Positions 1 to 64,000 of a stretch of 64,000 bases of DNA are shown here, one piece after another. The notes below the pieces were generated by a model. The model did no database searches. It saw only the letters and a program-made list of their open reading frames with translations, and was not told the DNA's origin. Source of the stretch: Flexilinea flocculi (GTDB taxonomy: Bacteria; Chloroflexota; Anaerolineae; Anaerolineales; Anaerolineaceae). Position numbers and translations under genes: made by a program. Each line of letters starts with the position of its first letter. Position 1 is the first letter of the stretch. Where the stretch lies: contig NZ_DF968180.1 of NCBI RefSeq assembly GCF_001192795.1, positions 186,001 to 250,000 on the forward strand. The letters run 5' to 3'.

Positions 1-444
1 CGAACAAAAGACCTGGTGATCCTGGAAGATGAATTTCGCAAGGTCAGTGAAAAATATCTCCTGATGACAGATGACGGCAGCTATGGTGAAAAAGGATTGG
101 TAACGAATGCTTTGAAAGAGCTTCTGGATGCCGGAGAGAAATATGATGAAGTGGTCGCCATTGGTCCGATGATCATGATGAAATTTGTCAGTCAGTTGAC
201 GAAGGAGTACAACGTAAAGACGATGGTCAGCATGAATCCGGTCATGATCGACGGTACCGGTATGTGCGGCGGATGCCGTCTGACAGTCGGTGGTCAAACA
301 AAATTTGCCTGTGTGGATGGACCCGAATTTGACGGACATCAGGTTGATTTTGATGAAGCTATGGCACGAGCCAGTTTTTATCGTGATTTTGAGCGGCATG
401 CTTATGATGAGACATGTAATCTTTTCAAGAAAGAGGTAAATTGA
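1..444 (+). CDS. nfnA: NfnA: ferredoxin-NADP+ reductase subunit alpha, C-terminal part
   Basis: The reading frame is open to the left edge, so the true start lies outside the window. The visible part is the C-terminal NAD-binding and [2Fe-2S] region of the sulfide dehydrogenase/dihydroorotate dehydrogenase electron-transfer (PyrK-like) family. The cluster motif is GTGMCGGC followed about ten residues later by FAC, which gives the CxxC...C ligands typical of NfnA/SudB. In NfnAB this subunit carries FAD and [2Fe-2S], accepts electrons from NADPH through NfnB and passes them on to NAD+, while ferredoxin is reduced at NfnB (reversible flavin-based bifurcation; established for the family). The next gene begins one base after the stop codon and encodes the partner subunit, so translation is probably coupled. 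PyrK or SudB would be alternatives, but the NfnB neighbour argues for NfnA. Confidence 0.9.
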   Translation, partial: RTKDLVILEDEFRKVSEKYLLMTDDGSYGEKGLVTNALKELLDAGEKYDEVVAIGPMIMMKFVSQLTKEYNVKTMVSMNPVMIDGTGMCGGCRLTVGGQTKFACVDGPEFDGHQVDFDEAMARASFYRDFERHAYDETCNLFKKEVN

Positions 445-445
445 G

Positions 446-1843
446 ATGCCAAATATGTCGATGAAAAAAAATGAGATGCCTGCTCAGGCACCGGAAATCC
501 GTAATAAAAATTTTCAGGAAGTTACGCTTGGGTATTCTACAGAACAGGCAATTGATGAAGCACAGCGCTGCCTGAATTGCAAGACGAAACCATGCGTCAG
601 CGGCTGCCCGGTGCAGATCCATATCCCTGCCTTTATTCAGGAGATCGTCAATGGGAACTTTGAAGCAGCTTATCAGATCATCGCTCAGACCAGCTCGCTT
701 CCGGCAGTCTGCGGAAGAGTGTGCCCGCAGGAATCCCAATGCGAAAAATATTGTGTTCGCGGGATCAAAGGAGAGAGTGTCGGTATTGGCAGATTGGAAC
801 GTTTTGTCGCAGATTGGCACAATGCACAACCGGATGTGAAGATTGAAAAACCGGCATCCAATGGTCATAAAGTGGCGATTGTCGGTTCCGGTCCTGCTGG
901 ATTGACTTGCGCTGGTGATCTGGCAAAAAAAGGATATGATGTTACTATTTTTGAAGCATTACATCTGGCAGGCGGTGTGCTGGTGTATGGAATTCCGGAA
1001 TTCCGTCTTCCAAAATCGATCGTTCAGAAGGAAGTGAATGCGCTGATGCAACTTGGGGTGACGATTCATACGAATGCGGTGGTCGGTAAATCGATTTCAG
1101 TCGATGAATTGATGGAAAGCGGTTATGAAGCGATTTTTATCGGATCCGGAGCCGGACTGCCTCGTTTTATGGGAATTCCCGGAGAAAATCTGAACGGTGT
1201 ATATTCTGCAAATGAATTTTTAACCCGTATCAATCTGATGAGGTCTTATCAAATGGGTAGTAATACGCCAATTATGTCTATTCGAAAAGTGGCAGTGGTT
1301 GGTGGCGGAAATGTGGCAATGGATGCCGCTCGCTGTGCAAAACGTCTTGGCGCTGAGGAAGTTAGTATTGTCTACCGTCGCTCTGAAACCGAACTGCCTG
1401 CTCGTAAAGAGGAAGTGGAGCATGCCAAAGAAGAAGGGATCCTTTTTAAACTGCTGAGTGCTCCGTTGGAAGTGTTGGGAGATGAGAAACGATTTGTCAA
1501 AGGATTGAAGTGTATCGCAATGGAACTGGGCGAACCGGATGCTTCTGGACGTCGGAAACCGGTCGAAAAAACTGGTTCAGAGTTTATTTTGGATGTGGAT
1601 TGCGTTATCGCTGCGATCGGGACGTCTCCGAATCCACTGATTAAATCGACGACCAGCGGTTTGGATACGCAGAAATGGGGCGGGATCATTGTGAATGAGG
1701 AAACAGGTCAAACCTCTAAAAAAGGGGTTTTTGCCGGAGGAGATGCAGTGACCGGAGCAGCAACTGTGATCCTTGCGATGGGTGCCGGAAAGATTGCTGC
1801 GAAAGGCATCGATGAGTACCTGATGGGGAAAACTCAGGCATAA
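446..1843 (+). CDS. nfnB: NfnB: NADPH-dependent glutamate synthase small-subunit family, bifurcating transhydrogenase subunit
   Basis: The 465-residue protein has the full GltD/NfnB architecture. An N-terminal alpha-helical Fe-S domain has two cysteine groups, C42, C45, C50, C54 and C89, C93, C99, C103, for two [4Fe-4S] clusters. An FAD-binding GSGPAG follows at 147-152 and an NADPH-binding GGGNVA at about 286-291. In glutamate synthases this subunit feeds a large GltB subunit; here no gltB is adjacent and nfnA lies immediately upstream, so the NfnAB role of coupling NADH, ferredoxin and NADPH is preferred. The start at 446 is supported by an AGAGG located nine bases upstream inside the end of nfnA. 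Homotetrameric glutamate synthase (GltA) is the alternative annotation. Confidence 0.9.
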   Translation: MPNMSMKKNEMPAQAPEIRNKNFQEVTLGYSTEQAIDEAQRCLNCKTKPCVSGCPVQIHIPAFIQEIVNGNFEAAYQIIAQTSSLPAVCGRVCPQESQCEKYCVRGIKGESVGIGRLERFVADWHNAQPDVKIEKPASNGHKVAIVGSGPAGLTCAGDLAKKGYDVTIFEALHLAGGVLVYGIPEFRLPKSIVQKEVNALMQLGVTIHTNAVVGKSISVDELMESGYEAIFIGSGAGLPRFMGIPGENLNGVYSANEFLTRINLMRSYQMGSNTPIMSIRKVAVVGGGNVAMDAARCAKRLGAEEVSIVYRRSETELPARKEEVEHAKEEGILFKLLSAPLEVLGDEKRFVKGLKCIAMELGEPDASGRRKPVEKTGSEFILDVDCVIAAIGTSPNPLIKSTTSGLDTQKWGGIIVNEETGQTSKKGVFAGGDAVTGAATVILAMGAGKIAAKGIDEYLMGKTQA

Positions 1844-2199
1844 TCCTGTAAGTTTTTGGTGGGAAGGCTTCGAATGATCAAATATGATCAACCAGGATCC
1901 TTTCGACATGAAAGAACAAGATATTTGTTGAAGAAAAGTCATCCTGGTACAACTGTAGCAATTCGAAATATAAAAAGAGTTCATTGATGTTCTTATCGTT
2001 TTGCATAAAGCATAAGAAAAATCACAATAACAAAGAATCCTCCACGTATTTCGAATTGCTGATGGAACGATGATCGTTGTACCGGGATGCAAAAAGATCA
2101 CCTCCCTATTAAAAGTGAAAACAGGATATCCGATTCAATCCTGTTATCAAGGAAGTGTCACGTTTTTTGAAAAAGATAAAAAATGAGGAGATCTGTCCC
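1844..2199. other. gene-free stretch after nfnB containing repeat copy E1
   Basis: No coding region was found here. The stretch is AT-rich and is largely occupied by the hairpin repeat copy at 1956-2061 (listed separately). The GAGGAG ribosome-binding site of the next gene lies about 10 bases before its ATG at 2200. Confidence 0.6.
1956..2061 (+). repeat. hairpin element copy E1 (subfamily A)
   Basis: The left end AGCAATTCGAAATAT and right end TATTTCGAATTGCT are inverted copies of each other. The right flank AAAGAATCCTCC is that of subfamily A. The central hairpin is degraded, but TTCTTAT and ATAAGAA can still pair. Confidence 0.75.
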
Positions 2200-2445
2200 A
2201 TGATAATTGTTGTTTGTATCGGTAGTTCATGTCATTTAAAAGGGGCGCAGCGCGTGGTTGAGAAGCTGCAGCAGCTGGTACTTGAAAATCACCTCGAAGA
2301 AAAAGTTATTCTGAACGGCAGTTTTTGTATGGGTAACTGTACAAAAGGCGTCTGTGTTCAGATCGGTGAAACGACTTATTCTGTGAGCCCTGAAAGTGTG
2401 GAGACTTTCTTTCAAAATGAAGTATTGCATGCAGTCAGACAGTAA
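2200..2445 (+). CDS. thioredoxin-like [2Fe-2S] ferredoxin (NuoE-type)
   Basis: An 81-residue protein with the NuoE/HoxE-like ferredoxin pattern: C-x4-C in VVCIGSSC and C-x3-C in FCMGNC, the four ligands of a [2Fe-2S] cluster in a thioredoxin fold. The start at 2200 is chosen because GAGGAG stands about nine bases upstream and the motif begins right after it; a longer frame from a GTG at 2155 lacks such a site. Stand-alone proteins of this type are common beside [FeFe]-hydrogenases and transhydrogenases as small electron carriers, which fits its place between nfnAB and the HydS-like gene. The TAA stop lies inside the left end of repeat copy E2. Confidence 0.85.
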   Translation: MIIVVCIGSSCHLKGAQRVVEKLQQLVLENHLEEKVILNGSFCMGNCTKGVCVQIGETTYSVSPESVETFFQNEVLHAVRQ

Positions 2446-2562
2446 TTCGAAATATTGACTGGTTATTCGAATCAATAACGAATAACTTGTTATGGTAATG
2501 CTACTTACGCTTATATAAAAGCATTACTACAACAAAGAATCCTTCCCATATTTTGAACTGCT
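2440..2562 (+). repeat. hairpin element copy E2 (subfamily A)
   Basis: The left end CAGTAATTCGAAATATTGAC overlaps the stop codon of the ferredoxin gene. The palindrome is TGGTAATGCT with AGCATTACTA in the middle. The right flank reads ACAAAGAATCCTTCCCATAT followed by TTTGAACTGCTT. Confidence 0.8.
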
Positions 2563-2638
2563 TACAGTCAGGCGCTAAAATACACAGTGTGATAAGTGGT
2601 TTTCTCAACGATAGTCGAAAACAGGAAAAAGAAATCGC

Positions 2639-4315
2639 ATGGAAGAATATATCGACTTTTTAAAGTCTAACTGCAAGAATTGTTATAAATGTATCCGTCA
2701 TTGCCCGGTTAAGTCAATTCGTTTTTCCGGAAATCAGGCGCACATCGTCAGTGACGAGTGTATTTTGTGCGGACAATGCGTTCTGATCTGCCCGCAGCAG
2801 GCAAAACGTATCCGCAGTGATATTGAGAAAGCCAAATCGATACTTGCCACCAACAAATTTGTCGCAGCCAGTATAGCGCCCTCTTTCATCGCCTATTTCC
2901 CTGATGTGAGTATTGCTTCGATGGAAAAGGTTCTGCGGAAACTGGGATTTTCTCAAATTGAAGAAACTGCTGTTGGAGCCACACTGGTCAAGAACGAATA
3001 TGAACGCATGATTGAAGAGAAATCCAGAAATGTCATCATCAGCTCCTGCTGTCATACGGTTAATTTGTTAATTGAAAAATATTATCCGGAGACGCTACCA
3101 TATTTGGCAAATGTTGTTTCACCAATGCATGCTCATTGTCTGAAATTGAAAATGGAAAATCCGGAAATAAAGACTATTTATATCGGTCCATGTCTTTCAA
3201 AAAAAGCAGAAGCAGAACAGACCGGTGGAATGGTCGATTGTGTCCTGACTTTTGAAGAACTTTCACAATGGATCGCGTCGGAACATATTGAATTTGACCG
3301 GATCCCGGAAAACAACCGGCAGAGCAAAGCCAGACTCTTTCCCACAACCGGCGGTATTCTGAAAACAATGAATTGCATTTCGGATACTTATTCTTACCTG
3401 GCAATCGATGGCGTTGAAAATTGTATACTTGCTTTGAAAGATATTATGACGGGTAATTTATCGAATTGCTTCATCGAAATGTCAGCCTGTCCGGGAAGCT
3501 GCATCGGCGGTCCTGCCATGAATAAGACGCAACATCTGCCAATTCGCGATTTTTTGGCTGTCGAAAAGATCGCCGGGGATCAGGATTTTCCCGTTTCTGA
3601 GCTCGATCCTGGCGCGATGCGCAAAGATCATTTTCGCATCGATATCAGCCAAAGAATTCCAGGGGACGATGAAATAACAGCAATTTTACGGAAATTGGGA
3701 AAAGAAACCCCGGATGATGAACTGAATTGCGGTACGTGCGGCTACAATACCTGCCGCGAAAAAGCAATAGCGGTTTGTCAGGGCAAAGCGGATTTGACCA
3801 TGTGTCTCCCCTTTCTGAAGGAGAAGTCGGAATCGATTTCGAATCAGATCATCATGAACACACCAAACGGAATCTTGATTCTTAATGAAATGCTGGAAGT
3901 GCAGCAGATTAATGATGCTGCCCGGGCGATCATGAATATCCATAATGCCTCGGATGTTTTAGGAGAACCGCTGGTACGCATTCTTGATCCGCAAGATTTC
4001 CAAAAGGTGATCGATACCGGCATGCGCATCGTCACAAAACGGACATATCTGGCGGAGTATCTGAAGTTTGTGGAACGGACGATTTATTACGACAAGACCA
4101 GCCATTTGTTGATGTGTATCATGAAAGATATTACCGAGGAGGAGCGGGCGAAGGATGAAAAAGAACGGATCAGCCGCGAGTCGATTGAAATCACCGATCG
4201 TGTCGTGGAAAAACAGATGCGCGTCGTTCAGGAAATCGCTTCCCTTTTAGGGGAGACTACTGTCGAAATGAAAGTTGCGCTTTCAAAACTGAAGGATACC
4301 TTGAAAAATGAATGA
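2639..4315 (+). CDS. HydS-like sensory [FeFe]-hydrogenase with PAS domain
   Basis: The 558-residue protein begins with a two-[4Fe-4S] ferredoxin domain (C12, C15, C18, C22 and C41, C44, C47, C51). The H-cluster domain follows, with all three signature regions in variant form: ISSCC at 135-138, IGPCLSKK at 183-189 and MSACPGSC at 281-288. A further Fe-S motif (CGTCGYNTC, C364-C372, with CQ and C389 downstream) resembles the FeS domain of sensory proteins. A PAS-like domain lies at about 395-490, with a charged helical tail after it. Catalytic hydrogenases have other flanking domains, so this matches the putative sensory (group C type) hydrogenases that measure H2 or redox state and signal through a partner. 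The next gene, a SpoIIE-type phosphatase, overlaps it by 8 bp and is the likely output. Confidence 0.88.
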   Translation: MEEYIDFLKSNCKNCYKCIRHCPVKSIRFSGNQAHIVSDECILCGQCVLICPQQAKRIRSDIEKAKSILATNKFVAASIAPSFIAYFPDVSIASMEKVLRKLGFSQIEETAVGATLVKNEYERMIEEKSRNVIISSCCHTVNLLIEKYYPETLPYLANVVSPMHAHCLKLKMENPEIKTIYIGPCLSKKAEAEQTGGMVDCVLTFEELSQWIASEHIEFDRIPENNRQSKARLFPTTGGILKTMNCISDTYSYLAIDGVENCILALKDIMTGNLSNCFIEMSACPGSCIGGPAMNKTQHLPIRDFLAVEKIAGDQDFPVSELDPGAMRKDHFRIDISQRIPGDDEITAILRKLGKETPDDELNCGTCGYNTCREKAIAVCQGKADLTMCLPFLKEKSESISNQIIMNTPNGILILNEMLEVQQINDAARAIMNIHNASDVLGEPLVRILDPQDFQKVIDTGMRIVTKRTYLAEYLKFVERTIYYDKTSHLLMCIMKDITEEERAKDEKERISRESIEITDRVVEKQMRVVQEIASLLGETTVEMKVALSKLKDTLKNE

Positions 4316-5483
4316 TCTTTGCACGGACATTGGATACATCAGTCTGGCAAAATACAACGAACAGCTTTGTGGTGATCATGTCGATATCATCCATAAGGAT
4401 GATGGGACGACCGTGGTGGTTCTGGCTGACGGACTGGGAAGCGGTGTGAAAGCCTGCATTCTATCGACATTGACATCAAAGATTATTTCGAGCATGATCA
4501 ATAACGGCATGAGTATTGAAGAATGTAATGCGACGATTGCCGCGACATTGCCAGTCTGTTCCGAGCGGCAATTAGCCTATTCCACATTCACGGTTTTTCA
4601 TAGTCTTTTACAAAGCGAAGAAGTAGAAATTATCCAATTTGACAATCCATTCGTGATTCTGTTCCGCGAAGGGGAATTTTTAGAATTTCCCAAAACGAAA
4701 ATGGAGATTCAGGAGAAGACTATCTATTGTTCCAGAATTCCGGTTCAGGAAGGTGATATCTTTATTTTGATGAGTGATGGCGCAGTTCATGCCGGAGTGG
4801 GGAATATTCTGAACTTCGGATGGAAACGAGAGGATATCATCCGTTATATGAAGCCGTTGTCCGTTGTCGGCTATACAGCGAAGACGCTGACGCGTATCCT
4901 GATTGATGAATGCAGCCGTTTGTATGAGGAGAAACCCAGGGATGATACGACGGTCTGCACCATTCGGATTCGAAAACGAGAACCGATGAATCTGTTGATC
5001 GGACCCCCGTCCAACAAGGATGATGACGCAAAGATGATGTCGTTGTTCTTTTCCAAGGCGGGAAAGCATATTATCTGCGGCGGTACAACCGCAAAAATTG
5101 CATCGGACTATCTGAAAAAACCGATCATCCCTTCATTCAATTATTTTGACCCTGCAATTCCCCCGACTGGGAAAATTGAGGGTGTCGATCTGGTGACAGA
5201 AGGCGTGATCACGATTAACCGTGTACTGCAATATGCACGGAATTACCTGACTGAAAACGATTATTTTGCAGACTGGAATTTTAAAAAGGACGCTGCGTCC
5301 CTGATTTCCTGCATGCTGTTTGAAGAAGCCACGGATATCAATTTCTTTGTCGGCAAAGCTGTCAATCCGGCGCACCAGAATCCCGATCTGCCGATTACAT
5401 TCAGTATTAAGATGCAGTTGATTGACGAACTGGTCAAGTGTTTGGAACAGATGGGCAAGCGAATCAAAGTCAGTTATTTTTAA
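4308..5483 (+). CDS. SpoIIE/PP2C-type serine phosphatase paired with HydS-like sensor
   Basis: A 391-residue protein. Its first ~220 residues form a PP2C/SpoIIE domain: the metal-binding aspartates lie in LADGLGSG (D41), MSDGAVHAG and RDDTTV. Such phosphatases act on anti-anti-sigma (STAS) or other phosphoserine proteins. The remaining ~170 residues have no motif I recognise, but blocks such as HIICGGTTAKIAS and DLVTEG are typical of the tail found in SpoIIE proteins next to HydS hydrogenases. The start overlaps the end of the sensor gene by 8 bp, indicating translational coupling and one signalling unit. No STAS target is encoded in the window. Confidence 0.85.
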   Translation: MNDLCTDIGYISLAKYNEQLCGDHVDIIHKDDGTTVVVLADGLGSGVKACILSTLTSKIISSMINNGMSIEECNATIAATLPVCSERQLAYSTFTVFHSLLQSEEVEIIQFDNPFVILFREGEFLEFPKTKMEIQEKTIYCSRIPVQEGDIFILMSDGAVHAGVGNILNFGWKREDIIRYMKPLSVVGYTAKTLTRILIDECSRLYEEKPRDDTTVCTIRIRKREPMNLLIGPPSNKDDDAKMMSLFFSKAGKHIICGGTTAKIASDYLKKPIIPSFNYFDPAIPPTGKIEGVDLVTEGVITINRVLQYARNYLTENDYFADWNFKKDAASLISCMLFEEATDINFFVGKAVNPAHQNPDLPITFSIKMQLIDELVKCLEQMGKRIKVSYF

Positions 5484-5486
5484 AGT

Positions 5487-5763
5487 TCGCTGATCATTGG
5501 CAGCCTGTCATTGCGACGAAGCAATCTTTTTTTGCATGATACCTGTCATTGTTATTACCCTGGAGGGGCGAGGAGGGCGGCAGCCCGACGAAGCAATATC
5601 TTTTCGAATAGCACTCTTTCCTTAAATGTGGCTTGGAGATTGCCGCGCCTCTTCGAGGCTCGTCCCTACAGGACTCACAAGTTCGCAATGACAAATATCG
5701 CTCGACAAAGCAATCTCTTTTCGCATGGTACCTGTCATTGTTATTACGAGGAAATGTCATTAT
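5487..5763. repeat. cluster of TGTCATTGCGA-type repeats, left of AAA+ gene
   Basis: This non-coding block holds several copies of a repeat whose units start with CTGTCATTGCGA or CTGTCATTGTTA and contain GACGAAGCAATCTC, GGAGATTGCCGCG, CTCGTCCCTACAGGACTC and TTCGCAATGACA, so that the ends are inverted copies of each other. The part at about 5590-5696 is nearly identical to 7399-7505. Repeats of this type, with an inverted TGTCATTGCGA and GAAGCAATCTC, occur in many bacterial genomes and are non-coding. Confidence 0.85.
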
Positions 5764-6972
5764 TCATTCCGATTGAAGCAGAAAATTTCGTAGATTCATA
5801 TGCGTAATTCCGTTCCGGCTCATGTCAAATTCGTCCATCGAAATCACATATTTGGGGTAATTATCCGGGATCTTTTCCAGACTACCGAATTCTCTGTCAA
5901 TCGTTTCCTGTGATGCCAGCAGATAAACAACCTGGATATATTGTTTCATTTCTTGTTTTTCACAGACAAAATCAATCTCAAGCGAACCAATTTTCCCGAT
6001 CGTTACCTTCCACCCGCGTCGCAATAATTCAATGGCTACAATGTTTTCCAATACCTGGTTGATATCCCGTTCGTTTTTCCCATAAACTGCTTCACGGATG
6101 CCATGGTCTGCCATGTAGTACTTGTCGTTTACAGTGAGAATTTTCTTTCCGATCAGATCTTGACGATGAAAACTGAAGAAAAGAAATGCATCTTCGCAAG
6201 CTTGCAGATAGTTAAGAATTGTCTCCGGCGACACGATCCGATTTTCATTTTTAAAATACTTTGATATGCTTGTCGCGGAAAACGTCTGCCCGATGTTTGC
6301 CATAACATAGGTGATGATTTTATTAAGCAAAGCAGTATCCCGAATATTGTTCCGGCTGACAACATCTTTCAGAACTACCGAGTTATAAACATCCTGCAGG
6401 TATTGTTTTGAAGGGTCCGGTGAAAAATTCAGATTCGCTAAAAACGGCATTCCGCCGAATCGAATGTACTGATTGAAGATTTCTGGTGTTGAAGCCTGCG
6501 GGTTTCTTTCCAAATACAAATCACAGAATTCCGCGAATGAAAAAGGATAGATCATGATTTCCACATACCTGCCAGCCAGGTAGGTTGCCAATTCACCGGA
6601 TAACAATTTCGCATTTGACCCGGTAATATAGATATCGCAACCATACTTCACACGCAGGGAGTTAACGCCTTTTTCCCATCTTTCCACTTCCTGGATTTCA
6701 TCGAAGAATAAATAATACTTGTCTTTGGAATCAGCAATCCTATCAGAAACATATGTGTGAAGTTTTTCGGCAGTACACAGATGATTGTTCTCAAAATTTT
6801 CAAAATTCAGGCTGACTATATGATCCTGCGGAATACCCTGTTCGCGAAGTTCATCCATGATCAATGAGAGCATCACTGATTTTCCGCTGCGCCTGATCCC
6901 GGTCAGCACTTTGACTAAATCAAGCCCGATGAACGGATGGATTTTCTGCAGGTAAGATGTTCGCTTGATCAT
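5764..6972 (-). CDS. AAA+ ATPase with C-terminal DUF4143
   Basis: A 402-residue protein with Walker A GIRRSGKS at 25-32, Walker B YYLFFDEIQ around 86-94, a sensor-like YITGSNAKLLSGEL, and a C-terminal half typical of DUF4143 (a nuclease-like fold; note GSLEIDFVCEK near the end). The family is widespread and often mobile or toxin-like in distribution; its function is not established. The gene stands alone and is flanked on both sides by clusters of the same dispersed repeat, which suggests it entered or can leave by recombination between them. The start ATG at 6972 is the first in frame before the conserved N-terminus. Confidence 0.85.
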   Translation of the reverse strand: MIKRTSYLQKIHPFIGLDLVKVLTGIRRSGKSVMLSLIMDELREQGIPQDHIVSLNFENFENNHLCTAEKLHTYVSDRIADSKDKYYLFFDEIQEVERWEKGVNSLRVKYGCDIYITGSNAKLLSGELATYLAGRYVEIMIYPFSFAEFCDLYLERNPQASTPEIFNQYIRFGGMPFLANLNFSPDPSKQYLQDVYNSVVLKDVVSRNNIRDTALLNKIITYVMANIGQTFSATSISKYFKNENRIVSPETILNYLQACEDAFLFFSFHRQDLIGKKILTVNDKYYMADHGIREAVYGKNERDINQVLENIVAIELLRRGWKVTIGKIGSLEIDFVCEKQEMKQYIQVVYLLASQETIDREFGSLEKIPDNYPKYVISMDEFDMSRNGITHMNLRNFLLQSE

Positions 6973-7072
6973 TCATTCCCTCGCTCATTATTTGTAAGTT
7001 ATAACCGATAAATAATTTATTATTACTTATTATATCCGATATAACTTATAAAATTCAATGAAGATAACTCGC

Positions 7073-7692
7073 CTGTCATTGCGAGCTATGCGAGTCCTGG
7101 AGGGGCGATGAGAGCGTCAGCCCGACGTGGCAATCTCTTTTCGAACAATGCCATTTACACAATGGAACAAGGAGATTGCCACGCCTCTTCGAGGCTCGTC
7201 CCTACAGGACTCACAAGTTCGCAATGACAAATAGAGTACTGTCATTGTTATTACCCTGGAGGGGCGAGGAGAGCGTCAGCCCGACGTGGCAATCTCTTTC
7301 GCGTGGCACCTGTCATTGTTATTACCCTGTAAGGGCGATCATAGAGAAGCAATCTTTTTTTGGATGATACCTGTCATTGCGAGGAGGGCGTCAGCCCGAC
7401 GAAGCAATCTCTTTTCGAATAGCACTCTTTCCTTAATGTGGCTTGGAGATTGCCGCGCCTCTTCGAGGCTCGTCCCTACAGGACTCACAAGTTCGCAATG
7501 ACAAATGGAGTCCCTGTCATTGTTATTACCCTGTAAGGGTGATCATAGAGAAGCAATCTTTTTTTGGATGATACCTGTCATTGCGAGGAGGGCGTCAGCC
7601 CGACGTGGCAATCTCTTTCGCGTGGCAACCTGTAATTGTTATAACCCTGGAGGGGCGATCATAGAGAAGCAATCTTTTTTTCGAATGGCACA
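7073..7692. repeat. cluster of TGTCATTGCGA-type repeats, right of AAA+ gene
   Basis: At least five repeat units in tandem, alternating a long form (GAGGAGGGCGTCAGCCCGAC, then the inverted GGAGATTGCC arm and TTCGCAATGACA) and a short form (ATCATAGAGAAGCAATCTTT). The segment 7365-7505 and the following 7517-7612 repeat one another. The unit at 7399-7505 matches 5590-5696 with only a couple of differences. No credible coding frame is present; open frames across it merely read through the repeats. Confidence 0.85.
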
Positions 7693-7697
7693 GTTTC

Positions 7698-7726
7698 TTG
7701 CCAGTTCGGAAAAGATTTGCTATAAT
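7698..7726 (+). promoter_or_regulatory. promoter of tRNA-Val
   Basis: A -35 box TTGCCA at 7698-7703 is separated by 17 bases from a consensus -10 TATAAT at 7721-7726. The mature tRNA starts 12 bases further on. Confidence 0.8.
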
Positions 7727-7738
7727 CCATCATGCTTT

Positions 7739-7813
7739 GGGCGCATAGCTCAGTTGGTTAGAGCGCTTGTATCACACACAAGAGGTCCGGGGGTTCGAGT
7801 CCCTTTGCGCCCA
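7739..7813 (+). tRNA. tRNA-Val (anticodon CAC)
   Basis: The acceptor stem GGGCGCA pairs perfectly with TGCGCCC. The D-arm is GCTC...GAGC. The anticodon arm is CTTGT-ATCACAC-ACAAG, giving anticodon CAC (valine, GTG codons). The T-arm has GGGGG-TTCGAGT-CCCTT with two G-U pairs. The discriminator base is A and the CCA end is not encoded. Confidence 0.93.
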
Positions 7814-7820
7814 CTATTAG

Positions 7821-7840
7821 AACGCGAAAGCGTTTTTTTA
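7821..7840 (+). terminator. Rho-independent terminator of tRNA-Val
   Basis: A small stem AACGC-GAAA-GCGTT is followed by a T run, eight bases after the tRNA. Confidence 0.75.
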
Positions 7841-8731
7841 ATTTAATCGGAAGTTGTAAATGCCATTGACGATGGGATACTGCCGGCCGCAGCAGTAGCA
7901 CTCCACAAATTTAGAAGTTTCCTTGAGCTCGCCGCTGTGGCAATTCGGACAGCGGAAAAATTCGCCAACGGTTGCCACCGACTTGTCTGCACGCTGAACA
8001 CATTTCATAAAGACACTGGGGCTTAGCGGCTGTCGGCTATTCAAAATCTGAAGCAGGGATTCGATTTTCAACATCCAGTTCAAATTTTCTTTTTTCTTTA
8101 ATGTACCAATGCGCAAATTGGAAACGGCGAGCGTTTTTTCAATCTGAAAACCGTGTTTCCGGAGGCTTTCTTTGACGGTATCCGGATGGTTATCGAAGTT
8201 TAATGCAACGAATTCGACCATTTCGCGGGTGAAAGGATTCCATGATTGCTTTCCAAATAGATACCGCAAGATGGCTTTCAGATTTCGCTTGTTCGCAAAC
8301 TCCAGAATCAACGCTGCATCTCGGCGCATGACGCGCTGAATTTCGGCAAAAGCCGGATTGATTTCACTGAGATGATGAAGTACGCGGATCATTGTGGCGC
8401 CATCAAAAAGGTTGTCCGCAAAGGGTAGATGATAGACATCTGCTGCGACATAAATGAAACGATCCGATTTTCCGAGTCTTTCTTGCGCTTGCTCCATTTG
8501 TGTCAACGCATAGTCCATCAGGACAATTTTCTTAAATCCCTCATATCGGAGCGTGTTGCGGCCTGCGCCGGCTCCGATCTCCAGCAGGAGTTCACCGGAT
8601 TGGGGAAGAAGGCGCTTCAGCGCAATTTCTTCCGCACCATCTTCATAATCTCTTTTTCCGCCTCCCCAAAATTCACCCTGATAATCAGAATTGTCATAAT
8701 TGCAGAAAGCGGGGGTTTCGTTCGCATCCAT
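7838..8731 (-). CDS. class I SAM-dependent methyltransferase with C-terminal zinc-ribbon-like segment
   Basis: The 297-residue protein has a Rossmann methyltransferase core: motif I LLLEIGAGAGRN, an acidic LMDY after strand 2, and MIRVLHHL in motif IV/V position, followed by a UbiE/Methyltransf_11-like fold. The last 45 residues contain CPNCHSG and CYCCGRQYPIVNGIYNF, a Trm112-like four-cysteine zinc ribbon. The substrate cannot be told. The ATG at 8731 is preferred to the one at 8740 because AAGGA lies nine bases before the former but directly abuts the latter. The gene lies directly downstream of the SRP RNA gene and could be read from the same promoter. Confidence 0.85.
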   Translation of the reverse strand: MDANETPAFCNYDNSDYQGEFWGGGKRDYEDGAEEIALKRLLPQSGELLLEIGAGAGRNTLRYEGFKKIVLMDYALTQMEQAQERLGKSDRFIYVAADVYHLPFADNLFDGATMIRVLHHLSEINPAFAEIQRVMRRDAALILEFANKRNLKAILRYLFGKQSWNPFTREMVEFVALNFDNHPDTVKESLRKHGFQIEKTLAVSNLRIGTLKKKENLNWMLKIESLLQILNSRQPLSPSVFMKCVQRADKSVATVGEFFRCPNCHSGELKETSKFVECYCCGRQYPIVNGIYNFRLN

Positions 8732-8762
8732 ATTGTTCATTCCTTAAAAAAATACGTCCGGA

Positions 8763-8862
8763 CAGGTTTCCCGGCGGCGCCCGGATGATCCACCTTATCG
8801 CTGCTTCCTCTCGGACCTGACGAGGTTCGCTGGTATCCGCCGCGCCGGTCCCATCCGAACGC
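8763..8862 (-). ncRNA. ffs: signal recognition particle RNA, small bacterial type
   Basis: On the minus strand the apical SRP domain is unmistakable: GTCAGGTCCGAGAGGAAGCA followed by GCGATAAGG, the 54-binding hairpin with the conserved GGAAGCAGC-like side. The flanking arms, CCGGCGCGGCGGAT and ATCCGGGCGCCGCCGG, can pair to form the long rod. The length near 100 nt without an Alu domain is the small 4.5S type. Ends are estimates based on the promoter and a GTCCGGAC stem plus T run at the 3' end. Confidence 0.92.
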
Positions 8863-8868
8863 GCCTTA

Positions 8869-8897
8869 AGGATACCTTATTCATTTGCGAATGTCAA
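8869..8897 (-). promoter_or_regulatory. promoter of SRP RNA
   Basis: On the minus strand a perfect -35 TTGACA (8892-8897) is followed after 17 bases by TATCCT (8869-8874), placing the transcription start at about 8862. Confidence 0.75.
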
Positions 8898-8908
8898 TAA
8901 TCCCGGTC

Positions 8909-9030
8909 AGCAATCCATAATTTAGAAATATAGTCCTTGTTATCCGAATCAATCAGGAAAAACTTGTTATTATGATGTCTTTGCGCAAAGACATCATAAT
9001 AACAAAGAATTCTCCCCTTGTTTCGAATTT
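8909..9030 (+). repeat. hairpin element copy E3 (subfamily A) with 42-bp perfect palindrome
   Basis: Bases 8964-9005 form an uninterrupted palindrome centred on GCGC with arms such as TTATTATGATGTCTTTGC. The left flank TTATCCGAATCAATCAGG and right flank ACAAAGAATTCTCCCC are those of the family; the outer ends are degenerate. Confidence 0.85.
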
Positions 9031-9094
9031 CGAAATTTCAAGTGTTCAGAATTTGTTCTCGCACAAATCCATGTCGACTGGCAAATCCGGAGTC

Positions 9095-9718
9095 TTAGCT
9101 ATTCTTCATGATAATATTGGCAACTTCATTGGAAATATCCTCAGCTGTATCCAGCACTTCTTCCAAAATTCCATAAAGCTCTTTGTAGCTGATCAAATAC
9201 CGCGCATCGTGGTCTTCCAGGAATAACTTCCTTAACGCATCGTGATACAGCAAGTCACCATTTTCTTCGAGTCGGTTTATTTCAATGATCCAGTTATTTA
9301 ATGAAGCGTCTTTCTTGTAATTACTGAAATTTTCCAGCAAATTTTTCAGCTCGGATATTGATTTTTCAATCAAATCCAGAAAGCGTTTCATCGGTTCTTC
9401 AATTTTTGTGACGTTATAGGTATAAATCATGATTAATACATCTTCCAGCGCATCAGCCAAATCATCCAGCATCTGCGCTAATGCAACAATGTCTTCCCGT
9501 TCGATGGGTGGAACAAACTCTTTCGACAGATGTTCCATAATCTCATGATGTTTGATATCCGCTGTATGTTCGATCAGATGGACTTCATCCATCAACATGT
9601 GCAAATCGTTGACATTGAAATCCTTGAAAATCGACTGCAGTTTTTCGACCATGATGCAGGAAAACTTAGCCTGTGAGACAAAACTCTCAAAATAATAATT
9701 GTCATTTTTTGATGCCAT
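9095..9718 (-). CDS. PhoU-like DUF47 family phosphate transport regulator
   Basis: A 207-residue all-helical protein of the TIGR00153/DUF47 family, related to PhoU. The pattern of E/D-rich helices (HEIMEHLSKEF, DDLADALEDVL, EEVLDTAEDISNEVANI) with ExxxD motifs corresponds to the metal-binding helical repeats of the family. These proteins sit with Pit transporters and are thought to regulate or gate phosphate uptake. The ATG at 9718 follows GGGGAG by six bases and is preferred to an upstream TTG. The pit gene ends just 29 bases upstream, so the two form an operon. Confidence 0.9.
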   Translation of the reverse strand: MASKNDNYYFESFVSQAKFSCIMVEKLQSIFKDFNVNDLHMLMDEVHLIEHTADIKHHEIMEHLSKEFVPPIEREDIVALAQMLDDLADALEDVLIMIYTYNVTKIEEPMKRFLDLIEKSISELKNLLENFSNYKKDASLNNWIIEINRLEENGDLLYHDALRKLFLEDHDARYLISYKELYGILEEVLDTAEDISNEVANIIMKNS

Positions 9719-9747
9719 GTGCAACTCCCCAATTCAAAAAGAATCGA

Positions 9748-10800
9748 TTAGAAAATGTAGATGAAAATTTTTGCCATCAGAAAACCAATCAGCCCGCAGC
9801 CTGGGAATGTCAGAACCCAGGCAAGCGTCATGTCATTTACTACGCCCCAATTTACAGAGGACAGCCGTTTGGCAGCACCAACACCCATGATCGCAGTTGT
9901 CTTGGTATGCGTTGTACTGACCGGCAGACTGAGCATCGATGATATAAATAAACAAAGGGCTCCGGCACAGTCTGCCGAAAAGCCCTGAAAAGGCTCCAAC
10001 TTAACCATATCCATACCAACCGCTTTGATGATCCTATATCCTCCGATGGAAGTTCCCAATGACATTACCATAGAACACAGAACCATCAACCAGATCGGGA
10101 CTTCAAAGCTGGTCACATTCATGTCACCTTGAGCGATGAAAGCGCCTAAGAGAAAAACGCCAATAAACTTTTGCCCATCCTGCGCTCCATGCATGAAAGC
10201 CATTGCAGCACTGCCAAATATCTGTGCCTTGCGAAAGGGTCCCTGCGTTCTTCTGCGATCGGCGTTTTTAAAGAGGATCGTTACCAGCTTCATAATGATG
10301 TAACCCAGACTGAAGCCCAGAATTGAAGAAAGGATTAGCCCGTATATCACCTTGATCCATTCGCTGCCGTTGATTCCGGCAAGGCTGCCCTGCAGTGCGA
10401 TAGCTGCGCCGGAGATCCCGGCAATCAATGCATGGCTCTCACTGGTTGGAATTCCAAGAAAAGATGCAGCGGTTGCCCAAATGACGATGGCCGTCATGGC
10501 AGCGCATAAGGCGACTACAGCTTCTGATGCGTTGCCGCCGAAATCAACCATGTTATAGATCGTCTCCGCCACTTTGGCGCTGAACATCGTCATTACGAAA
10601 ACGCCCAGAAAATTAAAGATGGCAGCCATAATGATCGCAGCTTTGGGATGTATGGATCGTGTTCCAATACAGGTTGCGATGGCGTTCGGTGCATCTGTCC
10701 ATCCGTTGACCAGGATGACGCCCAAAGTGAGCAAAACTGTAATAGCAAATGGCAAACTGTGGGTGAAATGGTAGATAAACTCAGAAAATTCAATCGTCAT
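9748..10800 (-). CDS. pit: Pit family inorganic phosphate transporter
   Basis: A 350-residue membrane protein with about ten hydrophobic segments and the two inverted PiT signature blocks: GWTDAPNAIATCIG near the N-terminus and FMHGAQDGQKFIGV in the second half, plus the conserved TTHTKTTAIMGVG near the C-terminus. It carries out H+- or Na+-coupled phosphate (metal-phosphate) import across the inner membrane. AAGGA lies nine bases before the ATG. It is transcribed ahead of the PhoU-like gene in the usual pit-DUF47 pair. Confidence 0.93.
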   Translation of the reverse strand: MTIEFSEFIYHFTHSLPFAITVLLTLGVILVNGWTDAPNAIATCIGTRSIHPKAAIIMAAIFNFLGVFVMTMFSAKVAETIYNMVDFGGNASEAVVALCAAMTAIVIWATAASFLGIPTSESHALIAGISGAAIALQGSLAGINGSEWIKVIYGLILSSILGFSLGYIIMKLVTILFKNADRRRTQGPFRKAQIFGSAAMAFMHGAQDGQKFIGVFLLGAFIAQGDMNVTSFEVPIWLMVLCSMVMSLGTSIGGYRIIKAVGMDMVKLEPFQGFSADCAGALCLFISSMLSLPVSTTHTKTTAIMGVGAAKRLSSVNWGVVNDMTLAWVLTFPGCGLIGFLMAKIFIYIF

Positions 10801-11082
10801 TGAGAAAAATCCTTCGTTTTTCCGGTTAAATCATCTTATATTTGTGCAATTGGCAATAATCATATCATGATTTTGTTGGTCAGTATGATCATAATAATAT
10901 GTAACTAAGATAAAAATAATAAACGATATAAATTATTCGTGTTCACCTTAGAATCCCGATTTGAAGGAACGCTATCAACGAAAAACTATTTGAAAAAAAT
11001 TTATTTACTGCTGGAATACTTTGAAATATTGACTTGCTTTTAAATCATTCGGGGAAACCTTGTCGTGATAGCTGGATTGCGA
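10801..11082. other. AT-rich gene-free stretch between pit and the TM2 gene
   Basis: Nothing coding is visible. The interval must hold the divergent promoter of pit, but no convincing -35/-10 pair stands out on the minus strand. Confidence 0.4.
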
Positions 11083-11111
11083 TTGAACGGGGCAGCCAAT
11101 TATCATATAAT
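11083..11111 (+). promoter_or_regulatory. promoter of the TM2-domain gene
   Basis: TTGAAC at 11083-11088 and a consensus TATAAT at 11106-11111 are spaced by exactly 17 bases. The leader to the start codon is then about 105 nt and very T-rich. Confidence 0.7.
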
Positions 11112-11225
11112 ATAGTTGATAGTCTCAGACGCTCAGCGTCTATCGCAGGATGAACACAAAATCAATTTTTCGTGATCATTTTTTATATCGGCATTTAATT
11201 TTTTTTTATAGCATTGGAGGTTTCC

Positions 11226-11681
11226 ATGAACAAAGGATTTCAATATTCTTATTCAACGGGTCAATTAGACGGAAATGCATTAACCATTATCGGAATTTTC
11301 CTCTTAATTTGCATCATTCTATTTATCATCCTGCTGGTTCGCTTGAGTAAAAGCATGACAGCTGCTGCGGAGGAAAATGCCCGAATTAATCAGATGCTGG
11401 CTGCAATTCCTGCGGACAGGATCGGCACGGTCAATGCGTTGTACTCCAATGCTCGAAAAGAATTAGGCATCGCGCTGGCCATTGTCTTTTTCATGGGCAG
11501 TATTGGTGTGCATAAAATCTATTTAGGCAGAAAGAAAGCTGCGATTTTATTCATGATCTTCGCTTTGACTGGAATCCCTGCCATCATCAGTTTCTTCGAC
11601 GCAATGAATATGCCGAAAACGATATCGGAATACAATTTGAATGTGATGACGACGTTATACAATCAGTTCATAAATCGGTAA
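11226..11681 (+). CDS. TM2-domain membrane protein
   Basis: A 151-residue protein. One hydrophobic segment lies at about 20-40 (ALTIIGIFLLICIILFIILL), a charged stretch follows, and then comes a TM2 domain: GSIGVHKIYLGRK (the GxxGxHxxYLG signature), then a second hydrophobic segment ending in ISFFDA. TM2 proteins are small membrane proteins of unknown biochemical function. The ATG at 11226 is preferred because GGAGG stands five bases upstream. A strong hairpin terminator follows. Confidence 0.82.
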   Translation: MNKGFQYSYSTGQLDGNALTIIGIFLLICIILFIILLVRLSKSMTAAAEENARINQMLAAIPADRIGTVNALYSNARKELGIALAIVFFMGSIGVHKIYLGRKKAAILFMIFALTGIPAIISFFDAMNMPKTISEYNLNVMTTLYNQFINR

Positions 11682-11729
11682 TATAAAATAACGAATTTTT
11701 TTACTGATTGAAATTTGAGTAGTTTTTTT

Positions 11730-11782
11730 AATGATGCTTTGTTTTTACGCGGAGCGTAAAAACAAAGCATCATTTTTTTTCC
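11730..11782 (+). terminator. long perfect hairpin terminator (possible member E4 of the hairpin family)
   Basis: Two perfectly complementary 21-nt arms (11730-11750 and 11754-11774), beginning AATGATGCTTTG and meeting at ACGC-GGA-GCGT, are followed by T8. It can serve as a Rho-independent terminator. The loop-proximal ACGC/GCGT and T-rich arm resemble the dispersed element, but its outer ends are missing. Confidence 0.75.
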
Positions 11783-11936
11783 CTTTTTTCCACATGTTTT
11801 TCATCTTCCCAAGTTGCATTTACTTTGTCAATTCACGTTCAAATTTAGAATTGCTGGATGCGTATGCAAAAGAACGTCTGACGGCTTTCATTATGATAAA
11901 ATTTACAGGATTTTATTATTGTGAAGGAACTCCAAA

Positions 11937-13343
11937 ATGTCACAGGATTCGTTGTTATCATTAGAAAAGATTGTCGCGCTTTCGAAAAGACGCGGTTTCA
12001 TTTATCCGACTTCCGATATTTACGGCGGATTAGCCAGTTCATATGATTACGGGCCGTTAGGCGCCGAGTTGTTGCGGAATATTCGCAACCTATGGTGGCG
12101 TGAGATGATTACTTGCCGGGAGGACATGATCGGAATTGATTCTCAGATTTTACTTCATCCGGAAACCTGGGTCGCGTCCGGACATGTCAATGCTTTTAAT
12201 GATCCGCTGGTTGAGGACAAAGTCACACACAAACGCTATCGGGCTGATCATTTGATCGAAGCATGGCTGGAAAAAAATCCACAGGATGAAAAAATCGTTG
12301 TGGAAGGTCTGGATCTACCGGGAATTGCTGCTTTTATAGAAAAATACCATGTAAAAACACCGGATGGAAATGATGTCTTTCCACCGAAAGCATTCAATAT
12401 TATGTTCCAGTCTTCCATCGGTGTTGTGGAAGGGGAAAAGATGCCGGTATACTTGCGGGGTGAGACGGCACAAGGAATTTTCACGAATTTCGCAAATATT
12501 CTCAACTCGACTCGTATGCAGCTTCCTTTTGGCGTCGGTCAGATCGGAAAGAGCTTCCGCAACGAAATTACGACCGGTCAATTTGTTTTTCGCACGCTGG
12601 AATTTGAACAGGCTGAGATTGAATACTTCTTCGATCCAGAAAAGACTGACTGGCAACCGCTTTTCAAGAGCTGGCAGGATCAAATGTGGAATTTTATCCA
12701 CGGAACGCTCGGCATTCGCGAGGAAAAACTTCGCTGGCGTCGCCATTCCGATCAGGAACGCTCATTCTACAGCAAAGACACCTATGATCTGGAATATGAA
12801 TATCCTTTCGGCTTCAAGGAATTGTGGGGTATTGCATATCGTACAGACTATGATTTGAAACAACACATTGATCATTCCGGAAAAGACCTGCGTTTCCGTG
12901 ATCCTCAGGACCCCAACCGATCGATTATTCCGCATGTTATTGAACCGGCAGTTGGTGTTAACCGCATTCTCTTAATGGCGATGTGCGATGCATATTGGGA
13001 AGATTCGGAAAACAATCGTGTTGTCATGAAATTTAAACCCAATGTTGCACCTTATAAAGCTGCCGTCTTTCCACTGGTAAAAAATAAACCCGAAATTGTC
13101 GGAAAAGCTCGCGAGGTGTTCCATATGCTCGGCAAGAAGATGGGCACCTGCTGGGACGATCGCGGGAATATTGGGAAACGTTACTTCTATCAGGATGAAA
13201 TCGGCACTCCCTTCTGCATTACCATCGATTATCAAACATTGGAAGATGATACGGTCACCATTCGTGATCGCGACACCATGGTGCAGGAGCGGATTCATAT
13301 TGCTGACTTAAATGCAAAAATTTCAGCTGCGCTTGAAGCATGA
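11937..13343 (+). CDS. glyQS: glycyl-tRNA synthetase, single-chain (alpha2) type
   Basis: A 468-residue class II aminoacyl-tRNA synthetase of the dimeric eukaryote/archaeal-like type. It shows the N-terminal KRRGFIYPTSDIYGG, motif 2 region SFRNEITT, the family-specific LRGETAQGIFTNF and EFEQAEIEYF blocks, motif 3 near EPAVGVNRILL, and the C-terminal anticodon-binding domain starting at about residue 370. It charges tRNA-Gly. The length is normal. The ATG at 11937 is preceded by GAAGGA. A strong terminator follows the stop. Confidence 0.95.
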   Translation: MSQDSLLSLEKIVALSKRRGFIYPTSDIYGGLASSYDYGPLGAELLRNIRNLWWREMITCREDMIGIDSQILLHPETWVASGHVNAFNDPLVEDKVTHKRYRADHLIEAWLEKNPQDEKIVVEGLDLPGIAAFIEKYHVKTPDGNDVFPPKAFNIMFQSSIGVVEGEKMPVYLRGETAQGIFTNFANILNSTRMQLPFGVGQIGKSFRNEITTGQFVFRTLEFEQAEIEYFFDPEKTDWQPLFKSWQDQMWNFIHGTLGIREEKLRWRRHSDQERSFYSKDTYDLEYEYPFGFKELWGIAYRTDYDLKQHIDHSGKDLRFRDPQDPNRSIIPHVIEPAVGVNRILLMAMCDAYWEDSENNRVVMKFKPNVAPYKAAVFPLVKNKPEIVGKAREVFHMLGKKMGTCWDDRGNIGKRYFYQDEIGTPFCITIDYQTLEDDTVTIRDRDTMVQERIHIADLNAKISAALEA

Positions 13344-13390
13344 CTGTGAGTCAGTAACCGATTTCGAATCTGTACTTAATTGATACTGAA

Positions 13391-13433
13391 AAAAAAGAGC
13401 ATTATTCTTTAAAGAAAGAGGATGCTCTTTTTT
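13391..13433 (+). terminator. terminator after glyQS
   Basis: Arms AAAAGAGCAT and ATGCTCTTTT enclose an inner TTCTTTAAAGAA stem and are followed by T residues; A's on the other side could make it bidirectional. Confidence 0.8.
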
Positions 13434-13518
13434 CTTTGGATGGAATAAGCGCGCAGCTTCAAGGGGATTCTCTTGCCGCTGCCATCCGATGGCTTACCTG
13501 TCGGTTTTCATATCTTCG

Positions 13519-13605
13519 GGCGATTCGAAATATCGATTTGCTATTCGAATCACTTGAGAAAAACATCACTACAATAATGGATCATCCCCATATTTCGAAT
13601 TGCTG
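13519..13605 (+). repeat. hairpin element copy E5 (subfamily A, 5' arm of hairpin lost)
   Basis: Left end GCGATTCGAAATATCG and TGCTATTCGAATCA, right end ATCCCCATATTTCGAATTGC. Only the 3' hairpin arm (AACATCACTACAA) remains. Confidence 0.75.
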
Positions 13606-13665
13606 ATTGTACAGGCTACAGGGGGACATATTATAATCTTTAACAATGGTGTACTGATGAATACC

Positions 13666-13755
13666 AGCAGTAATTCGAAATTCGAAATTTGAATTGACTT
13701 TTAGACTCAAAAAAATTTGTTCGGCAATGAATTCTTTTCATATTTCGAATTAATT
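13666..13755 (+). repeat. hairpin element copy E6 (subfamily B, hairpin deleted)
   Basis: Begins CAGTAATTCGAAATTCGAAA, continues TTGAATTGACTTTTAGAC, and ends AATGAATTCTTTTCATATTT then CGAATTAATTG. The palindrome is reduced to a few bases between TTTGTT and AATGAATTC. The remaining interval to the next gene is AT-rich without a convincing coding frame. Confidence 0.75.
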
Positions 13756-13961
13756 GAATATCGATCAAAAATTCGAAATTTAAATATACCTTTTGTATCA
13801 ACCAGGGAAAAACGTTCTGTTGTTTTTATGTGAAATGCAAAAACAACATCCCATAATTCATTTTTTCTATCTATCGAATCGTTGATTACGAGTATTTTAT
13901 TTTCAACGATATAAATCAAGAAAGAAAAATGGATAAATACTGTATGAATAAGGAGAATTCT

Positions 13962-15035
13962 ATGTCCCATTTATTCGATCCGTTAACCATTCAAGGGATT
14001 ACGTTACGAAATCGAATCGGTGTTTCACCGATGTGTATGTATAGCTATCAGGACGGTTTCTCGAACGATTGGCAGGTAATCCATCTCGGATCTCGTGCTG
14101 CAGGTGGAGCAGGATTGGTTATGACAGAAGCCACTGCAGTAGAACCACGCGGCAGGATTACTGCGCATGATGTCGGGATCTGGTCCGATGAGCATATCGA
14201 GCCGTTGCGGCGTGTGACAGAAGCCATCAAGAAAAATGGAGCAGCAGCCGGGATACAGCTCGCACATGCCGGAAGAAAAGCCAGCTTCGCACGTCCCTGG
14301 GAGGGAGGAAAACCTGTTTTGCCGCATCAACCGGAGGGGTGGCAATGCGTCGGTCCCAGCCCGATTCCTCATAATGAAGAAAGTGCCATCCCGCACGAAC
14401 TGGATCGAAATGAAATCCTTATGATTCAGGAAGCATTTGTAAAAGCTGCACAACGCGCGCTGGAAGCCGGATTTGATGTGTTGGAAATCCATGGCGCACA
14501 TGGCTACTTAATTCATAATTTTCTCTCTCCGATCTCCAATCAACGGACGGATGAATACGGCGGCAGTTTCGAAAACCGGATCCGTTTTTTAATGGAAATT
14601 GTTCGCAAAGTCCGCCCCATTTGGCCGGATAAATTGCCGCTTTTCGTACGTCTTTCCTGTTCGGATTGGACTGAAGGCGGATGGACCGTTGATGATTCTG
14701 CTCTCCTTGCAATACAACTAAAAGAGGAAGGCGTGGATTTAATTGATTGTTCTTCCGGCGGCGGGGTTTTCTATGCAAAAATTGAATCCGGACCCGGATA
14801 CCAGGTTCCATTTTCTGAGGAAGTACGTAGAAGAAGCGGGTTATTGACTGCCGCAGTCGGTCTGATTTCCTCCCCGGATTTGGCAGATGCTATCATCCGA
14901 AACGGACGCGCTGATATGGTACTGCTGGGCAGAGCTATGTTGCGGGATCCTTATTGGGCAATTCATGCAGCGGTGACGCTCAATCAGATGATCCCGATCC
15001 CATCTCAATACCTGCGTTGCTTTGAATGGAAATAA
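13962..15035 (+). CDS. NADH:flavin oxidoreductase, old yellow enzyme family (YqjM-like)
   Basis: A 357-residue FMN TIM-barrel enzyme. Diagnostic residues are PMCMYS with C25 (the redox-tuning cysteine of the thermophilic/YqjM-like class), the substrate-binding pair H177 and H180 in EIHGAHGYLIHNFLSP, and SNQRTDEYGGSFENR. It reduces activated C=C bonds (enones and similar) with NAD(P)H. The ATG at 13962 is chosen because AAGGAG precedes it by six bases; an upstream ATG at 13929 lacks a site. The gene is monocistronic, ending before a bidirectional terminator shared with the convergent PFOR gene. Confidence 0.92.
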   Translation: MSHLFDPLTIQGITLRNRIGVSPMCMYSYQDGFSNDWQVIHLGSRAAGGAGLVMTEATAVEPRGRITAHDVGIWSDEHIEPLRRVTEAIKKNGAAAGIQLAHAGRKASFARPWEGGKPVLPHQPEGWQCVGPSPIPHNEESAIPHELDRNEILMIQEAFVKAAQRALEAGFDVLEIHGAHGYLIHNFLSPISNQRTDEYGGSFENRIRFLMEIVRKVRPIWPDKLPLFVRLSCSDWTEGGWTVDDSALLAIQLKEEGVDLIDCSSGGGVFYAKIESGPGYQVPFSEEVRRRSGLLTAAVGLISSPDLADAIIRNGRADMVLLGRAMLRDPYWAIHAAVTLNQMIPIPSQYLRCFEWK

Positions 15036-15111
15036 CACAACTATAATTTTTCCTCTTTTTACAAAACGTGTTTTCAAATTAAGAAGTGCTGAACAAGTAC
15101 ATCATCAAACA

Positions 15112-15146
15112 AAAAAACTCCTGCCGAAAAGGCAGGAGTTTTTATC
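15112..15146. terminator. bidirectional terminator between OYE and PFOR genes
   Basis: AAAAACTCCTGCC and GGCAGGAGTTTTT form a 13-bp stem with a GAAAA-type loop. It carries A and T tracts on both sides and stands between convergent genes. Confidence 0.9.
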
Positions 15147-15164
15147 ATCGGATTTGAAGATGAA

Positions 15165-18100
15165 TTATGCTTCGTCTTTTGAGCCGAGTTTGTAGTTGAG
15201 TTCAGCCAACTGGCGATAAAGCTCCCAGCGTCTTTCAGCATCTACCTGAGCTTCTTTAATCAATACTTCTGCACGAGCTTCATCACTCTTGACCAGCATC
15301 TTATAGCGGTTTTCACCATAAGCATATTCAGTCAGAGGAATCGAAGGAGCTTTGGAATCGATTGTGAGCGGATTTTCGCCCAATGCAATCTTTGCAGGAT
15401 TGTAGCGGAACAGCGGCCAATGACCCGATTCAACGGCTTTCTTTTGCTGCTGCAATCCAGTCCGCATATCGATACCATGATTGATACAGTGTGAGTAAGC
15501 AACGATCAGAGATGGTCCGTCATAGGCTTCAGCTTCGAGGAATGTCTTGACAACCTGAGCGTCATTTGCACCCATGGAAACTTTTCCGACATAGATGTAG
15601 CCATAGGTCATGGCGATATATCCAAGGTCTTTCTTGGGCAGGTCTTTGCCTTTTGCAGCAAATTTGGCGACCGCAGCGCGCGGGGTTGATTTGGAAGCCT
15701 GACCGCCGGTATTGGAATATACTTCGGTATCCAATACGAGGATATTGACATTGCGTCCGGAAGCCAGAACGTGATCCAAACCGCCGTATCCAATGTCATA
15801 AGCCCAGCCATCACCACCAACGATCCAGACACTCTTCTTTACCAATGTATCTGCAAGGGAGACCAGGTTACGAGCTTTTGCATCCTTGGAACCGGCTAAT
15901 TTTGATTTCAATGCAGCAACACGCTTGCGTTGTTCATTCAGTCCGGCTTCGGTTGATTGATCTGCATTTAAAAGACCTTCCACCAGTTCGGAACCGATTT
16001 CAGCGCTTAAATCTTTGAGCAGTTCTTTGGCAAATTCATTTTGCTTGTCAATGGTCAGACGCATACCCAGACCGAATTCCGCATTGTCCTCAAACAGGCT
16101 GTTTGCCCAAGCAGGACCATAACCATCTGCGTTGGTCGTATACGGTGTTGTCGGCAGGTTGCCGGAATAGATGGATGAACAACCGGTAGCATTGGCAATG
16201 ATTGCGTGATCACCGAAGAGTTGCGTGAGCAGTTTAATATAGGGAGTCTCACCGCAGCCAGCGCAGGCGCCGGAGAATTCGAACAGCGGGCGCAATTGCT
16301 GTGACAGTTTTACGTTGTTCGGAACGATCTTCGTCCGATCCGGATCCGGAATGGACATGAAGAATTTCCAGTTTTCTCCTTCAGATTCACGCAGAGGAAG
16401 CTGTTCAGCAAGGTTGATCGCCTTCTTTGTTGGATCTGCTTTATTTTTGGCAGGGCAGGTTTCAACACAAAGACCGCAGCCGGTGCAATCGCTGACAGAA
16501 ATCTGCAGTGTGAATTTTGTTCCCGGGAATTCTTTGTAACCCTTGGAATCAACGGATTTGAAGGTCTTCGGGGCATTTTCCAGATAGGATGCGTCATAAA
16601 CTTTTTGACGAATCACACCATGCGGACAAACGATCGAGCATTTACCGCACTGAATACAAGTTTCTGGATCCCATACAGGTACTTCCTGTGCGATATTCCG
16701 TTTTTCCCATTGAGAAGTTCCTACAGGGAAGGCACCATCTGCCGGCAGCAGGGAGACGGGGAGTTTGTCGCCTTTGGCAGCGATCATCGGAGCGATCACT
16801 TTTTGGACAAATTCTGGCGCTTCAGCCGGAACTGCAGGTAAGCGATGGATCTTGCTTGTGACCTGATTGGGATATTTCACTTCAAATAAGTTTGCGAGCG
16901 TTGAATCGACTGCTTCGAAGTTCTGAGCAACGACTTTCTCGCCTTTTTTACCGTATGTCTTCTTGATCGATTTCTTGATTTGATCGATCGCTTCATCTCT
17001 TGGCAGGACACCGGAAATTGCGAAGAAGCAGGTCTGCATAATCGTGTTGATGCGTCCGCCCATGCCAGTTTTGTTGGCAACGGAGAATGCATCGATCACA
17101 TAAAATTTCATCTTCTTTGCAATGATATCTTCCTGAACTTCCACAGGTAGTTTATCCCAAACCTCTTCCGGCCCATAAATCGTGTTCAGCAGGAAAATTG
17201 CATTCGGTGCAGCAAACCGGGTGATATCCAGTTTTTCCAGGAAGGTGAACATATGGCATGCCAGGAAATTGGCATCATTTTCGCCGATCAAATATGGAGC
17301 GCGGATTTTATTGGGACCAAAGCGCAGGTGGCTGATCGTTGTGGATCCGGATTTCTTGGAGTCATACTCAAAATAGCCTTGGGCATCATTTTCAGTTTCA
17401 ATACCAATGATCTTAATGGAGTTTTTATTCGCGCCGACAGTACCATCTGAACCCAGACCGAAGAACATACAACGAACGGTTTTTTCTTCTGGTAGCAGGA
17501 AGGAAGGATCATATTTAATGCTTTTTCCAGTAACATCATCCTCAATACCGACTGAGAAGTGATTCATCGGGCGATCTTTCTTCATTTCTTCAAAAACGCC
17601 AGCTGCCATTGCCGGTGTGAAATCTTTTGATCCCATACCGTAACGTCCGCTTGTGATCATCGGAGAAGTCTTGAAAGGTGCAGTACCGTCAGCAAGCGCC
17701 TCAGAAATGGCTGTTACAACATCGAGGTAAAGCGGTTCACCGGCAGAACCTTGTTCTTTGGTGCGATCTAAAACTGTAATTTTCTTAACTGTGGAAGGAA
17801 GAACTTTCACAAAATCAGCAACGCTGAATGGGCGATACAACCGGACCGCAACAACGCCGATCTTTTCGCCTTTCGAATTCAAGAATTTCGCGGTTTCTTC
17901 CAAGGTTTCGATTCCGGAACCCATGGCGATCACAACACGATCAGCATCTTTGGGTCCAAAATAATCAAAAAGATGATAGGAACGGCCAACGATTCCGGCA
18001 AATTTATCCATAGCTTCCTGAACAATTGCCGGAGTTGCTGCATAATAGCGATTGCATGCTTCTCGACCCTGGAAGAAGACGTCCGGATTCTGAGCTGTTC

Positions 18101-18749
18101 CATGGACAACAGGTTTTTCAGGGCGAAGAGCACGTTCGCGATGTGCACGAACGAGTTCATCATCGATCATGGCGCGCATATCTTCCAGATCCAATTGTTC
18201 AATTTTCTTTACTTCATGCGAAGTGCGGAAACCATCAAAGAAATGGAGGAATGGAACGCGGGATTTCAAGGTTGCAGCTTGTGCAATGAGAGCCATATCA
18301 TGCGCTTCTTGCACGGAATTGGATGCGATCAGGGCAAATCCAGTCTGACGGGTTGCCATGACATCACTTTGATCGCCGAAAATTGACAATGCATGCGGAG
18401 CCAGAGCGCGGGCTGTTACATGAAATACAGTGGACGTGAGCTCACCTGCAATTTTGTACATATTCGGGATCATCAATAATAAGCCTTGAGAGGCAGTGAA
18501 GGTAGTTGTCATGGCGCCTGTGCTGAGCGCACCATGGACAGCTCCGGCTGCTCCGCCTTCGGACTGCATTTCCATGATACTTGGGACGGTTCCCCAAAGA
18601 TTCTTTACACCTTTGGCTGCCCATTCATCCGAATGCTCGCCCATTGGTGAGGACGGAGTAATTGGGAATAGTGCGATAACCTCGTTCATGCGATAAGCCA
18701 CATAAGCGACGGCTTCGTTGGCATCGATTGTTACTTTTTGACGAGCCAT
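15165..18749 (-). CDS. nifJ: pyruvate:ferredoxin (flavodoxin) oxidoreductase
   Basis: The 1194-residue single-chain enzyme has the full NifJ layout: N-terminal pyrimidine-binding domain (VAYRMNEVIALFPITPSSPMGE), domain with the CoA-binding region, a two-[4Fe-4S] ferredoxin domain (CIQCGKCSIVCPHG and CTGCGLCVETCPAKN, around residues 690-760), and a C-terminal TPP domain with CAGCGETPY, ATGCSSIYSGNLPTTPY and GGDGWAYDIGYGGLDH. It converts pyruvate and CoA to acetyl-CoA, CO2 and reduced ferredoxin, the main ferredoxin-reducing step in fermenting anaerobes. GCAGGAG lies about eight bases before the ATG at 18749. The length is standard. Confidence 0.97.
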   Translation of the reverse strand: MARQKVTIDANEAVAYVAYRMNEVIALFPITPSSPMGEHSDEWAAKGVKNLWGTVPSIMEMQSEGGAAGAVHGALSTGAMTTTFTASQGLLLMIPNMYKIAGELTSTVFHVTARALAPHALSIFGDQSDVMATRQTGFALIASNSVQEAHDMALIAQAATLKSRVPFLHFFDGFRTSHEVKKIEQLDLEDMRAMIDDELVRAHRERALRPEKPVVHGTAQNPDVFFQGREACNRYYAATPAIVQEAMDKFAGIVGRSYHLFDYFGPKDADRVVIAMGSGIETLEETAKFLNSKGEKIGVVAVRLYRPFSVADFVKVLPSTVKKITVLDRTKEQGSAGEPLYLDVVTAISEALADGTAPFKTSPMITSGRYGMGSKDFTPAMAAGVFEEMKKDRPMNHFSVGIEDDVTGKSIKYDPSFLLPEEKTVRCMFFGLGSDGTVGANKNSIKIIGIETENDAQGYFEYDSKKSGSTTISHLRFGPNKIRAPYLIGENDANFLACHMFTFLEKLDITRFAAPNAIFLLNTIYGPEEVWDKLPVEVQEDIIAKKMKFYVIDAFSVANKTGMGGRINTIMQTCFFAISGVLPRDEAIDQIKKSIKKTYGKKGEKVVAQNFEAVDSTLANLFEVKYPNQVTSKIHRLPAVPAEAPEFVQKVIAPMIAAKGDKLPVSLLPADGAFPVGTSQWEKRNIAQEVPVWDPETCIQCGKCSIVCPHGVIRQKVYDASYLENAPKTFKSVDSKGYKEFPGTKFTLQISVSDCTGCGLCVETCPAKNKADPTKKAINLAEQLPLRESEGENWKFFMSIPDPDRTKIVPNNVKLSQQLRPLFEFSGACAGCGETPYIKLLTQLFGDHAIIANATGCSSIYSGNLPTTPYTTNADGYGPAWANSLFEDNAEFGLGMRLTIDKQNEFAKELLKDLSAEIGSELVEGLLNADQSTEAGLNEQRKRVAALKSKLAGSKDAKARNLVSLADTLVKKSVWIVGGDGWAYDIGYGGLDHVLASGRNVNILVLDTEVYSNTGGQASKSTPRAAVAKFAAKGKDLPKKDLGYIAMTYGYIYVGKVSMGANDAQVVKTFLEAEAYDGPSLIVAYSHCINHGIDMRTGLQQQKKAVESGHWPLFRYNPAKIALGENPLTIDSKAPSIPLTEYAYGENRYKMLVKSDEARAEVLIKEAQVDAERRWELYRQLAELNYKLGSKDEA

Positions 18750-18909
18750 GAAAGTTCTCCTGCAAGTTATAGTATTTATGATTGATCTAAACTTTTACTC
18801 CCGAAGGAGAAGGTTGAGATTGTGACAACTAAAAATAAACGTCTTTTCAACGCTCTTAACCTGATATTATTGTACCCTGATTTTCCACTATTTTTTGCCT
18901 GTTTTTTTA

Positions 18910-18985
18910 ACAGCGGTTCAAATTATCGATTGTTTTTTCGCATCAATCGAGGAAAATTATGGTTGTGTTGTTTTTGTGTTATGCG
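18910..18985 (+). repeat. hairpin element copy E7, left half only
   Basis: Starts CAGCGGTTCAAATTATCGAT, then TTTCGCATCAATCGAGGAAA and TTGTGTTGTTTTTGTG, corresponding to the left flank and 5' arm. The 3' arm and right flank are missing. Confidence 0.6.
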
Positions 18986-19030
18986 AAATATGATAGGTAT
19001 TCCAAATCAGCATAACAGTATTCCGTTTTT

Positions 19031-19582
19031 TCATTTGAATTCAGTGTTTCTCAATTCTTTTTGGGCCATCATTAATGCTGCAATTGTTTTCACATCTTCA
19101 AAAATCGCATTTTCTGCCATTTTATAGGCTTCTTCAATCGGCAAAGCTTCAAGATTTAAAAACTCATCGTCGTCCTGGGGTAATGGATTTTTGACAAGCT
19201 CTTTGGCAAGGAAAACATGGATATATTCATTGCAATATCCAGGTGTCATAAAAAATCCGCCGATCCGCCTGATGTTTTTTGACTCATAGCCTGTTTCTTC
19301 GCGGCATTCTCTTTCAGCAGCCAGCAACGGATCCTCACTGCCATGATCGCCATTAAGAATTCCTGCTGGCAGTTCAAGCAGCTGTTTATTCGCACCCATA
19401 CGAAATTGCCGGACAAATAAAATCATCCCGTCACTGGTTACCGGGATGATTTCAACCGCTGGAACATGTTCCACCAAATCATAATTCCGGATTTTTCCGT
19501 TAGGAAGACGAACTTCCAGACTGGAAACGTTAAAAACATGTGCGTGATATTTTTTTTCGGATTTTAAAATTTCAGTATCCAT
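19031..19582 (-). CDS. Nudix hydrolase, ADP-ribose pyrophosphatase-like
   Basis: A 183-residue protein. The Nudix box runs from GILNGDHGSEDPLLAAE into RECREETGYE, giving REUxEExGU with the catalytic glutamates. The context FVRQFRMGANKQLLELPAGIL before it and GGFFMTPGYCNEYIHVFLA after it are typical of the ADP-ribose pyrophosphatase (NudF/YqkG) subgroup, which hydrolyses ADP-ribose to AMP and ribose-5-phosphate. GGGAG is found upstream of the ATG at 19582. A 42-codon gene ends 38 bases upstream in the same direction. Confidence 0.9.
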   Translation of the reverse strand: MDTEILKSEKKYHAHVFNVSSLEVRLPNGKIRNYDLVEHVPAVEIIPVTSDGMILFVRQFRMGANKQLLELPAGILNGDHGSEDPLLAAERECREETGYESKNIRRIGGFFMTPGYCNEYIHVFLAKELVKNPLPQDDDEFLNLEALPIEEAYKMAENAIFEDVKTIAALMMAQKELRNTEFK

Positions 19583-19620
19583 GATTACTTTTTTCTCCCG
19601 GGAGGGTTCTGTTTGATCTT

Positions 19621-19749
19621 TTAAGAATCGACGTTTTCTTCTTCAATAGGTTCTTCAAGCCAGACTTCATTTGCCTCGGCCTCCAGTATCAGATTCCGAA
19701 TTTCATCGTCATCATCAGCTGCTGTTTCATTCGTATATTCTTCTGACAT
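19621..19749 (-). CDS. small acidic protein (42 aa) upstream of the Nudix gene
   Basis: A short frame reads MSEEYTNETAADDDDEIRNL and ends IEEENVDS. More than a third of the residues are D or E and there is no hydrophobic segment. It has a strong GGAGG five bases before its ATG and ends 38 bases before the Nudix start, so the two are probably co-transcribed. I do not recognise the family; a small acidic adaptor or a metal-ion-binding peptide are possibilities only. The good ribosome-binding site and non-random composition support it being real. Confidence 0.6.
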   Translation of the reverse strand: MSEEYTNETAADDDDEIRNLILEAEANEVWLEEPIEEENVDS

Positions 19750-19795
19750 AAGTACCTCCGTTACAAATTATACTAGCCACTTGAGTCGCAATAAG

Positions 19796-19915
19796 CAGTA
19801 ATCCGAAATAAAACAATGATTCGAAATTTGTAGAAAATAGCTTGTTATTTTGTTGTTTTGACATTCTGCGTACAAACAACAAAACGATAGCCATTGATTT
19901 TCATATTTCGAATTC
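19796..19915 (+). repeat. hairpin element copy E8 (subfamily B-like)
   Basis: Left end CAGTAATCCGAAATAAAAC, stem TTTTGTTGTTTTG with CAAACAACAAAAC around an ACATTCTGCGTA loop, right end TTGATTTTCATATTTCGAAT. Confidence 0.8.
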
Positions 19916-19929
19916 GTGAGATGGTTCTG

Positions 19930-21153
19930 TTATTTCCAGCGGAAAAGATAGTAGATGATTTTTTTCGCAGATACTCGGATCCGCATGAATGTTTCGTTTT
20001 TTTCAAGTTTGGCAATATTTTTCATCAGATCAGAATTGGCAAGCGGAATGTGATTTGAAGATTTGAGAAAATCTTTATTTAGCTTGCGCAGTCGTTGATT
20101 CATATTTCCCTTTTGCTGAAATCGGATCAATTTGATTTTTTGCCGATTTTTTTTCATGGAAGCAGGAACTGTATTAAGAGGGACAGGCTGCACAACGGTA
20201 ATTGTATCCCCTGCTTTCTTTGCACGTTCTGCCTGTTTGTTTTTATAGTGTGTGATGGATGCAACCAGGTGTGCAGAAAAGAGGATGAAAAGCGCAGAAA
20301 CATAGACATAAAACAGGATCAAAATAATCATGGCGACTGAGCCGTAGATCACATCGTATGTGTTGAAAGGGCTCAGAATATAGATACTGAACAGATACGT
20401 AAATACTCGCCATACAACGGCGGTTAGTAATGCCCCGATCCTGGCTCCAATCCGATCCACTTTTACGGAGGGGACGTAATAAAAAAGGACAAAGGCGGCA
20501 AAGTAAACTAAAACTGTTGGTAACAGATAGCTGGTTGCAAAACTGATCAGAAAACGAATAATCTTATTAACGCGGATATCAAAGACTAGCATTGAATCCG
20601 AAAGATTGAATAACATGGTGAATATTAATGTTGCTGCCAGCAGGAAACAAATCACAATAATCGCGGAAATTGCAAACGCACGATTAATAAAGTATCCGCG
20701 TCCCCGCGATTCAGGCCATGCCAGATGGATGTTGTAGATAATGCAGTTGAAAACTCCAGACCCGGACCATAACAATGTAATAGCCGCAGTTATGGATGTA
20801 GTAAACCGGGAACTGAGGATATTCTGCATATTCTCGATGACGAGCGTCTCTGATCCGGGAAGGATCTTCTCAAGGATCAGAATAATCTCCTGTTGAATAA
20901 CCGTAATCTCCAAAAAATAGGAGAGAACGACCACCATGAACAGCAGCATCGGGAAAAGAGAAAATAACGAATAATAAGATATACTTGCAGCGGCTTGAAC
21001 AGGATTCGTTTTTACCAGAGAAGTAATTGCGTCAATCGTAACAGAAAGTATCGCATCGATTCGGATTGCATTCTTCTTCTCCAATTCGATAGCGGATATT
21101 CCATCCTGGTTTCGTTTATTTTTCATATGACGAAAAGCATTTGACTCCAACAC
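19930..21153 (-). CDS. YihY/BrkB family membrane protein
   Basis: A 407-residue protein. Residues ~30-300 form the YihY/BrkB (formerly called ribonuclease BN) domain with about six membrane segments and conserved ISYYSLFSLFPMLLF near the start, PGSETLVIENMQNIL, a central LLWSGSGVF, and YGSVAMIILILFYVYVSALFILFSAHL. The C-terminal ~100 residues are basic and cytoplasmic. Function is uncertain; the RNase BN assignment of the family was withdrawn. The GTG at 21153 is taken as start because AGGAG precedes it by six bases; the first in-frame ATG at 21126 lacks a properly spaced site. Confidence 0.88.
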   Translation of the reverse strand: MLESNAFRHMKNKRNQDGISAIELEKKNAIRIDAILSVTIDAITSLVKTNPVQAAASISYYSLFSLFPMLLFMVVVLSYFLEITVIQQEIILILEKILPGSETLVIENMQNILSSRFTTSITAAITLLWSGSGVFNCIIYNIHLAWPESRGRGYFINRAFAISAIIVICFLLAATLIFTMLFNLSDSMLVFDIRVNKIIRFLISFATSYLLPTVLVYFAAFVLFYYVPSVKVDRIGARIGALLTAVVWRVFTYLFSIYILSPFNTYDVIYGSVAMIILILFYVYVSALFILFSAHLVASITHYKNKQAERAKKAGDTITVVQPVPLNTVPASMKKNRQKIKLIRFQQKGNMNQRLRKLNKDFLKSSNHIPLANSDLMKNIAKLEKNETFMRIRVSAKKIIYYLFRWK

Positions 21154-21217
21154 AATTCACTCCTAAAGCTTATTATAATGAAACTTCCAAAGTTATGTGT
21201 GAATCAAAATAACAATC

Positions 21218-21334
21218 CAACGATTCGAAACGGGAAAAAATCTTATTGTTGTGTTGTTTTTTACGCTTAGTGATAAAACAAAACAGCAACAAAATAACTT
21301 TCTTTATTCGAAAAACTTGCCCACATTCGAATTG
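21218..21334 (+). repeat. hairpin element copy E9
   Basis: Left CGATTCGAAACGGGAAAAAA, stem TTGTTGTGTTGTTTT with an imperfect AAAACAAAACAGCAACAA, right CTTTATTCGAAAAACTTG and CCCACATTCGAATTG. It lies between the LRR gene stop and the start of the BrkB gene. Confidence 0.75.
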
Positions 21335-21868
21335 TCACGTTTGATGAATCACCAATCCGCGTTTTTCGAATTTTTTCAGGCTGGAGGTATTAATTTTAAT
21401 GACTCCTTTAATATCCAAATACTGCAAGCGTGGAAGTTTCTGAATATATTGAGCCGCCTTTTCCGATATGCGGTTACAGTAACTGATATCCAGAAATTTC
21501 AGGTTCGTTAAGGACGGTAAAAATGCCAGCCCCTCACTGGTAATATCACAGGAGCTAAGATTTAGATATTCAATCTGAGTCAAATTCTCCAGGTTTAAAA
21601 TTCCTTTGTTCGTGATTCCTCGATTTTCTGCGAGGTAGAGATATCGCAGACAACTGACCGATGACAATTCTCTAACTAACTGAACGAAGTTGTTATCATC
21701 AATCCCTTGTGCTCTGATTCCTAAAAAGGAATCTTCGGGAATAATAAAAATTCCCGGTCCGGTATCGAAAGGCTGCCAGTCAAGCCAGCGAGAAGAAGAT
21801 GCATTCTTGTTGATTATAAATAACTGAACAGTTATTTCAGTTGAAAATTTATTTGTCTGATTTTCCAT
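21335..21868 (-). CDS. small leucine-rich-repeat protein
   Basis: About 177 residues. After a ~70-residue N-terminus without recognisable motif come four LRR units of the cysteine-containing/ribonuclease-inhibitor-like type: LRYLYLAENRGITNKGILNL, IEYLNLSSCDITSEGLAFL, LKFLDISYCNRISEKAAQYI and LQYLDIKGVIKINTSSLKK. This forms a short solenoid that probably binds a protein partner. There is no signal peptide, so a cytoplasmic location is likely. The ATG at 21868 follows a consensus TATAAT by seven bases, so the mRNA could be leaderless; a longer frame from 21916 would run into the repeat at 21885. Confidence 0.75.
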   Translation of the reverse strand: MENQTNKFSTEITVQLFIINKNASSSRWLDWQPFDTGPGIFIIPEDSFLGIRAQGIDDNNFVQLVRELSSVSCLRYLYLAENRGITNKGILNLENLTQIEYLNLSSCDITSEGLAFLPSLTNLKFLDISYCNRISEKAAQYIQKLPRLQYLDIKGVIKINTSSLKKFEKRGLVIHQT

Positions 21869-21875
21869 GATGTTG

Positions 21876-21881
21876 ATTATA
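21876..21881 (-). promoter_or_regulatory. -10 box placing transcription start at the LRR start codon
   Basis: On the minus strand TATAAT is followed by seven bases and then ATG, with no room for a ribosome-binding site. No good -35 box is visible; the upstream DNA is the end of repeat copy E10. Confidence 0.45.
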
Positions 21882-21884
21882 CAG

Positions 21885-21950
21885 CAGCGATTCGAAGTAT
21901 GGACATTCTTTATCAATTAAGAGAGAAAGTTTATTATTGTGTTGTTTTGT
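21885..21950 (+). repeat. hairpin element copy E10, left half only
   Basis: CAGCGATTCGAAGTATGGAC, then ATCAATTAAGAGAGAAAG and TTATTGTGTTGTTTTG correspond to the left flank and first hairpin arm; the second half is absent. Confidence 0.65.
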
Positions 21951-22059
21951 GCTCCAATCGGAAGTCGGTTCTTCAGAATCAAAGGAACTTTTTCTTGAAA
22001 TTTTGCGTTACAGTACTATTGAATTGGAGTTCAACGATCGATCTGATAGGAAAATACCT

Positions 22060-22491
22060 ATGAAAAAGAAGAATATACTGTTGTTCCTGATCTTTTCAGC
22101 CATTCTTTTTACCTCGGCTTTTATCAATGACTTTAAAGGTGAAACGCCGGATCTATCCCTTGCCAAAGGCGATCCTGTGTTTCAATTATCAGAACCAATG
22201 ATCGAAAAAATACATGATCAGGCTTTTCTGGGATATGTTCATCAGGCACAATCTGATGAAACCAGGGAAATCCAGGTTTTTAAGGTTTTTATTAAATATC
22301 AATCCGGTCAGAAAGAATCGATACAAAAAGTTATCGATACATTGGATGTAGAAAACGTTTATTTCTATCGATACACAAATCTGATCAGTATCCAGGCAGA
22401 AGCCGGAACTCTGGCTTCGTTATTAACTGAAGAAAGCGTCCTTTCCTTGGAACCGGATAAAATCAACAAGGCATCAGGTGTCTGCAATTAA
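22060..22491 (+). CDS. secreted or membrane-anchored protein with a propeptide-like domain
   Basis: A 143-residue protein starting with a basic, hydrophobic leader (MKKKNILLFLIFSAILFTSA), a signal peptide or anchor without a lipobox cysteine. The remainder has a pattern (VFKVFIKYQSG, helix, VENVYFYRYTNLISIQA, helix, EESVLSLEPD) resembling the beta-alpha-beta fold of subtilase propeptides/inhibitor I9. That would make it a stand-alone protease inhibitor or chaperone; this is inference from pattern only. The ATG at 22060 directly precedes the leader, with AGGAAA upstream. Confidence 0.6.
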   Translation: MKKKNILLFLIFSAILFTSAFINDFKGETPDLSLAKGDPVFQLSEPMIEKIHDQAFLGYVHQAQSDETREIQVFKVFIKYQSGQKESIQKVIDTLDVENVYFYRYTNLISIQAEAGTLASLLTEESVLSLEPDKINKASGVCN

Positions 22492-22524
22492 GTACAGAAG
22501 ACGTCAACAAGATTTTCCTGGATG

Positions 22525-22562
22525 ATTGATTCGGAAAGTTGATTTGTATTTCGAATCGCTGA
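22525..22562 (+). repeat. hairpin element remnant E11
   Basis: GATTGATTCGGAAAGTTG and GTATTTCGAATCGCTG are fragments of the left interior and right end of the family. Confidence 0.45.
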
Positions 22563-22577
22563 TTATCAAAAACTATG

Positions 22578-22606
22578 TTGACATTTCTTTTAGGAATTGA
22601 TAAAAT
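22578..22606 (+). promoter_or_regulatory. promoter of the trpB T-box transcript
   Basis: A perfect TTGACA at 22578-22583 and TAAAAT at 22601-22606, spaced 17 bases, precede the T-box leader. Confidence 0.8.
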
Positions 22607-22639
22607 AAAAACAATTAAAAATACGAAACCGTTGATTGA

Positions 22640-22916
22640 GAATAGTAAATACGGCCGTGCAGTTTACAGAGAGCAGCGCACTTGCTGAGAGCGCAGCAAC
22701 CAGCAGCAGTATGGAATGGACTCATGAGGGCAGGACGAAAGCAATAAGCAAGTAGTAACTGCCGGGAACTTCACCCGTTATCAAGGAAGTGTGCATGATG
22801 GTGCACAGAAAAAGTGGGCGTGAGAACACGTCAAGTTGGGTGGTACCGCAGAAGCTTAAAACATACAGGCTTTTGTCCCAGGCATTTGAAAGCCGGGACA
22901 AAAGCTTTTTTTTATC
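22640..22916 (+). promoter_or_regulatory. T-box riboswitch (tRNA-sensing leader), probably tryptophan-specific
   Basis: The leader carries the canonical T-box sequence AAGTTGGGTGGTACCGC at 22833-22849, upstream stems typical of stem I with an AGCAGTATGGAATGGACT region holding a TGG codon (22717-22719 or 22712-22714) as candidate specifier, and a strong terminator. The terminator is TTTTGTCCC...GGGACAAAA followed by T9 at about 22868-22915. Uncharged tRNA-Trp would stabilise the antiterminator and allow transcription of trpB. The specifier is inferred from the downstream gene and the codon's position; the T-box itself is certain. Confidence 0.93.
22868..22915 (+). terminator. T-box regulated terminator
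   Basis: A GC-rich stem, GGCTTTTGTCCC against GGGACAAAAGCT, precedes a long T run; its 5' part follows the T-box sequence as expected for the alternative antiterminator. Confidence 0.85.
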
Positions 22917-22953
22917 CCGGTATTGAGATTAGTTTTTTATAGGAGCCTTCATC

Positions 22954-24345
22954 ATGAATAACTTTTATATCAATACCAAAAAAGTTCCGCATCGATATTA
23001 TCTGACGGAAGAACAAATTCCTACACAGTTCTATAATATGCGGGCAGATATGAAGAACAAACCGGAACCACATCTCAATCCCGCAACGATGAAACCCGTT
23101 ACACGGGAAGATTTACTGCCGGTTTTTCCGGAAGGTCTGGTTGATCAAGAATTGGATGACGAGACACCGTATTTTGATATACCGGATGAAGTCCGGGAAG
23201 TATATAAAATGTATCGTCCCTCGCCATTAATCCGTGCATATCATTTGGAACAGGTTTTGGATACACCCGCAAAAATCTATTTTAAATTTGAGGGGAACAA
23301 TACTTCCGGAAGTCACAAATTAAACTCAGCCATTGTACAGGCTTATTATGCAAAAAAGCAGGGATTGGCCGGTCTGACTACGGAAACCGGTGCTGGACAA
23401 TGGGGAACTGCATTGGCAGAAGCATGTTCCTATTTTGGACTGCCGCTGACTGTTTACATGGTGAAAATCAGTTATGAACAGAAGCCATTCCGCAAATCGG
23501 TAATTAAAACGTTTGGAGCCGGGATCGTTCCCAGTCCAAGTGATACCACTGCTATCGGACGATTGATCCTGGAGAAAAACCCCGGAACAACCGGCAGTCT
23601 GGGTTGTGCAATCAGTGAGGCGGTGGAGAAAGCGGTTTCCACAAAAGATTATCGTTATTCTCTCGGATCTTGTCTGAATTATGTACTGCTGCATCAATCG
23701 ATCATCGGTATAGAATCAAAAATTGCGATGGAAGAAATGGATGAATACCCGGATATTGTCATCGGATGTGCCGGTGGCGGATCCAACCTTGGCGGATTGA
23801 TTTCAGTATTTTTTAAGGACAAAATAAATGGAATTGCAAATCCGCGATTAATTGCAGTGGAACCGGCATCCTGTCCTTCCTTCACACGCGGTAGATTTGC
23901 ATATGATTTCTGCGATACCGGCAGAATCACCCCGCTTGCAAAAATGTATACGCTTGGTTCTCAATTTATTCCATCACCGGATCATGCAGGCGGTTTACGC
24001 TATCATGGCATGAGCCCGATTCTCTCTCAGCTTTATCATGATGGATTGTTGGAAGCTGTCGCTGTCAATCAAATTGACGTTTTTTCAGCAGCCCAGTTAT
24101 TTGCCAAGACAGAGACAATTTTACCGGCTCCGGAATCTGCGCATGCAATCCGGACAGCCATTGATGAAGCTTTGATTTGCAAAGAGACTGGTGAGAAAAA
24201 GACTATTCTTTTCGGGCTTTCTGGTACAGGGTATTTCGATATGAAAGCATATGACGCATATCTGCAGAATAAGATGGTCAATACAAATCCATCCGATGAG
24301 GAACTGCAGAAAAGTTTTGCTGACTTGCCATCGATCTTGGCTTAA
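22954..24345 (+). CDS. trpB: tryptophan synthase beta chain, TrpB2 type
   Basis: A 463-residue PLP enzyme of the TrpB2 group, recognisable by its longer N-terminus (YYLTEEQIPTQFYNMRAD) and length above the ~400 of TrpB1. PLP lysine K122 lies in NTSGSHKLNSA, the phosphate-binding loop is GCAGGGSNLGG, and TTETGAGQWG contains the catalytic glutamate. It forms tryptophan from serine and indole. No trpA is adjacent, so it probably works alone in indole salvage. AGGAG precedes the ATG by eight bases; expression is controlled by the T-box leader. Confidence 0.95.
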   Translation: MNNFYINTKKVPHRYYLTEEQIPTQFYNMRADMKNKPEPHLNPATMKPVTREDLLPVFPEGLVDQELDDETPYFDIPDEVREVYKMYRPSPLIRAYHLEQVLDTPAKIYFKFEGNNTSGSHKLNSAIVQAYYAKKQGLAGLTTETGAGQWGTALAEACSYFGLPLTVYMVKISYEQKPFRKSVIKTFGAGIVPSPSDTTAIGRLILEKNPGTTGSLGCAISEAVEKAVSTKDYRYSLGSCLNYVLLHQSIIGIESKIAMEEMDEYPDIVIGCAGGGSNLGGLISVFFKDKINGIANPRLIAVEPASCPSFTRGRFAYDFCDTGRITPLAKMYTLGSQFIPSPDHAGGLRYHGMSPILSQLYHDGLLEAVAVNQIDVFSAAQLFAKTETILPAPESAHAIRTAIDEALICKETGEKKTILFGLSGTGYFDMKAYDAYLQNKMVNTNPSDEELQKSFADLPSILA

Positions 24346-24364
24346 GTGTTCCATTATCTTTAGA

Positions 24365-24470
24365 AGCTGCGATTCGAAATATGAGAGGGACTATTTATTG
24401 TTTTGCTCGGAGAGCAAAACAATAAATAGTCCCCGTTTATTCAAAAGGCTTTCAAGATTTCGAATAACTG
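24365..24470 (+). repeat. hairpin element copy E12 with two perfect 22-nt arms
   Basis: Outer ends GCTGCGATTCGAAATATGAG and AAGATTTCGAATAACTG. Arms 24387-24408 (GGGACTATTTATTGTTTTGC plus TC) and 24412-24433 are exactly complementary around a GGA loop. The stem sequence is unlike most other copies. Family orientation is uncertain. Confidence 0.8.
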
Positions 24471-24532
24471 TGAAAAAAACAGTCTTATTTCTTCTTATGT
24501 AGTGTGAGCGTTTATTCTTACTCCGGAAACCC

Positions 24533-26023
24533 CTATCGGATTTCTAATTCCTGATATTGATCCAGAAATGGTTTTAAATCATTAAAAATAGAAACGACAC
24601 CATTTTCCTGATCGCTTTCGATATTTAAAACAAGCAGCGGATCATGAAGTGAAGCTCTCAGCAAAAACCAACCTGCAAATTCTGGAAGAGAAAACCGAAG
24701 TCCTTCATAATTTTTTTCTGCAATTTTCCAGGTTGATTTTTGTTTCGCATAATCTTTCAAATCCCCCAGTATCCTTTTTGAATAAGCTGTCGGATCTTGA
24801 TTCCGTATTTTCAGTCTCATTTCTGATGATTCCAGCGGATCGCGTAAATCTCTGATCACATCAGAGAGCGTTTTCCCTTCAATACGTAATCGTGCCATTT
24901 CAATAATCAGCTTGCAGGACAGGTAAGCACCATCATCCAGAAAATAATTTTCTGCATACGCACAATGACCGGATGTTTCAATAGCTATCGGGCAATTGAT
25001 TCCTTCCTTGTTCAGCCGAATACACTCATTGATGACATTTCGATATCCCCGTTTATATCGGTGGTGGATGCAGCCAAGTTTATTTGTCAAAAAGTCGGAC
25101 AGTTGATCAGAGGTCACGGAATCTGTGACAATCGTACAACCCGGATGCCTGCGGGCTTCGATGGCGGCTAATAACCCGATCAACCGATTCCGACTGAATA
25201 CCTCTCCGGTAATATCAACGGCTCCAGCCCGATCTACATCGGTATCGAAAATCAAACCCAGATCGCAGCGATTATCCGTCACCATTTTTTTTGCCGCGGC
25301 CATAGCTGTTTGATCTTCCGGATTGGGAACATGATTGGGAAATCTTCCATCGGGTTCAAGGAACTGGCTGAAAGAAATATCCGCTCCTAACGGTTTTAAT
25401 ACTTTCTCCGCAAAAAAACCACCTGCTCCATTTCCTGCATCGACTGCAATCTTAAAACCGCTCAGCGGCGTTTCATCTGTTCCGGTCTGATCTGTTATGA
25501 TGCGTCGTAAATAACCGCTGTATGGATCAATAACATTGAAGTTACGCTTTTTTCCCTGATCCTCATCAATTAAGGGCAGTTGAGCAGCAAGTTCCAAAAT
25601 TGTCATAATCTCTTTTTTCTCAAGTCCGCCGGAAGGAGAAAAGAATTTAAGACCATTGCGATTCCATGGCAAATGGCTGGCAGTGATCATGATGGATCCA
25701 TTAAATTGACAGCTCGGGAGAACCGTTGACATAAACATTGCTGGTGTAGAAGCAATACCGCAGTCGGCACAGTTAGCCCCTGTTTTGCGTAAACCTTCAA
25801 AAACTGATTTTTTTATAATATTTGCCGATAGACGTGAATCGGTTCCAACGGATATTTCGAGATCATCAGGATCTTTCCCTGTCTTTTCGGAGATCCATAT
25901 GGCGAATGCAGCTGCGATATCGGATGCTGCCTCCGGTGTTAAAGTTACTTCCTCTCCTTCGACTCCAGGCAAAGCGACACCGCGGACATCACTTCCATTC
26001 TGTAAATGCAAATAATTCTTCAT
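24533..26023 (-). CDS. phosphomannomutase/phosphoglucomutase family enzyme
   Basis: A 496-residue alpha-D-phosphohexomutase with all four family regions: phosphoserine loop MITASHLPWNRNG, Mg2+-binding DTDVDRAG, sugar-binding IETSGHCAY, and a C-terminal phosphate-binding domain that is less typical (no clear RxSGTEP/RPSNTEP). It is closest in pattern to the ManB-like group that reads NGSDVRGVA at the N-terminus. It interconverts hexose 1- and 6-phosphates. The ATG at 26023 is preferred over a TTG at 26041, both with weak ribosome-binding sites. Substrate preference cannot be read from sequence. Confidence 0.88.
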   Translation of the reverse strand: MKNYLHLQNGSDVRGVALPGVEGEEVTLTPEAASDIAAAFAIWISEKTGKDPDDLEISVGTDSRLSANIIKKSVFEGLRKTGANCADCGIASTPAMFMSTVLPSCQFNGSIMITASHLPWNRNGLKFFSPSGGLEKKEIMTILELAAQLPLIDEDQGKKRNFNVIDPYSGYLRRIITDQTGTDETPLSGFKIAVDAGNGAGGFFAEKVLKPLGADISFSQFLEPDGRFPNHVPNPEDQTAMAAAKKMVTDNRCDLGLIFDTDVDRAGAVDITGEVFSRNRLIGLLAAIEARRHPGCTIVTDSVTSDQLSDFLTNKLGCIHHRYKRGYRNVINECIRLNKEGINCPIAIETSGHCAYAENYFLDDGAYLSCKLIIEMARLRIEGKTLSDVIRDLRDPLESSEMRLKIRNQDPTAYSKRILGDLKDYAKQKSTWKIAEKNYEGLRFSLPEFAGWFLLRASLHDPLLVLNIESDQENGVVSIFNDLKPFLDQYQELEIR

Positions 26024-26098
26024 ATTGTTTCCATCTTTCAATGATTAATTTAATTTTACCGTAGACAAACTGTTTTCTTAATAATCAATAGCATTAAT

Positions 26099-26220
26099 CA
26101 ACAATTCGAAATGTGAATTGACTTTTCGAAGAAAGAATGAGAATTTGTGGTTGTGATGGCTTTACGTGTAGCGTAAAACCTCACAACAAAAGGGAAACCT
26201 CGCTATAAACTGAATTGCTG
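26099..26220 (+). repeat. hairpin element copy E13
   Basis: Left CAACAATTCGAAATGTGAAT then TGACTTTTCGAAGAAAG, stem GGTTGTGA with TCACAAC and TTTACG with CGTAAA near the tip, right end ACTGAATTGCTG. Confidence 0.8.
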
Positions 26221-26430
26221 AACAAATAGGTTCATCTCACAATCGGTTTACTGAATTGATTTTCCGGATTGCTGTGCGTGTCATCTGTTGATGATGCAAG
26301 TTATTCTTGAATCATAATCTGAATATTAATACAGGTTGAATTATCTTTACAAACGTATAATGATCGCCGATCAATAATAAATATACGAAAAAGAGGATAG
26401 CCGTTTTTTTCCATATAGCCATAATACAAC

Positions 26431-26553
26431 CAGCATGTCGAAATAAGGATTGACTTTTCGATTAAAGAAATAAAAATTTGTTGTTCTTATGTTTCTACGC
26501 GACGCGCAAAACATAAGAACAACTATGAATTCATTTCATATTTTAGAATGCTG
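26431..26553 (+). repeat. hairpin element copy E14 (subfamily B)
   Basis: Left CAGCATGTCGAAATAAGGAT then TGACTTTTCGATTAAAG. Arms TTGTTCTTATGTTT (26481-26494) and AAACATAAGAACAA (26509-26522) pair perfectly. Right TATGAATTCATTTCATATTT. Confidence 0.85.
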
Positions 26554-26588
26554 CTGATTAACACTTGAGAAAGATGATGCAATAGAAA

Positions 26589-27866
26589 ATGATTAATCTG
26601 AAAGTATTAAAAAAAGGGATGGTGATGAAACTTGATGGCGCCATCACGTATTTTTCAATTTTCATGCGGTGGATTTTCATCTCCGTCATTATTGGTTTGA
26701 TTACAGGAATTATCGGAATTATATTTCAAAGAAGTGTAGCCTGGGCTAATGAATTCAGAATTGCTCATTCGTTTCTGATTTATTGTCTGCCGATTGGCGG
26801 CTTATTCATTATCCTGTTTTATCGATTGTGTAAAATTGATCCAAAAACCGGGACAAATTTGATCATTAACTCAATTCGCTCTGATTGTAAAATTCCATCC
26901 CTATTGGCTCCGTTGATTTTCTTCGGCACGGTCGTTACTCATTTATTAGGCGGATCTGCCGGAAGAGAAGGAGCAGCATTGCAGTTAGGAGGAACAATCG
27001 GATCTCAGATAAGTCGGTTTCTCCATTTAGACGCGAAAGTTGGAAATATTGTCGTAATATGTGGTATGAGCGGAGTTTTTTCAGCGCTTTTCGGCACTCC
27101 GGTTACGGCCGTATTTTTTGCCATGGAAGTCATCAGTGTTGGCGTAATCTACTATGCGGCTTTTGTCCCCAGTATCCTATCGGCACTCACTGCATATGAA
27201 ATTTCATTATTATTAGGTGGTAAAACAGAACAGTTTCATTTGCTCACAGTTCCGAACATTACAGCTTCTATAGTCTGCAAGGTAATCTTGTTTGCCAGTC
27301 TATGTGGAGGGATCAGTATTGTTTTTTGTACAGCCATGCATAAAACGGATCACCTTTTTCAACAGGTTTTGCATAATGATTATCTTCGAATTCTGACTGG
27401 CGGTCTTCTGATCACCTTATTAACAGTTGTCTTAAATACAGAAGATTACAACGGAGCCGGTGTTTCGGTCATCGAACGGGCAATTGGCGGGATTGCCAAA
27501 CCAGACGCTTTTTTTTGGAAAATATTATTCACAGCTGTAACAATTGGAGCCGGATTTAAAGGCGGCGAAATCGTTCCAGCATTTTTTATTGGCGCTACAT
27601 TTGGTTGTTCTGTAGGGAAAATTCTTGGTATCGATCCTGGATTTGCAGCAGCGCTTGGATTGATCGCTGTATTTTGCGGTTCCGTAAACTGTCTTTTTAC
27701 ATCGATTGTGTTAAGCGTTGAAATGTTCGGATCAGAGGGGCTGATTCTATTTGCAATCGCGAGTGGCGTCAGTTACATGCTATCCGGTAATTATGGTTTA
27801 TACAGCAGTCAGAAAATTCTATATTCAAAACTAAAAGCTGAATTTGTAAACCTCAATGCCAAGTAA
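26589..27866 (+). CDS. ClC family anion channel/antiporter, CLC-F-like
   Basis: A 425-residue membrane protein with about ten hydrophobic segments. Family motifs are GGSAGREGAALQLGG (the GREG loop), SGVFSALFGTPVTAVFFAMEV, and GFKGGEIVPAFFIGATFG. The pairing of GREGx rather than GREGP with GFKGGE...FFIGATFG resembles the subgroup containing fluoride/proton antiporters (CLC-F) more than classic EriC; this is pattern-based. It moves Cl- or F- across the cytoplasmic membrane. An internal ATG at 26625 with an AGGG site is an alternative start, shortening the protein by 12 residues. Confidence 0.85.
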   Translation: MINLKVLKKGMVMKLDGAITYFSIFMRWIFISVIIGLITGIIGIIFQRSVAWANEFRIAHSFLIYCLPIGGLFIILFYRLCKIDPKTGTNLIINSIRSDCKIPSLLAPLIFFGTVVTHLLGGSAGREGAALQLGGTIGSQISRFLHLDAKVGNIVVICGMSGVFSALFGTPVTAVFFAMEVISVGVIYYAAFVPSILSALTAYEISLLLGGKTEQFHLLTVPNITASIVCKVILFASLCGGISIVFCTAMHKTDHLFQQVLHNDYLRILTGGLLITLLTVVLNTEDYNGAGVSVIERAIGGIAKPDAFFWKILFTAVTIGAGFKGGEIVPAFFIGATFGCSVGKILGIDPGFAAALGLIAVFCGSVNCLFTSIVLSVEMFGSEGLILFAIASGVSYMLSGNYGLYSSQKILYSKLKAEFVNLNAK

Positions 27867-27879
27867 TCAATAGAAAAAA

Positions 27880-27986
27880 TCATCTTATTTTTTGAATAAG
27901 GAAAGAAAACTAATTGTTGTGATGCTTTTGCGCTTTGCACAAAAACATCACAACAACAAAGAATCCCCCCGTATTTCGAATTGCTG
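27880..27986 (+). repeat. hairpin element copy E15 (subfamily A)
   Basis: TTGTTGTGATG (27914-27924) pairs with CATCACAACAA (27946-27956) around a TTTTGCGC-type tip; right flank ACAAAGAATCCCCCCGTATT then TCGAATTGCTG. The left end is degenerate. Confidence 0.8.
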
Positions 27987-28024
27987 TAATGGAACTCGAA
28001 TAGTCACTACATGATGATCAGCTA

Positions 28025-28705
28025 TTAATTGTTGTTGGAAGGGAAGTATGGCCGAAGCACTTTGGCAAGATTGTTGATCGGTTGTGTTTGGAGATATACT
28101 TTCCCCGGACCAACGACCTCTGTATTGAATAATCCCTCACCGCCAAACAATACATTCTTCATACCACTGACCGTTTTTATATCCATAGAACAGGTACTTT
28201 CCATAGCAGCCAGATAACCGTTGTCCAAAAGCAATTTTTCCCCGGCACGAAGTTCATAAGCTTTGCAAAATCCGTCAATTTCGACAAACGCAGTGCCCTG
28301 ACCGGATAATTTCTGCAAAATAAAACCTTCTCCACCAAACAATCCAGCGGCAAACTTCTTCTGGAAGAAAACAGATAAATTGACTCCTTCTTCAGCGGCA
28401 AGGAATCCGGATTTCTGCACAATCATCTCTTTACCAGGCGTAATATCAAAAGAGAGGATTTGACCGGGGAAACTGGAAGCAAAGGCAATCATGCCTGTAC
28501 CATTTGAGGTATAGCGGTTCATAAACAGTGAATCACCGGACAACATTCGCCCTAAAGCTTTACTGATCCCGCCTCTTGATGTAGTTTCCATCTGCATATT
28601 CGGGGTCATCCAGGCCATTGCCCCGCTTTCAGTAAACATAGTCTCTCCATTCTGCAAGGTGCAGATGACGACAGGAAATGGTGCTCCTTCAATTTTATAT
28701 TCCAT
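28025..28705 (-). CDS. AIM24 family protein (TIGR00266)
   Basis: A 226-residue protein of the TIGR00266/AIM24 beta-prism family: ESGAMAWMTPNMQMETTSRGGI near the N-terminus, LFMNRYTSNGTGMIAFASSFPG, and FGGEGFILQKLSGQGTAFVEIDG in the centre, with a second GGEGLFNTEVVGPGKVYLQTQP at the end. The biochemical role is unknown. GAGGAAAACT precedes the ATG. It stands alone between repeat copies E15 and E16. Confidence 0.9.
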   Translation of the reverse strand: MEYKIEGAPFPVVICTLQNGETMFTESGAMAWMTPNMQMETTSRGGISKALGRMLSGDSLFMNRYTSNGTGMIAFASSFPGQILSFDITPGKEMIVQKSGFLAAEEGVNLSVFFQKKFAAGLFGGEGFILQKLSGQGTAFVEIDGFCKAYELRAGEKLLLDNGYLAAMESTCSMDIKTVSGMKNVLFGGEGLFNTEVVGPGKVYLQTQPINNLAKVLRPYFPSNNN

Positions 28706-28769
28706 AGTTTTCCTCTTTTTTCAAAATTCAGAAGTCAGTATCAGTTTTCCATGATGACTTCATAATTTC

Positions 28770-28851
28770 TTTGAGCTATTTGAAATTTGGCTGATCCTTC
28801 AAATACGGATAGGGACTATACAGAATACCGCCCATATTTCAAACCGCTGCT
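28770..28851 (+). repeat. hairpin element copy E16, degenerate
   Basis: GCTATTTGAAATTTGGC at the left and AATACCGCCCATATTTCAAA then CCGCTGC at the right match the ends with several changes; the hairpin is missing. Confidence 0.55.
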
Positions 28852-28863
28852 ATATTTACGACA

Positions 28864-29931
28864 TTATTGAATGGAGGTTGCATTTTTTACAACCGAAATG
28901 CCCCCATAGGAAGTCTCACCTTCGGGAACAGCAGATTCTGCAGTTCCTTTTATATGTACGACCGATTGATTGACTTCCGAATAACTATTCATATCGGTTG
29001 CGAAACTGCCTCCATATAAAGACTTCACATGAGCGCCCTCAGCGACAGTAATTTCCGCGGTCCCTGTCAGGAACGATTGTCCCCCCTGATAGGTGAAATC
29101 TCCGCCAAAAGCCCAAGCTGCCGCCCCATAGATGATTGATGAAGCCATTTTCGTTTCGGAAATACTGCCTTGTCCAACTGCGTTGCCTCCGCCAAAGGAT
29201 CCAATAGCAGCCGTTCCCCCGGATTCAATTGTGACAGAAGTTGATTCACTGACAACCACTCTGCCATTCTCTTTTGCCAAACCGCCACCCAAGACATAGT
29301 CCGCAGTTCCAAATATACTCAAACTGGTCTTGCTGACTTCTGAAATACTATCGACCCCTGCTGCATAACCGCCTCCGAAGATTTCCCAGAAAATTTTCCC
29401 TTGCCTGCCTAAGACAACGGATGTCTGTCCGGAAACAAACGAGCGCCCACCATTCAACGCTGCGCCACCTCCAAACGCGTAAGCAGATGATCCAAGAATC
29501 GTTATGCTGGTGCCTTTTACATTTCTGATCTTCCCGTTTTCTGCCTTACTGCCTCCAAAAACCCAGCCATTCGGGAGTGAGACTTTTTCTCCAAGTATGA
29601 AAGGAATTCCATTTGCGAAGATTTCACTGATCGTCTCGATGACAATTGAATTTTCCAAATCAGAATTTTCAATCGTTAAGGACGTGATTCCCTTATTGAT
29701 CGGAATTGAAAGAGATACGATAGGATCTCCATCAACGCTTTTGTTTAGACGAATGATTGTTTCACCGCAGTTCTCCGGCAGTTGATCGAATGCATCTTCT
29801 ATGGAAGGCATATCCGTAGCACCTTCTCCTACCGTAATAATTGTTTGCGCTGCAACATTGATTCTTTCTCCCATGGAGAAAAAAAGTATTGAAAAAATGA
29901 CAAGTACGAAAAGCGATTTTAGTTCTTTCAT
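28864..29931 (-). CDS. secreted glycine-rich repeat protein, probable beta-solenoid
   Basis: A 355-residue protein with an N-terminal signal peptide (MKELKSLFVLVIFSILFFSM...AAQ). From about residue 130 to 340 the sequence is built of alternating units in which an S/T-V strand (TSITILGSSAYAFGGG, TSVVLGRQGK..IFGGGYAAG, TSLSIFGTADYVLGGGLA, TSVTIESGG..SFGGGNA, and more) leads into a GGG turn followed by S-x-S/SE and the next strand; the pair of units repeats every ~60 residues. This suggests a stacked beta-solenoid on the cell surface. I do not recognise the family. No ribosome-binding site is evident before the ATG at 29931, and a terminator stands just 20 bases upstream. Confidence 0.72.
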   Translation of the reverse strand: MKELKSLFVLVIFSILFFSMGERINVAAQTIITVGEGATDMPSIEDAFDQLPENCGETIIRLNKSVDGDPIVSLSIPINKGITSLTIENSDLENSIVIETISEIFANGIPFILGEKVSLPNGWVFGGSKAENGKIRNVKGTSITILGSSAYAFGGGAALNGGRSFVSGQTSVVLGRQGKIFWEIFGGGYAAGVDSISEVSKTSLSIFGTADYVLGGGLAKENGRVVVSESTSVTIESGGTAAIGSFGGGNAVGQGSISETKMASSIIYGAAAWAFGGDFTYQGGQSFLTGTAEITVAEGAHVKSLYGGSFATDMNSYSEVNQSVVHIKGTAESAVPEGETSYGGISVVKNATSIQ

Positions 29932-29950
29932 ATAAAAAATTTTACTTGAT

Positions 29951-30003
29951 AAAAAAAAAGCCGTTCGTGATTTTCATAATACTTGAAATCAAGAACGGCT
30001 TTC
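29951..30003 (-). terminator. terminator of the small secreted protein gene
   Basis: On the minus strand AAAGCCGTTCTTGATTT pairs with the later AATCACGAACGGCTTT and is followed by a T run, just after the stop at 30022. Confidence 0.85.
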
Positions 30004-30021
30004 TCATCAAATTGAAATTAA

Positions 30022-30465
30022 TTATTCATTATACAGGCCAGCATTTCTGATGACGGCGTCCAATTTTTCACGCGCCAAATCTGCGTAACCGGTTGCGATC
30101 TTTCCAACACCGCAAATTTTATTCTTCGTGATTGTAGTTTGAATTATTCTCAGATTTACCGTTGATGGAATTTTCAGCCCCATTTCTACCATTAGACTCG
30201 AAATACCCTCAATACGGTTTTGCAGCAGCGCCATTTTTTCTTGATAACCTGCGTCGTTCGCGGCACAAATCGATTCATCGATAATTCCCGGCAGCCTCTG
30301 CAGGTCATCCAGATAGGATTGTAATGTTCCAATATAATGAGATGGCGGCCAAATGCTTTTTGTCGGACTGACTGTGGTTTCTGTCTGAGCGATAACGGTG
30401 GTTGTGAGTGACAGCATGCTGATCATGATCAGAATAAGAATTGATACAAGGTTTGTATTTTTCAT
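30022..30465 (-). CDS. small secreted protein, unknown function
   Basis: A 147-residue protein. The signal peptide MKNTNLVSILILIMISMLSL ends at ..VIAQ. The mature part is helical with two cysteines (SICAAND and NKICGVG) that may form a disulphide, and ends in GYADLAREKLDAVIRNAG. I do not recognise it. GAGGG lies four bases before the ATG at 30465, which is preferred to an upstream start at 30507. It is followed by its own terminator and then the glycine-rich secreted protein gene in the same direction. Confidence 0.7.
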   Translation of the reverse strand: MKNTNLVSILILIMISMLSLTTTVIAQTETTVSPTKSIWPPSHYIGTLQSYLDDLQRLPGIIDESICAANDAGYQEKMALLQNRIEGISSLMVEMGLKIPSTVNLRIIQTTITKNKICGVGKIATGYADLAREKLDAVIRNAGLYNE

Positions 30466-30623
30466 TTTTCCCTCTTTGATGAACCGATAGTGTTGATATA
30501 GGTTCAAATTTTCTAATGTGTTTTATTAACGATGCAGTAACACGAACAGTTTCATATTTTATTATATTGATGCTATTTGAAATTGGAAATGCGCATATTT
30601 CCTGATAAGTAGGTGTATCATTC

Positions 30624-31912
30624 TTTCTGTAAAATCATGAACCTTAACAAAAGAGGTGAGTCAGAAGTATCCTTAAACGGCGACCAAACCAAATAAGGAG
30701 AACCCAATGACTCACCAAAATGATTATAGCCTGTCTCCGGAATTAGTAGCGGAGATTACCCAGAATGGACTTCAAGCAGTTCCAGAGATGTTACGAGTGC
30801 TGCTCAACAACCTCATGCAAGCAGAACGTACAAAATACTTGCATGCCGATGAGTACGAACGAACTGCGGAGCGACAAGGTCACGCCAACGGCTTCAAACC
30901 CAAGACGGTTAAAACTCGGGTGGGCGAAGTGACGTTTGCCATTCCCCAGGTACGGGAAGGAGGTTTTTATCCGACTGCCCTGGAAAAAGGGTTGCGCAGT
31001 GAGCGAGCCTTGACAGCCACCCTGGCGGAGATGTATGTGATGGGGGTCTCAACCCGCAAAGTGAAACAAATCACCGAGAGGTTATGTGGTTTTGAGATTT
31101 CCGCCGAACAGGTCAGTCGGGCCACCGCCCAATTGGATCAGACCTTACAGGAATGGCGAAATCGGCCGCTTGGAGCAATAACATACCTGTATCTGGACGC
31201 TCGTTATGAGAAAGTGCGTGAAAACAGCCAAATTCGGGACGCTGCGGTCCTGATTGCCACCGGGATCACTCCCCAAGGCGAGCGGCAAGTCCTGGGGGTT
31301 TCTGTCTCTCTGAGCGAACAGGAAATCCACTGGAAAGACTTCTTGAAAAGCTTAAAAGATCGGGGGCTGAATGGAGTGAAACTGATTATCAGTGACAGTC
31401 ATGAGGGTCTGGGAGCTGCAAGAAGAGCTGTTTTCGGGAGTGTGCCATGGCAGCGCTGCCAGTTCCATTTGCAGCAGAATGCGGGTTCCTACGTTCCCAG
31501 ACAATCCATGAAAGCAGAAGTTGCTGCCAATATCCGGGCGATCTTCAATGCGTCGGATCGGAATGCTGCTGAAAAGGGCTTGCAAGCGGCTGTCCAGAAA
31601 TATGCGATCTCTGCTCCTCGGCTTTCTGCCTGGATGGAGGAGAACCTGACAGAAGGATTTACCGTGTTTGATTTTCCATTGGAGCACCGCAGGTCGATTC
31701 GCACAACGAATAGTTTGGAGCGTGTGAACAAAGAGATCAAGCGTCGCACCAGGGTGGTTGGCGTTTTTCCGAATGAAGCGTCCTGTTTACGGCTGGTGAC
31801 GGCGCTGTTGATGGAAACCAGCGAAGAATGGCAGATCGGGAAAAGGTATTGTTTTGCGAAATCCGTGGATTGTTAAAGAAACATGGATATTTCTGACTCG
31901 AATTTACAGAAA
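30624..31912 (+). mobile_element. IS256-family insertion sequence
   Basis: The transposase gene is bracketed by inverted ends: TTTCTGTAAAATCATGA on the left (from 30624) and, reading inward on the other strand, TTTCTGTAAATTCGAGT on the right (ending at about 31912). The element is about 1.29 kb. I could not identify a clear target duplication. Confidence 0.75.
30707..31876 (+). CDS. IS256-family (Mutator-type) transposase
   Basis: A 389-residue transposase with the DDE residues in family context: D164 in YLYLDARYEKV, D230 in LIISDSHEGLGAARR and E338 in TNSLERVNKEIKRRTRVVG. It also has the CxxH motif (C251, H254) in WQRCQFHLQQN. The length is close to the family norm (~400), so it appears intact. 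AAGGAG precedes the ATG. The gene has higher GC than its surroundings, consistent with recent arrival. Confidence 0.95.
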   Translation: MTHQNDYSLSPELVAEITQNGLQAVPEMLRVLLNNLMQAERTKYLHADEYERTAERQGHANGFKPKTVKTRVGEVTFAIPQVREGGFYPTALEKGLRSERALTATLAEMYVMGVSTRKVKQITERLCGFEISAEQVSRATAQLDQTLQEWRNRPLGAITYLYLDARYEKVRENSQIRDAAVLIATGITPQGERQVLGVSVSLSEQEIHWKDFLKSLKDRGLNGVKLIISDSHEGLGAARRAVFGSVPWQRCQFHLQQNAGSYVPRQSMKAEVAANIRAIFNASDRNAAEKGLQAAVQKYAISAPRLSAWMEENLTEGFTVFDFPLEHRRSIRTTNSLERVNKEIKRRTRVVGVFPNEASCLRLVTALLMETSEEWQIGKRYCFAKSVDC

Positions 31913-32096
31913 AAAGGTTGCGTAATCCCTGATAATTCGAAACCGAGACGATTATCATCAATAAAAAAAAGACTTATCTGAGTAATGATATGATAAAAGA
32001 GCATTGGAAAAGTCATGAAAATAGTAAAAAGACTCCGTGGAAAATTGACATTCTTATAAAGAAGAATGGATTAGTACGACGCAGAATGAGGCAGAG

Positions 32097-33218
32097 ATGT
32101 TTGAAGGAGAAGCGTTAACACAATATCTGAATGAAGGCGTTGAAAAACTTGTCGCAGATATCATCAAATCAACATTTCAGAACCCGAAAGAGACGAAGTT
32201 CCTTTTAGACTATCAAAGTAAAAATCGAAAGAATCTGCAACTCCGCTCAAAATTTGAGGCTGAAGGATTACATGTCCCGGCATTTCTGATCTCCAGTATT
32301 GCAAACACCTGCAACTTGTTCTGCAAAGGGTGCTATGCGAGAATCAACGGCATATGCGGTGATCAGAATTCCCGTGAGCTACTATCAGCAGATCAATGGT
32401 CTGCGATTTTCAGTCAAGCTGCCGCATTAGGTGTATCGTTCAATCTATTAGCCGGCGGAGAACCGCTCATGAGACGAGATGTCATTGAAGTTGCTGCAAA
32501 TTTTCCGGGAATACTATCTGCAATCTTTACCAATGGAATTCTGATTGACAATTCATATTTGAGTCTGTTTAATCAGTATCGCAATCTGATTCCGATCATC
32601 AGTATCGAAGGTGGCAGACAAAAAACAGATGCCCGACGCGGATCAGGTGCTTACGAAAAAATTTCAGCAATCATGAAACTGCTAAAACAGGAGCGAATTC
32701 TCTTTGGAACTTCGATCACAGTAACAACCGCAAATCTGGAAGAAGCAACGTCACAGCTGTTCCTTTCTGAATTAAAAAATACGGGTTGTAAATTGATCTT
32801 TTTTGTAGAGTATGTACCATTCGAACCAAACACCAGACAATTGTTATTAGGAGAAGAAGAACGAAATTTTTTGGATCATCGTCTGAATGATTTACGATTA
32901 TCATTTCCTGAGATGCTTTTCTTATCTTTCCCAGGTGATGAAAAAGAAATGGGCGGATGTCTGGCTGCAGGAAGAGGTTTCTTTCATATCAATCCTTATG
33001 GAGATGCCGAACCATGTCCATTCTCACCTTTTTCAGACCGCAGCCTGAAAAATCATACGATGGTAGAAGTGTTGCAGTCGCCATTTTTCAGAAAGCTTCA
33101 GAATGAAAAATTGGTCGGCGGAGAACACGATGGCGGATGTGCGTTATTCGAGCATGAAGCTTTCGTCAAAGCATGTCTATCTTCACAAAACCATCCCAAT
33201 GACATGGTTTCCGCATGA
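32097..33218 (+). CDS. radical SAM protein (SPASM-like)
   Basis: A 373-residue protein with the radical SAM cluster motif CNLFCKGC (C72, C76, C79) and the downstream GGEPLMR motif. C-terminal cysteines in GGCLAAGRGFFHINPYGDAEPCPFSPF and near the end (GGC, KAC) suggest an auxiliary cluster of SPASM/twitch type. It would generate a 5'-deoxyadenosyl radical; the substrate is unknown. The gene overlaps azlC by four bases (ATGA), so it is part of the same operon as the AzlCD exporter. The start codon follows GAGG by five bases. Confidence 0.82.
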   Translation: MFEGEALTQYLNEGVEKLVADIIKSTFQNPKETKFLLDYQSKNRKNLQLRSKFEAEGLHVPAFLISSIANTCNLFCKGCYARINGICGDQNSRELLSADQWSAIFSQAAALGVSFNLLAGGEPLMRRDVIEVAANFPGILSAIFTNGILIDNSYLSLFNQYRNLIPIISIEGGRQKTDARRGSGAYEKISAIMKLLKQERILFGTSITVTTANLEEATSQLFLSELKNTGCKLIFFVEYVPFEPNTRQLLLGEEERNFLDHRLNDLRLSFPEMLFLSFPGDEKEMGGCLAAGRGFFHINPYGDAEPCPFSPFSDRSLKNHTMVEVLQSPFFRKLQNEKLVGGEHDGGCALFEHEAFVKACLSSQNHPNDMVSA

Positions 33219-33952
33219 TGCCTGCTCCTTTAAATCAATCGAAGATGACGAAACCAAATCCGAAAATCGAAGCGTTCAAAGCAGCTTTTCCATATTCTTT
33301 GCCGGTTATGGTTGGCTATGTGGTTTTAGGAATTGCATTTGGGATCATATTAACAGGTAAAGGTTTTTCCTGGTGGCTGGCGCCAGTGATGGGATTGTTG
33401 ATTTATGCCGGATCGATGCAATTTGTAGCTGTTGATTTGCTTTCAGCTGTTTTTAATCCATTCCAGATTATCATCATGACACTGACTGTTAATGCCCGAC
33501 ATCTGTTTTATGGAATTTCCATGTTAGACAAATTTCGCAGCATGGGGACGAAAAAACCGTATATGATTTTTTCACTGACCGATGAAACCTACTCGCTTCT
33601 CTGTTCTGCCGTCCCTCCAAAACAGGCAGATGAAAATTGGTTCTATTTTTTTATTTCATTGCTTGACCAGATTTATTGGATCACGGGTTGCACGATAGGC
33701 GCTATCGGCGGATCATTCCTTCACTATGATACAACCGGCATCGATTTTGCCATGACTGCTTTATTCATTGTGATCATGGTGGAACAATGGGAAAGTACAT
33801 CCAATCATCTTCCAGTGATTACCGGTATTATTGTCTCGATAATGAATCTGATTCTTTTCGGACCAAAAAACTTTATTATCCCATCAATGGTTGTAATATT
33901 TCTGGCTCTGGTCTTATTCCCTAAAAAATTTAAATCGGAAATATCCTCATGA
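33215..33952 (+). CDS. azlC: AzlC: branched-chain amino acid exporter, large subunit
   Basis: A 245-residue membrane protein with about seven hydrophobic segments and the AzlC landmarks: AFPYSLPVMVGYVVLGIAFGI, YAGSMQFVAVDLL and LTVNARHLFYGISML, DETYSLL. With AzlD it exports branched-chain amino acids or their analogues. The start overlaps the radical SAM gene stop (ATGA) and its own stop overlaps azlD by four bases. Confidence 0.93.
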   Translation: MMPAPLNQSKMTKPNPKIEAFKAAFPYSLPVMVGYVVLGIAFGIILTGKGFSWWLAPVMGLLIYAGSMQFVAVDLLSAVFNPFQIIIMTLTVNARHLFYGISMLDKFRSMGTKKPYMIFSLTDETYSLLCSAVPPKQADENWFYFFISLLDQIYWITGCTIGAIGGSFLHYDTTGIDFAMTALFIVIMVEQWESTSNHLPVITGIIVSIMNLILFGPKNFIIPSMVVIFLALVLFPKKFKSEISS

Positions 33953-34275
33953 CCAAGTCACAGATTCTTTTCTCCATAATCATTATGGCAGTTTGTACGC
34001 TCATTACAAGACTTTTACCATTCCTGATTTTTCCGGAGCACAGGAAAACTCCTCCATTAGTTACTTATTTGGGTGCAGTTCTCCCCTATGCAATTATCGG
34101 CATGCTTGTGGTGTATTGTTTTAAACAAGTTTCGTTTATCCAATATCCCTTCGGTATTCCTGAGATGATTGGATTTCTTTTTGTGATATTTGTCCATCGA
34201 TGGAAACATCATTTACTGCTCAGCATTGGAGGAGGAACACTCTTCTATATGATTTTGATTCGTTTCGTTTTCTAA
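33949..34275 (+). CDS. azlD: AzlD: branched-chain amino acid exporter, small subunit
   Basis: A 108-residue protein with four hydrophobic segments and the AzlD pattern ITRLLPFLIFPE, PPLVTYLGAVLPYAIIGML, and HRWKHHLLLSIGGGTLFYM. It partners AzlC. Its ATG overlaps the azlC stop. Confidence 0.92.
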   Translation: MTKSQILFSIIIMAVCTLITRLLPFLIFPEHRKTPPLVTYLGAVLPYAIIGMLVVYCFKQVSFIQYPFGIPEMIGFLFVIFVHRWKHHLLLSIGGGTLFYMILIRFVF

Positions 34276-34296
34276 AAAAAAAGCTGAGCATTGATT

Positions 34297-34422
34297 CAGT
34301 AATTTGAATTTTCAACTTGTTATGCGAATCAATCGAGAAGAGCTTTTTGTTGTGATGTTTTTTCCGCTTTGCGGAAAAAACATCACAACAAAAAAGAATT
34401 CTCCTGATATTTCGAATTGCTG
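34297..34422 (+). repeat. hairpin element copy E17 (subfamily A), two perfect 24-nt arms
   Basis: The most complete copy. Left end CAGTAATTTGAATTTTCAAC, then CTTGTTATGCGAATCAATCG; arms 34344-34367 and 34371-34394 exactly complementary (core TTGTTGTGATG, tip CCGC-TTT-GCGG); right flank AAAGAATTCTCCTGATATTT then CGAATTGCTG. Confidence 0.92.
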
Positions 34423-34979
34423 GCTGCAATTTGAAAACGACGCTATTCTTCAGAGAATTGAGAACCGAGATGTCTGAAATTTTTATAAAATCATCCTCAT
34501 GTTTTATTATAAAAAAAAATTTTGGTCATATTTCTGAAAAAAGAGAACTAAATCAGCCAAAGAATTGCTATAATTTAAGGGTTGAATTGTCAATTTGTAT
34601 CAATTTTTCGATTTTTTGGAACGTTTGACCAAAGAAAAAATGCATTACAAAAAGAAGTATTTATGACAATGATTACTAAAATAGTAATGAATTAATAATT
34701 CTTTCTGATTTCCAATGGATTGTTCCCAAATTCAGGGAGAAAACTTGAAAATATCAACGATAACATAATCAGAGGGCAATTAGATTTTTTATCTCCGATC
34801 TTTCGTCAGCAAAATAAATTTGTTTATCGGTTTTACGGCGAACCATATCTTTTCTGCAAAATCGAGAATATAAAACTTTGAACCTTTAAAAATACGAGCG
34901 TATGAAGAATCCATCCGAACCAGAAGTACAAGGAACTGTTCGATGTTGAATCAAAAGCTTAACCGGATAATTTGGCTTC
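34423..34979. other. AT-rich gene-free stretch upstream of dnaN
   Basis: No credible coding frame, RNA gene or DnaA-box cluster was found. Short frames are low-complexity and lack ribosome-binding sites. Confidence 0.4.
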
Positions 34980-35136
34980 GCATTTCGAAATATGGATAGA
35001 TGATTGATTCGAAAAGCAAGTCGATATTTCGATTTGTTATTCGAATCAATCGGGAAACAGATTTTATTGTGATGTTTTACCGCGAAGCGCCAAAACATTA
35101 CAATAGAAAAAATCCTCCTCATATTTCAAATTGTTG
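34980..35136 (+). repeat. hairpin element copy E18 (subfamily A), with an extra left-end remnant
   Basis: A left-end remnant GCATTTCGAAATATGGAT precedes a full copy with GTTATTCGAATCAATCGGG, arms ATTGTGATGTTTT and AAAACATTACAAT (one G-T wobble), and right end AAATCCTCCTCATATTTCAA then ATTGTTG. A further right-end fragment (GTTTCAAATTGCTG) follows at about 35156-35169. Confidence 0.8.
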
Positions 35137-35223
35137 ATTCGAAAGACCAGTCTAAGTTTCAAATTGCTGAAGTGGTATACTTTTAGCACGTATAAATTTA
35201 ATATGACAATTTGGAGTGCCAAA

Positions 35224-36354
35224 ATGAACGTCTCCGTATCCCAAGCAAATTTAGCTCACGCACTAAGTATTGTTTCACATGCTGTGGCGGCAAAAAGCAC
35301 GCTGGCGATTTTAGTTAACATTCTGATTACAACAGAAGATGGTCAGCTTAAATTATCTGCGACAAACCTGGAATTGGGGATTAATTATTGGATTCCAGCC
35401 CAAATTGAAGAAGAAGGCGCTGTAACTGTTCCTGCCAAACTGCTCATCGACTTGGTGAATACATTACCGGATGATAAAGTCCAGCTAAAACTGGATCCCG
35501 CAACACAGACTTTATCGGTCAGATGCCTGCAGATTGTCACGGATATCAAAGGTATCAGCGCAGAAGAATTCCCGCCAATGCCTGTTTTTGATGATTCTGA
35601 AGCAATTGCTTTTGATATGAATGACCTCCGAAAAATGATTCAGCAAGTTGCGTTTGCTGCATCCAGCGATGATTCGCGGCCTGTTCTACAAGGCGTTTAC
35701 CTCAATGTCAATGGTAACGAAATGGCAATGGCTGCAACCGATGGATATCGAATTGCAGTAAAAAATATCGTATTGAAGGAGAATTTTGATCAACCAATAT
35801 CCGTAATTATTCCAGCGAGAACTTTGATGGAATTGGTTCGAATCACTTCTGAAAACGATAAACAGGTTCTTGTCACCTTATCTTCCGGGAAAATGCAAGT
35901 GATATTTCATTTGCAGAATGTGGAACTGGCGTCACAGATTATTTCTGGAACCTATGTCGATTACAAAGCGATCATTCCAAAAAGTTTTCAGACAACAACG
36001 GTTGTTTCTACTGCTTCCATGTTAAAAGCTTGCAGCCAGGCAGCAATTATCGCTCGCGAAAGTAAAAATTTAACACGCCTGAACATTCAGGGCGGTGAAA
36101 ATGGTGCAGGAAAAGTTCATATTACAGCACAATCTGAGGAAACGGGTTTTTATGAGAACTACATTGATGCGAATGTGGACGGTCCGGATATCCAAATTGC
36201 ATTTAATGTAAGATTCTTAAAAGAAGTGATGGAAGTCATTGAATCGCCGAATGTGTCCATTCAGACGAACACCAGTATGTCACCCGGCCTGATTGTCCCA
36301 CTCGATGATAATCAGAATTATCGATATGTAATCATGCCGATGCATTTTGGATAA
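35224..36354 (+). CDS. dnaN: DNA polymerase III sliding clamp, beta subunit
   Basis: A 376-residue protein with the three-domain clamp fold: domain I MNVSVSQANLAHALSIVSHAVAAKSTLAIL, domain II AFAASSDDSRPVLQGVYLNV with AATDGYRIAV, and the C-terminal MSPGLIVPLDDNQNYRYVIMPMHFG. It rings DNA and tethers the polymerase. The ATG at 35224 is chosen because GGAG lies seven bases upstream and the protein then starts at the usual place; a frame open from 35131 runs through the end of a hairpin repeat. dnaA and recF are not adjacent and there are no DnaA boxes nearby, so this is not the usual origin arrangement. Confidence 0.96.
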   Translation: MNVSVSQANLAHALSIVSHAVAAKSTLAILVNILITTEDGQLKLSATNLELGINYWIPAQIEEEGAVTVPAKLLIDLVNTLPDDKVQLKLDPATQTLSVRCLQIVTDIKGISAEEFPPMPVFDDSEAIAFDMNDLRKMIQQVAFAASSDDSRPVLQGVYLNVNGNEMAMAATDGYRIAVKNIVLKENFDQPISVIIPARTLMELVRITSENDKQVLVTLSSGKMQVIFHLQNVELASQIISGTYVDYKAIIPKSFQTTTVVSTASMLKACSQAAIIARESKNLTRLNIQGGENGAGKVHITAQSEETGFYENYIDANVDGPDIQIAFNVRFLKEVMEVIESPNVSIQTNTSMSPGLIVPLDDNQNYRYVIMPMHFG

Positions 36355-36377
36355 TTCCTTATTGGTTTTGAAAGAAC

Positions 36378-38696
36378 ATGCCAAATAATTCCTACAATTC
36401 AAATACGCTTTTTTCAATCCAAATTATATTGGGGCAATATCCAATATTACGGGATCGAATCAGTGAATATATGTATAATCGGCTGATTCAGGATGGGTTT
36501 ATTACATTCACGGACTTTGAGGAACGAGTCCGTGATTTTGCATTAATGTCCCAAAAACGTGAAGGGTTGCAGAATCCATTTGCGCAGGAAGGTCAAAACG
36601 TTTGGGAGAACCGTCTTCAAAGAGTCCGTGAGCAGTTAATCAACATTGAGTTTTCTCAGCATTATCCGCTGGATGTTTTTTCGGAGCTGGTAGATGCGAT
36701 TGTGCAAAATCGCCAGACAGAAAAACAGCCGTTATTTATGTGGCATAATCTCGAATTTGCTTCAGTAGATACCATCTTTGAGCAGGCGCTGGCGATTGAA
36801 AGAAGACCTGCTGCAGAGCGGAAACAATACGAGGCTACATTGATGGGTGCTAAAGTGGTTCTGATCAGGAAAATGATCAGCAGCCAGCTTCAATATATTG
36901 AAATCGCAAAAAAAATCTTCTCCATTCGGGACTTGATTGAGATCAATAAACATCGCATTGGCAAAGGTTGTATTGGTGGAAAATCTGCCGGAATGATCCT
37001 TTCAAGGAGAATCCTGCAGGATGCGGCAGATGAAGAGATTCGCAGTGCCATCAGTGATATGGAGTCTTATTTTATCGGTGCTGATGAGTATTTCTCTTTC
37101 CTGTCTATCAATGATCTGTTGGATTTATTAGACAGTAAATATGGCGACGAAGATGAATTGCAAAAAAGATATCCCGAAATTGTCCAAAAGTTTATCAAAG
37201 GCAATTTCCAAAAAGAAATTGTGGATAGTTTGGGACGAGTCATTCACGAAATAAACGGAAAACCGTTCATTGTGCGTTCCTCCAGCTTGCTGGAAGACAG
37301 CTTTGGACATGCTTTTACCGGTATGTATGAAAGTTTTGTCATACCGAATCAGGGTTCACCGGAAGAAGGGCTGCAGCAGCTCCAGAATGCGATTCGAAAA
37401 ATATATGCGTCTTCGTTTGATCCAAAAGTATTAGCTTATCGGTCCCGTAACGGGTTAATTGATTATCGAGAAAGCATGGGTATCTTAATCCAGGTTATTG
37501 CCGGAAATCACTTGGGTAACTTCTTATTTCCAGATGTGGCTGGTATTGGCTCCAGTAAGACAGCTTTTATCTGGCATGGTGAACCCTATGATGCTGCTAA
37601 GGATGAAGGATTTCTTCGAATGGTTTTTGGTATGGGAACGCGGGCAATACGGCGTACTGGCAACGATTTTCCTCAGATTGTCGTTCTGAACGATCCATGC
37701 AGCTCAAAAACTGTATTCTCAGTCAACAATCCCTTATTATCACAATCCGAAATTGATGTGATTAACCTGAAAACCAATGAATTTCAAAGTCTGGATATTG
37801 AAGATGTCCTGAATGAAAAATATCCGATACTCCCTTGGGTTGCGCAAGCATATCAAAACGATACGCTTCAGACCATAACGCGCGGCATCGATCCTGACCG
37901 ATATGTAATCAATTTCCGGGAACTGGTAAAAAAGACATCCTTCACACGATTAATGCGGGACATGCTTCAGCTCTTGGAGCGGACATATAAAAATCCGGTT
38001 TTCATTGAATTCACAGTACTGATGAATTTGGACAATCCCGGATCACCTAATTTTCAAATTCAGATCGATAAATGCAGGCCAATCAATATTTCTGAAAAAA
38101 TGAAGAAATTAAATATTTTTGAACCAGTTTCTCAGGAGAAAATTCTGCTTTCAACAAATCTTTTTGTTCAAAATGGACTGATAAAGGATGTTGATTATAT
38201 TGTTTATGTAGATCCGGATGAGTATAAAAAATTACCCAGAAAAGATTGCGCGGAATTACCGGAAATGATCGGTCTGGTCAACAGAGCTTTGTTACATCAA
38301 CGTTTTATCATTCTGGGCATGAATCGCTGGGGAACAAGCGGGGACACAAACGGTCTGCCAGTTCGATATGGGGATATTTCGAACACATTAGCGTTGATTG
38401 AAATTTCAGGTTATGATCCGAATAAAATTTCTGACCCGCCGATGGGCACTCAAATATATCAAAATCTGCTGGAAGCAGGAATTTTTATGATCCTCTTGAA
38501 TCGTCAATCGGAAGAAGGATATTTTGACGAAAATTTCTTTAAAACACAGCAAAACGTGATGAAAAATTGGTGCAGTTTGCCTGAAAAATTCGAAAAATGC
38601 ATTCGCTTGTTGCCAACCAGCGGCTACCACAACTCACAGGGGCTGGATATTGCGCTCAATCAGGAACTTGGTAAAACAATCATTTACTTTAAATAA
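36378..38696 (+). CDS. PEP/pyruvate-binding domain protein (PEP synthase/PPDK N-terminal-like)
   Basis: A 772-residue protein. After a ~200-residue N-terminus, the PPDK/PpsA-type ATP-grasp nucleotide-binding region can be followed: GKGCIGGKSAGMILSRRIL, then IVRSSSLLEDSFGHAFTGMYESF (the conserved RSS...D.....GMY block), MGILIQVIAGN, FGMGTRAI and a C-terminal INKCRPI-like segment (IDKCRPINI). The swivelling phosphohistidine domain (TxHxA) and the PEP-binding barrel are absent, so it is unlikely to be a complete PEP synthase. Related stand-alone proteins are of unknown function. It starts 23 bases after dnaN and may be cotranscribed. A strong terminator follows. Confidence 0.82.
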   Translation: MPNNSYNSNTLFSIQIILGQYPILRDRISEYMYNRLIQDGFITFTDFEERVRDFALMSQKREGLQNPFAQEGQNVWENRLQRVREQLINIEFSQHYPLDVFSELVDAIVQNRQTEKQPLFMWHNLEFASVDTIFEQALAIERRPAAERKQYEATLMGAKVVLIRKMISSQLQYIEIAKKIFSIRDLIEINKHRIGKGCIGGKSAGMILSRRILQDAADEEIRSAISDMESYFIGADEYFSFLSINDLLDLLDSKYGDEDELQKRYPEIVQKFIKGNFQKEIVDSLGRVIHEINGKPFIVRSSSLLEDSFGHAFTGMYESFVIPNQGSPEEGLQQLQNAIRKIYASSFDPKVLAYRSRNGLIDYRESMGILIQVIAGNHLGNFLFPDVAGIGSSKTAFIWHGEPYDAAKDEGFLRMVFGMGTRAIRRTGNDFPQIVVLNDPCSSKTVFSVNNPLLSQSEIDVINLKTNEFQSLDIEDVLNEKYPILPWVAQAYQNDTLQTITRGIDPDRYVINFRELVKKTSFTRLMRDMLQLLERTYKNPVFIEFTVLMNLDNPGSPNFQIQIDKCRPINISEKMKKLNIFEPVSQEKILLSTNLFVQNGLIKDVDYIVYVDPDEYKKLPRKDCAELPEMIGLVNRALLHQRFIILGMNRWGTSGDTNGLPVRYGDISNTLALIEISGYDPNKISDPPMGTQIYQNLLEAGIFMILLNRQSEEGYFDENFFKTQQNVMKNWCSLPEKFEKCIRLLPTSGYHNSQGLDIALNQELGKTIIYFK

Positions 38697-38750
38697 TGCG
38701 TATTTTTTCAATTTATGGATTTGAAGATTTAGCAAAAAATTCAAATAAGA

Positions 38751-38791
38751 AAAACACCTGTGTTCTATTCAATCTGACACAGGTGTTTTTA
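38751..38791. terminator. bidirectional terminator between convergent genes
   Basis: AAAACACCTGTG and CACAGGTGTTTT form a 12-bp stem with A and T tracts at either side. Confidence 0.88.
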
Positions 38792-38818
38792 ATCCTATAC
38801 TAATTTTCTGATTTGAAT

Positions 38819-39346
38819 CTATTCCCAGGCGTGCAGCGCATTTCGATTCAATTCAATCACTGATTGTTTTTTCCCGGCGAATGTTTTTTCCATTACGTGT
38901 TCGATGCTATCAAATGAGACGACTCCGGTCTTTTTAACAATTGCGCCAAGCATCACCATATTGGCAGCTTTCTCATTTCCAAGGTTCTTGGCAATCTCAT
39001 TTGCATTGACATATGCAATTTGAATGTCCGATCTTGTTGCAGACTGCGAAATAATGGATGAATTGATAAATAAAAATTTATCCGGCTTAACCATTCTTTC
39101 AAACTTGATTAGAGATGGCAGATTCATGACACAAACTAAATCTGCTTCATAGATCAACGGGCTTGAAATCATTTTGTCAGATACAATTACGGTACAATTG
39201 GCTGTTCCACCGCGCATTTCAGGTCCGTACGAAGGCAAAAAAGTTACTTCTTTTCCTTCAAGCATGGCTGCATAAGCAATGTTTCTCCCGATCATCAGAA
39301 CACCCTGACCGCCAAAGCCTGAGAAGAACATTTTCTGGGTCGCCAT
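38819..39346 (-). CDS. korC: 2-oxoacid:acceptor oxidoreductase gamma subunit
   Basis: A 175-residue protein of the pyruvate/ketoisovalerate oxidoreductase catalytic (gamma) family: FSGFGGQGVLMIGRNIAYAAM at the N-terminus, SYGPEMRGGTANCTVIVSD, and NMVMLGAIVKKTGVVS. It carries the CoA-binding-type domain of the four-subunit enzyme. The start overlaps the beta-subunit stop (TAATG). It is the last gene of the operon and ends at the bidirectional terminator. Confidence 0.93.
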   Translation of the reverse strand: MATQKMFFSGFGGQGVLMIGRNIAYAAMLEGKEVTFLPSYGPEMRGGTANCTVIVSDKMISSPLIYEADLVCVMNLPSLIKFERMVKPDKFLFINSSIISQSATRSDIQIAYVNANEIAKNLGNEKAANMVMLGAIVKKTGVVSFDSIEHVMEKTFAGKKQSVIELNRNALHAWE

Positions 39347-40092
39347 TATTTCACCTCCTCAGGGCAGCGCAGATTGCCAAGCGGATAATAGGGGATCATA
39401 TTCTCTGTCAGCCATTTCAGTGCATCAACCGGTTGATATCCCCAGTTCGTCGGGCATGCTGAGAGAAATTCAACAAATGAAAATCCCAGACCTTTTTCCT
39501 GAACTTCCAGTGCTTTCATAACCGCTTTTTTGGCTTTTCGAATATTCGCCGGTGAATTCAATGCCACGCGTTCGACAAAAACAGCTCCGTCAATAGTAGC
39601 GAGCAGTTCGGAAACACGCAGCGGCATACCATTGACTTCTTTTTTTCTGCCTTCGACGCTGGTTGTGCTTTTCTGCCCGATTAATGTTGTTGGCGCCATT
39701 TGACCGCCGGTCATTCCATAAATGGCATTATTAATAAAAAATGTTGTAAATTTTTCTCCGCGATTGGCAGCATGGATAATTTCAGCTGCTCCAATGGATG
39801 CAAGGTCGCCGTCACCCTGATAGGTAAAAATGAGATGATTGGGGTGGACACGCCGTAAACCCGCAGCGACAGCGGGGGCTCGACCATGAGCAGATTCGCA
39901 CATGTCAATATTCATAAATTCATGTGCCACAACACTGCAGCCGATCGGAGATACGCCCAAAGTATCGCCCAGACGCCCTTTTTCTTCAACACATTCCATG
40001 ATCAGCCTGTGAGCAATCCCGTGCGTACAACCCGGACAATAGCTGGTGTCAACAGGCAGCATACCTTTTGTCGGTTCAAATATCGTTCTCAT
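39346..40092 (-). CDS. korB: 2-oxoacid:acceptor oxidoreductase beta subunit (TPP-binding)
   Basis: A 248-residue TPP-binding subunit with SYCPGCTHGIAHRL (the CxxCGH-like entry), GDTLGVSPIGCSVVAHEF, the TPP motif GDGDLASIGAAEIIHAANRG...FINN and GMTGGQMAPTT. Decarboxylation of the 2-oxoacid occurs here. The start overlaps the alpha-subunit stop by four bases. Confidence 0.94.
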   Translation of the reverse strand: MRTIFEPTKGMLPVDTSYCPGCTHGIAHRLIMECVEEKGRLGDTLGVSPIGCSVVAHEFMNIDMCESAHGRAPAVAAGLRRVHPNHLIFTYQGDGDLASIGAAEIIHAANRGEKFTTFFINNAIYGMTGGQMAPTTLIGQKSTTSVEGRKKEVNGMPLRVSELLATIDGAVFVERVALNSPANIRKAKKAVMKALEVQEKGLGFSFVEFLSACPTNWGYQPVDALKWLTENMIPYYPLGNLRCPEEVK

Positions 40093-41165
40093 TTGTATTC
40101 TCCCAGGATCTTTTTCGCTCTTTCATAGATTTCAAGCGATGTCGGGATAATTCCTCCAGTTCTATTGATCAGCCGGACAGGAAATCTTCCGCAAACGGCA
40201 GCTTTAACATCGGTCATCATTTGGCCCATATTCAATTCCGCAGAGATGACCACTTTCGTTTTCGGATTCACTTTGGAAAAAGCTTCTTCAGGGAACGGCC
40301 ATAAGCTGATCGGGCGGATCAAACCCGCTTTAATACCGTCTTCCGCCAGCATATCGATTACTTCGGATACGATCCGTGCGGTAGTCCCAAACGAGACAAA
40401 AACAACTTCTGCGTCTTCAATTCGATCCGAATCATATTTGACAAGTTCTTTTTCAGCCTGCCGATATTTCTCGAACAGTTTTTCAACATGCTTTTCGAGA
40501 TCATTAGGCTGCATACGCAGTGACTTTACAACACTGCGATGACCTTTTTTTGTACCGGACAGCGCCCAGGGTTTCCTCACGGCAATTTCATCTTCAGAAA
40601 TTGGGGCTTTCGGTTCAGGAAGCGTAACAGGTTCCATCATCTGCCCGATCATACCATCAGCGAGAATCATAATTGGATTCCGCCACTCATCCGCCAGTGA
40701 AAAAGCGTCATATAGTATATCGATGGATTCCTGAATACTGGCAGGTGCAAAAACTGGAATATGATAGTCACCGTTTCCACCACCGCGGGTAACCTGGTTG
40801 TAGTCAGCCTGTCCAGGCTGTATACCGCCAATACCGGGGCCGCCACGGGATACATTCAATGCTACCAATGGCAATTCCGCGGAACAGATAAAACTGAGTC
40901 CTTCCTGCATTAATGCAATACCGGGGGAAGCAGAAGACACAAACACATTCCCGCCTGCAGCAGCAATACCGTATGCCATATTAATGGAGGCTAATTCGCT
41001 TTCAGCCTGAACGAATTTTCCCCCCCGTTTTGTCATTTCACGGGACATAAACTCGGTTAATTCATTTTGAGGTGTGATGGGATATCCCACATAATAACGG
41101 CATCCGCCTCGGATTGCAGCTTCTCCAAAAGCTTCATTGCCTTTCATCAGAACTCGTTCACTCAT
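40089..41165 (-). CDS. korA: 2-oxoacid:acceptor oxidoreductase alpha subunit
   Basis: About 358 residues: MKGNEAFGEAAIRGGCRYYVGYPITPQNE (pyrimidine-binding domain with conserved YPITP), FVQAESELASINMAYGIAAAGG, SSASPGIALMQEGLSFI and SRGGPGIGGIQPGQADYNQVTRGGGNGDY. The last block is typical of ketoisovalerate (VOR) and 2-oxoglutarate (KOR) enzymes rather than pyruvate enzymes. The ATG at 41165 is preferred because AAGGAG precedes it by six bases. Fits with KorD, KorB and KorC to form an (alpha-beta-gamma-delta) complex that reduces ferredoxin. Confidence 0.93.
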   Translation of the reverse strand: MSERVLMKGNEAFGEAAIRGGCRYYVGYPITPQNELTEFMSREMTKRGGKFVQAESELASINMAYGIAAAGGNVFVSSASPGIALMQEGLSFICSAELPLVALNVSRGGPGIGGIQPGQADYNQVTRGGGNGDYHIPVFAPASIQESIDILYDAFSLADEWRNPIMILADGMIGQMMEPVTLPEPKAPISEDEIAVRKPWALSGTKKGHRSVVKSLRMQPNDLEKHVEKLFEKYRQAEKELVKYDSDRIEDAEVVFVSFGTTARIVSEVIDMLAEDGIKAGLIRPISLWPFPEEAFSKVNPKTKVVISAELNMGQMMTDVKAAVCGRFPVRLINRTGGIIPTSLEIYERAKKILGEYK

Positions 41166-41178
41166 CATGCGCTCCTTC

Positions 41179-41394
41179 TCATTCTGCATAGATACTGATT
41201 ACACAATCAGGACAAATTGTCGCACAACTTGCGCAGCCGATACAGCTATCCATATCTGTGATCGATGCCGGGTGATAGCCCTTTGCATTGACTTCAGTCG
41301 TACTGATTGCGAGAATATTTTTTGGGCAGACTGAGACACACAATTCACATCCCTTGCATTTGTCCACATTAAATTTCACAAGAAATTTTGCCAC
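41179..41394 (-). CDS. korD: KorD: 2x[4Fe-4S] ferredoxin subunit of 2-oxoacid oxidoreductase
   Basis: A 71-residue bacterial-type ferredoxin with two classic motifs: CKGCELCVSVCP and CIGCASCATICP, giving two [4Fe-4S] clusters that pass electrons from the TPP subunit to free ferredoxin. The GTG at 41394 is chosen because AAGGAG lies about nine bases upstream; a TTG at 41418 would overlap the preceding gene. Gap to korA is 13 bases. Confidence 0.92.
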   Translation of the reverse strand: MAKFLVKFNVDKCKGCELCVSVCPKNILAISTTEVNAKGYHPASITDMDSCIGCASCATICPDCVISIYAE

Positions 41395-41414
41395 TTGTTT
41401 GATCTCCTTTCGAG

Positions 41415-42122
41415 TCAAGGCTTTTTATCCAGCCAGGTCTCTCTCATATGCAAAGCGACCGGCAATATTCCATCTTTCATTGCTTCATTGATATCTTTTT
41501 TGCAAAGATCTTCATATAACAAAACCGGACAACAACTGAATCGAATCGGAATCCGTAATTCTTTCGATAGTTCCTGACAAAACTGATATCCCTGGATGAT
41601 ATCATCAACGCGTGTTTCTCTAAGAAGATGCGTGTTATTGATCAAACCCGTGATTTTCAATCCTGTTTCCTTTTCAATTCGATAAATATGACTGAGAGCT
41701 CCCTCTATCGAGGAAGTTTCCGGACGGTTTTTATTGATGACACAAAGTAATTCGTAATCTCCTTCAATAAAATACTTGAAAAATTGAATCAGAATCATTG
41801 AACCGCTGGCGTCTCCGCCTACATCGATTGTTACAGCGTAATTCTTATCCTCAAGCGGAAATCGGGCATTTGCGGTCAGAGCAGGCAGTTCCGCAGTGAT
41901 CTCTGATTGATAAAAACTGCCAAAAACTCTAATTCCAGCTGATTCCAGCAGAGATCTTTTCTCACGGCTGCGAAAATAAGGGTTTGCAATATCCAAATCA
42001 ATCAATGCTGATTTTTTATACAGTTTTGCACGTTCCAGGGCATAGTTGATGCAGAATTCTGTTTTTCCGCTGCCAAAATGTCCAACGACAGCGACAATGC
42101 GTTTATCCATCGCAAGATTCAT
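41415..42122 (-). CDS. P-loop nucleotide-binding protein of the CoA transferase/KOR operon
   Basis: About 235 residues. A Walker A loop GHFGSGKT follows the first strand (IVAVVGHFGSGKTEF), then LIDLDIANPYFRSRE resembles the switch/A' region of SIMIBI-class (MinD/ArsA/CobW-like) NTPases, and TIDVGGDASGS is a Walker-B-like DxGG. LLCVINKNRPET follows as a specificity region. No domain beyond the NTPase is seen. Its ATG overlaps the CoA transferase stop by four bases, with GGAGAAAG upstream, and it is followed 21 bases later by korD. Its role in the pathway is unknown; maturation of, or cofactor delivery to, one of the neighbouring enzymes is possible. Confidence 0.8.
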   Translation of the reverse strand: MNLAMDKRIVAVVGHFGSGKTEFCINYALERAKLYKKSALIDLDIANPYFRSREKRSLLESAGIRVFGSFYQSEITAELPALTANARFPLEDKNYAVTIDVGGDASGSMILIQFFKYFIEGDYELLCVINKNRPETSSIEGALSHIYRIEKETGLKITGLINNTHLLRETRVDDIIQGYQFCQELSKELRIPIRFSCCPVLLYEDLCKKDINEAMKDGILPVALHMRETWLDKKP

Positions 42123-43459
42123 CGGTTGGACTTTCTCCAAATTTTATTTTTTTCCGCTTCTTTAACTAATTCATCGCGAAAATCAGGATGAGCGATTTGA
42201 ATCAGGCTTTCTGCTCTTTCCCAGGTTGATTTTCCGATCAGATTTGCCATTCCCCATTCTGTAACGATGAAGTAGGCACAACTTCGCGGATCTGAAACGA
42301 TTGTCCCGGATTGAAAAGCCGGAACAATTCTGGATTTGTGGCGGTTTTCTTTCTTATCAAAGTATGTCGATGTCATACAGATAAAACTCTTCCCGCCTTT
42401 CGACAAGAATCCACCTGTCAAAAAATCAAGCTGACCACCTGTTCCGCTGATTTGGCGGAATCCGGATGATTCAGAAGATACCTGTCCAAATAAATCCGCT
42501 TCGACACAATTGTTAATGGTGATCATTTTGTCGTTAAGCGCCATAATTTCCGGCGAATTGACATAATCGACTGGATATGAGAGATGATCGCGATTTTCTG
42601 CAACCCATTCATATACTTCATGAGATCCAAGCGCAAATGTCCATACACTTTTACCTTTGTCGATATTCTTTTTGGAATTTGTAATTTTTCCGCTCCGATA
42701 AAGGTCATAAAAAGCATCGCTCATCAGTTCGGTGTGGATTCCCAAGTCTTTGAGATCAGACTGCGCAATAAATTTTCCGACGGCGGAAGGAACGCTGCCG
42801 ATTCCCAATTCAATGGTTGATCCGTCTTCAATTTGATCGACAATTTGCTTTGCAATCCGCAAATCCAGATCCGAAGGCTCTCCTGCTCTCATTTCAGGCA
42901 ATGGACCATGTTCGCCTTCAACAATATAGTTCACGTCGGAAATGTGGATTTTTTCATCCTTGCCGCCGAATACTTTTGGCAGTTTTTCATTTACTTCCAG
43001 AATAACAATTTTCGATTTTTCAAGAATGGCTTTCGAGGCGCTATTTGTTAATGAAAAACTGAAATACCCATCATCATCCATCGGAGCAACAGACATCATC
43101 GCAACATCCACGATAATGTGATTGCGATAGATCATCGGTTTCCAGCGATAATCAAGCGGAACAAAATCACAAAGCCCTTTTTCATAAAGTTTTCGTTCAT
43201 AATTGCCCAGATAGGTGCTTTCATAATGAAAAGTTTTCTGTTCCGGATCCCTTTCAACAACCTGCAATGGCCGCACAGCCAGCAATCCGCGAACTCGTAT
43301 ATTCGATAACGTATCTTTTCGATCTGCCAACGCTTTATCAAGCAGCTCAGGCATCGATAATGTACAGCCGAAATCCACCCAGTCCCCGTTTTTTACCACG
43401 CGTACTGCTTCTTCCGGTGATCGTAACTTTTGCTGATACTCATATCGAAAGGTCATCAT
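42119..43459 (-). CDS. acetyl-CoA hydrolase/transferase family CoA transferase (butyryl- or 4-hydroxybutyryl-CoA:acetate type)
   Basis: A 446-residue class I CoA transferase. GDWVDFGCTLSMPELLDKAL is the N-terminal substrate loop, IELGIGSVPSAVG the central nucleotide-like loop, and GTGGQLDFLTGGFLSKGGKSF corresponds to the GGQxDFxxGA motif of butyryl-CoA:acetate and 4-hydroxybutyrate CoA transferases. These enzymes move CoA between an acyl-CoA and acetate via a glutamyl-CoA intermediate. As first gene of a KOR operon, it would turn the branched or other acyl-CoA made by KOR into the free acid. AAGGA precedes the ATG. A leader with a terminator hairpin lies upstream. Confidence 0.9.
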   Translation of the reverse strand: MMTFRYEYQQKLRSPEEAVRVVKNGDWVDFGCTLSMPELLDKALADRKDTLSNIRVRGLLAVRPLQVVERDPEQKTFHYESTYLGNYERKLYEKGLCDFVPLDYRWKPMIYRNHIIVDVAMMSVAPMDDDGYFSFSLTNSASKAILEKSKIVILEVNEKLPKVFGGKDEKIHISDVNYIVEGEHGPLPEMRAGEPSDLDLRIAKQIVDQIEDGSTIELGIGSVPSAVGKFIAQSDLKDLGIHTELMSDAFYDLYRSGKITNSKKNIDKGKSVWTFALGSHEVYEWVAENRDHLSYPVDYVNSPEIMALNDKMITINNCVEADLFGQVSSESSGFRQISGTGGQLDFLTGGFLSKGGKSFICMTSTYFDKKENRHKSRIVPAFQSGTIVSDPRSCAYFIVTEWGMANLIGKSTWERAESLIQIAHPDFRDELVKEAEKNKIWRKSNR

Positions 43460-43569
43460 CTTTTTCCTTGTTTTCCCAGTCTACTCTAATTTTATGGTTT
43501 CTTATTGCGAAAAACGAAATTGTTTTTCCGTTTAAAAATTTTCCAGTCTTTTCAATTCATCACCAAAAA

Positions 43570-43628
43570 AAAAGAGCCTTGGGTATTTTCTTGTCTGAGA
43601 AGCTCAGATGAAATTACTCAGGCTCTTT
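43570..43628 (-). terminator. leader terminator (candidate attenuator) upstream of the CoA transferase/KOR operon
   Basis: On the minus strand AAAGAGCCTGAGTAATTTC and ATCTGAG pair with CTCAGA and GAAAATACCCAAGGCTCTTT, with a few bulges, and are followed by ten T residues. It stands about 110 bases upstream of the CoA transferase start, inside the presumptive leader. Confidence 0.65.
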
Positions 43629-43798
43629 CGTCCTTCTAAAGAAATGGTTTTAAGCAACAATATCGAAAGCAATTTTCGGATGATATTGTAAAAGAAATTG
43701 TTTTTTTCGAATAGATCCGTTCGAGTCCCCTTGTCGGTTCCCAATGTGATGTAGGCTGGTTGTTGTCTATTCTTTCGAGTTATTAAAGCGATCATTGA
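43604..43798 (-). CDS. possible leader peptide before the attenuator (about 64 codons)
   Basis: A short frame reads from an ATG at about 43798 and ends inside the terminator stem, so its last codons are the 5' arm of the hairpin. Shortly before the hairpin it contains KLLSILLLKTISL, a cluster of leucine and isoleucine codons. This layout is what a ribosome-mediated attenuator of a branched-chain amino acid pathway would look like. The region is AT-rich and such codons also arise by chance; no strong ribosome-binding site is visible. Low confidence. Confidence 0.3.
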   Translation of the reverse strand, partial: SMIALITRKNRQQPAYITLGTDKGTRTDLFEKNNFFYNIIRKLLSILLLKTISLEGRKSLSNFI

Positions 43799-44063
43799 AA
43801 TCAAATTTTTTAAATAATAATCCTTGTCTTCTGATAATTACGATTTATATCCCATCGATGCACGATTTTTATTATAAATTGTTCAATTTCTTGTGCAATA
43901 TTATTTTTATCCTCATTTTTCGTTGTATTATATGATAATTAAATGACGAAACATGATTAGTAAAGAATTCTGATCCATAAATATAAATTTATTAGTCTGA
44001 GGAAGATATCAGATTTTTAATAACTTTGGAAGAGCAGAAATATTGGATCGATTGGTTACTATC
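43799..44063. other. AT-rich gene-free stretch
   Basis: No gene is visible; promoter-like TATATGATAAT sequences are present on both strands but none has a matching -35 box. Confidence 0.35.
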
Positions 44064-44180
44064 TTTTCGAAATTAGAGTATTTTTTTATAGAAAAGAAAG
44101 AGACTGTTGTTGTGTTATTTTTGCTCTCTGCGTAAAAATAACACAACAACAAATAATCCTTCCCATATTTTAAATCACTG
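44064..44180 (+). repeat. hairpin element copy E19 (subfamily A)
   Basis: Arms 44105-44122 (TGTTGTTGTGTTATTTTT) and 44134-44151 are perfectly complementary. Left TTTTCGAAATTAGAG; right AAATAATCCTTCCCATATTT then TAAATCACTG. Confidence 0.85.
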
Positions 44181-44185
44181 ATTGT

Positions 44186-45223
44186 TCACGCTAAAGGTTG
44201 AAACGGCTTTTCTTTTGAAAAAATTTTTGCGATTTCATCCTGTTCCGGGCGCTCAAGGCGACCACTGCTGGCAAGATCCCATATCTGGACCTGCTGCTGA
44301 TTTTGAACCTTTCCAATCCTGGAACATGGAATTCCTGAACGCTCCAAAGCCTCGATGACTCGATCCGCATCTGATTCATCAACAGTAAACAGCAGTGATC
44401 CTGAAGCGATGGTATTGAGCGGATTTAGTTCAAAGAAATCACAGATTTTTTTAGACAGTGGAGAAATCGGTAAACATCTTGAGTCCATTTCAATTGTGTA
44501 ACCGCAGGCTTCCGAAAGTTCCCATAATGCTGCTGCAATACCGCCTTCTGTCGGATCATGCATTGCTGTAATATTGCCGTTTTCGATTGCTATTTTTGCA
44601 TCTCTTGAAATGCCGATTCCCGGATTATGAATATAGTTCTGCGCTGTTTCCAGTTCTTTTATCGTAAGAATTGCATGTAGCCGGTTTGGAAATTCTTTTG
44701 CCAGTAATGCTGTACCCTCGACAGGTATGGATTTGGTCACCAAGACAGCATTCCCTGGTTTGGCTCCCCATGGCGTTATCAGTTTATCTTTTGGAGCTTC
44801 ACCAAGCAGTGAACACATCAAAATCGGACGATCTATGCCGTAAGTAATTTCAGTGTGCGCATTGGTAAGCGTAATATTCATCGATTTGCATGCATCGAAT
44901 ACTTGTGAACAAACTGACTGAATCAGCGCTTCATCTGTCTTATCCTGTGGAAACAACGCTGTCACCATCAGCCATAACGGCTCAGCGCCCGTTGTGGCAA
45001 TATCATTCGCAATAATCTGGATGGCATACCATCCAATTTCTTCGGTCGCAAAAGTAATCGGATCTGTCTTTAGAACAAGATATTTATTTCCATCATCAAT
45101 TATGCCGCAATCCAATCCGATGCCCGGACCCATAAATAAGCGTGAATTCTGAATTGGCGCCTGTGAAATGAGTTTTTTCAAGATTTCTGGTGGTAATTTG
45201 CCAACCGGAAGTATTTGGTCCAA
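44186..45223 (-). CDS. AIR synthase/HypE-like protein lacking the C-terminal cysteine
   Basis: A 345-residue protein of the PurM/HypE/SelD/ThiL fold: LDCGIIDDGNKYLVLKTDPITF, the NDIATTGAEPLWL block, NAHTEITYGIDRPI, and HDPTEGGIAAALWELSEACG with GSLLFTVDESDADRVIEAL. HypE needs a C-terminal PRIC cysteine for cyanide transfer; this protein ends ..KEKPFQPLA, so it is not a canonical HypE, and no hyp genes are near. It probably binds ATP and phosphorylates an unknown substrate. The start is a TTG at 45223 with AGGAG nine bases upstream. Confidence 0.82.
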   Translation of the reverse strand: MDQILPVGKLPPEILKKLISQAPIQNSRLFMGPGIGLDCGIIDDGNKYLVLKTDPITFATEEIGWYAIQIIANDIATTGAEPLWLMVTALFPQDKTDEALIQSVCSQVFDACKSMNITLTNAHTEITYGIDRPILMCSLLGEAPKDKLITPWGAKPGNAVLVTKSIPVEGTALLAKEFPNRLHAILTIKELETAQNYIHNPGIGISRDAKIAIENGNITAMHDPTEGGIAAALWELSEACGYTIEMDSRCLPISPLSKKICDFFELNPLNTIASGSLLFTVDESDADRVIEALERSGIPCSRIGKVQNQQQVQIWDLASSGRLERPEQDEIAKIFSKEKPFQPLA

Positions 45224-45285
45224 AGTTTTCAGCTCCTGAATAATCGAATTTCCGAAAAAAGTATAACACCAGATCAGCCGGATAT

Positions 45286-45408
45286 CAGTGATTCAAAATG
45301 GGAGCAACAATCCGAATTGTGGTATGGATTATCCGATGTGAATTGTTTTTACGATTTGCGCAATAGTATTACAGCAATAAAAAATCCTCCCCATATTTCG
45401 AATTGTTG
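45286..45408 (+). repeat. hairpin element copy E20 (subfamily A), imperfect stem
   Basis: CAGTGATTCAAAATGGGAGC at the left, TTGTTTTTACGATTTGCGC in the centre, and AAATCCTCCCCATATTTCGA then ATTGTTG at the right. Confidence 0.75.
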
Positions 45409-45477
45409 AATGTGAGGAAATTATTAACAGTAACTTTGTTCTGCTGAAAATACTACAAATAATTCGATTGGAGAAAT

Positions 45478-48400
45478 TTATTTTTTTCTCTGTCTCCGTA
45501 CCATCGACACCCGCCAAATCACGATAATAATGAGAGAGACAGCTGTAATTCCCATACCTGGAATGAGGCCTTCCGGTAGGTAGATCATCTCAAAAGAATG
45601 ATTTCCAGGAGATATTTTTACTGCCATTAAGGCATCAAATACTTTAACCGGAATCGTTCGCTTCCCGTCAATTCTCAAAATCCAGCTTTGATCATAGGGA
45701 ATTGAAAAAAGAAGAAATCGTTTTTCTGAACCGACTGTGACATATCCTCGCAAATGAGAACTGGATATTTTTTCAATTTTCGCAGATTCCTGTTTCAGAA
45801 AGCCAAAATACGTTTCCAGCAGTTTAGCATCTTCAAAATAGAATTGCGCATTACGAACAGAATCAAGGATTTCATCGCTTTGAAAGTCCAGATTTAGATT
45901 CTGTTCTTTAACGTTGAAACGAAGGCGAATTCTGATGGATTCCCCAGGATTAAATTTGCCTAACGCGATGATTCCATATCGATCATTCATGAAATAATCT
46001 TTGAGTAATTTATTATTGACCGACAAATCGAAATAACTGACCAATTCCGCAGGAAAATAAGCGTACAACGTATCTGTACTGTCAGCTTTCAATTCCCAGG
46101 TGATCTCATTAATCGATGTGACGTCAGAACTCCAACACGGATTTGAAAAAGAACTTTTTTCAACAGTTGCTTTTCGATACAATGCCGGGAACTGATGATC
46201 CGTCATTCCGATGAGCATCTGATTTTGAACTTCAAAGAGGTCCTCTGTCAATGACCAGCTGCCCAATATATTATTTGAGACAGTAAAAGCTAACGGCAAT
46301 GCATTTGGGTTTTGATAAACTGCAATTCCATTTTGTTCCAACCTTTTAGGATACGGTTCATATTGATCTGACTGAGGAGAAATAACATATTTGATTCCCA
46401 AAAGGCTGTCAACTGCCGCAGTCGATCCGTTGCCATAGTAATTCCAATAAAAAATCTGTTCGAACCCCAACCGTTGAAGAAAGTATAAGACAGCGCCATA
46501 GGTAGTGGAAGAATAATGACTCAATCCATTGTAGCCATACTTCATGGAATCATTTTTTCTGGCAGGGGCGGTTTGTTCCATCCGATAAAATGAGGTATCC
46601 ATTGCTCGAACTTTTTCAATTAACGGCGTGATTTTTTGAACACTTTCCCGATAATGATCCACTGAATCAGACCCTTTCAATTCAATTGACCAGGTTTGAT
46701 GTGCATTTACCGCGAGATTCAGTATACTGAAAACCATGATGAGGAATTTCATCATCAAAGCTACAGTATGTTTTTTAATATTTTCAGTATTTTGGAATTT
46801 CCGATTCAAAAAATAAATCAGGATACAGAAGAAAAAGCAAAGCAAAACATCGGCGTAAATCTCTTTAATTGTAAGGAAACCGTAATCCATTTTTTCAACG
46901 AGAACTCCCAAGGCGATGATCAGAAGGGAAGCAGTCGCAAGAAGGTTTGATGTGATTCCGGAAATCTCACACCAGCACTGGTATGCCAAATATATAACAA
47001 CAAAGGAGAACAAAAACTCATAGCGGTACGGCCACCCGATTGGACTATTGAAACCATGCCAGATCATATCCAGAAGGCGGACATGGAATGAAATAGCGAG
47101 CATTGCCAACAGGCTGAACGATGCCAGCTTTTCTTTCCGGGTAATATTTCTGTTCAAGAAATAGAAAAGAGTAAGCAACTCCGGAAATATACCACTGAAA
47201 ATGACCGGAATTCCCAGATTACCACGGTCAGAATCACTGTATGCCCCGGTAAAAATCTTAGGAATTAAATCAAACAGTTGAAAATTTGGCTCGAAAGTAA
47301 AATGATCGGGAGTCAGTTCTTTCGTTCCGTGCGACAACTGGACAATGGTCGGAATGAATAATAGGCAGGCAAGCCCGATGCCCAGCAGCGTCCCCAGACA
47401 ATACTGCGGAAGAACGCGCTTGAACCGAATTGGATCTTGTTTGACAGTGCTGATCAGGATTCGATATATGACATAAAAAAATGAAAACAGACAAATCATA
47501 TATCCAAAGTAAAAATTGATAAAGATGATTGCAGCCAGGGAAAAGACATACAGAAAGGGACCGTGCGAATAGAATATTTTTTCCAGACCAAGCAGAACCA
47601 ACGGTAAGAAAATGACTCCATCGATGAAAAAATAATTTTCTGCATTCATGAGGGTATACCCCATTAATGCATAGGCTGTTGAAAAGATGATGGAAGAAAA
47701 ATTCGGCCGGACACATTTCCGAAGGAAGATGTTACAGGTCAGTCCGCATAATCCAAAACGCAGCAGAATGATCAAGGCCGCCGCTTTCGGAAAATCTTCA
47801 ACTGAAAAAAGGCAAGTAAGAAAATTTATCGGATTGGCAAGATAATATGCAAATAAACTCAGCATATCTCCGCCTAAGTTCTTGCTGAATGTGTAAAAGA
47901 GATTGTTGTTTTCGGTAAAAAATGTCTTTAAATATCCTAAATAGGCTGAATATTGCTGCTCCATATCCATGATCAGAAAAGTTTTTTGCCCAAAAGGAAA
48001 AACACCAATCAATGCTTCGACCAGCAGTAAGATACAAATCGGAAGAGCAAATGCAATGATTGCGATCAAGAATTCGTTCTGAAACCACGATTTGTCTGTT
48101 CGCATTTCATGATATTTTTGCATAAGGCGGCGAGGCTTGGAATAAAGGAAAACTGCAACTGCCTGTAAAAATGGAAAAATAAATCCGGCAAAAACAAACC
48201 CCAGAATCATTTTTTCGATCATTTCCGATATGAAAGAGTAGGAATATCCTGTTACGGGAACCGGATCAAGATCATTTCCAGTAAAATGAACAAATTCCAT
48301 TTTCCCGTTATATAGCATCGAAATGGTTCCTTGTCCGTTTCGTGTATTCAAACATAGAACCGGAATATGATGCCGCAGTCCGTGATCTCGAAAAATTAGG

Positions 48401-48921
48401 TGCGCGTTTTCACTTTGGGTTGACAAATATCCCTCTTCGGATATTTTCCAGTCACCTTCTTTTTCAAATCTTGAATAGCTGATGTCAAATGAATGCTGAT
48501 AATCCATGATTTTTGCGTCGGGTTCATCCGGCTTTTCAGCCCAATACGCCCAGTAAACATCAAATTCAGCATCTGGATCCAAATCCAGAACTTCAATCTC
48601 AAATTGATTCAGCAAATGAAAGGAAATCGTGTTTTCCTCATTCAACAGAAAAGATCCGCTGATTCCGAGGAACAAAGCAAGACAAATAATGAAAATTTCA
48701 GATATCTTTTTTCTTTTTATTAAACGTTGGATGAACCAGTAAAAACAACAAAAAGCAATGCTCAGGGAAATTAGAAAAGATATTTCATTTCTACTTAGAT
48801 TTTCATCATTTTTTATCAGGAAAGCACTTCCCAGACAAAGTATGGATGCTGCGATCCAAAACCCAGAAAAAATTGTCCATAGCTGATTTTTCTTATGAAT
48901 AAAATGAGTTATTGATTTCAT
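45478..48921 (-). CDS. YfhO family membrane protein
   Basis: A very large (1147-residue) polytopic protein of the YfhO family, a GT-C-like membrane glycosyltransferase group. Two N-terminal hydrophobic segments are followed by a ~150-residue extracytoplasmic loop, a core of about ten segments beginning at the conserved FPFGQKTFLIMDMEQQYSAYLGYL, and a C-terminal extracytoplasmic beta-rich domain (GIKYVISPQ, GNHSFEMIYLPEGLIPGM). One last membrane helix and a basic tail end the protein. It presumably modifies cell-surface polymers with sugars. The N-terminal extension makes it longer than typical YfhO (~850). It stands alone. Confidence 0.88.
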   Translation of the reverse strand: MKSITHFIHKKNQLWTIFSGFWIAASILCLGSAFLIKNDENLSRNEISFLISLSIAFCCFYWFIQRLIKRKKISEIFIICLALFLGISGSFLLNEENTISFHLLNQFEIEVLDLDPDAEFDVYWAYWAEKPDEPDAKIMDYQHSFDISYSRFEKEGDWKISEEGYLSTQSENAHLIFRDHGLRHHIPVLCLNTRNGQGTISMLYNGKMEFVHFTGNDLDPVPVTGYSYSFISEMIEKMILGFVFAGFIFPFLQAVAVFLYSKPRRLMQKYHEMRTDKSWFQNEFLIAIIAFALPICILLLVEALIGVFPFGQKTFLIMDMEQQYSAYLGYLKTFFTENNNLFYTFSKNLGGDMLSLFAYYLANPINFLTCLFSVEDFPKAAALIILLRFGLCGLTCNIFLRKCVRPNFSSIIFSTAYALMGYTLMNAENYFFIDGVIFLPLVLLGLEKIFYSHGPFLYVFSLAAIIFINFYFGYMICLFSFFYVIYRILISTVKQDPIRFKRVLPQYCLGTLLGIGLACLLFIPTIVQLSHGTKELTPDHFTFEPNFQLFDLIPKIFTGAYSDSDRGNLGIPVIFSGIFPELLTLFYFLNRNITRKEKLASFSLLAMLAISFHVRLLDMIWHGFNSPIGWPYRYEFLFSFVVIYLAYQCWCEISGITSNLLATASLLIIALGVLVEKMDYGFLTIKEIYADVLLCFFFCILIYFLNRKFQNTENIKKHTVALMMKFLIMVFSILNLAVNAHQTWSIELKGSDSVDHYRESVQKITPLIEKVRAMDTSFYRMEQTAPARKNDSMKYGYNGLSHYSSTTYGAVLYFLQRLGFEQIFYWNYYGNGSTAAVDSLLGIKYVISPQSDQYEPYPKRLEQNGIAVYQNPNALPLAFTVSNNILGSWSLTEDLFEVQNQMLIGMTDHQFPALYRKATVEKSSFSNPCWSSDVTSINEITWELKADSTDTLYAYFPAELVSYFDLSVNNKLLKDYFMNDRYGIIALGKFNPGESIRIRLRFNVKEQNLNLDFQSDEILDSVRNAQFYFEDAKLLETYFGFLKQESAKIEKISSSHLRGYVTVGSEKRFLLFSIPYDQSWILRIDGKRTIPVKVFDALMAVKISPGNHSFEMIYLPEGLIPGMGITAVSLIIIVIWRVSMVRRQRKK

Positions 48922-49132
48922 ACAAACAGTTTATTAATGGTGGATTATTTATCATATTGTATAAATGAAATTAAAATAGTAATAAATATTAAATTATATT
49001 GCATCCATTATACATGGTTATTCGAAAGAGATAGAAAAATCCAGCAAATCGACGTGAATCATAATTATTGTTACCCAAGAAGCATCGATGAATCAAAATA
49101 AATTGTTACCATAGGCTGCGGAGGAAAGGCTG

Positions 49133-50311
49133 ATGGGTAACAAAATGAGTAAGAAAAGCAGGCTGGAATTAGCAACGCAAATACAATCCCGATATCTAAA
49201 AGCGAACAAGGCGGCGAAAGAAAAAATTCTCGATGAATTTGTAGAGAGTACCGGTTACCACAGGAAGACGGCGATACGCTTATTGCATTCAGATCTTCGG
49301 CCAAAGACGTTCAAAAAGAGACCTGGGCGAAAAAAGAAGTATCCACGAGAGATAATCGAAAAGTTGGAACGGCTGTACGAGATCAGCAATTATATCTGCG
49401 GACAGCGATTACAGCCATACATTTCCGAGCTGATAGATATACTGGAGCGATGCAATGAAATGTACTTCACCTCCGAGGAAAAACGTCTGCTAATCGAGAT
49501 GAGTTCGGCAACTATCAATCGAAATCTGAGGGAATACAAGAAAAACCATCAAGGAAAAGGCAAAACCATGACGAAGCCCGGCGGATTACTCAAGAAACAG
49601 ATTGCGATCCGAACGGGGATGGACTGGGATGATAATCGCCCTGGATTTCTGGAGATAGACCTTGTTGCTCATTGCGGGCAATCAGCAGCAGGAGCTTTCT
49701 TTTACACGTTGACAGCTACCGATGTATGCACCGGTTGGACAGATAACTTCATTCTCCGGAACAAATCAAAGGAAGCCGTTGTGGAAGTGATGACTTTGCT
49801 TGAATCCCTTTTACCTTATCCCATCCTTGGTATTGATTCTGATAATGGCTCCGAGTTCATCAACCATCTCCTTTTTGATTATTGCAATAATCAGGAAAGA
49901 AAGATAATCTTCACCCGATCAAGGCCTTACAGGAAGAACGATCAAGCTCATGTTGAACAAAAGAACTGGGCCGTAGTCAGACGTTTGCTTGGATACAACC
50001 GCTTCTATACTCCAGACCATTTTTCACTCATTCAGCGAATTTATCAACTGAACCATGTGTTCAATAATTTCTTCCAACCTGTACGTAAGACCATTGCCAG
50101 ACCAGATAAAGATGCCGGTGTCTTTTCTCCTAAATACGAATCTGCTAAAACACCTTACCGTCGTATCCTCCTTCAATCTGGTGTCTTATCCATTCCTAAA
50201 AAGGCCTCTCTTGTAAACCTGTATATTGCATCAAATCCCGTCAAGATCCTTGCAGAAATCAATGATCTGCTCCGTATTCTTGCCGAAACTTCTTCTTATC
50301 AAACAAAGTAA
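49133..50311 (+). CDS. integrase-core transposase
   Basis: A 392-residue protein with an N-terminal helix-turn-helix (YHRKTAIRLL around 42-51), a basic linker (KKRPGRKKKYP), and an rve-type catalytic core with D176 in GFLEIDLVAH, D235/D237 in GIDSDNGSEF and E275 in NDQAHVEQKNW. It cuts and joins DNA ends. The sequence is intact. GGAGGAAAGG lies just before the ATG. Family: an integrase-core group often annotated ISNCY/IS481-like; exact assignment needs a database. Confidence 0.92.
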   Translation: MGNKMSKKSRLELATQIQSRYLKANKAAKEKILDEFVESTGYHRKTAIRLLHSDLRPKTFKKRPGRKKKYPREIIEKLERLYEISNYICGQRLQPYISELIDILERCNEMYFTSEEKRLLIEMSSATINRNLREYKKNHQGKGKTMTKPGGLLKKQIAIRTGMDWDDNRPGFLEIDLVAHCGQSAAGAFFYTLTATDVCTGWTDNFILRNKSKEAVVEVMTLLESLLPYPILGIDSDNGSEFINHLLFDYCNNQERKIIFTRSRPYRKNDQAHVEQKNWAVVRRLLGYNRFYTPDHFSLIQRIYQLNHVFNNFFQPVRKTIARPDKDAGVFSPKYESAKTPYRRILLQSGVLSIPKKASLVNLYIASNPVKILAEINDLLRILAETSSYQTK

Positions 50312-50370
50312 CGATAAAAAAACGATAAAAATTGGCTACTTGGGTTTTTCGCTTTGGGCCAATTCCTATC

Positions 50371-50487
50371 GTTTATGGTAAAATGCCCCTGCACTTCCAG
50401 GGGATAGAGCTCTGCTGGGGAGCAACTCGAGCACTGGATGTGCCCAATTTACTATCGTAGAGATGCCTACACATCTCTACATTTTTC
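50371..50487 (+). ncRNA. structured segment downstream of the transposase, candidate RNA
   Basis: Inside the insertion sequence, after a TGGTAAAAT -10-like box, lie GC-rich elements unlike the AT-rich surroundings. CCCCTG-CACTT-CCAGGGG is one hairpin; alternatively GCACTTCCAG pairs with CTGGATGTGC around a GCTGGGGAGC hairpin; and GTAGAGATG-CCTACA-CATCTCTAC is followed by ATTTTT like a terminator. I do not recognise a known RNA family. Confidence 0.4.
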
Positions 50488-50617
50488 GTGACCGTTGGGT
50501 AACATTTTTATTTGATTCTTCGATCCCCGCAAAGTAACATTTTCTTTTGATACACACCGAAATTCTATGAAAATGGAATTTCGATTTTCATTGTTGGATG
50601 TGAAAAATTTTTCATCT

Positions 50618-50703
50618 GTTGTTCGAAATATAGACTGGTTATTTGAATCAATCGGGAAAAACTCCATAAAAACAAAGAATCCCTCCCATATTTCGAATCG
50701 CTG
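50618..50703 (+). repeat. hairpin element copy E21 (subfamily A, hairpin deleted)
   Basis: Left TTGTTCGAAATATAGACTGG then TTATTTGAATCAATCGGGAA; right ACAAAGAATCCCTCCCATAT then TTCGAATCGCTG. The palindrome is replaced by about ten bases (ACTCCATAAA). Confidence 0.82.
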
Positions 50704-50820
50704 TTATAAAATCACTCATGTGACACCAAATCGAAATAAGATAACAAATCGTCTCCCCTTTCTTATTTGATTTTTAAAATTTCATACTGATAAAATGGAA
50801 TACGGAAGTAAGGTTGGCAA

Positions 50821-51522
50821 ATGAATTTCAATACACGTGAACAACTGCTGGCAGTGGCTGATCCGCAATATCAGGCATTCAGCCTAAAACTTATTCCGGA
50901 CGCTGGCCCTGTGCTCGGTGTCCGAATCCCGCTGATTCGGAAAATTGCTCGGGATATTGCCGCTGATGATTTTCGAAAATGGCTCTCCGAGTATGAATGC
51001 TATTGGCATGAAGAAATCCTGCTTCAGGGATTAGTCATCGGGTATGCCTCAATGGAAGCCGATGAGAGATTGGACTATATTCGGGCATTTCTTCCCAAAA
51101 TTCATAATTGGGCGGTGTGTGACAGTTTCTGCAGCCAACTGAAATTTACTTTAAAACATAAAGAACTGGTTTGGGATTTTCTGCAGCCGTATTTTTCTTC
51201 TGAAAAAGAATTCGACGTCCGGTTTGCGGTTGTTATGTCACTATGTTTTTTTATTGATGATCAACATATCAGGCAAATCTTTACCCGTATGGATCAGATC
51301 AATCATGATGGGTATTATGCAAAAATGGCTGTTGCCTGGGCAATATCGGTTTGTTATGTTACCTTCCCGGAATTAACAAGATCTTTTCTGGCGCAGGATC
51401 GCCTGGATGACTTCACGCATAACAAATCGCTGCAAAAAATAACAGAGTCCTACCGTATTAGCTCCGATGAGAAAATCCTGATTCGAACATTGAAACGGAA
51501 AACGAACGGAAATTCCCACTGA
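50821..51522 (+). CDS. AlkD-like DNA alkylation repair protein
   Basis: A 233-residue all-helical protein of the DNA alkylation repair (HEAT-like, AlkD) family: GVRIPLIRKIARDIA near the N-terminus, HEEILLQGLVIGYA, and the conserved DVRFAVVMSLCFFI and AVAWAISVCYV. AlkD enzymes remove positively charged 3- and 7-alkylpurines without flipping the base. AAGG precedes the ATG. It ends before a shared terminator. Confidence 0.88.
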   Translation: MNFNTREQLLAVADPQYQAFSLKLIPDAGPVLGVRIPLIRKIARDIAADDFRKWLSEYECYWHEEILLQGLVIGYASMEADERLDYIRAFLPKIHNWAVCDSFCSQLKFTLKHKELVWDFLQPYFSSEKEFDVRFAVVMSLCFFIDDQHIRQIFTRMDQINHDGYYAKMAVAWAISVCYVTFPELTRSFLAQDRLDDFTHNKSLQKITESYRISSDEKILIRTLKRKTNGNSH

Positions 51523-51553
51523 TTTAAAAAAAGAATATAAATCGAAAAGATAA

Positions 51554-51593
51554 AAAAAGACATCTTCACATGATTTTGCGAAGATGTCTTTCA
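51554..51593. terminator. terminator between AlkD-like and xdh genes
   Basis: AAAGACATCTTC and GAAGATGTCTTT form a stem with A/T tracts on both sides, between convergent genes. Confidence 0.85.
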
Positions 51594-51611
51594 GATTTAT
51601 AAATCGAATTT

Positions 51612-52439
51612 TTAGATTCCGTTCTGAGTCAGAAAATCTTCCAGCAGATTCATACAAACACTTTTTCGGTACTCAGCAGAAACTCTGCCCCGAATCGGAA
51701 CAATGGCCTGTTCATAATTAGCAATGAATTGGCTGCGGATAGATTTTGCTTCTGCGATCGATTTCCCGACAAACAGCGCCTCAAGATCACGGAATCGAAG
51801 AACTGTGTCAGCAACAGAGCCAAAAGCCATGGCACAGCGAGTGATGATTCCATTTTCCGTTGTGAATATTCCGGCAAAAGCCACTCGCGAAATTGCTAAT
51901 GCCTGTCTTGCGCCAACTTTTTTATAATAATAATGTTCCAGCCCCTGTTTGGGAACCAAAATTTCAACCAGCAGCTCATCTTTTTGTAATACAGTTTTTC
52001 CGCGCCCGACATAAAAATCTTCAATCGGAAGAATTCGCTCACCCGACGTATTGCAGATGCGGAGTTTGGCGTCCGCAACGTAAAAAATCAGTGCAGTGTC
52101 AGCCTTCGGAGATGCATTGCAAATATTACCGCCAGCCGTTCCCATATTGCGAATTGCTGGAGCTGCCAGATAATCAATGGCATCTTTTAAAATCTGCGGT
52201 GACAAAGAATTTTCAAAGATTTCCGTGTACGTACAAGCAGCGCCAATGTGTAAATACTGCTCATCTGAATAAATCCTGCGCAACTCAGGAATTTTATTCA
52301 GGAAGAGATAGACAGCGTCTTCTTTTGCATCCACCATCAAGTCTGTTCCACCGGCATACGGCGTTACATCGATTTCAGATCGAATTTTCAGCGCGTCTGC
52401 CAAATTATCAACCAAATAACCGTTGGAAAAAGTTACCAT
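51612..52439 (-). CDS. xdhB: xanthine dehydrogenase-type FAD-binding subunit
   Basis: A 275-residue molybdopterin dehydrogenase FAD subunit (CoxM/XdhB): PYAGGTDLMVDAK (the AGGTDL FAD loop), AIRNMGTAGGNICNASPKADT (second FAD motif), and a CO dehydrogenase flavoprotein-like C-terminal domain. It passes electrons from the Fe-S subunit to NAD+. The ATG at 52439 has GGGGAAAGGA upstream and overlaps the Fe-S gene by 7 bases; an upstream frame to 52508 lacks a ribosome-binding site. Confidence 0.93.
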   Translation of the reverse strand: MVTFSNGYLVDNLADALKIRSEIDVTPYAGGTDLMVDAKEDAVYLFLNKIPELRRIYSDEQYLHIGAACTYTEIFENSLSPQILKDAIDYLAAPAIRNMGTAGGNICNASPKADTALIFYVADAKLRICNTSGERILPIEDFYVGRGKTVLQKDELLVEILVPKQGLEHYYYKKVGARQALAISRVAFAGIFTTENGIITRCAMAFGSVADTVLRFRDLEALFVGKSIAEAKSIRSQFIANYEQAIVPIRGRVSAEYRKSVCMNLLEDFLTQNGI

Positions 52440-52909
52440 AATCCTTTCCCCTCTCTGGCTGCAATTTTTACTGCCTCCACAATCGCATTGTATCCTGTAC
52501 AACGACACAGGTTGCCGGAGATCCCTTTCCGGATTTCAGCATCGGTCGGATTTGGATTTTTTGCCAACAGTGCTTCACAAGCCAGAACCATTCCCGGAAT
52601 ACAGAACCCGCATTGCACTGCGCTTGTTTGCGCATAAGCGTCAGAAAGCGCCTGAAATCGTTTCGTTTTGCTGTACCCTTCGATTGTCACTACTTCACTG
52701 CCCTCTATACTACCCATTGCAACCATACAGGAATTTGCCAGAACTCCGTTCAGAAGGACGGAACAAGCGCCACATTCACCCTCTTTGCAGCCGCACTTCA
52801 CACCGGTTAATTTGAAATCCTCGCGCAGTACATCCAGCAACCGTTCATTCGCATGTCGGTCTGAAGTAACTTTTTCTCCATTTAATGTAAAGTGAATCTG
52901 TCCGTTCAT
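52433..52909 (-). CDS. xdhC: xanthine dehydrogenase-type [2Fe-2S] subunit
   Basis: A 158-residue protein with the plant-type [2Fe-2S] motif CGCKEGECGACSVLLNG..C and the second, helical cluster CGFCIPGM...CRCTG. It links the molybdenum and FAD subunits. It overlaps the Mo-subunit gene by four bases. The symbol xdhC is also used for a different accessory protein; here it means the Fe-S subunit. Confidence 0.94.
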   Translation of the reverse strand: MNGQIHFTLNGEKVTSDRHANERLLDVLREDFKLTGVKCGCKEGECGACSVLLNGVLANSCMVAMGSIEGSEVVTIEGYSKTKRFQALSDAYAQTSAVQCGFCIPGMVLACEALLAKNPNPTDAEIRKGISGNLCRCTGYNAIVEAVKIAAREGKGLW

Positions 52910-55020
52910 TTCTTAAAAGCCTCCAAAACTTTCATGGTGTCTTCCTGTGAGAAAGGCGTATGATGCAAATTCACACCCAGAGCATTTTCCATCGCCTCAA
53001 CATATGCTGGTGCTCCGCCAACTGCCGGTAATTCTCCTGCTCCTTTGCCGCCAAATGGTCCGTTATCGTACGTGTTTTCTACAACTTCGGTTTCCAGATG
53101 AGGAACATCCATGGAAGTCGGGATGATGTAATCGCTGAAACTATTGTTGCGGATCACGCCTTTGTCATTCACATCCAGTAACTCCATCGATCCGTATCCG
53201 ATTGCCTGCAGAAATCCGCCCTGCATCTGACCTTTAATGATTGCCATGTCAATCGGAGTGCCTACGTCATAGACACCCCAGGCTCCAACAATCTCAGTTG
53301 TTGCAGTCAGTGTGTCTACTTTGACCTCGACGGCATTAGCGCTCCATGAATAATCCGGATAAGGATCGCCCTGAAACTTACTTAAATCCCAGGGTATCAT
53401 AAAATCCGGATGGACGTATTTTTCAACGAATTCCTGATATTCCCCCGGTTTCCAGTCCCGTTTCAATTTTTCAGCAGCTCGTTGTAGCAATTTACCGACG
53501 ACCATCAATGAACGGCTGGCAGCAGTCGGGCCTGAATTTGGAACGCGGTCGGTATCCGGGTTCTGGACAATGATCCGTTCCAGTGGAATCTCCAGCGTAT
53601 CCGATGCAATTTTCGCAAAAGCGGTCTTTAAGCCCTGTCCCATATCGGTTCCAGCTGTCAGTAATTCGACGGTATCATCTGTGTTTTTTACAATCTTGAC
53701 GACACCTTTAATCAGATCCCGCTCTCCACTGCCGGTAAATCCACAGCCATGATAAACGAGCGAGAGACCGATACCAGAGCGGTATCGGCCGGTCTGATTT
53801 CGAAATGCTTCCCGTTTTTTGCGAAAATCTGACATTTGATCCAATTTTTCAATCATTTCAGGAAATGGTATATGAAAATGATATTTTCCGCTGGTAGCCG
53901 AGTCGTCTCCCTGTTTGACTACCATGCTTTCTTTCAGGCTTAAGGAGTCCATGCCGATTTCTTTGGCAAGATGATCCATAAACATTTCTATCGCAAAAAA
54001 AGTTTGAGGTCCGCCAAATCCGCGGAAAGCGCCGTTCGGAACCGTGTTTGTCTTCACTCCTTTTCCTCTGACGCGCAAATTTTTAAAATTGTAGACACCA
54101 GTCGCACAAATCAAACCGCGCTGCAATACTACCGGAGAGAGTGTTGTGTAAGCGCCGCAGTTATATACAATATCGGCGTCAATTCCCGTTATTTTGCCAT
54201 TCTTGATTGCCGCACGATAGTGCATTTTTGCAGGATGACGTTTCGGAGAACAAATGATATCCTCACTGCGATCAAAAACTACCTTGACCGGTTTTCCCGT
54301 TTTATAGGCTGCAACAGCGACTTGACATCCCAAAATGGATGGATAATCTTCCTTGCCACCAAATGCCCCGCCCATTTCTTCCTGGATGACTTGTACTTTG
54401 TCGGACTCAAGTCCCATGGCTCTCTTAACTGCAGTATGCACATAATAAGGACATTGCATAGAACCGCGCACAATGCTCTTCCCATTCTCATAAAAACCGA
54501 TCATACCCTGCACTTCCATATAGGTATGTTCCTGATAACCGGTTTGAAAGTCCTCTTCGATAATTTTGTCCGCTTCCCGAAAAGCTGTCTCCCAGTCTCC
54601 TTTGGTATAACCATATTGGTAAAAGATGGTTTCCGATTTCATCATATCCAGGACAGGTTCTTTTTCGTCATAGACCACTTTAATCAGTTTCATTAACCGA
54701 TTTACAACTTTCAAGTCTTTGCCGGCAACCATCAGAATCGGTTCACCCACATAATTAACCGTGCCATCTGAAAAAACCGGTGTGTCATCATCGACAATAT
54801 GCACACTATTGATTCCGGGAATGTCATTCTTATCGATTACAAAATAACCTTCAGGAAGATCAGGAATCAGGATTTCTTTAATGTCGGCACACGCAACAGT
54901 GGATCGGACGATTTTTCCATGCAGCATTCCTTCAAATGAAAGGTCATCCACATATTTTGCGCTTCCGCTGATTTTCGGAAAATGATCCCTTTTGGGGATG
55001 GACTTACTGATTGATTCCAT
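52906..55020 (-). CDS. xdhA: xanthine dehydrogenase-family molybdopterin-binding subunit
   Basis: A 704-residue large subunit of the xanthine oxidase family. Visible landmarks: PKISGSAKYVDDL at the N-terminus, EEMGGAFGGKEDYPS, GAFRGFGGPQ, GTDMGQGLKTA, and the catalytic glutamate in GGKGAGELPAVGGAPAY. Substrate (xanthine, nicotinate, aldehydes) cannot be told from this; the three-subunit arrangement with a separate FAD subunit is typical of bacterial XDH. AGGAG precedes the ATG at 55020. It heads an overlapping three-gene operon. Confidence 0.93.
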   Translation of the reverse strand: MESISKSIPKRDHFPKISGSAKYVDDLSFEGMLHGKIVRSTVACADIKEILIPDLPEGYFVIDKNDIPGINSVHIVDDDTPVFSDGTVNYVGEPILMVAGKDLKVVNRLMKLIKVVYDEKEPVLDMMKSETIFYQYGYTKGDWETAFREADKIIEEDFQTGYQEHTYMEVQGMIGFYENGKSIVRGSMQCPYYVHTAVKRAMGLESDKVQVIQEEMGGAFGGKEDYPSILGCQVAVAAYKTGKPVKVVFDRSEDIICSPKRHPAKMHYRAAIKNGKITGIDADIVYNCGAYTTLSPVVLQRGLICATGVYNFKNLRVRGKGVKTNTVPNGAFRGFGGPQTFFAIEMFMDHLAKEIGMDSLSLKESMVVKQGDDSATSGKYHFHIPFPEMIEKLDQMSDFRKKREAFRNQTGRYRSGIGLSLVYHGCGFTGSGERDLIKGVVKIVKNTDDTVELLTAGTDMGQGLKTAFAKIASDTLEIPLERIIVQNPDTDRVPNSGPTAASRSLMVVGKLLQRAAEKLKRDWKPGEYQEFVEKYVHPDFMIPWDLSKFQGDPYPDYSWSANAVEVKVDTLTATTEIVGAWGVYDVGTPIDMAIIKGQMQGGFLQAIGYGSMELLDVNDKGVIRNNSFSDYIIPTSMDVPHLETEVVENTYDNGPFGGKGAGELPAVGGAPAYVEAMENALGVNLHHTPFSQEDTMKVLEAFKK

Positions 55021-55099
55021 AGATGTGCTCCTGTTTTTTCGAAGATCGATCTGAAATTATTGTCTTTTTCAGTTTTCGTTTTTCTGCTTCGGTTGCTAA

Positions 55100-55129
55100 A
55101 GTATACTTTTTTTTCTGATTCTTTTGCAA
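55100..55129 (-). promoter_or_regulatory. candidate promoter of the xdhA operon
   Basis: On the minus strand TTGCAA (55124-55129) and TATACT (55100-55105) are separated by 18 bases, about 80 bases before the xdhA start. Confidence 0.5.
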
Positions 55130-55143
55130 ACAAATAGATTGAT

Positions 55144-55219
55144 TCCAGTTATGCAAAATATGAAAAGAATTCATTATTGTTCTTGATTGATTCGAAAAGT
55201 CAATCCAAATTTCGAACTG
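55144..55219 (-). repeat. hairpin element copy E22 (subfamily B), reverse orientation, hairpin deleted
   Basis: Read on the minus strand: ACAGTTCGAAATTTGGATTG, TTTTCGAATCAATCAAG, then AATGAATTCTTTTCATATTT. It is the only copy I read in the reverse direction and retains no palindrome. Confidence 0.8.
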
Positions 55220-55365
55220 TAAATGAGATCCTGTCAAAGTGCTGAATTCCATCACCAGATTTCAAGGAGGCGTGATCTCCAGTGGTCGATTTTCTGCCCT
55301 TTTCTCGGTAAGAACAGCAATGAACCATCATAATAATCTTTGGTTCGATTATTCTACATTCAAAT

Positions 55366-55420
55366 ATATTTGTCAAACTTGTCTGACATGGAATATTTCC
55401 TTTAATTGTCTGACAAATAT
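55366..55420. promoter_or_regulatory. candidate GntR/FadR-type operators in the divergent molybdenum hydroxylase promoter region
   Basis: TTGTCTGACAA at 55406-55416 is a perfect 11-bp palindrome. TTGTCTGACAT at 55379-55389 differs by one base and lies 27 bp away. An outer inverted pair ATATTTGTCA (55366-55375)/TGACAAATAT (55411-55420) frames them. The palindrome fits TNGTNNNACNA, the operator pattern established for FadR-type GntR regulators. The sites lie just upstream of a TATAAT, so a bound protein could block it. No GntR gene lies in the window. Confidence 0.6.
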
Positions 55421-55430
55421 CATCAATTTT

Positions 55431-55436
55431 TATAAT
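55431..55436 (+). promoter_or_regulatory. -10 box of the selenium-dependent-type hydroxylase gene
   Basis: TATAAT follows the operator TTGTCTGACAA; the TTGTCT part of the operator could serve as a weak -35 with 19-bp spacing. The resulting leader would be about 245 nt. Confidence 0.45.
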
Positions 55437-55688
55437 ACAATGGAGAAAACACACTGAGATGAAGCTGATTCTCGACAGAATTTCGGTAAAAATGTGCTTT
55501 ATTCACATCAATCTGTTGCGTTGACAGCTCGAAAACTTTTCAATATGATTGATCTATAACAGCAAATCTTCTTACTTAATAGAAAGACAGGACTTTTCGG
55601 AATTATCGGTTCTGCGAGGATGCCAAAACAGGAATGGTATCGAAAAAGGAAAGATTATCCAAATTTGTTGTTTTCGGAGCGTGCAAAC

Positions 55689-58247
55689 ATGATTACTTTT
55701 TATGTTAATGGGAAAAAAATAGAAACAAATTCTCAGAAAAAATTGCTTCCGTTTCTGCGCGATGATCTGAGACTGACTTCGGTGAAAGATGGCTGCAGCG
55801 AGGGCGCATGTGGAGCTTGTACCGTATTGGTGGACGGCAAGAAAACGAAATCATGCCTGATTAAGCTTTCCTCTTTGGATGGAAAATCAGTGATCACGGT
55901 CGATGGGCTTTCGGAAAGGGAAAAAGAAGTCTATACACACTGTTTCGCAGAAGCGGGGGCTGTTCAATGCGGTTATTGCACGCCTGGAATGATTATCGCT
56001 GCAAAGAGTTTGCTGGATACAAATCTTGAGCCATCCCGTGAAGAGATTAAGGCTGCACTAAAAGGGAACATTTGCCGCTGTACCGGATATGTGAAAATTG
56101 AGGAAGCCATTCGAAACGCTGCAAAATTTTTCCGCGAAGATTTGCCGATTCCTCAAAAAGAAATCGATGGATCTTTGAGCCATCGATTTAAAAGAGTTGA
56201 TGCAGCTGAGAAGATCCTGGGAACAGGCGAATTTGTGGATGATATCATCCTGCCGGATATGATCTATGCAAAAGCCTTGCGTACCAGATATCCTCGAGCT
56301 GTGATACGTTCCATTGACATTTCCAAGGCGCAAGCGCATCCGGATTGTGTCAAAATTTTGACTGCAGCGGATGTTCCAAACAATATTTGCGGACACGTCA
56401 AACAAGACTGGGATGTGATGATACCGGTAGGAAAAACAACCCGATATATCGGCGATGCACTCGCACTTGTCGCTGCAAACCATCAGGAAAGTCTGGATGA
56501 GATCATTCAACTGATCGAAGTTGAATATACAGAACTGATACCGATTACCGACCCCAAAGAAGCGATGAAACCGGACGCTCCAAGGATCCATGAAGAAGGA
56601 AATATTTTAAGTCAGGAACATTTGAAAAGAGGTGATTCAGAGAAAGCCATCGCCGAATCCGATTATGTCGTGACGCAAACCTATTCCACACCTTTCGGCG
56701 AACATGCATTTATGGAACCGGAATGTGCCATAGCAGCGCCAGAAGGGGATGATGGATTGCTGGTTTTTACCGCTTCACAATCTGTATATGATGAACAACA
56801 TGAGATTTCCCGTATGTTGAAAATTCCGGCTGAAAAAGTTCATTGCGTTTCAAAACTGGTTGGCGGAGGATTTGGCGGGAAAGAGGATATGTCTGTTCAA
56901 CATCACGCAGCGCTGATGGCCTGGTTCACCAAGAAACCGGTAAAAGTGAAATTTTCACGACAGGAAAGTATTAACTATCATGTCAAACGGCATGCAATGG
57001 AGCTGGAATTCACTACTGCCTGTGATAAAAACGGCAATTTGACTGCATTAAAAGCGGTGATAATCGCCGATACCGGAGCTTATGCATCATTGGGAGGACC
57101 GGTTCTGCAGCGGGCATGCACTCATGCCGGCGGCCCTTATCATTATCAGAATGTGGATATAACCGGAATTGCAGTCTATACCAATAATGTAGTCGCCGGC
57201 GCTTTCCGGGGTTTTGGTGTTACGCAGAGCTGTTTTGCAATCGAAAACAATCTGAATCTCCTGGCAGAAAAAGTTGGCATTTCACCCTGGGAAATGCGCA
57301 TGCGAAATGCGATCCGTCCTGGAGAGGTATTGCCTAATGGACAAATTGCTGACGCAAATACGGCACTTGTTGAAAGCATACTTGCTGTTAAAGAAGAATT
57401 CGAATCGCATCCGTATGCCGGTATTGCCTGCGGTTTTAAGAACAGCGGTTTAGGTGTCGGTGTAGAGGATGCGGGACGTTGCATCCTATCCGTTGAAAAC
57501 GGAAAAATTCATATCCGTACTTCTGCGGCTTGTATGGGGCAGGGTGTCGGTACGATGTGCACTCAGATCGTTTATCAAGTTACAAAAATTAATCCGGAGT
57601 TAATGGTTCATGAGCGAGCTGATACCAGCCGAACACCTGATGCCGGGACCAGTACGGCTTCCCGCCAGACGCTTCTGACTGGCGAGGCAGTAAAACGTGC
57701 AGCGCTGTTGCTGCAAAATGAGCTGGAAACCGGTAAGACCTTGCAGGATTTAGAGGGACAAGAATTCTTTGGCGAATTTGTTCCGGTTACTGATCCGATG
57801 GGATCTTCCAAACAGAATCCGGTAAGCCATGTCGCGTACAGTTACGGAACCGTTGTGGTAATTTTGGATGAACAGGGAAAAGTTCAAAAAGTGACAACAG
57901 CCTATGATGCCGGTACTCCAGTCAACCTGCAGGCGATTGAAGGTCAGATTGAGGGTGGAACTGTTATGGGTTTAGGACTGGCGCTGACCGAAGATTTTCC
58001 AATGAAGGATGGTTGGCCGCAAGTCAGATATGGCACCTTAGGTTTACTGCGCTCGACAGAAGTCCCAGAGATTGAGGTAAAGCTGGTCAAAGCTGAAAAC
58101 CTTGAACCACTTTATACATTCGGGGCGAAAGGTATCGGTGAGTTGTGTCTGATACCGGTAGCGCCTGCCTGTGCGCATGCCTATTATCGCCTTGACGGAA
58201 AATTTCGGACATCACTCCCGTTGAAGGGGACATTTTACAAAAAGTGA
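55689..58247 (+). CDS. xdh: selenium-dependent-type xanthine dehydrogenase (Fe-S and molybdenum domains fused)
   Basis: An 852-residue fusion. The first ~160 residues hold two [2Fe-2S] clusters (CSEGACGACTVLVDG..C and CGYCTPGM...CRCTG). A molybdopterin subunit follows with GVGFGGKED-like LVGGGFGGKEDMSV, AGAFRGFG, CMGQGVGT and the catalytic glutamate in FGAKGIGELCLIP. There is no FAD domain. This arrangement and length match the selenium-dependent molybdenum hydroxylases of purine-fermenting clostridia (TIGR03311-type); the labile selenium is not visible in sequence. The ATG at 55689 has GGAG nine bases upstream; a frame from 55620 would add 23 untypical residues. Divergent from the xdhABC-type operon. 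Confidence 0.88.
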   Translation: MITFYVNGKKIETNSQKKLLPFLRDDLRLTSVKDGCSEGACGACTVLVDGKKTKSCLIKLSSLDGKSVITVDGLSEREKEVYTHCFAEAGAVQCGYCTPGMIIAAKSLLDTNLEPSREEIKAALKGNICRCTGYVKIEEAIRNAAKFFREDLPIPQKEIDGSLSHRFKRVDAAEKILGTGEFVDDIILPDMIYAKALRTRYPRAVIRSIDISKAQAHPDCVKILTAADVPNNICGHVKQDWDVMIPVGKTTRYIGDALALVAANHQESLDEIIQLIEVEYTELIPITDPKEAMKPDAPRIHEEGNILSQEHLKRGDSEKAIAESDYVVTQTYSTPFGEHAFMEPECAIAAPEGDDGLLVFTASQSVYDEQHEISRMLKIPAEKVHCVSKLVGGGFGGKEDMSVQHHAALMAWFTKKPVKVKFSRQESINYHVKRHAMELEFTTACDKNGNLTALKAVIIADTGAYASLGGPVLQRACTHAGGPYHYQNVDITGIAVYTNNVVAGAFRGFGVTQSCFAIENNLNLLAEKVGISPWEMRMRNAIRPGEVLPNGQIADANTALVESILAVKEEFESHPYAGIACGFKNSGLGVGVEDAGRCILSVENGKIHIRTSAACMGQGVGTMCTQIVYQVTKINPELMVHERADTSRTPDAGTSTASRQTLLTGEAVKRAALLLQNELETGKTLQDLEGQEFFGEFVPVTDPMGSSKQNPVSHVAYSYGTVVVILDEQGKVQKVTTAYDAGTPVNLQAIEGQIEGGTVMGLGLALTEDFPMKDGWPQVRYGTLGLLRSTEVPEIEVKLVKAENLEPLYTFGAKGIGELCLIPVAPACAHAYYRLDGKFRTSLPLKGTFYKK

Positions 58248-58260
58248 TCCCCCGATTCAG

Positions 58261-58348
58261 CGGCGATTCGACATAGTTATTCGAAATTTGGAAAAGTTTT
58301 TTGAGAAATAAGCGAATACTTGTTCAAAGAGCTGATCCAATTTTCGAA
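58261..58348. repeat. hairpin element copy E23, degenerate
   Basis: GGCGATTCGACATAGTTATT, CGAAATTTGGAAAAG and, at the right, GATCCAATTTTCGAATTACG resemble family ends; no hairpin is left and the orientation is unclear. Confidence 0.5.
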
Positions 58349-58415
58349 TTACGGTTGATTCATGGGCTATTTGGGGGATCTTGAAATCAATGTCGGATTT
58401 CTGAATTCCCTACCT

Positions 58416-59048
58416 TTAAATCAGATAGGAGCGTATTCGCGCGGCAACCATGTCCAACGCGATCGTATTTTTGCCGCCTCTCGGCACGATGACATCCGCA
58501 TAGCGTTTGGACGGTTCAACAAATGCATCATGCATCGGGCGAACTTCCTGCAGGTATTGGTTGTAGACCGATTCGATTGTTCTGCCGCGATTTTCAATAT
58601 CCCGTTTCAAGCGGCGCATAAAACGGATATCTGCATCCGTATCCACAAAAATCTTCACGTCCATAATTTCGCGCAGCTCTTTGATCGCAAAAATCAGAAT
58701 TCCCTCCACCAGTATTACCGGCTGTGGCATGATGTGGATCACTTCCGCTGTTCGGGTATGCGTCACAAAACTATATACTGGAATATCAACACTTTTCCCG
58801 GCTTTCAAATCGAGAATGTGTTTGACTAACAGATCAGTTTCCAGAGAATCCGGATGATCGAAATTTTGTTTAATGCGCTCTTCAAGCGGCAAATGACTTA
58901 GATCTTTGTAATAGGAATCATGCGACAGATAAACGATCCGGTCTGTTTTCAGCCTTGCCACAAGCTCTTGGGAGAAAGTTGTTTTTCCGGATCCAGTTCC
59001 TCCGGCAATTCCGATTGTAATAGGGACATGAGGAGTATTTTCAATCAT
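58416..59048 (-). CDS. udk: uridine kinase
   Basis: A 210-residue P-loop kinase: Walker A GGTGSGKTTF (from residue 16), LSHDSYYKDLSHLPLEER and NFDHPDSLETDLL (nucleoside-binding), PVYSFVTHTR, VILVEGILIF, and RFMRRLKRDIENRGRT (lid). It phosphorylates uridine/cytidine in pyrimidine salvage. The ATG at 59048 comes six bases after a consensus TATAAT on the same strand, leaving no proper ribosome-binding site, so the mRNA may be leaderless. Confidence 0.95.
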   Translation of the reverse strand: MIENTPHVPITIGIAGGTGSGKTTFSQELVARLKTDRIVYLSHDSYYKDLSHLPLEERIKQNFDHPDSLETDLLVKHILDLKAGKSVDIPVYSFVTHTRTAEVIHIMPQPVILVEGILIFAIKELREIMDVKIFVDTDADIRFMRRLKRDIENRGRTIESVYNQYLQEVRPMHDAFVEPSKRYADVIVPRGGKNTIALDMVAARIRSYLI

Positions 59049-59054
59049 GCCCTA

Positions 59055-59060
59055 ATTATA
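59055..59060 (-). promoter_or_regulatory. -10 box directly before udk
   Basis: TATAAT lies six bases before the udk ATG on the minus strand; TTGCAT at 59080-59085 is a possible -35 with 19-bp spacing. Confidence 0.5.
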
Positions 59061-59097
59061 CATGTCTATGACGACCAAAATGCAACAATTTGAAATA

Positions 59098-59219
59098 CAG
59101 CAATTCGAAATTTGAATTAAATTTTTGAATCAGTCAAGAAAGTTTGTTGTCTTATGGTTTTGCGCGAAGCGCAAAACCATAAGAACTACAAAGAATTCTT
59201 TTCATATATCGAATTACTG
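59098..59219 (+). repeat. hairpin element copy E24 (subfamily B)
   Basis: Left CAGCAATTCGAAATTTGAAT then TTTTTGAATCAGTCAAG. Arms 59151-59165 (CTTATGGTTTTGCGC) and 59169-59183 are exactly complementary around GAA, extended by TTTGT/ACAAA outside. Right AAGAATTCTTTTCATATATC then GAATTACTG. Confidence 0.9.
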
Positions 59220-59292
59220 ATCGTGATCAGAAACCGGTATCATCAAGTACAATTCAAAAGAAGTCATTCATTTTTATTTGGATTCAGGAAAA

Positions 59293-59394
59293 ATGCGTTA
59301 TATCGCGAAATTTTTACATAGCGGATATCAATTACAGGATTCACATCCTGCCATTGAGAAATATACACGACCTGAGTGGATGTCTTTAAATTAA
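59293..59394 (+). CDS. possible 33-residue peptide upstream of fbp
   Basis: A short frame MRYIAKFLHSGYQLQDSH...WMSLN starts three bases after AGGAAA and ends 33 bases before fbp. Its residue composition is not the K/I/N/F mix expected of random AT-rich DNA. It could be a small protein, a leader peptide or a fragment of a lost gene. I do not recognise it. Confidence 0.3.
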   Translation: MRYIAKFLHSGYQLQDSHPAIEKYTRPEWMSLN

Positions 59395-59427
59395 ATAATT
59401 CATGGAATAAAGGAAATCGTCCGAGAA

Positions 59428-61398
59428 ATGGAAGTAAAAGACCAATTTGATATTAAATATCTTTCCCTGCTTTCAGAAAACTATCCTACGATTCATGATG
59501 CGTCTACAGAAATTATCAATCTGCAGGCAATTATGCAGCTTCCAAAAGGAACGGAACATTTTCTCAGTGATATACATGGTGAACATGAAGCATTTACACA
59601 TATTATCAATAACGCGTCTGGAGAAATCCGACAGAAAGTTGATAAACTGTTCAGTAACATACTGACATCCAGCGAGCGAGCACAATTCTCAACGCTGATT
59701 TATTATCCGGAAGAAAAACTTAAGGAGATAAAAGAATCGGATCTGCCGGATATGGATGAATGGTACAAAATTACACTCCATCGACTCATCGATCTGTGCC
59801 ATCTGATTTCCTCCAAATATTCGCGATCAAGAGTCAGAAAATCACTACCGGCTGATTTTGATTTTGTAATTGATGAGCTGATCAACGCAGAAAAAACTGC
59901 TCGCGAAGAGTATTACGAAAGCATCATTGACACAATCGTTGATATCGGTAATGCGGATGAATTTATCGTTGCTCTGGCATCAGTCGCAAAACGGCTTATT
60001 GTGGACAGGCTGCATATTGTGGGCGATTTATTCGACAGGGGCTCCCGCCCGGATATCATCATCGATATGCTGTCACAGCATCACGCTGTCGATATCCAAT
60101 GGGGAAACCATGATGTTTTGTGGATGGGTGCAGCTTCCGGTTCCATGGCTTGCATCGCTGTTGTTTTAAATAACTCCATCAAATACGGGAATCTCGATTG
60201 TCTTGAAACTGCATATGGAATCAATCTCAGGCCGTTAGCGTTATTTGCTCAGGAAAACTATAAGTACTCCAAACGGTTCAGTCTGAAGCAACCAACAGGA
60301 AGTATGAAATCGCAGGATACAGCCCTATTGTCAAAAATGTATCAGGCTGTCAGCATGATTCAATTCAAACTGGAAGGACAAATCATCCGAAGGCACCCGG
60401 AATATCACATGGCTGACCGGTTGTTATTAAACAAAATTGATTATACAAAAGGGACCATCCAGATCGGTGATAAGGATTATCCATTGGATATCCGCGATTT
60501 TCCTGCGATGAATCCCGAGGATCCTTATTTGCTGACGCCACAGGAACAACAAGTAATGGAGCAGCTTGTACTGTCCTTCAGGAGCAGTTACAAACTGCAG
60601 CGGCAGATTCGATTTTTATATGCAGCCGGATCGATCTATCTTCTGGTCAACAACAACCTGCTTTTTCATGGCTGCATTCCAATGGATGAGGACGGCACTT
60701 TTCAGCCATTTATTTCACAAGGAAAATCTTATGCCGGTAAAGCATTTTTCGATTATGCTGATAAAATGGCACGTCTGGGATATTACGCGCAGGAAGACAC
60801 CCAGGAAAAAATGGACGGTGAAGATTTTTTGTGGTTCTTATGGTGCGGTAGAAACTCTCCTCTGTTTGGGAGAGACCGCATTACAACTTTTGAAAGACTT
60901 TTTATTGATGACACAACAGCCTGGATTGAAAAAGATAATCCATATTACAGTCAAATCGAAAATCCTGAAATCTGCAGAAAATTATTCGATGAATTCAATC
61001 TGAACTGGGAAACCGGCCATATCATCAACGGGCATGTTCCCGTAAATGTTAAAGGCGGGGAATCCCCTATTAAAGGCGGAGGGAAAATTATCGTCATTGA
61101 CGGTGGTTTTTGCAGAGCTTATCAGGCAAAAACGGGTATTGCAGGATATACCTTGATTTATGATTCCCATGGAATGCGGATTGCTTCCCATGAACCGTTT
61201 TCAGGAACAATGAATGCCATTAAAAAGAACAGCGATATCCTTTCACAGGAAATGGTTTTTGAAACTCCTGCAGAGCGATTAACAGTGGCTGACACCGATT
61301 CCGGTTTTGAAATAAAAGCACGTACAGAAGAACTAAAAGTACTGCTGCAGGCATATCGGCTGGGGATCATTAAAGAACGGAATACGGAATCAGACTGA
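59428..61398 (+). CDS. fbp: fructose-1,6-bisphosphatase class III
   Basis: A 656-residue phosphoesterase of the class III (Bacillus Fbp) family. Metal-binding blocks of the metallophosphoesterase fold are FLSDIHGEHEAF, VGDLFDRGSRPD and IQWGNHDVLWMGA; GHVPVNVKGGESPIKGGGKIIVIDGGFCRAYQ follows near the C-terminus. It hydrolyses fructose-1,6-bisphosphate in gluconeogenesis. Length and N-terminus (YPTIHDASTEIINLQAIMQLPKGTEHFLSD) are standard. It is followed 32 bases later by the DUF6311 gene. Confidence 0.95.
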   Translation: MEVKDQFDIKYLSLLSENYPTIHDASTEIINLQAIMQLPKGTEHFLSDIHGEHEAFTHIINNASGEIRQKVDKLFSNILTSSERAQFSTLIYYPEEKLKEIKESDLPDMDEWYKITLHRLIDLCHLISSKYSRSRVRKSLPADFDFVIDELINAEKTAREEYYESIIDTIVDIGNADEFIVALASVAKRLIVDRLHIVGDLFDRGSRPDIIIDMLSQHHAVDIQWGNHDVLWMGAASGSMACIAVVLNNSIKYGNLDCLETAYGINLRPLALFAQENYKYSKRFSLKQPTGSMKSQDTALLSKMYQAVSMIQFKLEGQIIRRHPEYHMADRLLLNKIDYTKGTIQIGDKDYPLDIRDFPAMNPEDPYLLTPQEQQVMEQLVLSFRSSYKLQRQIRFLYAAGSIYLLVNNNLLFHGCIPMDEDGTFQPFISQGKSYAGKAFFDYADKMARLGYYAQEDTQEKMDGEDFLWFLWCGRNSPLFGRDRITTFERLFIDDTTAWIEKDNPYYSQIENPEICRKLFDEFNLNWETGHIINGHVPVNVKGGESPIKGGGKIIVIDGGFCRAYQAKTGIAGYTLIYDSHGMRIASHEPFSGTMNAIKKNSDILSQEMVFETPAERLTVADTDSGFEIKARTEELKVLLQAYRLGIIKERNTESD

Positions 61399-61430
61399 TT
61401 TTCTAAAGGATTGACTGCTGATAGAACCCT

Positions 61431-63155
61431 ATGAGATTAATAAAGCCGCGTTTCTCATCACGAATGGAAGGATTCTCTGTTCCATTTTTTGGTTTTTTGC
61501 TGGGCATCCTCGTCTTTCTGGCAATTTACGGTGTCGAACCGCTCAGAGTAACCGGATCTGGCTGGATTTTTCAGGGCGTGATCGAATCTGATATTCTGCA
61601 GCATTATGCCGGATGGATGTTTTTCAGGGATTCACCATGGACATGGCCTTTAGGATTGGCTTTGAATATGGGATATCCTTACGGCGCAAATATTTCCTAT
61701 ACGGATTCCATCCCGATTGTGTCCATCTTTTTTAAAGCGATTTCCGCCTGGCTGCCTGAACATTTTCAATTTTTCGGTCTTTATACGTTGCTCAGCTTTG
61801 CGCTGCAAGGGGCTGCCGCTGCTTTACTGCTACGTCTGTTCACCAAAGAAAAAGTTCCAGCATTATTGGGAACTGCAATATTCCTGTTTTCCTCCTGCAT
61901 GATCGAACGGGCTTTTCGACACACAGCGCTTGCTTCCCATTGGCTGATTCTTTTTGCATTATTTCTCTATATTAAAAGTGTCCGGAATCACGACTGGCGC
62001 TGGATTGGCGGTTTTGGTATATTGAATCTGCTGGCGATCGGGATTCATCCGTATTTGTTCGTCATGGTATTTGTCATTTTTTGTGCTGCTTTTCTCAGCC
62101 TTCTAATCGATCACTCTGAAGGAAACTGCATCCGCAAAAAGATTTGCTTTTCTTTTCTTCTTATTCTGCTGATCACCTTTGCCTCCGGATCTGCCATTGG
62201 TCTGTTCGAAAACGATCAGGTCAAACCTGCAGGAGGATTCGGTTTTTATTCATTGAATCTGAATCAAATTTACAATCCAACTGCCAAAGGGATGGAACAA
62301 TGGTCAGCGCTGCTGCCGAAACAACCTCAGGAAGAGGGACAGGAAGATGGTTTGTATTATCTGGGAGCAGGAATCCTTCTGTTCTCCATGATTCTGTTTC
62401 TCCGCGTGATCAGTCTTGCGGCTTTTTCACCGCATCAACGAGCAGCCCTTTGGCAAAAAGCAAAAATTCTGACAAGCAAGTATTTTATACTCTTAATAAC
62501 TTGCCTGTTGTTATTATTATTTGCCCTGAGTAACCGAATCACCTGGAATCAAACTGTCATTGCAGCCTACCCGCTTCCTGATCGTGTCGTTTCAATGTTC
62601 AATATATTTCGCTCCAGTGGCCGTTTTTTCACGGTCGTCTATTATCTTTGGTTCTTAACAGTAATCATCGGAGTTTTCAGATTCTTCAAAAAGCGGAAAA
62701 ATATCGTTCTGTTTGTTTTGCTGATTATTCAAATTTGCGATATGGCACCGGCATTGAAAGAAAAATATACGTATTTCCATCAACGCTATGAAAAGCCGTA
62801 TATCGCAGAAATTTGGACGCACATTGCTCAGAATTATTCGAAAGTCATCGTTATCGGCGAAAACCGCGATCTGCAACTGGCAGGATGGATAGGCGATCAC
62901 CATTTGAAAACCAATATGATGTTCTCCGCTCCCGTACATCTCAACCGTTTCTGGGAAAAAACAAAAGAAGAGCGTGATGAACTGCTGGAGCGAATCATAC
63001 GTGGAGAAGAATTGGAGAAAGACGCAGTCTATTTATTTGACTCAGAAGCGATATTACCGGAAATTTCTGCCGGATTGAATTCCGCTTATGAAATTATCCG
63101 AACAGATAATTACTACCACGTTTACTACATCATCCTCCCCAGGGAAAGCGGATAA
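61431..63155 (+). CDS. DUF6311 polytopic membrane protein (GT-C-like)
   Basis: A 574-residue membrane protein with about ten hydrophobic segments, the first at 19-36 and an acidic ESDILQHYAGWMFFRDSPWTWPLG between segments one and two. It also has NMGYPYGANISYTDSIPIVSI and LFSSCMIERAFRHTALASHWLILFALFL. This pattern is typical of the DUF6311 group, which resembles lipid-linked sugar transferases of the GT-C fold. The ~130-residue C-terminal part is soluble. It probably acts in cell-surface glycan assembly. The stop codon abuts repeat copy E25. Confidence 0.82.
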   Translation: MRLIKPRFSSRMEGFSVPFFGFLLGILVFLAIYGVEPLRVTGSGWIFQGVIESDILQHYAGWMFFRDSPWTWPLGLALNMGYPYGANISYTDSIPIVSIFFKAISAWLPEHFQFFGLYTLLSFALQGAAAALLLRLFTKEKVPALLGTAIFLFSSCMIERAFRHTALASHWLILFALFLYIKSVRNHDWRWIGGFGILNLLAIGIHPYLFVMVFVIFCAAFLSLLIDHSEGNCIRKKICFSFLLILLITFASGSAIGLFENDQVKPAGGFGFYSLNLNQIYNPTAKGMEQWSALLPKQPQEEGQEDGLYYLGAGILLFSMILFLRVISLAAFSPHQRAALWQKAKILTSKYFILLITCLLLLLFALSNRITWNQTVIAAYPLPDRVVSMFNIFRSSGRFFTVVYYLWFLTVIIGVFRFFKKRKNIVLFVLLIIQICDMAPALKEKYTYFHQRYEKPYIAEIWTHIAQNYSKVIVIGENRDLQLAGWIGDHHLKTNMMFSAPVHLNRFWEKTKEERDELLERIIRGEELEKDAVYLFDSEAILPEISAGLNSAYEIIRTDNYYHVYYIILPRESG

Positions 63156-63278
63156 CAGTCATTCGAAATTTGATAAAGCCTTATGAAAAAAAGAGAAAGC
63201 TTGTTGTAGTGTTGTTTTTACGCTTCGCGCAAAAACAACACTACAACAATGAATTCTTTTCATATTTCGAACAGCCGA
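63156..63278 (+). repeat. hairpin element copy E25 (subfamily B)
   Basis: Left CAGTCATTCGAAATTTGATA directly after the DUF6311 stop. Arms 63201-63219 (TTGTTGTAGTGTTGTTTTT) and 63231-63249 are exactly complementary. Right AATGAATTCTTTTCATATTT then CGAACAG. A further left-end-like remnant (CGATTCGAAATTGTGATTGG) lies at 63351-63370. Confidence 0.9.
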
Positions 63279-63465
63279 TGAAAGAAATTACACATCCGAT
63301 CATGAAAATTGAATTCTATTTTCATAGGAATTGCTGAGCGGATAAAGACCATCGATTCGAAATTGTGATTGGATTTATAAAATACTGGCAGACAAAAATC
63401 AGCATTTTGGTTGATGCAAGAATCAGAATTACAATTGATTGCAGGATGGAAAAGTGAGGCAAACA

Positions 63466-64000
63466 ATGAACTCGAGGGAAAGAATCTCCATAGCATTGAG
63501 ACATCAGGAAGCTGACCGGATTCCGCTTGATTTGGGCGGATGCGGGCAGACAGGCATGCAGGTATCAACCGTTTATGCATTGCGACAGGCATTAAAACTC
63601 GATCCTCCCGGTACACCGGTAAAAGTGATTGAACCTTTCCAGATGCTGGGCGAAATTAAGCCAGATCTGCAGGAATTGTTGGGAGTTGACTGTATCAGCG
63701 TCGGCGGATCGACCAATTTTTTTGGTTTTCGAAACGAAGGCTGGAAACCATGGACCACTTTTGACGGTACACCTGTGCTGGTTCCGGAATTGTTTAACAC
63801 AGAACCCGATCAGACGGAAAAGATTTATCAATATCCGCAGGGAGATCGATCTGCGCCACCTTGTGCCGTAATGCCCAAAGGCGGTTATTATTTTGATTCT
63901 GTTGTCCGACAAAATCCATTGGTTGAAGAACTACTGGATCCGGCAGATAACACGGAAGAATTTCAGCTGATACCTGAAGATGAACTGGCTTACCTCAAAA
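63466..64000 (+). CDS. uroporphyrinogen decarboxylase-family methyltransferase, N-terminal part
   Basis: The frame is open to the right edge; 178 residues are visible. NSRERISIALRHQEADRIPLDLGGCGQTGMQ is the typical start of UroD-like corrinoid methyltransferases (MtbA/MtaA relatives) found in anaerobes, which transfer methyl groups between corrinoid proteins and coenzyme M or tetrahydrofolate. True HemE would read differently (RPVDRTPVW). GTGAGGC lies shortly before the ATG. Substrate unknown. Confidence 0.8.
   Translation, partial: MNSRERISIALRHQEADRIPLDLGGCGQTGMQVSTVYALRQALKLDPPGTPVKVIEPFQMLGEIKPDLQELLGVDCISVGGSTNFFGFRNEGWKPWTTFDGTPVLVPELFNTEPDQTEKIYQYPQGDRSAPPCAVMPKGGYYFDSVVRQNPLVEELLDPADNTEEFQLIPEDELAYLK

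Follow-up and report, generated by a model that had tools for sequence, protein, structure and literature searches.

An operon of Flexilinea flocculi encoding a CoA transferase and a 2-oxoacid:ferredoxin oxidoreductase (KOR) may be preceded by an orphan transcription attenuator that acts as RNA and leaves the 66-codon frame within it untranslated, a reading drawn from sequence comparison for which the chances stand about level. In the window (the whole stretch of 64,000 nucleotides that was analysed), a strong terminator separates a conserved promoter-like site from the first gene of the operon, and comparison with the same-genus genome G010 shows conservation at the nucleotide level and no coding signal. 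Beyond this, we infer regulated termination, an antiterminator and a signal. RNA polymerase would start near 43864 and produce a leader of ∼235 nt, and by default it would halt at the intrinsic terminator at 43629–43565; some signal that acts on the leader, whether metabolite, protein or a second RNA, would favour a competing fold and permit read-through into the operon, and this fold may form when the linker UUGCUUA pairs with UGAGUAA of the terminator 5' arm. If the attenuator is regulated, ferredoxin-dependent 2-oxoacid fermentation would be controlled at the RNA level, by a leader whose sensing part is exchanged between close relatives. The initial annotation had put forward a possible ribosome-mediated attenuator; a transcription attenuator before the operon is retained from that proposal on account of the terminator and its conservation in G010, whereas control by a Leu/Ile peptide is poorly supported by the substitutions and the ribosome sites.

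Terminator Hairpin and T-Run

The intrinsic terminator (43565–43629, minus strand) consists of an interrupted 5' arm (43629–43603), a loop (43602–43600), a 3' arm that extends to 43570, and a T-run (43573–43565). Both the hairpin and the T-run are beyond chance: the hairpin is stronger than dinucleotide-shuffled sequence (z −4.7, with 0 of 200 shuffles as strong), and a scan of the 405-nt leader for hairpins followed by T residues gave no equal of the window terminator in another 200 shuffles. The strong hairpin and T-run claimed ahead of the operon are therefore real, with the run counting nine T residues and not ten, and the distance of about 110 bases given earlier is measured here as 105 nt from the end of the T-run to the CoA-transferase ATG (43459). 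The window hairpin escaped a simple terminator scan, probably on account of the breaks in its stem.

The proposed comparison with relatives bears the hairpin out, as G010 keeps 66 of the 67 bases between 43633 and 43567 (98.5%); the sole change falls in an internal bulge, and the mismatches and the terminal loop are kept as well. The viral contigs searched contained no exact match to a 30-base piece of the hairpin.

Conservation and Distribution of the Leader

Upstream of the hairpin, the 3' part of the leader (43634–43699, minus strand) is 95% identical to G010, with 3 changes in 66 positions, and the 5' part (43700–43864, minus strand), for which no confident fold was found, is 83% identical over 165 columns. 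Good alignment between the window and G010 begins at the promoter: the promoter region is 85% identical and the spacer preceding it 52%, and the CoA-transferase gene has diverged between the two genomes with a dN of 0.042 and a dS of 0.86. Since the identity of 83–98.5% in the leader stands against this dS and against the 52% of the upstream spacer, the leader is under selection.

The putative −10 hexamer TATAAT (43871–43876, minus strand) is identical in the F. flocculi genome (G000), G010, G003, and G008, where it lies at −417, −346, −599, and −457 relative to the start of the gene, respectively. The putative −35 hexamer TTGCAC (43893–43898, minus strand), separated from it by a 16-nt spacer, is identical in G010 and is represented at the same place relative to TATAAT by TTGCTT in G003 and TTGTCA in G008. 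The TATAAT place scores best in G000, G010, and G008 and is tied in G003. A promoter scan of the window did not list this site, because the −35 matches the consensus at only 3 of 6 positions, and in that scan promoter-like sites were no commoner than in shuffles.

The leader itself is narrowly distributed. Blastn, which scored few candidates in each genome, located it in 2 of 147 family genomes; a 27-base pattern of the hairpin, allowing three mismatches at most, occurred in 2 of 400 order genomes; and the RNA model R1 matched strongly in G000 and G010 only. Weak R1 matches among the 400 genomes in G387 (E 3.8e-4) and G043 (E 0.0088) were judged to be chance, as were those in G006, G010, and G000 (E 0.34–0.91), the surrounding sequence having been inspected for G387 alone. 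A second blastn match in G010 (∼42 nt) was dropped, as it sits inside an open frame. Alignment of all four leaders was unreliable between the G000/G010 and the G003/G008 pairs, and a survey of the regions upstream of CoA-transferase genes (77 of 80 loci, with L082, L087, and L092 excluded for short upstream DNA) was discarded, as spurious antisense frames left many of these regions with no sequence at all.

Folding of the Leader and a Possible Switch

In riboswitches and T-box leaders, a metabolic operon is preceded by a long 5' leader with an intrinsic terminator at its end. The window leader shares this layout and differs in that no Rfam family reached its gathering score on it, which at that score places it outside the T-box leaders and the known riboswitches; sub-threshold matches on the leader (E up to 10) were to microRNA, snoRNA, and antisense families. 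Searches of the relatives' loci likewise returned no Rfam family above threshold, with two weak matches that both lie outside the leaders.

The alignment of the whole leader folds better than column shuffles (z −3.44), through the terminator only, and the 5' leader without the terminator folds no better than column shuffles (z 0.33). Single-sequence folds of the leader outside the terminator are weak against shuffles, and a candidate hairpin in 43634–43699, ACAAUAUC...GAUAUUGU, is weakly better than its shuffles (z −1.4). The linker UUGCUUA, which belongs to the 3' leader part, could pair with UGAGUAA; in partial transcripts the probability of this pairing reaches at most 0.44 for the window and 0.23 for G010, is often far less, and disappears once the 3' arm of the terminator is transcribed. 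In the 5' part without the terminator, the two sequences show two double changes, equalled in 25 of 100 shuffles, and covariation is unable to back a switch because the element is found in two genomes only.

An alternative is a fixed, unregulated partial terminator, which with constant read-through would only lower the dose of the operon or yield a separate small RNA of ∼300 nt that acts elsewhere. Such a terminator would agree with the conservation of both the terminator and the promoter-like site and with the lack of statistical support for a switch fold; the near-identity of the hairpin and the preceding 66 nt, observed in one genome pair, nevertheless exceeds what a simple terminator needs, and this explanation is considered unlikely. 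The attenuator acting as RNA can also be put in a more specific form, in which the ∼235-nt leader would be an undescribed lineage-restricted RNA sensor (a riboswitch or a protein-dependent antiterminator) that couples an amino-acid/2-oxoacid fermentation operon with its substrate or with the CoA or ferredoxin state, with UUGCUUA as the antiterminator arm, and in which relatives would have retained the promoter and the terminator but swapped sensors (perhaps for a leader peptide in G008). This form is tentative and unlikely as stated.

Precedent for the general arrangement comes from 5' terminators and attenuators found by synteny, of which many with fast-evolving sensors are described as uncharacterised (Naville and Gautheret, 2010; PMC2965389). 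Those attenuators resemble the window in that, at orthologous loci, a terminator stands after the promoter and ahead of the gene, together with a fast-evolving sensing part (PMC2965389). In the titles and abstract openings of the papers surveyed, such a leader is not mentioned ahead of an oxoacid:ferredoxin oxidoreductase operon, which speaks weakly for its absence.

The 66-Codon Frame and Proposed Ribosome-Mediated Control

In the mechanism of the initial annotation, a ribosome translating the 66-codon frame to the TGA in the hairpin would block the terminator and cause read-through tied to the supply of Leu/Ile-tRNA. The frame (43604–43804, minus strand) is present as claimed: it has a TTG start, contains KLLSILLLKTISL, and reads ...KLLSILLLKTISLEGRKSLSNFI before a TGA (43606–43604) at the tip of the hairpin 5' arm. 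The geometry has working precedents. A longer leader peptide of pil1 in Streptococcus gallolyticus ends in or beyond the terminator and leads to read-through (PMC3894217), and terminators of Escherichia coli a few bases past a stop codon are repressed by ribosomes (PMC4824070). The pil1 leader thus shares with the earlier proposal a stop of the leader frame in the terminator and translation that leads to read-through; that frame is translated (PMC3894217), whereas the window frame has neither a coding signal nor a convincing ribosome site. The branched-chain synthesis attenuator peptide of Staphylococcus aureus is likewise reported to combine a Leu-rich leader frame with attenuation (PMC5794164), but that system is biosynthetic, whereas the window operon looks catabolic and its frame is without coding conservation.

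How unusual the Leu/Ile run is depends on the frames counted. Among start-led frames of at least 12 codons it is rare, being reached in 7 of 500 shuffles of the window and 3 of 500 of G010 (two counts that are not independent), but without the demand for a start it is near chance, as 8 Leu or Ile in 13 codons in any frame was equalled in 43 of 1000 shuffles; the longest stop-free run was equalled in 74 of 1000. The frame is also open without indels in G010, which means little because 32% of equally mutated random versions stay open.

Substitutions between the window and G010 argue against a peptide as the conserved product. They fall on codon positions 1, 2, and 3 of the frame as 6, 12, and 4, a bias towards position 2, as against 21, 18, and 153 in the gene (P 1e-9 for the share of position 3), and the dN/dS of the frame is ∼1.2. 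Codons 42–66, which hold the Leu/Ile run, have 0 synonymous differences in 25 codons against 9.2 expected (P 2.4e-6), so the nucleotides themselves are conserved, and the run persists in G010 as near-invariant DNA. The peptide is thereby removed as the cause of the conservation; a peptide under added RNA constraint would still be compatible with these counts.

Ribosome sites are weak at all listed starts. Pairing with the 16S tail at the six in-frame starts gave −2.0 kcal/mol for one and 0 to +1.2 kcal/mol for the other five, compared with a median of −6.95 kcal/mol when 36 long frames of the window were each scored at their strongest start. Three of these frames are weaker than −2.0, and the control, which chooses among several starts in every frame, flatters the genes. 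The TTG start of the frame in G010 reaches −3.1 kcal/mol, with 3 of the 36 window frames weaker. The window frame therefore lacks a convincing ribosome site as well as coding-type substitutions between window and G010, and it is probably not translated. The case illustrates how the amino-acid run of an open frame can look meaningful when it is the nucleotides, and no peptide, that are conserved.

More distant relatives give a divided picture of the Leu/Ile codons, whose conservation had been put forward as a check. At a similar place to the window terminator, G008 has a terminator of different sequence (0 of 200 shuffles as good), and the terminator candidate in G003 is not beyond chance (101 of 200). 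Within the G008 leader (L005, 2983–3134, minus strand), there are two 45-codon frames that overlap and each have a strong ribosome site: the first starts with ATG, has a site of −10.1 kcal/mol that 24 of 500 shuffles reach, and stops 26 nt before the hairpin, and the second starts with TTG, has a site of −8.5 kcal/mol, contains ILLLNLSEGIEI, and stops 12 nt before the hairpin. This second frame holds 7 Leu or Ile in 13 codons, a number that 56 of 500 shuffles reach. In contrast, no frame of G003 is rich in Leu/Ile (4 in 13 codons; 490 of 500 shuffles), and the best start in G003, at −3.9 kcal/mol, is equalled by 489 of 500 shuffles.

Neither of the G008 frames aligns with that of the window, and in a Pfam search with one leader frame each from G003 and G008 (the longer form for G008) none scored above cut-off, with one sub-threshold match in G008 (E 0.017). 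The strong ribosome sites favour a translated leader in G008, and the peptide idea is accordingly weak for the window and not dead for the locus. Set against the substitutions and the weak ribosome sites in the window, the existence of the frame, its Leu/Ile run and the Leu/Ile-rich frame in G008 leave ribosome-mediated control of the window operon rather unlikely, and the attenuator acting as RNA is preferred.

Path of Transcription into the Operon

An attenuator of this kind would act on RNA that reaches the operon from upstream. In G010, 39 bases separate the T-run from the start codon, and no promoter-like site was found in them (defined as a −10 with at least 4 of 6 matches, A at position 2, and T at position 6). 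Because this gap is so short and holds no such site, operon transcripts probably run through the terminator. F. flocculi differs from G010 by 68 bp between terminator and gene (43477–43544, minus strand), which are flanked by AGACTGG(G)AAAA repeats, occur as a single copy in G000, and have no match in G010. The stretch holds a small inverted repeat and may be an insertion or a deletion. Below the terminator, G000 has weak promoter-like matches, of which the best is TTCGCA-17-TAGAGT (score 8.5). That a second promoter in these 68 bp drives the operon in G000, with the terminator merely ending an upstream RNA, would fit these weak sites and is very unlikely, given that the −10 of the best one begins 29 nt before the ATG and would leave a leader of under 20 nt, that G010 has neither the stretch nor a promoter-like site there, and that the far TATAAT is common to four genomes.

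Upstream, an AIR-synthase-like gene (45223–44186) runs in the same direction as the operon. It is followed by a strong inverted repeat, GTTGTTGTGTTATTTTT/AAAAATAACACAACAAC (44150–44106), which is not conserved in G010 and, read by eye, could terminate the AIR-synthase-like transcript. A T-arm-like sequence on the plus strand, GTTCGAGTCCCC (43719–43745), was set aside, as ARAGORN finds no tRNA there.

The Operon and Its Relatives

The first gene of the operon (42119–43459; all genes of the operon are on the minus strand) encodes a member of the acetyl-CoA hydrolase/transferase family nearest to butyryl-CoA:acetate CoA-transferase, with a TIGR03948 score of 534.2 bits, below the cut-off of 674.8. 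It is followed by a protein with a P-loop-like motif read by eye and without a Pfam or NCBIfam match (41415–42140), a 4Fe-4S ferredoxin-like subunit (41179–41418), and the alpha (40089–41189), beta (39346–40092), and gamma (38819–39346) subunits of a 2-oxoacid:ferredoxin oxidoreductase. The alpha subunit is VorB-like (NF005507, 472.8 bits; cut-off 399), the beta subunit has a TPP domain with NCBIfam matches below cut-off, and the gamma subunit matches TIGR02175 (92.8 bits; cut-off 81.1). An alpha subunit above the VorB subfamily cut-off is compatible with branched-chain substrates and is no proof of them, and the operon as a whole looks catabolic.

A search with the CoA transferase gave a match in 41 of 61 genomes. 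The closest proteins all belong to the same genus (G010, 91%; G008, 70%; G003, 69%; G001, 57%), and the next reach at most 49%. The order of CoA transferase, P-loop-like gene, ferredoxin, and KOR alpha is shared by G010, G003, G008, and G001. The AIR-synthase-like gene is upstream in G010 and G003, and the G008 contig ends too soon to show it. In G001, the operon is present with an upstream gene that is FtsH-like by eye and without such a leader. A near-complete genome of the same genus, G004, carries part of a CoA-transferase gene containing three TGA codons and a single TAG (C1:423651–424328; L032), probably a decaying gene, and near the operon in the window, a frame at 49133–50311 resembles by eye an insertion-sequence transposase.
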